Source of the DNA: an uncultured Prevotella sp.
GTDB taxonomy: Bacteria > Bacteroidota > Bacteroidia > Bacteroidales > Bacteroidaceae
NCBI GenBank assembly: GCA_900319905.1
Contig: ONQB01000032.1
Span: forward strand, 1 to 34,059
Reading direction: 5' to 3'
DNA: 34,059 nucleotides
Numbering within the stretch: position 1 is the stretch's first letter; each line of letters begins with the position of its first letter. Below are positions 1-34,059 of the stretch, piece after piece. Made by a program: the position numbers and the translations under genes. The notes below the pieces were generated by a model. It was not told the origin of the DNA, made no database searches, and worked only from the letters and a program-made list of their open reading frames with translations.

Positions 1-2281
1 CAAGTATGACCTCGGCATATTGATCGGTCGACCGAACAAAAGCCGTAACGGCGTGGCACAACTCGGCAGCGCCGCCTCCACTTCTCTGAAAGGAAGCGCA
101 TGGGCCATCAGCAATACAACAACCATTGCCCATGAGATAGGTCACACCTTCGGTGCCGAACACACCCACCAGAAGGACGACGCCATTTGTACTGAGCCTG
201 GCAACGGGCGCAGCATCATGAGCTATGGCCAGCCACGCGACTTCTTCTCGCTGCCAAGCATCTACCAGATGCGCAGCACGCTGGCCAACATGAATTACTA
301 CACCGACGAGGCCCGCACTAATCTCGTCACAGTCTATGCCGGCAACGTTACTGTAGCCCCTTATGCTACAGACGAACAAGGCAGTGACCCCGTGCTTGAC
401 CGCAGCCGCATCAAGTCGGAATACACCATCACCAAGGGATCTGACTTTCAGTTCATCCTGCCGACAACCACGCACAACGACGGCAGCTATGCCTACAATG
501 TGAACGCCTTTGACATTTCCAAGCACGACATGGCCCACGCCAACTGCCTGCGGCCGTCATACAAGGAGACAAGCGACAGCGTCGTGATTTTCCGGCCCCA
601 CTGCAACGCCCCCTCCCCGGCTACGACGGCCGACAACTATATAGAAGACTATTCCGACTATTCCAATGTCGGAGCCTACACCTTCATGGCGGCTGTCCAC
701 GACCAGTCACGCTACGATGCCATGCGCATCAAGGTGAATGTCGTGGAAGGCGAGCCTTTCCAGATTACCAACGTCAAGATGACCAACCTGCCGAACTACA
801 GCCTCGGCCGCGAGATCACCTTCACCTGGAATCCATGCACACAACTGTACGGCAAGGACAGCAAGGTGCGCATCCTCTTCTCTGATGACTTTGGCAAAAC
901 CTTCAAGTACGTGTTGGCCGACAACGTGCCCAACAATGGCTATTATAAGCTGATGATGCCTTATCTTACCGTGGACAACATAAACGACTATGAGGGCTGG
1001 TCAAACTTCACCACAGGTGGCGGCCGATTCAAACTGGAGGTCGACGGAGAAATCGCATGCAGCATCTATCCCAGATATGATTATACCGTTCAGCAGACAG
1101 GTACAGCCATCAGCAGCGGATTGAAATTTGATACTAACGGGCAGCGGGCATTGTTCAAGACCACCGACGGCACAGAATTGCCCAAGCCATATATTGAGGC
1201 AAAGAGCACAAGCGACATTCCGCCAATGACGGAGACGCTGACCGCTTATTTCAGGACAAATACGAGCATATCAACGCAATGTACGGGAAAGGAGACGAGA
1301 GAGGGCAGCCTGATACGCCGGTCATGGAGCGGTGACGTCAACGGCATCAACTATACCTACACGCAGCTCATCAAACTTCCGGAAACGGTAACCGAGCAGG
1401 AACTTGTGCGCTACCAGGCACAGCAGCTGGCCACAATGGGCAAGGAGCTCCACGACAACATCGGCAATATTGGCTATCCCAAAGACCAGCTGGCAGAAAC
1501 AAAGGCTTTTCATACCGCCAACGCAAAGGTGTTTCAAGATGGCGATATAGTCAGCAATGTCACCGCCTCTGACGTTGATGAACTGAAGGCCACAATGACC
1601 GCGCTCACACAGATTGCCGACGACAAGGTAGTAATGCCAGAGAATGGCAAGTACTATCAGGTACGTTCCTACCTCAGCCCCTACAACCGCGACACTTATT
1701 ACTATATGGTTGATGACGGACAGGGTGAAAAACTGGTCAGCGAAGCCGACTTCAACAACTATACCAGTGAGGAACAGATGCAGTCGGCCCTTTGGTACTG
1801 CACCGTCAAAAATGAAAAATATTACTTCACCAGTATCAAGGGCAATGCGCTCTTCAGTCCATATGTGCCAGAAGGCGGAAGCCTCGACAACGCACTCAGC
1901 GATTTCCGGAACTTCAGCAATCCGGGTACAGACCGTTCACTTGAGCGAGGCTACTCCTGGGGCTCACTCACCATCCTCAACAACCAGCACTTCGGCTGCA
2001 TGGTGGGCCTTAACGGCTATTTCTCCGTGGTGCGCGGCGTGGACAACGGACCCATGACCTCCGACCAGCGATGCAACTGCAATGACGGCATGATCGTTTC
2101 GACCGACTTCCAGTTTGTACCGGTCAGCGATGTAACCAATGGCATCTCATCACTCAAGAAGGATGACGGCAACAGCAGACCGAAAGGCATCTATACCATC
2201 GACGGCCGCAAGGTTGATACCAGCCGCAGCCTGCCAAGGGGCATCTATATAGTGGATGGAAAGAAGGTTGTCGTCAGGTAA
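1..2281 (+). CDS. Secreted metzincin (reprolysin-like) zinc metalloprotease, 5'-truncated by window edge
   Basis: The reading frame is open at the left edge (in-frame codons before base 20 read K-Y-D-L-G-I-L), so the start and signal peptide lie outside the window. The zinc-binding motif HEIGHTFGAEH (HExxHxxGxxH) is encoded at bases 131-163, and a Met-turn, S-I-M-S-Y, has its Met codon at 218-220; together these define a metzincin, closest in style to bacterial M12B/reprolysin-like enzymes. About 650 residues follow the catalytic part: probably beta-rich domains of unknown role, then a C-terminal tail of the form GIYTIDGRKV...GIYIVDGKKVVVR. That tail resembles type IX secretion sorting domains, so export and surface attachment are inferred. 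The TAA stop is at 2279-2281. The substrate is unknown. The next gene has its own promoter, so this gene probably ends its transcript here, although I see no clear hairpin terminator. Confidence 0.85.
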   Translation, partial: KYDLGILIGRPNKSRNGVAQLGSAASTSLKGSAWAISNTTTIAHEIGHTFGAEHTHQKDDAICTEPGNGRSIMSYGQPRDFFSLPSIYQMRSTLANMNYYTDEARTNLVTVYAGNVTVAPYATDEQGSDPVLDRSRIKSEYTITKGSDFQFILPTTTHNDGSYAYNVNAFDISKHDMAHANCLRPSYKETSDSVVIFRPHCNAPSPATTADNYIEDYSDYSNVGAYTFMAAVHDQSRYDAMRIKVNVVEGEPFQITNVKMTNLPNYSLGREITFTWNPCTQLYGKDSKVRILFSDDFGKTFKYVLADNVPNNGYYKLMMPYLTVDNINDYEGWSNFTTGGGRFKLEVDGEIACSIYPRYDYTVQQTGTAISSGLKFDTNGQRALFKTTDGTELPKPYIEAKSTSDIPPMTETLTAYFRTNTSISTQCTGKETREGSLIRRSWSGDVNGINYTYTQLIKLPETVTEQELVRYQAQQLATMGKELHDNIGNIGYPKDQLAETKAFHTANAKVFQDGDIVSNVTASDVDELKATMTALTQIADDKVVMPENGKYYQVRSYLSPYNRDTYYYMVDDGQGEKLVSEADFNNYTSEEQMQSALWYCTVKNEKYYFTSIKGNALFSPYVPEGGSLDNALSDFRNFSNPGTDRSLERGYSWGSLTILNNQHFGCMVGLNGYFSVVRGVDNGPMTSDQRCNCNDGMIVSTDFQFVPVSDVTNGISSLKKDDGNSRPKGIYTIDGRKVDTSRSLPRGIYIVDGKKVVVR

Positions 2282-2599
2282 TCCAATTACCGGTCTGCCC
2301 TACAATCTCGCGCCATTCAACACCATCATCATCGGATATCCAGTCAACGAAGTACGGACTAAAGACAAGTGGGACGAAAGCGCCCCCCACATACGTCAAC
2401 AAAGACAGAGAGCGACTCAGCATCCCATGAGCAAAACAGAATCCTCACCAAGGTTGTGCAACACCGCGCAGATTTGCAGCAGGTCATCGGTCAGCAAAGC
2501 GTAAAGAGCATTTCACGTCTTCCAAACAAAATCTACACGCAAAGTTGTGCATTACAAAATAAATGCGTAAGTTTGCAAAATAAACAAGTTGAGCGCACT
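2282..2599. other. Intergenic spacer, 318 bp
   Basis: This spacer lies between the metalloprotease and the AAA/PD-(D/E)xK gene. An open frame runs through part of it (from 2369) into the downstream gene, but the family N-terminus and a promoter at 2545-2575 argue that it is not translated. No convincing terminator, repeat or RNA gene was seen. Confidence 0.6.
2545..2575 (+). promoter_or_regulatory. Bacteroidetes-type promoter for the AAA/PD-(D/E)xK gene
   Basis: The -7 box TAAGTTTG is at 2568-2575 and a TTG -33 element is at 2545-2547, 20 bp apart, matching the Bacteroidetes TTTG-N19-21-TAnnTTTG pattern. Transcription would begin near 2582, about 18 nt before the ATG at 2600, which supports that start. 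Confidence 0.65.
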
Positions 2600-4192
2600 A
2601 TGGAGCAGACGATGAGAAAATATCCGGTAGGCATACAGACCTTCTCCGAAATAAAACGAGAAGGCTATCTATACGTAGATAAGACTGACCTCGTATACCA
2701 ATTGGCAAACTATGCTAAATTTATTTTTATGAGTCGTCCGCGCCGCTTCGGCAAGTCACTGCTTACGTCGACATTGGATTCGTACTTCAAAGGCGAGCGT
2801 GAGTTGTTCGAGGGGCTGAAAATTATGTCACTGGAAAAGGAATGGACACCGTATCCTGTGCTCCATCTCGACCTCAGCGTAGCCAAAGGGCAGGATGATG
2901 CCGAAGGCCTGCGCAAGACGCTGATGTGGATAATGGAGCCGCTGACAAGTATTTATGGCAGAAAGGAAACAGAAACCACACCTGGCAAGATGCTTACCGG
3001 CCTCATCCATCGTGCTAAAGAGGAGACGGGCAAGCAGGTGGCGGTTATCATCGACGAATACGATGCGCCCCTGCTAGACGTGCTTCACAGCCAGGAAACG
3101 CTTGACGACATGCGCAAGGTCATGCAGGAGTTCTATGTTCCCCTCAAGGCCAATGAGGCTTTCATAAAATTCTGTTTCATCACCGGCATCACGAAGTTCT
3201 CGCAGCTCAGTATCTTCTCCACGATCAACAACTTAGTGAACGTCTCTCTTGAAAAGGCCTTCGCCACCATCTGCGGCTTCACGGAAGAAGAGTTGTGTAC
3301 TACACTTTGGCCCGATGTGGAGCGGCTTGCAACCGTTTATAAGATTACGCCCGAGGAGATGCACGACAAGTTGAAGCAACGGTATGACGGATATCATTTC
3401 GCAGCAGATGCCCCCGAGGTTTATAACCCATTCAGCCTACTGAGTTGTTTTCTGCACGGCAGACTGAACAACTACTGGTTTGCCTCAGGCACTCCGACTT
3501 TCCTCATCAAGCAGATGCAACACTTCAATACCGACATCACCTCGCTCGACTCTCTCGACGTGCCCGAATCGGCCTTTGATCAGCCCACGGAGAACATGAA
3601 GGACACCCTGCCGCTACTCTATCAGAGCGGCTATCTCACTATCAAGGACTACGATCCCGAGGGAGAAACCTATTTTCTATCTATTCCCAACCAAGAGGTA
3701 CGGATAGGTTACGTTAACGGATTACTGCCGACTTACATCGGATTGGATAATGCCGACGTCCAAGTTGGCTTCGCCTTGAAGTTTTGGAGGGCATTAAAGC
3801 AGGGCGACATCGACTTAGCCATGCAACACATGCAGGCCTATCTTGCCGACATTCCCTATGTAGAGGGCTTCAAGCAGAAACTCGCCGAAGCAAAGACCAA
3901 GGAAGGATTCTACGAATACACGTTCTACCTTATCTTCTCCATGCTCAACGTCTATGTGCGCACGCAGGTAAAGGTGGCAGGAGGTCGCGCAGACATGGTC
4001 ATTCTCATGCCCGATGCCATCTATGTGATGGAACTGAAGGTCGGCGACACGGCCCATCATGCCCTCGAACAGATTGATGCCCGCGGCTATGCCAAGCCCT
4101 ATCTCTCCGATGGCCGACGAGTGGTGAAGGTCGGTGTGCGCTTCGATGCCAATAAGCACACCGTGGACGAATGGGAGGTGGAAAACGCTTAG
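2600..4192 (+). CDS. AAA-ATPase-like protein with C-terminal PD-(D/E)xK nuclease domain
   Basis: This 530-residue protein has the two-part architecture of the AAA-ATPase-like/PDDEXK_9 family that is expanded in Bacteroidetes. The N-terminal part has a P-loop-like motif RPRRFGKS (K52, S53) and a Walker B strand VAVIIDEYD (D152, E153). The C-terminal part has GGRAD (D465), a MELK motif (E478, K480) and a downstream Q491, matching PD-(D/E)xK nuclease motifs II-IV. The ATG at 2600 is preferred over the 77-codon longer frame because the family begins near 'MRKYPVGIQTFSEI' and a promoter sits at 2545-2575; ATG 2612 is an alternative. Biological role is not established; such genes are often multicopy, and mobility or defence roles are only speculation. 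It has no partner gene here and looks like an accessory insertion before the phoH block. Confidence 0.85.
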   Translation: MEQTMRKYPVGIQTFSEIKREGYLYVDKTDLVYQLANYAKFIFMSRPRRFGKSLLTSTLDSYFKGERELFEGLKIMSLEKEWTPYPVLHLDLSVAKGQDDAEGLRKTLMWIMEPLTSIYGRKETETTPGKMLTGLIHRAKEETGKQVAVIIDEYDAPLLDVLHSQETLDDMRKVMQEFYVPLKANEAFIKFCFITGITKFSQLSIFSTINNLVNVSLEKAFATICGFTEEELCTTLWPDVERLATVYKITPEEMHDKLKQRYDGYHFAADAPEVYNPFSLLSCFLHGRLNNYWFASGTPTFLIKQMQHFNTDITSLDSLDVPESAFDQPTENMKDTLPLLYQSGYLTIKDYDPEGETYFLSIPNQEVRIGYVNGLLPTYIGLDNADVQVGFALKFWRALKQGDIDLAMQHMQAYLADIPYVEGFKQKLAEAKTKEGFYEYTFYLIFSMLNVYVRTQVKVAGGRADMVILMPDAIYVMELKVGDTAHHALEQIDARGYAKPYLSDGRRVVKVGVRFDANKHTVDEWEVENA

Positions 4193-4515
4193 ACTTTTTG
4201 CTTTGATATTTCGTATTGAAGCGGTGCGAGTCCGTGGTAAAGGCAATGAATCCGACAGTCTCGCATCGCTCTATGGTTTTACATCCACTCGTATGATTGC
4301 CTTGAACAGTAAAGGATGGCGACCTTCCTGATTTTTTGAGCTAACAAAGCCCCACACGGCTGCCAATCACCCAAAGAATTGGAAGTTGTCGATTTTATTA
4401 GCAATATTTCGGTTTACCTATTTGATAAATCGAGAAAAAATAGTAATTTTGCCACGTAAATAAAGACGTAACATATTAAAGGTTATTAATAACTAAATTA
4501 TTAATTCGCAAGAAC
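4193..4515. other. Intergenic spacer with phoH leader, 323 bp
   Basis: This spacer holds the phoH promoter (4421-4451) and a leader of about 60 nt. A short AAGG/CCTT stem followed by a T-run near 4313-4336 could be a weak terminator for the upstream gene, but it is too short to call. No small gene was recognised. Confidence 0.5.
4421..4451 (+). promoter_or_regulatory. Promoter upstream of phoH block
   Basis: A full TTTG -33 element is at 4421-4424 and the -7 box TAATTTTG is at 4444-4451, with exactly 19 bp between them. This is the best match in the window to the Bacteroidetes consensus. It probably drives phoH and possibly the purC-ubiE-aroE-purM-prfA-pyrF run. Confidence 0.75.
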
Positions 4516-5484
4516 TTGATAGAGAAGCATATCGTTTTAGAAGACATCGACCCCATCGTGTTTTATGGCGTGAACAACTCGCACCTGCAGATGGTCAAGT
4601 CATTATTCCCCAAACTGCGCATCGTAGCCAGAGGAAACGTGATCAGGGTGCTGGGCGATGAGGAAGACATGGCAAAGGTGGAAGAAGACCTGGAGAAGAT
4701 GCAGCGTCACGTGCTCAAGTACAACACCATCAACGACGAGGATATTCTCGACATCGTGAAAGGGCACAAGACGAAAGCCGACGCCGTGAAAGACGTACTG
4801 GTATACAGCGTGTCAGGGCGCCCGGTCAAACCCCGTTCAGAGAACCAGCAAAGACTCATCGATGCCTTCGACAAGAACGACATGATATTCGCTGAGGGCC
4901 CCGCAGGAACCGGCAAAACCTACCTGAGCATAGCGCTGGCTGTGAGAGCACTCAAGGAGAAGACCATCAAGAAGATTATCCTCAGCCGCCCCGCAGTGGA
5001 GGCCGGAGAGAAGCTCGGATTCCTGCCAGGCGACATGAAGGACAAGATAGACCCGTATCTCCAGCCCCTCTACGACGCACTGGAGGACATGATACCCGCC
5101 ACGCGTCTGCAAGACATGATGGAGAAGCGCATCATACAGATAGCCCCGCTGGCCTTCATGAGAGGACGCACCCTGAGCGATGCCGTGGTCATCCTCGACG
5201 AGGCACAGAACACGACAACGGCACAGATCAGAATGTTTCTCACCCGTATGGGATGGAACACCAAGATGATTATCACGGGCGACATGACACAGATAGACCT
5301 GCCGCACGAACAGCGAAGTGGCCTGAGAGAAGCCCTGGACATATTATCGGGCGTGGAAGGCATCAGCGTCATCCGCTTCACACAAAAGGATATCGTGCGA
5401 CATAAGCTCGTGACACGCATTGTCAACGCCTACAACGCGTATGACAAGAAGATGAAAGAGAACAAAGCAGAAAACGATTCATAG
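4516..5484 (+). CDS. phoH: PhoH family P-loop ATPase
   Basis: This 322-residue protein is a PhoH-like ATPase of the PhoL/YbeZ type, a family linked to RNA metabolism and ribosome maturation (often beside ybeY elsewhere). Visible motifs are Walker A GPAGTGKT (K134, T135), Walker B VVILDEAQN (D228, E229), and an N-terminal nucleic-acid-binding-like segment (about residues 10-60) of KH character. The start is TTG at 4516: no ATG or GTG lies between the in-frame stop at 4477 and this point, and the protein start M-I-E-K-H-I-V-L-E-D matches the family N-terminus as I recall it. A strong promoter lies about 65 bp upstream. A gap of 155 bp containing a possible RNA hairpin separates it from purC. 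Confidence 0.93.
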   Translation: MIEKHIVLEDIDPIVFYGVNNSHLQMVKSLFPKLRIVARGNVIRVLGDEEDMAKVEEDLEKMQRHVLKYNTINDEDILDIVKGHKTKADAVKDVLVYSVSGRPVKPRSENQQRLIDAFDKNDMIFAEGPAGTGKTYLSIALAVRALKEKTIKKIILSRPAVEAGEKLGFLPGDMKDKIDPYLQPLYDALEDMIPATRLQDMMEKRIIQIAPLAFMRGRTLSDAVVILDEAQNTTTAQIRMFLTRMGWNTKMIITGDMTQIDLPHEQRSGLREALDILSGVEGISVIRFTQKDIVRHKLVTRIVNAYNAYDKKMKENKAENDS

Positions 5485-5530
5485 CAACCGACCGCGCTTG
5501 CGGCAACAGCCCTGCATACCTGCAGCAAAA

Positions 5531-5598
5531 CGAAGTTCTCTCACCCATCGATAAGACAGTCAGAGCAACTTCGCCGGTGCGGGGAAGGCCAATTACCG
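5531..5598 (+). ncRNA. Candidate structured leader upstream of purC
   Basis: Bases 5531-5541 can pair with 5562-5573 (CGAAGTT-CTCT with AGAG-C-AACTTCG), giving an 11-bp stem with one bulged C and a 20-nt loop. A CGGT/ACCG pairing follows at 5575-5578 and 5595-5598. No U-run follows, so it is not an obvious terminator of phoH. It could be a purC leader or phoH 3' UTR structure. It matches no riboswitch consensus that I can recognise. Confidence 0.3.
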
Positions 5599-5639
5599 CT
5601 GAGTGAGAAGAATATAGATCTTAATACTCATTATAGATT

Positions 5640-6590
5640 ATGAAAGCTTTAACAAAGACTGATTTCCATTTTGATGGACAGAAAAGTGTTTACCACGGAA
5701 AAGTACGTGACGTGTATGACATCAACGACGACCTCATCGTGATGGTGGCCACAGACCGTATTTCCGCTTTCGATGTCGTTTTGCCCAAGGGTATTCCCTT
5801 CAAAGGACAGGTCCTCAACCAGATTGCCTCAAAGTTTCTCGACCTCACAGCCGACATCTGTCCCAACTGGAAACTGGCTACGCCCGATCCTATGGTGACC
5901 GTCGGACTGAAATGCGAAGGTTTCCGCGTGGAGATGATCATCCGCTCCATCCTCACCGGTTCAGCATGGCGTGCCTACAAAGACGGATGCCGTGAGCTCT
6001 GCGGAGTGAAACTGCCCGATGGCATGCGCGAGAATGAGCGGTTCCCCGAACCTATCATCACCCCGACCACCAAGGCTGACGAGGGTCACGACATGAACAT
6101 CTCCCGCGAGGAGATCATCAAGCAGGGCATCGTATCGGCCGAGGACTACGCCGTCATCGAGGACTGGACACGTAAGCTCTTTGCACGCGGACAAGAGATC
6201 GCAGCCAAGCACGGCCTCATCCTCGTAGACACCAAGTACGAGTTTGGCAAGCGCAACGGCAAGCTCTATCTCATCGACGAGATACATACGCCCGACTCCA
6301 GCCGCTACTTCTATGCTGACGGCTACGAGGAGCGCTTTGCCAAGGGCGAGCCTCAGAAGCAGCTCTCAAAAGAGTTTGTGCGCCAGTGGCTCATAGAGCA
6401 CAACTTCATGAACCAACCCGGACAGACCATGCCGGAGATTACCGACGAATATGCCGAGAGCGTGAGCGAGCGCTACATTGAGCTCTACGAGCACATCACC
6501 GGTGAGAAATTTGACAAGGCTGCCGAAGAGGGCGATATCGCTGCCCGTATCGAGCGCAACGTAAAGGCTTATCTCGCCTCAAGAAAGTAA
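5640..6590 (+). CDS. purC: Phosphoribosylaminoimidazole-succinocarboxamide synthase (SAICAR synthetase)
   Basis: PurC joins CAIR and aspartate using ATP to give SAICAR, a step of de novo purine synthesis in the cytoplasm. The 316-residue length fits the longer SAICAR synthetase subfamily. Recognisable segments are GKVRDVYDI near the N-terminus, [13 protein letters not shown], the RSILTGSAW segment, and the signature region VDTKYEFGK followed by [13 protein letters not shown]. The ATG at 5640 begins at the family-typical N-terminus. The stop TAA at 6588-6590 directly abuts the ATG of ubiE, implying co-transcription and possible translational coupling. purM lies three genes downstream in the same run, so this block carries two purine steps among unrelated housekeeping genes. 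Confidence 0.96.
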
Positions 6591-7325
6591 ATGTATCAAC
6601 AAGAAAAGATAAAACCATACAACGCCGACGAAGGCAAGGGCAAGCAAGTGGAGGAGATGTTCGACAACATCGCCCCCACTTACGACACCCTCAACCATCG
6701 GCTGTCATGGGACATAGACAAGTCGTGGCGACGCAAGGCCATTGGACTGCTGCAACCCTTCCGCCCGCAGACCATGCTTGACATCGCCACAGGTACGGGC
6801 GACTTCGCCATTCTCGCAGCCCACATGCTGAAGCCCACTAAACTCATAGGCGCCGACATCTCGGAAGGCATGATGAGCATCGGACGCGAGAAGGTAAAAC
6901 AACTGGGACTCGGACAGGTCATCTCCTTTCAGAAAGAAGACTGCATGGCACTGTCGTTTCCCGACAACAGTTTCGACGCCGTGACTGCCGCCTTCGGCAT
7001 ACGCAACTTCCAAAACCTGGACCAGGGACTGCGCGAGATGTGCCGAGTGCTCAAACCAGGCGGTCATCTTAGCATCGCCGAGCTCACCACGCCCGTGGCC
7101 TTTCCCATGCGACAGCTCTTCCACGTCTATGCCCACACCGTGCTGCCCATCTACGGCCGCCTGATCAGTAAAGACCGAAGCGCTTACGACTATCTCACCG
7201 CGACTATCGAGGCTTTCCCACAAGGTGAGCGCATGATGGACATCCTCAAAAAGGCAGGCTTCGCCAAGGTCTCCTTCAAGAGACTCACCTTCGGTATCTG
7301 TACTATCTATTTTGCAGAAAAATAA
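6591..7325 (+). CDS. ubiE: Demethylmenaquinone methyltransferase (UbiE/MenG)
   Basis: This SAM-dependent C-methyltransferase carries out the final step of menaquinone synthesis, methylating demethylmenaquinone; the ubiquinone role is not expected in an anaerobic Bacteroidales. The 244 residues contain the N-terminal [20 protein letters not shown] signature, SAM motif I ([12 protein letters not shown]), an acidic post-I segment (GADISEGM), and the later signature [20 protein letters not shown], all typical of UbiE. It starts at the base after the purC stop and is followed 9 bp later by aroE, so it sits inside a tight operon. Length and motifs are complete and nothing is unusual. Confidence 0.95.
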
Positions 7326-7334
7326 ATAACTACT

Positions 7335-8078
7335 ATGGACAAATACGGACTGATTGGTTACCCGCTGGTGCACTCGTTCTCCATCAGCTATTTCAACGAG
7401 AAATTCAAGAACGAAGGCATTGATGCCGTATATGAGAACTATGAGATTCCAACTATCGAACAGTTCCCAGAGATCATCGACACGAATCCCCAGTTGCGCG
7501 GACTCAACGTGACCATTCCCTACAAGGAGAAGGTCATTGGCTATCTCGATGCCATCAGTCCCGAAGCCAACGAGATAGGAGCAGTCAACGTCATCAAGAT
7601 TACACACAAGGGCAAGAAAGTCATACTCAAAGGCTACAACAGCGATGTCATCGGCTTCACCCGCAGCATCGAACCGCTGCTTGACAGTTTCCACAAGCAG
7701 GCCCTCATACTGGGTACAGGCGGTGCCTCCAAGGCCATCGAGTTCGGACTGAAGTCGCTTGGACTGAAGACCATGAAGGTGAGCCGCAGCGTCAAGCCCG
7801 GTACCATACGCTATCAGGACATCACACCCGAGATGATGAAAGACTGGAACGTCATCATCAACTGTACACCCTGCGGCATGTATCCTCACAGCGACGAATG
7901 CCCACAGCTGCCCTATGAGGCCATGGACAGCCACACCTTATTATATGACCTCATCTACAATCCCGACGAGACACTCTTCATGAAAAACGGCAAGGCAAAC
8001 GGAGCCATCGTGAAGAACGGACTGGAAATGCTTCTGCTGCAGGCCTTCGCAAGTTGGGAGTTCTGGCACAATGACTGA
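7335..8078 (+). CDS. aroE: Shikimate dehydrogenase
   Basis: AroE reduces 3-dehydroshikimate to shikimate with NADPH in aromatic amino acid synthesis. The 247-residue protein is a short, Bacteroidetes-type AroE. It shows the substrate-binding start YGLIGYPLVHSFS, the catalytic lysine in NVTIPYKEK (K64), conserved N85 and D104, the dinucleotide loop GTGGAS (127-132), and INCTPCGMYP. The ATG at 7335 lies 9 bp after ubiE. The last codons (N-D-stop, TGA at 8076-8078) lie inside the first unit of a 10-bp tandem repeat that continues into the purM start. Confidence 0.95.
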   Translation: MDKYGLIGYPLVHSFSISYFNEKFKNEGIDAVYENYEIPTIEQFPEIIDTNPQLRGLNVTIPYKEKVIGYLDAISPEANEIGAVNVIKITHKGKKVILKGYNSDVIGFTRSIEPLLDSFHKQALILGTGGASKAIEFGLKSLGLKTMKVSRSVKPGTIRYQDITPEMMKDWNVIINCTPCGMYPHSDECPQLPYEAMDSHTLLYDLIYNPDETLFMKNGKANGAIVKNGLEMLLLQAFASWEFWHND

Positions 8079-8100
8079 TAATGACTGATAATGAGTGATA
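8071..8100 (+). repeat. Three 10-bp tandem units spanning the aroE/purM junction
   Basis: ATGACTGATA occurs at 8071-8080 and 8081-8090, followed by ATGAGTGATA at 8091-8100. The first unit contains the aroE stop codon and the third unit is the start of purM. Each unit offers an ATG and a TGA in different frames; ATGs at 8071 and 8081 open only five-codon frames that stop at 8086-8088 and 8096-8098. Confidence 0.95.
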
Positions 8101-9275
8101 TCAATACAATTATGAACAATCGTTATATGATGCGCGGCGTCAGTGCGGCTAAGGAAGACGTGCACAACGCCATCAAAAACATCGACAAAGGCATCTTCCC
8201 TCAGGCCTTCTGCAAAATCATGCCTGATATACTCGGGGGCGACCCTGACTACTGCAACATCATGCATGCCGACGGCGCCGGCACGAAGTCGTCGCTGGCC
8301 TACATGTACTGGAAAGAGACCGGTGATCTGAGCGTATGGAAAGGCATCGCGCAAGACGCCATCGTCATGAACACCGACGACCTGCTCTGCGTGGGTGCCG
8401 TGGACAACATCCTCGTGTCGTCGACCATCGGCCGCAACAAGATGCTCATACCCGGCGAGGTCATCTCGGCCATCATCAACGGAACCGACGAACTGCTGGC
8501 GCAACTGCGTGAGATGGGCATCGGCATCTGGCCCACCGGCGGTGAGACGGCCGATGTGGGCGACCTCGTACGCACCATCATCGTAGACTCTACCGTCACC
8601 TGCCGCATGAAGCGCAGCGACGTCATCAACAATGCCAATATTCGTCCGGGCGATGTCATCGTCGGACTCAGCTCTACCGGACAAGCTACCTACGAGACAC
8701 GCTACAACGGCGGCATGGGCAGCAACGGACTGACCTCAGCACGCCACGACGTCTTCGCCAAGTATCTGGCCGAGAAGTTCCCAGAGAGCTACGACCATCA
8801 GGTGCCCGACGAACTGGTCTACAGTGGCAAGTACCATCTCACCGACAAGGTCGACGGCGTAACCGTAGATGCCGGCCAGCTCGTGCTCTCACCCACACGT
8901 ACCTACGCACCCGTCATCAAGAAACTGCTGGAGACGCTCAGACCCGAGATTCACGGAATGGTGCACTGCACCGGCGGCGCACAGACCAAGGTGCTCAACT
9001 TCGTGGGCGAAAACTGCCACGTAGTGAAGGACAATATGTTCCCCATCCCACCACTGTTCAAGATGATACACGACTGCTCCGGCACCGACTGGAAGGAGAT
9101 GTACCAGGTGTTCAACATGGGGCATCGCATGGAGATCTACGTCCGTCCGGAGACCGCCGAAAAGGTCATCGAAGTGAGCAAGCACTTCAACATCGACGCA
9201 CAGGTCATCGGACACATCGAAGAAGGCAATAAGTCATTAACCATCAAATCAGAATACGGAGAATTTAATTACTAA
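8091..9275 (+). CDS. purM: Phosphoribosylformylglycinamidine cyclo-ligase (AIR synthetase)
   Basis: PurM closes the imidazole ring, converting FGAM and ATP to AIR in purine synthesis. The 394-residue length exceeds that of the classic enterobacterial enzyme and fits what I recall of Bacteroidetes PurM. Recognisable PurM/AIRS segments include HADGAGTKSSLAYMYW, DAIVMNTDDLLCVGA, TGGETADVGDLV, and GDVIVGLSSTGQATYETRYN; the extra residues lie mainly after this last segment. The start codon forms the third unit of a 10-bp repeat; a later Met (M8, codon at 8112) is a possible alternative. The TAA stop (9273-9275) overlaps the prfA ATG by one base, indicating translational coupling. Confidence 0.93.
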   Translation: MSDINTIMNNRYMMRGVSAAKEDVHNAIKNIDKGIFPQAFCKIMPDILGGDPDYCNIMHADGAGTKSSLAYMYWKETGDLSVWKGIAQDAIVMNTDDLLCVGAVDNILVSSTIGRNKMLIPGEVISAIINGTDELLAQLREMGIGIWPTGGETADVGDLVRTIIVDSTVTCRMKRSDVINNANIRPGDVIVGLSSTGQATYETRYNGGMGSNGLTSARHDVFAKYLAEKFPESYDHQVPDELVYSGKYHLTDKVDGVTVDAGQLVLSPTRTYAPVIKKLLETLRPEIHGMVHCTGGAQTKVLNFVGENCHVVKDNMFPIPPLFKMIHDCSGTDWKEMYQVFNMGHRMEIYVRPETAEKVIEVSKHFNIDAQVIGHIEEGNKSLTIKSEYGEFNY

Positions 9276-10387
9276 TGGCAGAAGAAAACAGCATATTGCA
9301 GAAGCTCGACGGACTGGATGCACGCTTTCAGGAAGTGGCTACACTCATTACCGACCCTGACGTGATTGCCGACCAGAAACGCTACGTGAAGCTTACGAAA
9401 GAGTATAAGGAACTGGGTGACATCATGGACGCGCGCAAGCGCTACATCGCCTGTCTCAATGCCATCAAAGAAGCAAAGGATATCATCGCCAACGAAAGCG
9501 ACCCTGACATGAAAGCCATGGCAAGGGAGGAGCTGCAAGAGAACGAAGCCCTGCAGCCAAAGCTCGAGGAGGAGATCAAGCTCGACCTCGTGCCCAAAGA
9601 CCCAGAGGATGCCAAGAACGTACAGATGGAGATCAGAGCCGGAACCGGTGGCGACGAGGCGGCCTTGTTTGCAGGCGACCTCTTCAATATGTACAAGCGT
9701 TTCTGCGAGACTAAAGGCTGGCAGGTCAGCGTCACATCGGTCAACGAGGGCGCTGTGGGCGGATACAAGGAGATAGACTTCGCCGTGACGGGTGACAACG
9801 TCTACGGCACGCTCAAATACGAGTCGGGCGTACATCGTGTGCAGCGTGTACCGGCCACCGAGACACAGGGCCGTATGCACACCAGTGCCGCCACCGTGGC
9901 CGTGCTGCCAGAGGCAGAAAAGTTCGAGGTACACATCGATGAAGGCGCCATCAAATGGGATACCTTCCGCTCGAGCGGCGCAGGCGGACAGAACGTGAAC
10001 AAGGTGAGTTCCGGTGTGCGTCTGCGCTATCCCTGGAAGAACCCCGAGACAGGCGAGATGGAGGAGATCCTCATCGAGTGTACCGAGACGCGTGACCAGC
10101 CAAAGAACAAAGAGCGTGCCCTGAGCCGACTCTACACGTTCGTCTACGACCGGGAGCATTCTAAATACGTCAACGATATTCAAAGCCGGCGCAAGTCTCT
10201 CGTCTCTACAGGTGACCGCTCAGCCAAGATTCGCACCTACAACTTCCCGCAGGGCCGCGTCACCGACCACCGCATCGGCTACACTATCCACGATCTGCAG
10301 GGATTCCTCAACGGCGATATCCAAGACATGATCGACCACCTGACCGTAGCCGAAAATGCAGAGAAGCTCAAAGAGAACGAACTTTAA
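9275..10387 (+). CDS. prfA: Peptide chain release factor 1
   Basis: RF1 recognises UAA and UAG stop codons and triggers peptide release on the ribosome. The 370-residue protein has the codon-reading tripeptide P-A-T in VPATETQGRMHTS, which separates it from RF2 (SPF), and the catalytic GGQ at residues 237-239 in SGAGGQNVNK, the site of glutamine methylation in other bacteria. The ATG at 9275 shares its first base with the purM stop. No programmed frameshift is present, as expected for RF1. A 48-residue ORF begins 12 bp after its stop. The purM-prfA-pyrF order appears conserved in Bacteroidales. Confidence 0.97.
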   Translation: MAEENSILQKLDGLDARFQEVATLITDPDVIADQKRYVKLTKEYKELGDIMDARKRYIACLNAIKEAKDIIANESDPDMKAMAREELQENEALQPKLEEEIKLDLVPKDPEDAKNVQMEIRAGTGGDEAALFAGDLFNMYKRFCETKGWQVSVTSVNEGAVGGYKEIDFAVTGDNVYGTLKYESGVHRVQRVPATETQGRMHTSAATVAVLPEAEKFEVHIDEGAIKWDTFRSSGAGGQNVNKVSSGVRLRYPWKNPETGEMEEILIECTETRDQPKNKERALSRLYTFVYDREHSKYVNDIQSRRKSLVSTGDRSAKIRTYNFPQGRVTDHRIGYTIHDLQGFLNGDIQDMIDHLTVAENAEKLKENEL

Positions 10388-10399
10388 CACATTACATAT

Positions 10400-10546
10400 A
10401 TGGCTAATTTCTGGACAAGAAAGAAAGAGGACTACTCCAAGGACGAGGAAACCATGCAGTCGGAAGACTTCATGGATCGCATGACAAAGATGCAACTGAA
10501 AAAGACCGTGCCCAACGAGAAGCCCCTTATTGAAAATACCAAATAA
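10400..10546 (+). CDS. Small charged protein (48 aa) between prfA and pyrF
   Basis: An ATG at 10400, 12 bp after the prfA stop, opens a 48-codon frame ending in TAA at 10544-10546. The product begins [12 protein letters not shown] and is rich in Lys, Asp and Glu, with four internal Met and no signal peptide or membrane segment. It fills the gap between prfA and pyrF almost exactly, leaving 28 bp before the preferred pyrF ATG at 10575. That snug operon placement is the main evidence that it is real. I do not recognise a family, and function is unknown. A chance open frame of this size is possible. Confidence 0.55.
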
Positions 10547-10574
10547 AGAAAGTTATCGCAATCATATCGCAATT

Positions 10575-11396
10575 ATGAATAGAGCAGAACTTGTAAAGGA
10601 AATCTTCGCAAAGAAGTCATTCCTTTGCGTCGGCCTCGATACCGACATCAATAAGATACCAACATGTCTCAAAGAGGAAGATGACATGATCTTCTCTTTC
10701 AACAAGGCCATCATTGACGCCACAGCCCCTTATTGCGTGGCCTACAAGCCAAACCTGGCGTTCTACGAATGCTACGGACTCGACGGCATGGCTGCCTTTG
10801 AGAAGACCATCGACTACCTGCATAAGTTCTATCCCAACCATCTCATCATTGCAGACGCCAAGCGCGGTGACATCGGCAATACCTCCACCATGTATGCCAA
10901 GACCTTCTTTGACGAATACGGTGTCGACGCGCTCACAGTGGCTCCCTATATGGGCGAGGACAGCGTGACGCCATTCTTGGAATACAAGGACAAATGGGTC
11001 ATTGTGCTGGCACTGACAAGCAACAAGGGCAGCCACGACTTCCAGCTCACCGAGGACAAAGACGGCGAGCGCCTCTTTGAGAAGGTCATCCGCAAGACGC
11101 AGCAATGGGGCTCCACCGACAACATGATGTATGTAGTGGGTGCCACCCAAGGTTCCATGTTTGAGGACATCCGCAAGCTGGCCCCCAATCATTTCCTGTT
11201 GGTACCAGGTGTAGGCGCACAAGGAGGCAGTCTGCAAGAGGTCTGCAAATACGGAATAATCAAGGACTGCGGATTACTGGTCAACTCTTCCAGAGGCATC
11301 ATCTACGCCGGTCACGACGAGCACTTCGCCGACGCAGCCGCCGAGGCCGCCAAAAAGTTGCAGGTGCAGATGGCCGAGCAGTTGGCAAAGCTTTAG
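10575..11396 (+). CDS. pyrF: Orotidine 5'-phosphate decarboxylase
   Basis: PyrF decarboxylates OMP to UMP, the last step of pyrimidine nucleotide synthesis. The 273-residue product belongs to the longer subfamily (type 2) of OMP decarboxylase. Signature residues are FLCVGLDTD near the N-terminus, [13 protein letters not shown] with D94, K96 and D99 forming the catalytic Asp-Lys-Asp cluster, and VPGVGAQGG for phosphate binding. The ATG at 10575 is chosen because it gives the family N-terminus; an in-frame TTG at 10530 would add 15 residues that overlap the upstream small ORF. The gene closes this housekeeping run and is followed by the first palindromic repeat element, 39 bp after the stop. 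Confidence 0.94.
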
Positions 11397-11435
11397 GTCG
11401 CATCTGCACCCCGTCTTTCCCTTTTGAATTTATAG

Positions 11436-11620
11436 AGAGGGAGTATCAAAATTGGAGAAGTCCGGAAGTTTAAAAGTCCAGAAGTCCGGAAGTCCGGAAG
11501 TCCAGTCAAATGTATAAGTATCTGATAATAAGATGTAAATATACTAATGACTGAACTTCCGGACTCCTGGACTTCCGGACTTCTAAACTTCTGGACTCCT
11601 CCAATTATGATACTCCCTCT
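11436..11620. repeat. Octamer-armed palindromic element, copy 1
   Basis: Two 73-bp arms (11436-11508 and 11548-11620) are inverted repeats of each other with 65 of 73 positions matching, around a 39-nt AT-rich loop. The outer 22 bp of each arm (11436-11457, 11599-11620) differ at one base. Inside, each arm is six tandem copies of an 8-bp unit, consensus RGAAGTYC (11456-11503, and inverted at 11553-11600). The units meet the core sequence AGTCAAATGTATAAGTAT at 11504. A second copy is at 21445-21656. All seven inner mismatches are transitions. As RNA it would be a very long hairpin after pyrF. Confidence 0.95.
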
Positions 11621-11822
11621 TCTCGTCTTTAGGGGAGCACGGCCCTCACCATATTAAGCACGTCAATGCACGCTGACAGCAATTCTGTATGCCGCTTCCG
11701 GGCAGTGGTTACCCCACCTTAAATGTTACACAAAACCCCTGGCAATGTGCATTTTTGGCACTTATCTTATAAAAAAAAGAAAATAAACACACAGACTAGG
11801 CGATTATTAGCGCAATATTTGC

Positions 11823-11830
11823 TATATTTG
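11823..11830 (+). promoter_or_regulatory. Promoter -7 box for the lpxD operon
   Basis: TATATTTG matches the TAnnTTTG -7 consensus and lies 30 bp before the lpxD ATG. I see no good TTTG -33 element at the expected distance. Confidence 0.55.
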
Positions 11831-11859
11831 CAAAAATATTTCAACGCACAATTTGAAAA

Positions 11860-12903
11860 ATGGAATTTACCGCTAAGCAAATAGCCCAGTTCATACAAGG
11901 CAAGATTGAGGGCGACGAGAATGCAGCCGTACATACCTTCGCAAAGATTGAGGAAGGTGTGCCGGGATCCATCTCATTCCTGGCCAACGAGAAATATGTT
12001 CATTACGTCTACTCCACCAAGTCAAGCATCGTACTCATCGACAGCAGCATCACGCTGACTAAGCCGGTCTCCACAACGCTCATCCGCGTGGACAACGCCC
12101 GTGACTGCGTGGCTAAGCTGTTGCAGCTGTATGCTTCGGCACAGCCCAACAAGACCGGCATCGATCCACTGGCCTTCATCTCACCGAAAGCCAAGTTGGG
12201 CAACAATTGCTATGTAGGTGCATTCGCATATATTGCCGAAGGCGTAGAGATTGGCGACAACTGCCAGATTTATCCAGGCGTCACCATCATGGAGAACGTG
12301 AAGGTGGGCAACAACTGTCTGTTCTATCCCCACGTGTCCATCTACCACGACTGCCGTCTTGGCAACAATGTCGTGCTCCACTCCGGTGCCGTAATCGGTG
12401 CCGACGGCTTTGGCTTTGCACCCAATGCAGAGACACAACAGTATGACAAGATACCACAAATCGGCATCGTCACCATCGAGGACAACGTTGAGATCGGTGC
12501 CAACACCTGCGTAGACCGTTCCACCATGGGCTCCACCTATGTACGCAAAGGCGTGAAGCTCGACAACCTCGTGCAGATAGCCCACAACACCGACATCGGT
12601 GCCAACACGGTGATGTCCTCGCAAGTGGGTGTAGCCGGGTCGACGAAAGTCGGTGAGTGGTGTATGTTCGGTGGTCAGGTAGGCGTCTCAGGCCACATCA
12701 CTATCGGCGACCACGTGCTGCTCGGTGCGCAGTCGGGTGCTCCTGGATCCATCAAGAGCAACCAAACGCTGATCGGCACTCCGCCTATGCCCAAGATCGG
12801 TTACTTCAAGAGCCAGGCCATCTTCCGCAGACTTCCCGACATCTACAAGCAGCTCAACGACTTACAAAAAGAAGTAGACAAGTTGCGTGAGCAACTGAAA
12901 TAA
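11860..12903 (+). CDS. lpxD: UDP-3-O-acylglucosamine N-acyltransferase
   Basis: LpxD adds the N-linked 3-hydroxyacyl chain to UDP-3-O-acyl-glucosamine, the third step of lipid A synthesis in the cytoplasm. The 347 residues consist of an N-terminal substrate-binding domain (about 1-100), a left-handed beta-helix of hexapeptide repeats (about 105-315, many I-G-D-N / V-G-N-N turns), and a C-terminal helical extension. The catalytic base is probably H242 in [10 protein letters not shown]. It is the first gene of the lpxD-lpxC/fabZ-lpxA-miaA run, preceded by its own -7 box. A spacer of 75 bp separates it from lpxC/fabZ. Confidence 0.96.
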
Positions 12904-12978
12904 AGGGAGCAAGCACCCCATCCCCAGGATTCGTATTAAAGGATACAGAAACTATTTAAAGATACATTAATTACACAT

Positions 12979-14373
12979 ATGGACACTGAAAAACAAACCA
13001 CCCTTGGCGGAAGTTTCACACTTTTCGGCAAAGGTCTGCATACAGGACTCAGTCTGACGGTGACGTTCAATCCTGCTCCGGAAAACTTTGGATACAAGAT
13101 CCAGCGCATTGACCTGGAAGGACAACCCATTGTGGATGCAGTGGCTGAGAATGTCGTGGAGACAAATCGTGGAACGGTTGTGCAGAGCGGAGAGGCCCGC
13201 ATTTCAACCATCGAGCATGGCATGTCGGCATTGTATGCCCTCGGCATTGACAACTGCCTCATCCAGGTCAACGGTCCAGAGTTCCCCATTCTCGACGGTG
13301 CCGCAGATGCCTACGTCAAGAAAATCATGAGCGTGGGAATTGTCAAGCAAAACGCGCCCAAGGATTACTACATCATCCGCAAGAAGATTGAGGTACGCGA
13401 CGAAGAGAACGGTTCCATCATCACCATTCTGCCAGATGAGGACTTCTCCATCACGGCCATGTGTTCATTCAACTCAAAGTTCATCAGCTCACAGTTTGCC
13501 ACCCTCGACAACATCAGCAACTACGCCACAGAAATTGCCCCAGCCCGTACGTTTGTCTTCGTACGCGACGTAGTGCCCTTGCTCGAAGCCAACCTCATCA
13601 AAGGTGGCGACCTCGACAATGCCATTGTCATCTATGAGCGTCAGGTGGAGCAAGACAAGCTCGACAAGCTCGCCGACCTGCTCCACGTGCCACATATCGA
13701 TGCCACCAAAATCGGCTACATTCAGCACCGCCCGCTGCAGTGGGACAACGAGTGCACACGCCACAAGCTGCTCGACATCATCGGCGACATGGCCCTCATC
13801 GGCAAACCCATCAAGGGACGTATCATTGCCACCAGACCCGGGCACTCTATCAACAATAAGTTCGCACGCCAGATGCGCCGCGAGATACGCAAACACGAGG
13901 TGCAGGCTCCTATCTATGATCCCAACGACAAGCCGCTGATGGACAACGTCCGCATCCGCCAGTTGCTGCCTCACCGCTACCCCATGCAGTTGGTTGACAA
14001 GGTGGTGGCTATGGGTGCCACAACCATTGTGGGCGTGAAGAACGTGACGGCCAACGAGCCCTTCTTCCAAGGTCACTTCCCCGAAGAGCCCGTCATGCCG
14101 GGTGTACTGCAGATAGAGGCCATGGCACAATGCGGAGGTCTGCTCGTGCTGAGCCAACTGGAGGAGCCCGAGAAGTGGTCCACCTATTTCCTCAAGATTG
14201 ACGACGTGAAGTTCCGCCGCAAGGTAGTGCCAGGAGACACCCTGCTGTTCCGTGTCGAACTGCTCGGTCCCGTACGCCACGGCATCAGCTCTATGAAAGG
14301 CTACATGTTTGTAGGCGACAACGTGGTATCAGAAGCCACCTTTACCGCACAGATCATTAAAAACAAAGAATAG
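12979..14373 (+). CDS. lpxC/fabZ: Bifunctional UDP-3-O-acyl-GlcNAc deacetylase / 3-hydroxyacyl-ACP dehydratase
   Basis: This 464-residue natural fusion joins LpxC (about residues 1-310), the committed zinc deacetylase of lipid A synthesis, to FabZ (about 325-464), the hot-dog fold dehydratase of fatty acid elongation. Zinc ligands of LpxC are visible as H80 (with the general base E79), H262 and D266. FabZ active-site residues are H366 in GHFPEEPVMPG and E380 in QIEAMAQ, and its start is marked by LLPHRYPMQLVD. The fusion is known in Bacteroidetes and puts the two enzymes that compete for 3-hydroxyacyl-ACP flux under one start codon. lpxA follows after 11 bp. No disruption is seen. Confidence 0.97.
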   Translation: MDTEKQTTLGGSFTLFGKGLHTGLSLTVTFNPAPENFGYKIQRIDLEGQPIVDAVAENVVETNRGTVVQSGEARISTIEHGMSALYALGIDNCLIQVNGPEFPILDGAADAYVKKIMSVGIVKQNAPKDYYIIRKKIEVRDEENGSIITILPDEDFSITAMCSFNSKFISSQFATLDNISNYATEIAPARTFVFVRDVVPLLEANLIKGGDLDNAIVIYERQVEQDKLDKLADLLHVPHIDATKIGYIQHRPLQWDNECTRHKLLDIIGDMALIGKPIKGRIIATRPGHSINNKFARQMRREIRKHEVQAPIYDPNDKPLMDNVRIRQLLPHRYPMQLVDKVVAMGATTIVGVKNVTANEPFFQGHFPEEPVMPGVLQIEAMAQCGGLLVLSQLEEPEKWSTYFLKIDDVKFRRKVVPGDTLLFRVELLGPVRHGISSMKGYMFVGDNVVSEATFTAQIIKNKE

Positions 14374-14384
14374 AAGCATAAGCA

Positions 14385-15155
14385 ATGAATCAAATAAGTC
14401 CATTAGCATACGTTCACCCAGAAGCCAAATTGGGAGACAACAATGTCATAGGCCCCTTCTGCTATATAGACCGCAACACGGTGATGGGTGACAACAACGT
14501 ACTGCAGAACAGCGTGACCATCAACTATGGTGCACGCATAGGCAATAACAATGAGATATTCCCGGGTGCCAGCATTGCAACCAAGCCCCAGGATCTGAAG
14601 TTCAAAGGCGAAGACACGGTCTGCGTGATCGGTGACTTCAACAGCATCCGCGAGAACGTCACCATCTCACGCGGCACAGCCTCCAAGGGCAAGACCGTTG
14701 TAGGCGACCACAACCTCCTCATGGAGAACATGCACCTTGCCCACGACTGCGTGCTGGGCAGCCGTTGCATCATCGGCAACTCTACAAAGTTCGCCGGTGA
14801 AGTGACCATCGACGACAATGCCATCATCTCTGCCACCGTACTCTGCCATCAGTTCTGTCACATCGGTGGATATGTCATGATACAAGGCGGTTGCCGCTTC
14901 AGCCAGGACATCCCACCTTATATTATTGCCGGCAAGGAGCCCACACGCTACGCAGGCATCAACCTTGTGGGACTGCGCCGGCACGGCTTCAGCAACGAGC
15001 TCATCGAACTCATTCACAACGCCTACCGCACGCTCTACAGCGAGGGCATCCTGGCCGACGGTATCAAGAAGATCAAAAGCGAACTGCAAGTAACACCCGA
15101 AGTGCAATATATCATTGACTTCGTCAGCAGCTCAAAGCGTGGTATCATCAGATAA
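14385..15155 (+). CDS. lpxA: UDP-N-acetylglucosamine acyltransferase
   Basis: LpxA transfers a 3-hydroxyacyl chain from ACP to the 3-OH of UDP-GlcNAc, the first step of lipid A synthesis. The 256-residue protein is a hexapeptide-repeat beta-helix (about residues 5-190) with a C-terminal helical domain. The catalytic histidine is H120 in MHLAHDCVLG, and the family segment NSIRENVTISRGT precedes it. It follows lpxC/fabZ by 11 bp and ends 31 bp before the preferred miaA start, so three lipid A steps and FabZ are made from one transcript. Length and motifs are normal. Confidence 0.97.
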   Translation: MNQISPLAYVHPEAKLGDNNVIGPFCYIDRNTVMGDNNVLQNSVTINYGARIGNNNEIFPGASIATKPQDLKFKGEDTVCVIGDFNSIRENVTISRGTASKGKTVVGDHNLLMENMHLAHDCVLGSRCIIGNSTKFAGEVTIDDNAIISATVLCHQFCHIGGYVMIQGGCRFSQDIPPYIIAGKEPTRYAGINLVGLRRHGFSNELIELIHNAYRTLYSEGILADGIKKIKSELQVTPEVQYIIDFVSSSKRGIIR

Positions 15156-15186
15156 TCATACAACGAACTATTCACTCACAGCGCCA

Positions 15187-16116
15187 ATGGCCAGTACCGA
15201 TAAAACGTTGATTGTGCTCCTCGGACCTACAGGAGTCGGCAAGACTGATACGGCACTGGCCATTGCGCAACATCTACACACCCCTGTCATCAATGCCGAC
15301 TCACGGCAGATCTTTGCCGAGCTGCCCATAGGCACGGCTGCCCCGACCCAGGAGCAGACGGCAATGGTCAGACACTATTTCGTAGGCAACCATCACATCA
15401 CCGACTACTACAGCGCCTCTCTTTACGAAGAAGACTGCCTGGCTTTGCTCAGCCGTCTGTTCGATGGCTCTGAAGATGGCACGCCCCACCCCACGGCCTT
15501 ACTCTCCGGAGGCAGCATGATGTATATCGACGCAGTATGTAAGGGCATAGACGACATTCCTACGGTCGACGAGCAGACACGAACCATGATGAAGCAACGG
15601 CTGGCAGACGAGGGTCTTCCCGCTTTGGTGGAAGAGCTCCATCGTCTCGATCCGCAACACTGGGCCATCGTTGACCGGAACAACCCCCGACGCGTGGTGC
15701 ACGCCTTGGAGATTTGTCACTCTACAGGCCGCACCTATACCTCTTTTCGTACCAATACATCCAAGCAACGTCCGTTCCGTATTCTGAAAATTGGCCTCAA
15801 CCGGCCAAGAGAAGAGATGTACGAACGTATCAACGCACGCGTGATGCAGATGATGGATGAGGGACTAGAGCAGGAAGCGCTCAAAGCTTATCCCCATCGT
15901 GACTGCAACGCACTCAACACGGTGGGATACAAAGAGATGTTCGATTACCTCGACGGTCTCATCACCCGTGACGAAGCCATAAGGGAGATACAATCAAACA
16001 CACGCAGGTATATGCGCAAACAGCTCACATGGTTTAAGAAAGACGCGTCCATCAAATGGTTCTCGCCAATCAACATTAAAGAAATCTTAAAATATATAGA
16101 CGATACACTGAAATAA
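15187..16116 (+). CDS. miaA: tRNA dimethylallyltransferase
   Basis: MiaA adds a dimethylallyl group to N6 of A37 in tRNAs reading UNN codons. The 309-residue protein begins M-A-S-T-D-K-T-L-I-V and has the P-loop GPTGVGKT (K19, T20), the catalytic-region motif INADSRQIF with D38, and a C-terminal segment NTRRYMRKQLTWFKK typical of the family. The ATG at 15187 is preferred: the frame could be extended to a TTG at 15115, but that would overlap lpxA by 41 bp and add 24 residues unlike the family. It is the last gene of the lpx run, with a fresh promoter-like box just after its stop. Confidence 0.95.
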   Translation: MASTDKTLIVLLGPTGVGKTDTALAIAQHLHTPVINADSRQIFAELPIGTAAPTQEQTAMVRHYFVGNHHITDYYSASLYEEDCLALLSRLFDGSEDGTPHPTALLSGGSMMYIDAVCKGIDDIPTVDEQTRTMMKQRLADEGLPALVEELHRLDPQHWAIVDRNNPRRVVHALEICHSTGRTYTSFRTNTSKQRPFRILKIGLNRPREEMYERINARVMQMMDEGLEQEALKAYPHRDCNALNTVGYKEMFDYLDGLITRDEAIREIQSNTRRYMRKQLTWFKKDASIKWFSPINIKEILKYIDDTLK

Positions 16117-16129
16117 CCCCGTTATTTCA

Positions 16130-16137
16130 TAATTTTG
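16130..16137 (+). promoter_or_regulatory. Promoter -7 box for the penicillin-binding protein gene
   Basis: TAATTTTG matches the TAnnTTTG consensus and lies 58 bp before the ATG at 16196. The -33 position holds only a partial match (ACTG at 16107-16110). Confidence 0.5.
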
Positions 16138-16195
16138 CAACATATAACGCATCGTCAGGAACTACGTTCCGCAATTATTAGCTTATACTGATAAA

Positions 16196-18748
16196 ATGAA
16201 AAAAATCAAAGCCTTCCTCGGTTGGTGCTGGTGCAAAGTGCGTGGCTTCTGGCCTTGGTATAAGGGATTGTACAAGGGTCGCGCCTGGTACACAAAGACC
16301 CTCATCGGCATCGTTTCTTTCTTTGTATTCATCCTCATTTACCTTGGAGCTGTCGACATCAACTTCCTCTGGCTCTTCGGTAAGAGTCCAGGTTATTTCT
16401 CAGGTATCTTAGATCCGCCTACCAACCAGGCCTCCGAGATCTACAGCGCCGACGGCGCGCTCATTGGCAAATATTTCAATGAGAACCGCACACCGGTGAA
16501 ATACGATCAAATCAATCCCGACTTCTTCAAAGCACTTATCGATACCGAGGATGAGCGCTACTACAAACGTCCACGTGGTATGGCTGTCGACGTGGTGGGC
16601 ATTTTTGCCTCCATCAAAGACGCTGTGCTGCGCCATGACGGCCGTGGTGCCTCCACCATCTCACAGCAGCTGGCGAAGAACATGTTCCGCGTGCGCTCAC
16701 AGTACAGCACCGGACTACTTGGTAAGATTCCCGGCCTGAAGATCCTTATCGTCAAGAGCAAGGAGTGGATCATTGCCACCAAGCTGGAGACCGTATACAA
16801 CAAGCGCGACATCATCACGATGTATGCCAACACGGTGGACTTCGGCAACAACGCTTATGGCATCAAGACCGCTTCGAAGACCTATTTCGGAACAACCCCT
16901 GACAGTCTGTCCACACAAGACTGCGCCGTGCTTGTGGGTATGCTCAAGGCCACAACAATGTACAACCCCAAGACCAATCCTGAGAACAGCAAGCGGCGCC
17001 GTAACGTCGTGCTGACCAATATGTACGCACACGGAGACCTCTCGCGTGCAGCATGCGACTCCCTGCAGCAGCTGCCCATCGAACTCCACTTCAAGGTGGA
17101 AGAGAACTATGACGGACAGGCCATGTACTTCCGCGAGGCCATAGCCGACTACCTCAAGGACTGGTGCGAGGAGAACGGTTACGACCTCTACAGCTCAGGT
17201 TTGAAGATTTACACTACGCTCGACACGCGCATGCAGAAATATGCCGAACAGGCAGCCATGAAGCAGATGAAGCAGGTGCAGCAGAACTTCAACAACCACT
17301 GGGGCATCTACCGCAACCAGTCAAAGAACTGGATGCGCATGGCTCCATGGCGTGACGAGAACGGTAACGAGATACCCGGATTCATCGACCAGATTGCCGA
17401 GCGACAACCGTTCTACAAAGCACTGCAGGCCAAATACGCCAACGACCCCGACTCCATACGTTATTACTATAAGGAGTGGGTGCATCCCGTTAAGCTCTTC
17501 GACTACGACAAGGGCACCATCACCAAAGAGATGACGTCGGAAGACTCCATCAAGTACATGGTGTCGTTCATGCACTGCGCCATGGTTGCCATGGAGCCAC
17601 AGACAGGCGCCGTGAAGGCCTGGGTCGGTGACATCGACTTTAAGTCATGGAAATACGACAAGGTGACTGCCGAGCGTCAGCCAGGTTCCACCTTCAAGCT
17701 CTTTGTCTACACGGAAGCCATGAACCAAGGTCTCACACCTTGTGACAAACGTCGTGACGAATACATCTCCATGCAGGTCTTCGACAAGAAGAAAAACGAG
17801 ATGGTGACATGGACGCCAGGCAATGCCAGCGGCACGTTCTCAGGCGACTCCATGCCTCTGAAGAGTGCCTTTGCCAAGAGTATCAACTCCATCGCCGTGC
17901 GCCTTGGGCAAGAGATGGGCATCAAGCGCATCATCGCCACTGCACAGGCCATGGGTATCAAGAGTCCGCTCGACGACGAACCTTCATTGGCACTTGGTTC
18001 AAGCGACGTTCGATTGTTGGAGCTGACCAATGCCTACTGTACCGTCGCCAACAATGGCATGCACCACGAGCCCGTGCTCGTCACACGCATCGTCGACAAA
18101 GATGGCAATGAAGTATATGCCGACAAGAGTCAGTCAGAACAAGTCATCCCCTACAAGAGTGCTTTCCTCATGCAGCAGATGCTGATGGGTGGCATGAGAG
18201 AGCCCGGCGGCACCAGTCAGAGCCTTTGGGGCTACGTGGGCAACTACCGTGACACCGACTTCGGCGGAAAGACAGGTACGTCCAACAACCACTCCGACGC
18301 ATGGTTTGAGTGTGTCTCGCCCAACCTCGTCGTCGGCGCATGGGTAGGTGGCGAGTACCGAAGTATCCACTTCAGAACGGGAGCCTTGGGACAGGGTTCA
18401 CGAACCGCACTGCCTATCACCGGCTACTTCATGAATGCCCTGCTGGCCGACCCGGCGTTTAAGAAATATCATGGTCACTTCCGCAAACCGACCGATGAGG
18501 ACGGCATCACTCAGGATATGTACGTATGCCAGAGCTACGTTGCACCCGTCAAGCACGACACCTTACGCACCGACAGCACAAGAATCATCTCCGACGAAGA
18601 GGTCATCCTGGATGAGAACGGCGAACCTATCAGCAAGCCTGCTGAACAGCAACAGGGTGCGGCCGACGAGCAGAAAGCCAAGAGCGAGAAGAAAACTGAA
18701 AAGAAACATAAGGCTACCGAGGAACAAATCAATCTCGATAACCTCTAA
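16196..18748 (+). CDS. mrcA: Class A penicillin-binding protein (PBP1A-like transglycosylase/transpeptidase)
   Basis: This 850-residue bifunctional peptidoglycan synthase has a basic cytoplasmic N-terminus, one membrane anchor (about residues 34-52), a GT51 glycosyltransferase domain (about 75-275) and a penicillin-binding transpeptidase domain (about 440-760). GT51 motifs are TEDERYY (E118, D119), GASTISQQLAKNMF, and KLETVYNKRDIITMYAN followed by FGNNAYGI. Transpeptidase motifs are S498-T-F-K501, the S-I-N of KSINS, and K692-T-G-T. The tail after about 800 is rich in Lys, Glu and Gln and is probably disordered. In GT51 motif 1 the usual His before the conserved Gly is replaced (K-R-P-R-G), with one extra residue. 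The ACT-domain gene starts 18 bp after its stop. Confidence 0.94.
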   Translation: MKKIKAFLGWCWCKVRGFWPWYKGLYKGRAWYTKTLIGIVSFFVFILIYLGAVDINFLWLFGKSPGYFSGILDPPTNQASEIYSADGALIGKYFNENRTPVKYDQINPDFFKALIDTEDERYYKRPRGMAVDVVGIFASIKDAVLRHDGRGASTISQQLAKNMFRVRSQYSTGLLGKIPGLKILIVKSKEWIIATKLETVYNKRDIITMYANTVDFGNNAYGIKTASKTYFGTTPDSLSTQDCAVLVGMLKATTMYNPKTNPENSKRRRNVVLTNMYAHGDLSRAACDSLQQLPIELHFKVEENYDGQAMYFREAIADYLKDWCEENGYDLYSSGLKIYTTLDTRMQKYAEQAAMKQMKQVQQNFNNHWGIYRNQSKNWMRMAPWRDENGNEIPGFIDQIAERQPFYKALQAKYANDPDSIRYYYKEWVHPVKLFDYDKGTITKEMTSEDSIKYMVSFMHCAMVAMEPQTGAVKAWVGDIDFKSWKYDKVTAERQPGSTFKLFVYTEAMNQGLTPCDKRRDEYISMQVFDKKKNEMVTWTPGNASGTFSGDSMPLKSAFAKSINSIAVRLGQEMGIKRIIATAQAMGIKSPLDDEPSLALGSSDVRLLELTNAYCTVANNGMHHEPVLVTRIVDKDGNEVYADKSQSEQVIPYKSAFLMQQMLMGGMREPGGTSQSLWGYVGNYRDTDFGGKTGTSNNHSDAWFECVSPNLVVGAWVGGEYRSIHFRTGALGQGSRTALPITGYFMNALLADPAFKKYHGHFRKPTDEDGITQDMYVCQSYVAPVKHDTLRTDSTRIISDEEVILDENGEPISKPAEQQQGAADEQKAKSEKKTEKKHKATEEQINLDNL

Positions 18749-18766
18749 ACGACAGATTATCCGACA

Positions 18767-19051
18767 ATGAACAACACCATGACAAGAGCCATCATCACCG
18801 TTGTAGGTAAGGACAACGTAGGCATCATCGCAACCGTATGTACCTATCTGGCCAAGCACCAGATTAACATTCTCAACATCACTCAGACCATCGTTGACGG
18901 ATACTTCAACATGATTATGATTGTGGACTTGACCCAGACGACGGCAACCTTCGACGCCATCAGCACCGACCTCGAAGAGATCGGTAAGAACATTGGCGTA
19001 CAGGTGAAGATACAGTTGGAGGAGATCTTCAACAAGATGCACCGCATCTAA
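18767..19051 (+). CDS. ACT-domain protein, UPF0237 family
   Basis: This 94-residue protein is essentially one ACT domain: RAIITVVGKDNVGIIA (first strand and ligand loop) and, later, NILNITQTIVDGYFNMIMIV. This is the UPF0237 family, small ligand-binding regulators related in fold to the GcvR N-terminal domain; the ligand is not known to me. An internal Met at codon 5 (18779) gives the more usual family start, M-T-R-A-I-I-T, so the true start may be there. It is followed 76 bp later by its habitual genomic partner UPF0210/DUF711, which suggests the two act together, perhaps with the ACT protein sensing a metabolite. Confidence 0.9.
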   Translation: MNNTMTRAIITVVGKDNVGIIATVCTYLAKHQINILNITQTIVDGYFNMIMIVDLTQTTATFDAISTDLEEIGKNIGVQVKIQLEEIFNKMHRI

Positions 19052-19127
19052 ACGGTGCACCGACCTTCGACTTCCATTCTAACGGTCATCGACATTCATT
19101 CAAAAGGATTAAGAAAGGAACTTCAAC

Positions 19128-20528
19128 ATGATAACGGCTTCAGAAGTACTCGAAACCAACCGTATGGTTGAGGAGGAGAACCTCGATGTAAGAACCATCA
19201 CAATGGGTATCAGTCTGCTCGACTGTGCCGACAGCAGTCTTGACGCAACCTGCGACAAGATATACACCAAGATCACCACACTCGCCAAGGATTTGGTGAA
19301 GACCGGTGAAAGCATCTCCCGCGAGATTGGCATTCCTATTGTGCACAAGCGAGTCAGCGTTACACCTGTATCACTGGTGGGCTCGGCATGCTGCCACACC
19401 ATCGGCGACTATGTGCGCATCGCACAGACCCTTGACAAGGCAGCCAAAGAGATTGGCGTCAACTTCCTCGGTGGTTTCTCCGCCATCGTAAGCAAGGGCA
19501 TGACACACAGCGACGAGCTTCTCATCCGCTCCATTCCTACGGCGCTGGCCACCACCGACGTGCTGTGTTCAAGCGTCAATGTTGGTTCCACAAAGACAGG
19601 CATCAACATGGATGCAGTCAGACTGATGGGTGACATCGTAAAGGATGCAGCCGAAGCTACCAAGGATAAATGGTGCATCGGTCCGGCCAAGTTGGTGGTG
19701 TTCTGCAATGCACCCGACGACAACCCCTTCATGGCCGGTGCCTTCCATGGCGTGAGCGAGGCCGATGCCATCATCAACGTTGGCGTGTCTGGTCCGGGTG
19801 TCGTGAAATATGCACTTGAGCAGATGGACCGTCAGGTGAAGATTGACCAGAACGATGAAAACGCGACGGCCAATTTCGAGAAGCTCTGCGAGACCATCAA
19901 GCAGACGGCCTTCAAGATTACCCGCGTGGGACAGTTCGTGGCACAGGAAGCCAGCCGACGTCTCAATGTCCCCTTTGGCATCATCGACCTTTCACTGGCT
20001 CCCACACCTGCCATCGGCGACTCAGTGGCCGACATTCTCAAATGCATCGGTGTGGAACAGCCTGGTGCCCCAGGCACTACCGCAGCCTTGGCCTTACTCA
20101 ATGACCAGGTGAAGAAAGGCGGCATCATGGCCAGCTCGTATGTGGGTGGTCTGTCAGGCGCGTTCATCCCCGTCAGTGAGGATCAGGGCATGATCGATGC
20201 AGTCGAGGCCGGTGCGCTGACCATCGAGAAACTGGAAGCTATGACCTGCGTCTGCTCCGTCGGTCTCGATATGATTGCCATCCCTGGCGACACCCCGGCT
20301 ACCACCATTGCCGGAATCATTGCTGACGAAACAGCCATTGGCATGATCAATCAGAAGACAACCGCCGTGCGCATCATACCCGTCATCGGTAAAGAGGTCG
20401 GCGATACCATCGAATGGGGTGGACTGCTCGGCCGTGCGCCCATCATGCCCGTCAACAAGTTCTCCAGCGCATTGTTCGTGAACCGTGGCGGACGTATTCC
20501 AGCGCCCATCCACTCCTTTAAGAATTAA
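19128..20528 (+). CDS. UPF0210/DUF711 family protein (PFL-like fold)
   Basis: This 466-residue protein matches the UPF0210 (DUF711, 'PFL family') proteins, soluble proteins whose fold is related to the pyruvate formate-lyase/ribonucleotide reductase barrel but whose activity is unassigned. Family-like segments include [44 protein letters not shown], and the C-terminal [13 protein letters not shown]. There is no signal peptide or membrane segment. It pairs with the upstream ACT protein, a linkage I know from other phyla. The purine-rich stretch AAGGATTAAGAAAGGA before the ATG could serve as a ribosome-binding region. Function remains unknown. Confidence 0.9.
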
Positions 20529-20634
20529 TTTCAAAAGGCAGTAACGATGCTGCGAAATCAAAGCGGCAACCATAAATAATCCTAAAATTTCAAAATTAAA
20601 GGAGCGGCACAAAAGCTATGTCATAAAGATTTAG

Positions 20635-20642
20635 TAATTTTG
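20635..20642 (+). promoter_or_regulatory. Promoter -7 box for rplU-rpmA
   Basis: TAATTTTG matches TAnnTTTG and lies 86 bp before the rplU ATG, giving a leader of roughly 75-80 nt. No TTTG -33 element is obvious. Confidence 0.55.
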
Positions 20643-20685
20643 CAGCCGATTATAGTCCGTGGAGGCACGTATAAGTGATGATTAA

Positions 20686-20709
20686 GGTCATCCGCCTTGC
20701 GGAAAAACC
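20686..20709 (+). promoter_or_regulatory. Possible rplU leader hairpin
   Basis: GGT (20686-20688) pairs with ACC (20707-20709) and CCGC (20692-20695) with GCGG (20699-20702), with a 3-nt apical loop and an internal loop. It lies in the leader 19 nt before the rplU start. Ribosomal protein leaders are often autoregulatory, but this hairpin is small and the role is inferred. Confidence 0.3.
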
Positions 20710-20727
20710 CGTTTATAAATTAATAAA

Positions 20728-21045
20728 ATGTACGCAATCGTAGAGATTAACGGTCAGCAGTTCAAGGCCGAGGCTGGTAAGAAGCTCTTCGTTCATCACA
20801 TGAAGGACGCTGAGGCAGGCAAGACTGTTGAGTTTGATCGTGTACTGCTCGTTGACAATGAAGGAGCAGTAACCGTCGGCGCCCCCACCGTAGAGGGAGC
20901 CAAAGTAGTAGCCGAAGTGGTGAATCCGCTCGTGAAGGGCGAGAAGGTAGTGGTGTTCAAGATGAAGCGCCGTAAGGACTACCGTGTGAAGAATGGTCAT
21001 CGCACTCACTTCACTGAGGTTGAAGTTAAATCCATTAACGCTTAA
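20728..21045 (+). CDS. rplU: 50S ribosomal protein L21
   Basis: This 105-residue large-subunit protein begins [20 protein letters not shown] and ends with the L21 signature region [20 protein letters not shown], which binds 23S rRNA. Length is normal. It is preceded by a promoter-like box and a leader of about 80 nt containing a small hairpin, and is followed 17 bp later by rpmA, the usual L21-L27 pair. Confidence 0.98.
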
Positions 21046-21048
21046 AAG

Positions 21049-21054
21049 AGGAGG
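21049..21054 (+). promoter_or_regulatory. Strong Shine-Dalgarno site for rpmA
   Basis: AGGAGG lies 8 bp before the rpmA ATG at 21063. A full anti-SD match is uncommon in Bacteroidetes, where most genes, including others in this window, lack one; it suggests strong independent initiation of L27. Confidence 0.7.
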
Positions 21055-21062
21055 TAATATTT

Positions 21063-21353
21063 ATGGCTCATAAGAAAGGACAGACCAGTTCTAAGAACGG
21101 TCGTGAATCAGCAGCTCAACGTTTAGGTGTTAAGATTTGGGGTGGACAGAAGATTGTCGCCGGCAACATCATCGTCCGTCAGCGTGGCAACAAGCATTTC
21201 GCTGGTGAGAACGTTGCTCAGGGCAAGGATGATACGCTGTATGCTTTGACAGACGGCGTGGTATACTTCCACAAGGGTGCCCGCAACAAGAGCACAGTGT
21301 CTGTGCTCAGCCCCGAGGCTTACGCTGAAAAGACTAAGAAAGCCGAGGCTTAA
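21063..21353 (+). CDS. rpmA: 50S ribosomal protein L27
   Basis: L27 sits by the peptidyl transferase centre of the 50S subunit. The 96-residue protein has the canonical start [20 protein letters not shown] and the following LGVKIWGGQ and GNIIVRQRG segments. There is no N-terminal extension of the kind that needs proteolytic removal in Firmicutes, so the functional tail is exposed directly. It is co-transcribed with rplU and followed 31 bp after its stop by a hairpin terminator. Confidence 0.98.
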
Positions 21354-21384
21354 TACAACACAAAACTTATTCCAAACAAACATA

Positions 21385-21415
21385 GAAGCCTGTTTCCGAG
21401 AAGGAAGCAGGCTTC
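21385..21415 (+). terminator. Rho-independent terminator after rpmA
   Basis: GAAGCCTGTTTCC pairs with GGAAGCAGGCTTC, a 13-bp stem with one G-T wobble and a 5-nt loop. It is followed by a moderately T-rich stretch (TCGTTTAT). Placement 31 bp after the rpmA stop fits. Confidence 0.8.
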
Positions 21416-21444
21416 ACTCGTTTATATCAAACCATTTATTTTTA

Positions 21445-21656
21445 AAGGGTGTATCAAATTGAGGAAGTACAGAAGTCAAGAAGTTCGGAAGTACAGAAGT
21501 CGGGAAGTTCAGAAGTTCGGAAGTACAGAAGTTCAGTCAAATGTATAAGTATTTGATAATAAAACCATTATCGTAATGACTGAACTCCCGAACTCCCGAA
21601 CTTCTGAACTTCTGGACTTCTGAACTTCTGGACTTCTCCCATAATAATACACCTTT
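21445..21656. repeat. Octamer-armed palindromic element, copy 2
   Basis: This has the same design as copy 1. The left arm has nine tandem octamers (21463-21534, consensus RGAAGTYC with GAAGTAC variants) and the right arm seven inverted octamers (21582-21637). The core begins AGTCAAATGTATAAGTAT at 21535 and ends AATGACT at 21581; its first 28 bases match copy 1 with one difference, while the rest of the loop has diverged. Outer ends (AAGGGTGTATCAAATT at left, an imperfect inverse at right) resemble those of copy 1. The unequal number of units in the arms points to slippage or recombination. Confidence 0.93.
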
Positions 21657-21667
21657 CAAGCGCTCAT

Positions 21668-23068
21668 TTACTTATGCATGGCCTTGGAAAAACTGGGAAT
21701 GCCATAGCCATACACACTGTCGGGCCAGTTCCATCGGTCGCCACTCCGCCTCACAAGATCAATAATCTGCTTGGCCGTCAGTTCAGGACGGGCCTGCCAC
21801 AGACAAGCCACCATGCCACAGAGTATAGGCGAGGCGAACGACGTGCCGTTGGCGGTGGTCAGGTTTCCTTCACCATTCACCACATACGCTTTCAGCCCCA
21901 TGGCACAGGCATCGGGTTTCACCCGTCCGTCCTGGGTGGGTCCCAGACTGGAAAACGGTGCAATCGTACCGGTCTCATCCACCGCCCCCACCGACAGGAT
22001 GCCAGTAGCGTCGGATGGTACATTCATCTTATGCCATGACGAGGTGCCGTCGTTGCCCATGCTGTTGCAGAGCACCATACCCTTACTGGCAATCATCGCC
22101 GCCGTCTGTGAGATGAACGCCGTCTTGCCATTAAGGTCACGCAGGCGTATGCTCGTCGAGTCGCCGTCCCACTGGTGGTAGCCCAACGACGAGTTGATGA
22201 CATCCACGCCGATAGAGTCAGCATATTCGGCACCCATCGTCCACGAGTCCTCCTCGGCTCTTGTCTCCGTTGGAATGTCCTCAGTACGTATCAGCACATA
22301 TTCTGCCTCGGGCGCCGTACCGATGATGGTGTCAGGATGGTTCATCGCCATGACCGACAACACCATTGTCCCATGATAGTGTTCTTTGAAGATATCGCTT
22401 GTTCTACGTGGCGCAAAGTCTTTCGTAGCCACGATTTTTACATTGCGAAACGCAGGTATTCTGTCTACATTCTTAAAACCCGCGTCGAGGATTGCAATCC
22501 GCATGCCCTTCCCACGAAAACCCGCTTCGTGCAAAGCGATGCCACCCAGTTGATTGATCTGTTGATACCCATCGCCATAACGTCCTTCGGCCAGCGAATC
22601 GGGCATGATACCCGGAGCCACACTCGGCCGTTCGGGATTCTCTGCTACCTCTGGTGATACATACAACCGCATGCAACTGTCCACAAAGGCCAGGGTGCGC
22701 AGCCTTTCGGCCACGTCATCCGTCTGCGATGCCACCATCGCCGTATTGCGCCACCTGCTGGTCCCCATCACCCGCAATCCGTGTCGCCGCAACGCGTCGA
22801 CATAAGCCGGCGACACGGGCAGGTCGGTAGAGTCAATGGCTATGCCCTGCCACTGTCTGCGTAAGATGGCCCGCGGAGAGAGGTAGCGCTGAGGTTTGTC
22901 CAACGTATAGGGAGTACCATGTTTATCGTGAAGATAGACACGATAGAGAAAAGTCCTGGGAGTAGCCTTCACCGATTGCACTTTCTTCTGTGCATAAGTC
23001 CCAAGCGTACCGATGCACACCGTCATCATCAAACACATCAACAACCGTTGTCTTATCATCATTCTCAT
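21668..23068 (-). CDS. Secreted subtilisin-like serine protease (S8)
   Basis: This 466-residue protein has a hydrophobic signal sequence (about residues 5-26, likely cut after T-Y-A) and a subtilase domain carrying the full triad: D195 in IAILDAGF, H232 in YHGTMV and S410 in NGTSFASP, plus the oxyanion Asn N339 in NSMGND. The segment between 27 and 175 may be a propeptide or fused N-terminal domain. The C-terminus (GYGIPSFSKAMHK) lacks the sorting-type tail seen on other exported proteins in this window, so it may be periplasmic, or a lipid-free secreted enzyme by another route. Its ATG overlaps the TGA of the Sel1 gene (ATGA, 23065-23068), indicating coupled translation. The substrate is unknown. 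Confidence 0.92.
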   Translation of the reverse strand: MRMMIRQRLLMCLMMTVCIGTLGTYAQKKVQSVKATPRTFLYRVYLHDKHGTPYTLDKPQRYLSPRAILRRQWQGIAIDSTDLPVSPAYVDALRRHGLRVMGTSRWRNTAMVASQTDDVAERLRTLAFVDSCMRLYVSPEVAENPERPSVAPGIMPDSLAEGRYGDGYQQINQLGGIALHEAGFRGKGMRIAILDAGFKNVDRIPAFRNVKIVATKDFAPRRTSDIFKEHYHGTMVLSVMAMNHPDTIIGTAPEAEYVLIRTEDIPTETRAEEDSWTMGAEYADSIGVDVINSSLGYHQWDGDSTSIRLRDLNGKTAFISQTAAMIASKGMVLCNSMGNDGTSSWHKMNVPSDATGILSVGAVDETGTIAPFSSLGPTQDGRVKPDACAMGLKAYVVNGEGNLTTANGTSFASPILCGMVACLWQARPELTAKQIIDLVRRSGDRWNWPDSVYGYGIPSFSKAMHK

Positions 23069-23382
23069 AGTGTCGCCATAAAATCCTTTATCTCCTCACA
23101 ACGTTTTGCCGCCGGCGCAAAGCCCATGCCTGCCGATTTCTTCCACAGTCTGACAGCCTTTCCGGCATCTTCCACCACGCCCTGTCCTTTCCAATAGCAC
23201 CATGCCAGCAAATACATTGCTTCAGCGTGCTGATAACGCTCGGCATAACGCAGTATGCGGCAAGCATCCTCGTAATTCTCTTCTTCTACCAAATGCTTGG
23301 CACGCTGAACGGCGTGCTCGTAAGTCTCATTGGAGTCTTCGTCATCCGTAAAGCCGAAGAAACTCCGCCACAGATTACTCAT
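23065..23382 (-). CDS. Small Sel1-like repeat protein
   Basis: This 105-residue protein has no signal peptide. Its middle and C-terminal parts (AERYQHAEAMYLLAWCYWKG through AVRLWKKSAGMGFAPA) follow the Sel1-like repeat pattern of paired helices, related to TPR, and usually serve protein-protein contacts. It lies 61 bp after the TPR/AraC regulator on the same strand, and its stop overlaps the subtilase start by 4 bp. The partner is not known; tight coupling to the subtilase suggests a related role, but one protein is likely cytoplasmic and the other exported, so direct contact is doubtful. Confidence 0.8.
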   Translation of the reverse strand: MSNLWRSFFGFTDDEDSNETYEHAVQRAKHLVEEENYEDACRILRYAERYQHAEAMYLLAWCYWKGQGVVEDAGKAVRLWKKSAGMGFAPAAKRCEEIKDFMATL

Positions 23383-23443
23383 ATATCATTAATAAGTTTT
23401 TGTTTTCAGTTTAATCACACACTTGTTTACTTTAAGACGACCA

Positions 23444-24949
23444 TCACTCCCCCACCGGTTCTTTATCGGTCTCTGTCTGTTTGATCCTCACATATTCAGA
23501 TGGCGTCATTCCTATCACCTTTTTGAAGGCCCGGTTGAAGCTCATGGCGTTGTTGTAGCCCACACTTTCAAAGATAGCCTGAATGGTCTGACTGCCAAAC
23601 GTCTCTTTGTCGAGCAGCTTGCGTGCGGCCTCTCTGATACGGTTCTCATTGAGAATAGTCTTGAAGTTACGTCCATACGTCTCATTGATCACCCACGACA
23701 CATAACGGATGTTCGACCCCACCATCTCCGCCAGCTTGTTCAGATTGAAGTCGGAGTTGGAGATGACGTCCACGTCATCCATCACCTTCATTACCTTGCC
23801 AAGCAGTATGTCCTTCTGCCGGTCATCCAAATTGACAGAGGTCTGCGTGGTTCCCGTCTTGGTGGTACGTTGTTGGTCGTTGTCATTGTCAACGTATTTC
23901 TCAAGCAGTCGTTTGCTGTCCTGCTCAGCCTTTTCCAGATAATGGTTTTTCTCAACGAGCAGCTTCTGTGCTTCCGACAACTTACGGTTCTTGCGGTCCA
24001 CCACAATGATGAAAACGAGCAGCCCTACAAGTAGCACCACCGAAAGGACAATCACATATAACTGTGCATTGATGATGCCGTTGAGCGAGTTAATGTGCTC
24101 ATCATTCTTCTTGTTCTCATATTGGAACAACTGTGTGGAAGCCGATGAGAGTCTGTGAAAGTTATACACCGAATCGCACGTACTGCTGTAGAGCTGGTTA
24201 TAGGTCTTGCTCCGCATCGTGTCACCCATCGCCTGATAGCTGTCAGCCAACATCTCGTAAGCATTGGCCAGCAGTTCCTGGCTCTTTACGCGCTTAGCCA
24301 TCTGTTCACACCGCTTCCCATAGACAAGGGCTTGGTCGTAGCGGCCTGTCCTCAGATAGATATTGCCTATCTCACTAAGCTGATAGAGCACAAACACGGG
24401 TTTCATCCGTTTCTTTCTGGCATACGTCAAGGCTTCGTTATGATACCTCAAAGCCTCATCCGGCTTGCCTGCCAAGAGTTGGATGCGTGCTTTATTATAG
24501 ATGAGGAAATACGTAATTCGCTCACCACCGGTATTGTCTTTCTCACTTTCCAAAGCTATCTTGTAGTACTGCTGCGCCTTCTTCAGCTCACCGAGTTTAC
24601 AATAGCACGTCACGATATTCGACACGAAACTAGTCGCAAGTTGATCATGTCCGTTTTCCTTGGCCATATTGTAGCCTTTCAACAAGTAGTGAAGGTTGCG
24701 GTTGTAGTCTCCGTAGTCGAAATAGATGTTTGAGATATAGCCAATACACCGCTCAGCGGTAAGGTCGTCTTGATTCTTCTCTGCTTCCGACAGCGTCTGA
24801 GTGAAAAGGTTCATGGCCTCTGGGAAGCTCTCTGCCTCATAATACCGCAGGGCTTTGTAGAACGTGTCGTTGCTCTTTGGCTGGATAGCCATAACGGCAA
24901 TACCGTTCCATAGCAGAAACAAGATGAGTATATAGATAATTTTCTTCAT
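23444..24949 (-). CDS. Membrane-anchored TPR / AraC-family transcriptional regulator
   Basis: This 501-residue regulator has a signal-anchor or signal peptide (about 1-21), a tetratricopeptide-rich segment predicted to be periplasmic (about 28-285), one membrane helix (about 298-317), a coiled-coil stretch (about 320-355) and a C-terminal AraC-type DNA-binding domain (about 375-490). Its two helix-turn-helix units are visible as FNLNKLAEMVGSNIRYVSWV and the segment SVGYNNAMSFNRAFKKVIGMTPSEY (split here as 464-488). This design is common in Bacteroidetes and resembles one-protein signal transducers that lack a kinase. It stands divergent to the secreted-protein operon that begins at 25320, making that operon a likely target. 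The sensed signal is unknown. Confidence 0.88.
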   Translation of the reverse strand: MKKIIYILILFLLWNGIAVMAIQPKSNDTFYKALRYYEAESFPEAMNLFTQTLSEAEKNQDDLTAERCIGYISNIYFDYGDYNRNLHYLLKGYNMAKENGHDQLATSFVSNIVTCYCKLGELKKAQQYYKIALESEKDNTGGERITYFLIYNKARIQLLAGKPDEALRYHNEALTYARKKRMKPVFVLYQLSEIGNIYLRTGRYDQALVYGKRCEQMAKRVKSQELLANAYEMLADSYQAMGDTMRSKTYNQLYSSTCDSVYNFHRLSSASTQLFQYENKKNDEHINSLNGIINAQLYVIVLSVVLLVGLLVFIIVVDRKNRKLSEAQKLLVEKNHYLEKAEQDSKRLLEKYVDNDNDQQRTTKTGTTQTSVNLDDRQKDILLGKVMKVMDDVDVISNSDFNLNKLAEMVGSNIRYVSWVINETYGRNFKTILNENRIREAARKLLDKETFGSQTIQAIFESVGYNNAMSFNRAFKKVIGMTPSEYVRIKQTETDKEPVGE

Positions 24950-24992
24950 GAAGTGCCCTTTACCTTAATGTGCCGTCTCAACAACGTTGCCA

Positions 24993-25000
24993 CAAAATTA
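24993..25000 (-). promoter_or_regulatory. Promoter -7 box for the TPR/AraC operon
   Basis: On the minus strand this reads TAATTTTG, matching TAnnTTTG, 43 bp before the regulator's ATG at 24949. No TTTG -33 element is at the usual distance, which may indicate dependence on an activator. Confidence 0.5.
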
Positions 25001-25192
25001 ATCATTTTTTTTGTTATTGCCTAATCGATGGCCTTCTGATTACCAATTAAAGATTGATTCATTGCGTTCGTCTGGCATTACAAACTGTTAGCACTTAAAC
25101 CAAAGAAGCTATAATTTAGAACAACTTTTTATCATTTTATGAATTGTTATATAAAACCATCACGATTAGTCAATGGTTTACTTTCAATTATT

Positions 25193-25200
25193 TACTTTTG
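25193..25200 (+). promoter_or_regulatory. Promoter -7 box for the secreted-protein operon
   Basis: TACTTTTG matches TAnnTTTG. Transcription would start near 25207, giving a leader of about 113 nt to the preferred ATG at 25320. The -33 position is poor; an AAACCAT/ATGGTTT inverted repeat occupies 25154-25179 just upstream. Confidence 0.5.
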
Positions 25201-25319
25201 CAATCGTAAACGAAAAATAACATGCTGAGGATTGGATGACGAAATCGATGATGAAATCAAGGTGTAAGGATAAACAACATCAACAATCCCCACAACGATT
25301 GAAAATCATAATTGTAAGA

Positions 25320-26858
25320 ATGAAGAAAACGCTACTCCTTTTGTTGTTGGCCGCAAGCAGCCTTTCAATGTCCGCCCAGCGCCGTCTTGTGCTGATTGAA
25401 GAATTCACCAACGACGGTTGCAGTCCTTGTGCCAGTTACAGTCCGACCCTCGACGCCGTGCTGGACGACCGCATCGGTGAGGTGATTGCCGTGAAATACC
25501 ACGTAGGTTTTCCAGACAACGAGGATGATGTCTGCACTTCGCAGAAGGCCAACATGGATGCCCGCATCAACTACTATGGCATCAACTCCGTGCCAACGAC
25601 TGTCATCAATGGCTACAAACTCGAGAGCACACCCAACGTCACATCGCTCAACAACATGATCAATGTCTGTGCCAGCGACCCGGTGACGATGAATGTGACC
25701 ACCGCCTTCACGGTCAACGATGGACGGCTGAACGTCACTGCCCACGTAAAACCCGACGCAGCCATCGGTGGCGACAGCCTCCGGTTGTTCGTGGCAGCCA
25801 TTGAAGAGCATGCCACGTTTGCATCTGCCTTCCCCAACGGTGAGACCGAACAGAACTACACCTGCCGGCAACTGCTTAGCGGTGGTGAGGGCATCAACAT
25901 GGGCGATGTGGCTGCAGGCGGTCAATACGACTACAGCACAACGTGGACCATCAGTGGCGTCAACGACACCAAGCAACTGGCCGTCGTGGCTTTTGTACAG
26001 AACATCAAGACCGGAGAGATTCTCGCCACGGGTTATGCACCTCGCAAGCCTCAAGAGGTCAACAGCCTCTCCTTGCTGCACGTGGACGAGACGCCTGACA
26101 ACATCTGCATCCCTGACTACTCCGGCAAGGCCATCTTCCGCAACTCGGGTCAGCAGCCCCTCACCTCTGCTGTGCTCAACGTAGACATCAACGGCACCGT
26201 AAAGCAATATCCCTGGTCCGGCCAGCTGAACTATCTGGAAAAAGACACGCTCTCATTTGACAATTTCACCACGTTCGCTTTCAGCGACAACAACAGCGTT
26301 GACATGTGGTTCTCCAATATCAATGACACCGATGCCACCTCCAACCATATCACAAAGACGCTGCACAATGCAACGCAGGTGACAGGTGGCGTACAACTGC
26401 GCATCTATACCGACAACGCACCAGAGGAAACGTCGTGGAAGCTCTACAACTCAGAAGGTGACGTCGTGCAGACGGGCGGTCCCTACTCCCAGTCACGTCA
26501 TTTCTACACAGAGAACCTTCAGCTGAAACAAGACGACTGCTACCAGCTGGAGTTCCTCGACGCAGGTGGCAACGGCATCAAAGGCGCTAAGGGCAACGGC
26601 TACTTCATGCTCTATCAGCTCAATGCCAACGGGTCGAAGAAGCGTGTGGTCCAAGGCGACTACACGGGTTCGGTCTACGATGTCAACTTCCACCTCTCCA
26701 ACGCCGACATTACCTTAGGCATCAAAAACGCAAGTACCACCACCGGTAAGGGTGAAGTAACCGTCTACGACCTGCAGGGCCGCCGTGTCAACCCCGAGAG
26801 CCAAGGTCTGCGCATCGTCAGCAAAGCAGGAAAAGCCAAGAAGGTCATCATCAAATAG
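25320..26858 (+). CDS. Secreted Omp28-like thioredoxin-fold protein, paralogue A
   Basis: This 512-residue exported protein has a signal peptide (residues 1-19, cut before Q-R-R) and a thioredoxin-like domain with C34-S-P-C37 and a cis-Pro region SVPTTVING (P92), as in the Omp28 family of Bacteroidetes surface proteins. A middle beta domain and a C-terminal jelly-roll-like domain (about 360-470, LYNSEGDVVQTGGPY ... GNGYF) follow. The tail TVYDLQGRRV...KAKKVIIK resembles a type IX secretion sorting signal. The ATG at 25320 gives the signal peptide; an in-frame ATG at 25236 would place 28 basic residues before it. The protein is paralogous along its length to the next gene. Redox activity is plausible but unproven. 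Confidence 0.85.
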   Translation: MKKTLLLLLLAASSLSMSAQRRLVLIEEFTNDGCSPCASYSPTLDAVLDDRIGEVIAVKYHVGFPDNEDDVCTSQKANMDARINYYGINSVPTTVINGYKLESTPNVTSLNNMINVCASDPVTMNVTTAFTVNDGRLNVTAHVKPDAAIGGDSLRLFVAAIEEHATFASAFPNGETEQNYTCRQLLSGGEGINMGDVAAGGQYDYSTTWTISGVNDTKQLAVVAFVQNIKTGEILATGYAPRKPQEVNSLSLLHVDETPDNICIPDYSGKAIFRNSGQQPLTSAVLNVDINGTVKQYPWSGQLNYLEKDTLSFDNFTTFAFSDNNSVDMWFSNINDTDATSNHITKTLHNATQVTGGVQLRIYTDNAPEETSWKLYNSEGDVVQTGGPYSQSRHFYTENLQLKQDDCYQLEFLDAGGNGIKGAKGNGYFMLYQLNANGSKKRVVQGDYTGSVYDVNFHLSNADITLGIKNASTTTGKGEVTVYDLQGRRVNPESQGLRIVSKAGKAKKVIIK

Positions 26859-26868
26859 TATCATCATC

Positions 26869-28461
26869 ATGCACACAATAAAGAGAGACATCATCATCTG
26901 CTCAATGCTGTTGACCGGTCTGACGACACTGGCCGACAACGCTGCTGACCATATCAGGGGCATCACGCCGCAAGACCGCCGTCTGGTGCTCATGGAGGAG
27001 TTTACCAACCAGGGCTGCGGTCCGTGTGCCGCCTTCGCACCCAAGTTCGAGCACACCGTGTGGAGCCGTCTGGGCGATGTGGTGGCTCTCACCTATCACG
27101 GCAACTATCCCGACGCTGCCGACAAGATCTATCTGGCCAACACCAGCGACGTGATCAGCCGCATGAACTACTACGACATCACCGGCGTGCCAACGCTTCT
27201 CCTCAACGGCCAGCGCGTCTCCACCGACGCCGACCTCGACACGTGCATCAACATCTGCGCCCGCGATGCTGCCACACTCGACCTGCAGTCCACCGCCACG
27301 CTCCACGACGGTGTGCTCGGCGTAGCGGCCAGCGTCAAGCCAATGACCAATCTCAGTGGCCGGTCGCTCCGTCTCTACGTGGCCGCCGTTGAGGAGTATG
27401 TGAAGTACGCACAGTCGACATCCAACGGTGAGAACCACTGGCTCTATGTCATGCGCAAGATGTTGCCCGACGGTGACGGACAGGCGCTGCCCGCCACGCT
27501 TCTCCCCGACTCCACCTACAGCTATCACTATCAGTGGACCGTGAGCGGCTACGAGGACGACCGTCAGTTGGGCATCGTGGTCTTCGTGCAGGATGCCAAC
27601 ACCCATGACGTGCTGGCCACACAATATGTACCGCGGCCATCCGGCACGGTGAGCAATGCCAAGATCCTGCGTGTGCTAGACACACCGGCACGCATCTGCA
27701 GTCCTCGCTTCTCCGCCGTCATTCCCTTCCGTAACACCGGTGCAGACACCCTCAGGTCGGCAAACATCACGGTCAATATCAATGGCAGCGTTCAGTCCAC
27801 AGCCTGGCGGGGCGCTCTGCCACCATTGGGCATCGACACCGTACGCACACAGCCGTTTACTGATTTCAGTCTCGCACAAGATGGCAACAACCAAGTGAGC
27901 ATCAGCCTGACCGATCTCAACGGCACTGAGGCAGCATCTCTGCCCGTGAACGTCGCGCTCGACAATGCAACCAGTGCACGGTGGGCCGTCAGACTGAGCA
28001 TCGTGACAGACAACAAGCCGGAGGAGACCACCTGGACACTCTACAACTCAACGGGCGATGTGGTGGAGCATGGCGGACCTTATACAGACAAGCGCCACCG
28101 CTATCAGCATGTGTTTGCTCTCGATGTGGACGACTGCTATAGACTCGTTCTGCACGACACAGGCCACAACGGCATCAGTGGGTCGGCAGGCAACGGCTAC
28201 TTCTCGCTCCATCAGATTGACCAGAACGGCTCCGCAAAACTGTTGTCTCAACAGACATTCACCACCGACTCGGCTGAGGTGTACTTCAGTCTGAGCAATG
28301 CCGACATCTCGCTGGACATCGACCACCCGTCGGCCACCGCATCGTCTCATCCCACCTTCACTACAGTCAACGGCACCAGCGTCGGCAACAAACCGCAGCA
28401 AGACGGACTCTACCTCGTGACTGACCATCAGCTGACACGCAAGGTTGTCATCAAGCACTAA
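26869..28461 (+). CDS. Secreted Omp28-like thioredoxin-fold protein, paralogue B
   Basis: This 530-residue protein is the tandem paralogue of the preceding gene, 10 bp downstream. It shows a hydrophobic N-terminal segment (about 7-22), a thioredoxin-like CxxC (C50-G-P-C53), the cis-Pro region GVPTLLLNG (P108), and the same C-terminal domain (TTWTLYNSTGDVVEHGGPY ... GNGYF; then SLSNADISLDI). It ends GLYLVTDHQLTRKVVIKH, a weaker version of the sorting-type tail. The start at 26869 gives the signal sequence; the longer frame from 26785 would overlap paralogue A by 74 bp and is rejected. The CxxC differs from paralogue A (GP for SP), so the two may differ in redox behaviour. Divergence is high, so the duplication is old. 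Confidence 0.85.
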   Translation: MHTIKRDIIICSMLLTGLTTLADNAADHIRGITPQDRRLVLMEEFTNQGCGPCAAFAPKFEHTVWSRLGDVVALTYHGNYPDAADKIYLANTSDVISRMNYYDITGVPTLLLNGQRVSTDADLDTCINICARDAATLDLQSTATLHDGVLGVAASVKPMTNLSGRSLRLYVAAVEEYVKYAQSTSNGENHWLYVMRKMLPDGDGQALPATLLPDSTYSYHYQWTVSGYEDDRQLGIVVFVQDANTHDVLATQYVPRPSGTVSNAKILRVLDTPARICSPRFSAVIPFRNTGADTLRSANITVNINGSVQSTAWRGALPPLGIDTVRTQPFTDFSLAQDGNNQVSISLTDLNGTEAASLPVNVALDNATSARWAVRLSIVTDNKPEETTWTLYNSTGDVVEHGGPYTDKRHRYQHVFALDVDDCYRLVLHDTGHNGISGSAGNGYFSLHQIDQNGSAKLLSQQTFTTDSAEVYFSLSNADISLDIDHPSATASSHPTFTTVNGTSVGNKPQQDGLYLVTDHQLTRKVVIKH

Positions 28462-28532
28462 GCCACGCCCATCCGAATACATATTATTTTTCAAGATAAC
28501 ATATCCTTCATTTCAATTCTAACCACAAGCTT

Positions 28533-30092
28533 ATGAAAAAGTTTACCTCTTTAGTACTCCTGGCACTCGGATGTTTCAGCACCGCAAGTGCACAGTGGAA
28601 CACCGGCAACTCGCCCAAGCTGTTTTTCAACGCAGCCAACCAGGGCGACTACTATGGTTGCTCCCCCAAGGCCGTGCGCACCTCAGACGGCAAGACCTGG
28701 ATCAGTTACAAGATTTGGGATTCACGTCAGGTCAACGACTCCGTCTGGGACTTCCGTGGCGTACACACCTACCTGCAGCTGCTCAATGCCAACGGCGTGA
28801 AGCAGTTTGCCGACCCGGGCATCCTGGTCAACGACTACCGCACACCGTCGTGGTGGAGCGGCTACGGACTGGCCGTTGACGCTGAAGGCAACGCCATCGT
28901 CACGGTGGCTGACGGACGCGGAGCCAACATCGCCGAAGACTCCATCATCGGCTCCTACACCGATGTGCAGACATTCCAGCCGGCCATTTACAAGTTCAAT
29001 CAGGATGGCGACCCATTGTGGGGACTGGATGGTATCACCTTCAGCGATCTGCAGAACGAGCCCTTCACCGACGTGACGATGGTGGGCGACGATGCCTATT
29101 TCGTGATGAATGGTGATGGTGGCTACGTGATGCGCGTCAATGCCGACGGCACATGCGCCTGGGACGCTCCCAAGCCGTTCTACGGTCAGATTTGTCCCTC
29201 TACCGGCACCGACTTCATCAACTTCGGCGACACCGGCGACGGACCGACTGCCACACGCTACACCAGAGACCTCGAGCCGGTCTGGACGGTGACCTACGAC
29301 ACGCTCTCCGTCAGCAGCCACGACCTTCATCCTTACAAGATCGCTCCCGACGGCGAAGGTGGCGCGGCCGTTGCCTTCACCTGCAACATGGGGCAGTTTG
29401 CCCACAACATTCGCGTGCAGCATATCTCCGGCGACGGCGAGACTACCTTCGGTATGGCCGGTGTCTATGCCTATGAGTCGCTTGACTACGATCACGACTA
29501 TCCCGACATCGCTGTGAACACAGAGAAGCAACAGATCTGCGTCAACTGGGAAGACAATATCGACGATTTGATGACACAGTCGGCCAAGGCCTACAATTAT
29601 TATGGCGACGTCATCTTCGGCGGTTCCTTAGGCACCCATGTGGCTGAGAAGACATCAACAGGCGGCTATGCCTACAGCACCATTGGCAGCGGAGCCCTGC
29701 CCAACGGCGACTGGATCATCGTCTACGGCAACTGGGAGGGATGGACCGACCGCAGCATCATCGTACGCCGCATCAACGGCGAGACAGGTGAGCGCGTATG
29801 GAGCCGCACCTTTGGCCGCAGCATCCAGATGGACGATGAAAATGTCATCGTAGAACCCGACTTCACCTATGTCATCTACCGCAACGGCGTCGACGGCAAA
29901 CAAGGCATCTACGGCTTCCGCGTGAGCAACGCCGACGGTGCCTACACCGATATCCAGAGCGTCAGCAGCAAGACAACCCAAGCTCACCCCGTAGCTTACT
30001 ATGGCGTTGACGGCAAGCAGCTCAGCGCTCCGGGCGCAGGCCTCAACATCGTGAAGTACAGTGACGGAACGGTGAAGAAGGTCATGAAGTAA
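28533..30092 (+). CDS. Secreted protein with propeller-like repeats and sorting-type C-terminus
   Basis: This 519-residue protein has a clear signal peptide (residues 1-20, cut A-S-A before Q-W-N). The body shows recurring short beta motifs such as YKFNQDGDPLWG, VMRVNADGTCAWD, VRRINGETGERVW, spaced as in beta-propeller or PQQ-like repeat proteins, but I cannot assign a named family. The tail YYGVDGKQL...GLNIVKYSDGTVKKVMK is of the type IX sorting kind and is nearly the same as that of the next protein. It lies 71 bp after the Omp28-like pair and 36 bp before the 975-residue protein, in the same transcription unit. Role unknown; surface exposure is inferred. Confidence 0.75.
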   Translation: MKKFTSLVLLALGCFSTASAQWNTGNSPKLFFNAANQGDYYGCSPKAVRTSDGKTWISYKIWDSRQVNDSVWDFRGVHTYLQLLNANGVKQFADPGILVNDYRTPSWWSGYGLAVDAEGNAIVTVADGRGANIAEDSIIGSYTDVQTFQPAIYKFNQDGDPLWGLDGITFSDLQNEPFTDVTMVGDDAYFVMNGDGGYVMRVNADGTCAWDAPKPFYGQICPSTGTDFINFGDTGDGPTATRYTRDLEPVWTVTYDTLSVSSHDLHPYKIAPDGEGGAAVAFTCNMGQFAHNIRVQHISGDGETTFGMAGVYAYESLDYDHDYPDIAVNTEKQQICVNWEDNIDDLMTQSAKAYNYYGDVIFGGSLGTHVAEKTSTGGYAYSTIGSGALPNGDWIIVYGNWEGWTDRSIIVRRINGETGERVWSRTFGRSIQMDDENVIVEPDFTYVIYRNGVDGKQGIYGFRVSNADGAYTDIQSVSSKTTQAHPVAYYGVDGKQLSAPGAGLNIVKYSDGTVKKVMK

Positions 30093-30128
30093 CTCTATTT
30101 TCTCACAAATATCTAAATATTATCGACT

Positions 30129-33056
30129 ATGAAGAAGATATTTAGCATCATGGCGGCAGTCGTCTTAAGTACGGCCGGAGCCCACGCACAAAGCATGGTG
30201 GCTTACGACGTCAACTACGCCACATCACCCATGCAGGTGTTCACCGACGGCACCGTCATCCCCATCGATGACGAGAACACCGGAGAAAACTTCACCAAGC
30301 TGGTCATCAGCGGCGACGGTACCAACAACTACCAGAGCATCGACGATCCAACCCAAGGCTTCCCCATCGGCTTCCGCTTCAAATTTGACGGCAAGCAGAT
30401 GACCCAGTTCATGGTGGGCACCGACGGTCTCATCTACCTGGGCAACGCACCGTTCTCCCTGAAAAAATTCAGCAACGCCTTTCTGCAGCTGACCGGTACC
30501 AACCCCGACAACTTCGGACTGGTAAGCATCGGGGGCAACTATGGACTGAGCGACACCCAACTGAGTTATAAGAATGAGATGTCAGGCACCGACAGCGTAC
30601 TGGTCATCCAGTATGCCAACGTGGGCATCAGCGACCGTTGGGGCGACACGGCCGTAGCCAAGGCCAACATCCAATACCGCCTCTATCAGAATGGCAATAT
30701 CGAAATGAAGTTTAGTAACTTCAAGCCCTTCGATGACGCCTCCACGCGTTATGTTTCGATGAAGATCGGCATTCATGGCACGGGCAGCGACGCGCTCTTC
30801 GCCAGCAGTTTCACTTCGGGTGAGAGCACGACAAGAGAGCGCATGATCTCATACGACGAGGACAACTACCCTGCCGACGGTACAACCTATACGTTTGTGG
30901 CACCAGAGCCTTGCACCACACCGGCCGACCAACCCACCGATCTCCAGTTGAGCGCTACCTCGCAGTCGGTAAGCGGTGCGTTCACACCCTCAACCAGCGC
31001 CAGCCAGTACCTCGTGGTGGCCACCACCGACCCGGCACTCTCTGAGACGCCCGCCGACAAGACCACCTATGCCGTAGGCACTACGCTTGGCAATGGTACG
31101 GTGATCGCCAACACCGAAGACTCTGTCTTCGAAAGCAACAGCGATCTCAAACCCAACACTCAGTACTACCTCCATGTGTTCGGCTTCAACGCCAAGTGTC
31201 TCAATGGCCCACTCTATCTGACCGGCCAACCGCTTGAGGGTTCCATCACGACCCTTCCCGGTGCTCCCTCTCTGACTGCCGTGGACGTTGACTCCACCTG
31301 GGTCAAGCTCAACTCAGCAGCTGACGAAGGCAACAACGTGATGATAGCCATGACCGACGTACAGGCCCAAGACAAATGGGGCGACGATCTCGGGACCGGC
31401 GACTTCGGCACACCCGAGGGCACACTCGCTGTGGGCGACACCATCAGCGGAGGCGGCAAAGTAGTGTATGTGGGTCCCAGCAATGAGTTCAAGGTTGATG
31501 GTCTCTCCGCTGACAAAACTTACTACTTCCGTGCCTGGACACTGACCGGCACCGGCAGTTATTCGTCGCTCTATACCGACCTCACGAGCGCCACAGCCGC
31601 AAAAGCACCTTGGAGCGTAGACTTCAGCTTAGTGGGCAATGGCGACCTGCCCGCCGGATGGTCAGCCGACGAGAATTGGCAAGTACAAGGCTCCCGCACT
31701 ACCAATTATCTGCAGGGAAGAGTAGACAATGCCGATGCCACCAAAGGCACTACAACAGCCGTGACCACCAAGAAAATATATCTGGCTCCTGACGCCAACC
31801 GCATTACTGCCTCCGTACTCATCGAGGAGATGGGTGACTGGGGCTACACGTCCGACTATACCTTCGCCGACGGCGACACGCTGGCCTTCCAGGTGAGCCC
31901 GGACGGAAAGAGTTACAAGACCGTCTATGCCGTCACCTCCGACAACGGAGCCGTACTGGGCAAGTCTACCAAATATACCACTCTTCGCCCGACGTTCTAC
32001 GACTATGCCGGTCAGGCTGTCTACCTGCGCTGTTACCTGCGCACTCATACCAACTGCGCCGTACAGCTCAGCAATCTGGCGGTAGAGCAGAAACCCGCCT
32101 GCGACTATCCGGTCGACGTCACCGACAGTCTTGTACTGGCTGACTCTGCCATCGTGAAGTGGACACCGCAAGGCGACGAGAGCGACTGGGAGGTGAGCTA
32201 CAAGAAGTCAGATGACGAGACATGGGGCGAGCCCATCCATGTGCAGACTCCTTATGCCACCATCCGCAATCTTGAGGGTACCACCTCCTACGACGTCCGT
32301 GTACGGGCGCTCTGCGACAAGACCCACAGCAGTAAGTGGTCTGACAGCCACTCCTTCAAGAGTGGTCTGGTTGTCCCGTTCAATGAAGTGTTCGGCAACG
32401 AGACAGCCATGCCGGCAGGCTGGAGCAGCAACGTTGGTGAGTTGGCCACACCTACCGTGTTTACCAGCACCAACACCTACGACTTCTACTTCTCATCCGG
32501 TTGGGGATCGCCCACGCTGGAGTACGTGCCGTCTCACTCTGATACGATTGCCAATGCATGGCTCGTCTCTCCCTCGTTTGAGGTGAAGGCCGACTCTGCC
32601 ATCCAGCTCAGCCTGACCATTGCTCCGCAACACTACACCGACGACAACATCGACAACTGCGATCAGAAAGTCTATCTCGTGCTGTCACACGACGGCGAGC
32701 ACTTCAACGCTGCCGACACCGTGATGGTGAAGACCCTCGCCGACTTCCCCAAGCAATATAACGAAGGCACCTGGACCACTGATACCATCAGCAACTACAG
32801 CGGCAACACACGTCTTGGTCTCTATGTCTACTCGCGCAAAGGATCGCCCGTCGGCTTCGACGTGATCAGCATCAGCGCCAAGTATGTCAAAGGCCGCATA
32901 CAGACCGGTGTGCAGCAGTTGAACACCGACACCGACAAGGCCAAACGAGTGGTCGCCCGCTACAACCTCGCAGGACAACTGCTGCAACATGCCGAGCGAG
33001 GTGTCAACATCGTGAAATATGCCGACGGCACTACCCGTAAGGTTATTGTCAAGTAA
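30129..33056 (+). CDS. Large secreted multidomain adhesin-like protein with fibronectin III domains
   Basis: This 975-residue protein has a signal peptide (1-20, cut A-H-A before Q-S-M). In order it appears to have an N-terminal beta domain (about 21-258, with GFRFKFDGKQM ... VGTDGLIYLG), fibronectin type III-like domains (about 265-375 and 380-485), a jelly-roll of the choice-of-anchor J/cleaved-adhesin type (about 490-650, GDLPAGWSADENWQ), another FnIII-like domain (about 655-735), a second jelly-roll (about 740-920, TAMPAGWSSN), and a sorting-type tail ending GVNIVKYADGTTRKVIVK. No catalytic motif was seen, so binding rather than hydrolysis is inferred. It is the last gene of the operon, with a strong terminator 38 bp after the stop. 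Confidence 0.78.
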   Translation: MKKIFSIMAAVVLSTAGAHAQSMVAYDVNYATSPMQVFTDGTVIPIDDENTGENFTKLVISGDGTNNYQSIDDPTQGFPIGFRFKFDGKQMTQFMVGTDGLIYLGNAPFSLKKFSNAFLQLTGTNPDNFGLVSIGGNYGLSDTQLSYKNEMSGTDSVLVIQYANVGISDRWGDTAVAKANIQYRLYQNGNIEMKFSNFKPFDDASTRYVSMKIGIHGTGSDALFASSFTSGESTTRERMISYDEDNYPADGTTYTFVAPEPCTTPADQPTDLQLSATSQSVSGAFTPSTSASQYLVVATTDPALSETPADKTTYAVGTTLGNGTVIANTEDSVFESNSDLKPNTQYYLHVFGFNAKCLNGPLYLTGQPLEGSITTLPGAPSLTAVDVDSTWVKLNSAADEGNNVMIAMTDVQAQDKWGDDLGTGDFGTPEGTLAVGDTISGGGKVVYVGPSNEFKVDGLSADKTYYFRAWTLTGTGSYSSLYTDLTSATAAKAPWSVDFSLVGNGDLPAGWSADENWQVQGSRTTNYLQGRVDNADATKGTTTAVTTKKIYLAPDANRITASVLIEEMGDWGYTSDYTFADGDTLAFQVSPDGKSYKTVYAVTSDNGAVLGKSTKYTTLRPTFYDYAGQAVYLRCYLRTHTNCAVQLSNLAVEQKPACDYPVDVTDSLVLADSAIVKWTPQGDESDWEVSYKKSDDETWGEPIHVQTPYATIRNLEGTTSYDVRVRALCDKTHSSKWSDSHSFKSGLVVPFNEVFGNETAMPAGWSSNVGELATPTVFTSTNTYDFYFSSGWGSPTLEYVPSHSDTIANAWLVSPSFEVKADSAIQLSLTIAPQHYTDDNIDNCDQKVYLVLSHDGEHFNAADTVMVKTLADFPKQYNEGTWTTDTISNYSGNTRLGLYVYSRKGSPVGFDVISISAKYVKGRIQTGVQQLNTDTDKAKRVVARYNLAGQLLQHAERGVNIVKYADGTTRKVIVK

Positions 33057-33093
33057 CATGCTATAATAGTTTCCAAGGAAACACCTTTCATCT

Positions 33094-33147
33094 AAGGAGG
33101 AGAATCGTCAGAGCGCAACAGCTCCGGGATGGTTCTCCTCCTTTTTT
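33094..33147 (+). terminator. Rho-independent terminator after the secreted-protein operon
   Basis: AAGGAGGAGAA (33094-33104) pairs perfectly with TTCTCCTCCTT (33133-33143), 11 bp with a 28-nt loop, and runs straight into a T-tract. It lies 38 bp after the stop codon of the last secreted protein. Confidence 0.85.
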
Positions 33148-33257
33148 CACCTGACATGTTGATTTGTAATAGAACTATAATAGGTTGAATAGCTATGATC
33201 GCCATTTATTGTCAAAATAAATCATAATATTTTAACTCATTCGATGGCTTCGAAAAA

Positions 33258-33275
33258 GTGTTAAATAATTAACAC
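33258..33275. repeat. Short perfect palindrome GTGTTAA-ATAA-TTAACAC
   Basis: Two 7-bp arms flank a 4-bp spacer. It could be a protein-binding site, but it lies in a convergent spacer far from any recognised promoter, so it may be chance in AT-rich sequence. Confidence 0.5.
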
Positions 33276-33344
33276 CGGTACATTCCGATGGTTGTCATCC
33301 AAATAAAAATTAGCATTCCTGAGCAAATTTGAGTTCATCGAAAT

Positions 33345-33450
33345 GACTTTTCGGCGAAGAAGCTACGACCTTTCAGCGAGGATGCAGTGGCTTTTCGCCG
33401 AAGAGGCAGTGGCCTTTCGGCGAAGAAGCAACGGCCTTTCGGCGATATGG
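33345..33450. repeat. Degenerate 22-bp tandem repeat, about 4.8 units
   Basis: Units start at 33345, 33367, 33389, 33411 and 33433, each close to GRCYTTTCGGCGAAGAAGCA plus two bases; the fifth is cut after 18 bp (ending GGCGATATGG). Units vary by several substitutions, and the third has CGCC where the first, fourth and fifth have CGGC. There are no spacers, so it is a minisatellite rather than CRISPR. Confidence 0.9.
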
Positions 33451-33544
33451 AAACCACATCTTCAGTAAATATTGACGCTCTTCTTATAAAGACAGCATAA
33501 CCATTTATTAATCAATATATTACAGTACGACCGCGAAAAACTCA

Positions 33545-33596
33545 AGAATCGCGTATTTGCCACCCACTATAGGATTGAAAGCAAATACGCGATTCT
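33545..33596 (-). terminator. Perfect 16-bp inverted repeat, probable terminator of the minus-strand NTPase gene
   Basis: AGAATCGCGTATTTGC (33545-33560) and its exact inverse (33581-33596) enclose a 20-nt loop. Read on the minus strand, the hairpin begins 54 nt after the NTPase stop and is followed by TGAGTTTTT, a delayed T-run. A different role, such as a recombination or binding site, is possible because the stem is unusually perfect. Confidence 0.5.
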
Positions 33597-33650
33597 CAGA
33601 AGGGGTGTTGTCAATTATTCTGATCGGTCGAATTTTTAGAAGTGACAAAG

Positions 33651-34059
33651 TCAAGAATGGTGACTGAGTTTTTCCACCTCCACCATCTCTATGTCGGCAT
33701 CAGCGGGCAGAAGGGGAAGAAGACGCTGGATAAAATTGTTGCGCGCGACAAAGTAGAGGTCCTTGCCGTCGGCGATAGCCGTCATGAGCAACTCACGAAA
33801 GCCCTGGCCAGCGATTTCGATACGTCCTATCTCGTCAATCCATATCTCCTTGGCCTCGGGATGCTCCTTATAGTATTCCAGTGCCTTGTCGAAAGCCGAC
33901 TTATGGACGAAGTAGCTGCAGCTGTGCATTAACTCGCCCGTGAGGTCCTTCACGGCCAATGTCTCCTTCGACGCTGTCTCCATCTCCACCTCCGGATCTT
34001 TCTCAAAGAAAGGCAGCGTCTCGTCCTTGGGATAGAGCACGAGGTCGTAGGCACAAACC
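33651..34059 (-). CDS. THEP1-like nucleoside-triphosphatase (NTPase_1 family), N-terminus beyond window
   Basis: The frame is open to the right edge (upstream codons read V-C-A-Y-D-L-V-L-Y-P), so the P-loop end of the gene is missing and the GTG at 34040 is not taken as the start. The visible 136 residues carry the Walker B-like strand EIWIDEIGRIEIAGQGF, typical of NTPase_1/THEP1 proteins, and a following FVARNN strand segment. These are P-loop NTPases with broad nucleotide specificity; their role in Bacteroidetes is not settled. The gene converges on the secreted-protein operon. The TGA stop is at 33651-33653. Confidence 0.8.
   Translation of the reverse strand, partial: VCAYDLVLYPKDETLPFFEKDPEVEMETASKETLAVKDLTGELMHSCSYFVHKSAFDKALEYYKEHPEAKEIWIDEIGRIEIAGQGFRELLMTAIADGKDLYFVARNNFIQRLLPLLPADADIEMVEVEKLSHHS

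Follow-up and report, generated by a model that had tools for sequence, protein, structure and literature searches.

An octamer-armed palindromic repeat with terminator-like ends, found mainly at gene 3' ends in an uncultured Prevotella

Introduction

Between pyrF and lpxD (Pfam assignments), the window, that is, the whole stretch of 34,059 nucleotides of uncultured Prevotella DNA analysed here, holds a long palindrome with arms built of tandem octamers. An initial annotation of this DNA described it as a palindromic element and named mobility as one possibility. This raises the question of what such an element is: whether it belongs to a family, how its copies came to lie where they do, whether the pairing of its arms is maintained, and what it may do at the end of a gene.

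Results

Ungapped pairing of positions 11436-11508 with 11548-11620 gives 65 matches in 73, exactly as the initial annotation had it, and its further description holds as well: the 22-bp termini are near-identical (21 of 22 positions match), each arm contains six octamer copies, both arms being called by Tandem Repeats Finder, and a recount of the pairing finds seven mismatches in the octamer part, every one a transition (five A.C and two G.U when read on the + strand). The left arm reads AGAAGTCC GGAAGTTT AAAAGTCC AGAAGTCC GGAAGTCC GGAAGTCC. The predicted RNA fold of the element has an energy of -118.7 kcal/mol, while shuffled sequences average -45.1 (z -17.1). The window also holds a second copy (Table 1), which had been overlooked and whose 18-base core AGTCAAATGTATAAGTAT is identical to that of the first; for both copies RNA folding predicts a stable hairpin. 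Nowhere else in the window do arms of 73 with gaps of 0-60 reach at least 50 matches, and no Rfam RNA family matches the window at the gathering score. A terminator scan limited to loops of 3-8, which found 12 sites in the window against 11.3 in shuffles overall, called neither copy. Separately, Tandem Repeats Finder reports a 22-bp tandem repeat of 4.4 copies at 33349-33445.

Table 1. Coordinates of the two copies in the window, their parts and their neighbours
Feature	Coordinates	Strand	Basis
Whole element: outer stem, octamer arms and core	11436..11620	.	Arm pairing
Left outer stem, GGGAGTATCAAAATTGGAG, terminator-like	11436..11457	+	21/22 pairs, family flanks, related stems in other species
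Left arm, six octamers RGAAGTYC	11456..11503	+	Tandem Repeats Finder, arm pairing
Conserved 49-bp core AGTCAAATGTATAAGTAT...TAATGACT	11504..11552	+	74 genome core sites, <=3 mismatches
Right arm, reverse-complement octamers	11553..11600	-	Tandem Repeats Finder, arm pairing
Right outer stem, then TCTCGTCTTT	11599..11620	-	Arm pairing
Upstream gene pyrF (OMPdecase PF00215)	10530..11396	+	Pfam
Downstream gene lpxD (PF04613)	11860..12903	+	Pfam
Second copy, between rpmA and convergent subtilase gene	21444..21656	.	Core match, blastn, Pfam neighbours
Core of second copy	21535..21581	+	Core pattern search
Separate terminator-like hairpin 3' of rpmA, upstream of second copy	21385..21415	+	Terminator scan

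The element belongs to a family. In the source genome (3.11 Mb in 63 contigs, 86% complete), the core matches 74 sites at up to 3 mismatches against 5 for a reversed control, the octamer dimer 278 sites at up to 1 mismatch against 2 for its control, and blastn finds 124 matches to the element, both strands of the palindrome counted. Copies were gathered from stretches fetched around core and octamer sites rather than from the whole genome; these stretches contain 97 octamer clusters and 55 copies with terminal inverted repeats, i.e. bounded on both sides by the outer repeat (pairs up to 400 bp apart). The bounded copies include 24 of exactly 147 bp, which have a mean pairwise identity of 0.849 (range 0.694-0.980) and flanks unrelated to each other. 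The family consensus reads AAGR GGRTGTATCAAAATTGGAG - octamers - AGTCAAATGCATAAGTATCTGATAATAAGGTATCATTATAGTAATGAC - octamers - CTCCAATTTTGATACACCC TCTT. Some clusters lack the outer repeat, hold several cores in a row or form tandem arrays, and 28 of 41 two-armed octamer clusters are at loci without a listed outer-repeat pair, some of them retaining one degenerate end. Hairpins of 40-59 bp make up 8 of the 55 bounded copies; most bear octamer fragments and, judged by sequence, look like collapse of the palindrome. The view of a repeated, mobile-looking element is supported by the core sites, by the second window copy and by the dispersal described below; the initial annotation had also considered that the genome and its relatives might hold no further copies, and many are present.

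Three loci of this genome show arrangements of their own. At L085 (contig C59, 21091-21355) an octamer pair recurs six times at an exact spacing of 50 bp, as a tandem array of half-elements, and at L117 (contig C58) a tandem array of gagacggtcgccacaaagtaat adjoins an element copy. At L072 (contig C16, 82565) an element lies, as read by eye, between an apparent SusC-like gene start and the start of another gene, an arrangement that resembles a deletion junction.

The location relative to gene ends, proposed earlier as a check, places the copies at gene 3' ends. Among the 92 of 97 clusters with called neighbours (the 5 others being dropped), 47 lie between convergent, 42 between tandem and 3 between divergent genes, as against 4, 28 and 17, respectively, for the 49 gaps in these stretches that carry no element and measure 60 bp or more (Fisher test, p 9e-7 for divergent and 1.4e-7 for convergent). 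None of the 92 lies inside a called gene, and the median distance from an element is 45 bp to a stop codon (n=136) and 120 bp to a start (n=48), all location and distance figures depending on gene calls made by an ORF and codon-bias script instead of a gene finder. Mere tolerance of insertions at gene ends would yield the same bias.

How widely is the family dispersed? Octamer trimers with up to 1 mismatch match 7 of 150 genus genomes, with 449 sites in the source genome, 266 in the sister species G211 and 1-7 in each of the remaining five. The core pattern, in a draw of 121 family genomes to which G211 did not belong, matches the source genome alone. The exact octamer-core junction GRAGTNCAGWCATTA matches 42 of 249 genus genomes, where single matches are largely chance since its reversed control matches about 25 genomes, at most twice each; the counts are 90 in G211, 68 in the source genome, 28 in G129, 24 in G297, 11 each in G178 and G261, 9 in G263, 8 each in G205 and G167, and 6 in G148. 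In copies read outside G211 and the source genome the octamer usually reads GGAGTTCA and the core AGACATTA, one side often being TTGTCT or ATGTCT. An order-wide search for GRAGTNCAGWCATTA matches 20 of 295 genomes, once each except in the source genome, so that, among the genomes sampled, no multi-copy octamer elements are seen outside the genus. Phages and plasmids gave no match to one 147-bp copy used as query, and viral contigs none to two exact patterns. In G182 (L218, 1473-1520), octamers and AGACATTA stand in frame within an argC-like reading frame with Semialdhyde_dh domains.

Comparison with the sister species covered 11 sites of the source genome with both flanks located in fetched G211 sequence, the flanking DNA being mostly 74-87% identical. 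The element is missing at eight of these sites (L004, L022, L031, L052, L062, L065, L075 and L108), among them the pyrF-lpxD site of the window (L031); two carry a restructured element (L033, L091) and at one (L088) the two flanks do not lie next to each other. Empty sites in a relative, suggested earlier as a check, thus exist, and the copies are, to judge from the sequence comparison, young and dispersed. From dispersal and empty sites together we infer mobilisation, and the machinery plays no part in that step. G211 also holds an orthologous element (L204, ~14380-14700) with about six copies of a 16-bp unit, GATTACTTGATTATCA, within its core.

The outer ends tell a further story, as they resemble a terminator-like hairpin. 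As a family average, T makes up 0.42-0.56 of the 8 nt that follow TCTT, and A 0.43-0.44 of the 8 nt just outside AAGR, each against 0.29 further out, giving a T-tract after the stem that varies between single copies. The outer stem AGGGTGTATCAAAATT with up to 1 mismatch occurs in 56 of 299 genus genomes, including the source genome and G211, against about 5 for the reversed control. Of 31 matches at 30 loci of other species (one locus per genome), 15 can pair with a complementary arm if up to 2 mismatches are allowed; the arm is no more than 35 bp away in 14 cases and 151 bp away in the remaining one. These 15 hairpins lie in tandem (5), convergent (5) and unclassed (5) settings and never in a divergent one, and for 10 of them the 9 nt after the hairpin include 5 T or more. 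The other 16 matches have no complementary arm that good, several reading by eye as hairpins with more mismatches. In G271, G391, G185, G178, G191 and G228 the outer ends enclose 58-359 bp of other sequence, with GGAGTTA-rich arms in G185 and G391. A longer end of the source genome's element (19 bases, up to 3 mismatches) is found in 4 of 12 relatives (15 times in G211, 2 in G320, once each in G297 and G325). In G391 (L337), a stretch with the outer stem is present at 1164 and again 294 bp on, at 1458, in a partial tandem duplication.

Given these related stems and the A/T-rich flanks, the ends resemble a hairpin of genus-wide, terminator-like type that holds the octamer palindrome in its loop. 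The earlier statement that the element is not a plain terminator has to be qualified, as the outer ends resemble a terminator-like stem that stands alone elsewhere in the genus. Termination of transcription in both directions is the likeliest effect at a site, as suggested by the terminator-like anatomy and the 3'-end location. Only 3 of 9 element-free G211 gaps score an ordinary terminator, so simple replacement of a terminator by the element is not supported; rpmA is followed by a hairpin of its own ahead of the second copy, and selection for termination left no visible sign.

Discussion

We lean, without great confidence, towards a composite origin, in which a terminator-like hairpin was loaded with an octamer-armed palindrome. 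The outer 22 bp would be a bidirectional hairpin of the genus-wide type, with an A-rich side, a GAGGGTGTATCAAAATT stem and a T-rich side, and a second palindrome, made of tandem octamer arms around the conserved core, would fill its loop. This composite may recently have been dispersed as a single unit to the 3' ends of many genes in this lineage, moved by a putative machinery that acts in trans and leaves no target-site duplication. The copies would then decay, as octamer numbers change and internal deletions collapse the element to short hairpins, and at a gene end they would probably act as transcription terminators on both strands.

Ends of this kind could instead be the terminal inverted repeats of an ordinary MITE, i.e. 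of a deletion derivative of a DDE-transposase insertion sequence, which we regard as a serious if rather doubtful possibility. The terminal inverted repeats, the high copy number and the absence of coding sequence agree with it, as do the different interiors held by similar ends in other species. Target-site duplications, proposed as a check in the initial annotation, are however not in excess in 55 copies at offsets of 0-8 and lengths of 2-9, and the T-tracts after 10 of the 15 better short hairpins of other species are like those of terminators. An insertion sequence with the same ends was not found in the stretches examined, although draft genomes may omit one; in the source genome this search took pairs up to 400 bp apart in fetched stretches and 100 of 118 end sites. 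In 40 stretches of relatives, the only pair of ends spanning less than 3000 bp and enclosing a long frame (in G271, 1682 bp) was rejected as an autonomous element, being two small elements around a gene without transposase domain. Likewise, when 463 proteins encoded in element-bearing stretches were compared all against all, no family recurred at more than 4 loci as a linked enzyme. The flanks themselves show a weak excess of inverted matches, both in the source genome (positions 1-4, 0.623 vs 0.575, 19 of 2000 permutations) and in other species (positions 2-5, 0.403 vs 0.291, 0 of 2000), which fits a longer stem equally well as a palindromic target.

It is also conceivable, and in our judgement unlikely, that terminators sharing one sequence were there beforehand and that the octamer palindrome entered their loops repeatedly, in independent events. 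Other species do have a similar outer hairpin that is empty or carries unrelated inserts, and octamer elements without the outer repeat exist. Yet no such hairpin is seen by eye at the eight G211 sites that lack the element, arms, core and ends are common to the 24 copies of equal length, and most short hairpins of the source genome keep octamer remnants and so look collapsed rather than empty.

A host RNA structure under selection, either a stabiliser of mRNA 3' ends or a regulated terminator, would explain the 3'-end location, the strong predicted fold and the A/T-rich flanks, and it bears on the earlier suggestion that transition-only mismatches signal maintained pairing of the arms. That suggestion is not supported. 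In the 24 copies of 147 bp, arms match at 0.797 within copies vs 0.803 between copies, with the within-copy value reached by 1649 of 2000 permutations for the octamers and 835 of 2000 for the ends. In an alignment of 22 of these copies (L108 and L110, with divergent cores or indels, being omitted), covariation is close to that of shuffles: standard pairs amount to 87.0% vs 86.9%, double-change pairs to 10 vs 9.4, and the covariation score to 0.119 vs 0.111, with 51 of 500 shuffles reaching the observed value. In 28 tandem settings, from a count that took 67 of 92 clusters (25 without recognisable core being dropped), transcript-sense mismatches comprise 121 GU and 122 AC, and the core lies along transcription in 12 and against it in 16. 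An octamer-type count on 41 of 97 clusters is mixed: the GTAC fraction correlates between arms at 13 loci with terminal inverted repeats (r 0.64, 124 of 5000 permutations), less so over all 41 loci (r 0.26, 268 of 5000); the remaining 28 show no such correlation (r 0.03), and the GTCC fraction shows none in any of the three sets. We thus rejected maintained pairing and, with eight of the 11 comparable sister sites empty, consider a selected host structure quite improbable. The transitions fit the octamer variants, which themselves differ mainly by C/T and A/G, and we conclude that copies mainly inherit the palindrome from the source copy, after which it decays; a palindrome whose mismatches are all transitions is not necessarily one whose pairing is maintained.

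Finally, a REP/REPIN-type element moved by a RAYT (Y1 transposase, PF01797) would likewise be palindromic, extragenic, abundant and free of target-site duplications, but is very improbable, as PF01797 is absent at threshold from the source genome (an 86% complete draft), the eight places where it occurs in 7 of 12 genus genomes searched have no octamer pair, and no GTAG or CGTC tag is seen by eye at the ends of the 147-bp consensus. At L152, L153, L154 and L155, relatives' RAYT genes stand among short repeats of their own, which by eye form an ordinary REP-like system distinct from the octamers.

The composite origin invites a wider and tentative proposal, to which we attach limited credence: across Prevotella, a bidirectional terminator hairpin may serve as a safe-harbour chassis whose loop lineages load with differing, often palindromic modules, the unit spreading to 3' ends by an undescribed, duplication-free transposition. 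If one repeat were both selfish DNA and a transcription stop, the tolerance of a compact genome for many recent insertions would be explained, and such a repeat would change large numbers of 3' ends in a single lineage. The sister species' empty sites, and bursts confined to single species, offer a way to search for the mobilising system.

Does the element belong to a described system? The initial annotation could name no family with an octamer architecture, and the open-access literature yields none: octamer, core and one outer-stem string occur in no paper in an open-access full-text search, and shorter outer-stem strings return, in the text accessible there, only a paper on aphid mariner elements, which is not relevant. 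In their accessible parts, PMC4596501, PMC12306157, PMC10969869 and PMC3733652 do not describe such an architecture.

We read the element as a variant of terminator-like, MITE and REP repeats. The BOX repeats of Streptococcus pneumoniae are modular, with a repeatable middle unit, and we know of no octamer arms in SPRITE or BOX. According to the accessible part of PMC10969869, SPRITE and BOX are clustered and inserted into one another, SPRITE being Rho-independent-terminator-like; compared by description only, terminator likeness and nesting of repeats recall the Prevotella element, which belongs to another phylum. The same part describes Rickettsia palindromic elements of ~150 bp, some in frame in genes; also by description only, size and palindrome are alike, and the in-frame octamers of the argC-like gene in G182 may be compared, whereas no classed cluster of the source genome lies within a called gene. 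REP, BIME and REPIN share the character of high-copy extragenic palindromes, REP/REPIN bearing a GTAG or CGTC tag beside a short palindrome (PMC3733652, accessible part), but the Prevotella element is far longer, has tandem octamer arms and no tag seen by eye, and no RAYT was found in its genome. BrickBuilt of Porphyromonas gingivalis is described, in the accessible part of PMC4596501, as a MITE with an internal minisatellite and no transposase remnant, with 23-nt repeats, 12-bp ends like those of the IS5-family ISPg1/ISPg9 and 19 listed copies. Both occur in Bacteroidales and place terminal inverted repeats around a tandem-repeat interior; BrickBuilt, as described there, has 23-nt repeats and GAGACCTTTGCA-type ends, while in the Prevotella element, with ends of the type given above for the stem, 8-nt repeats form both arms of one palindrome, a word whose stem (palindrom-) is absent from PMC4596501.
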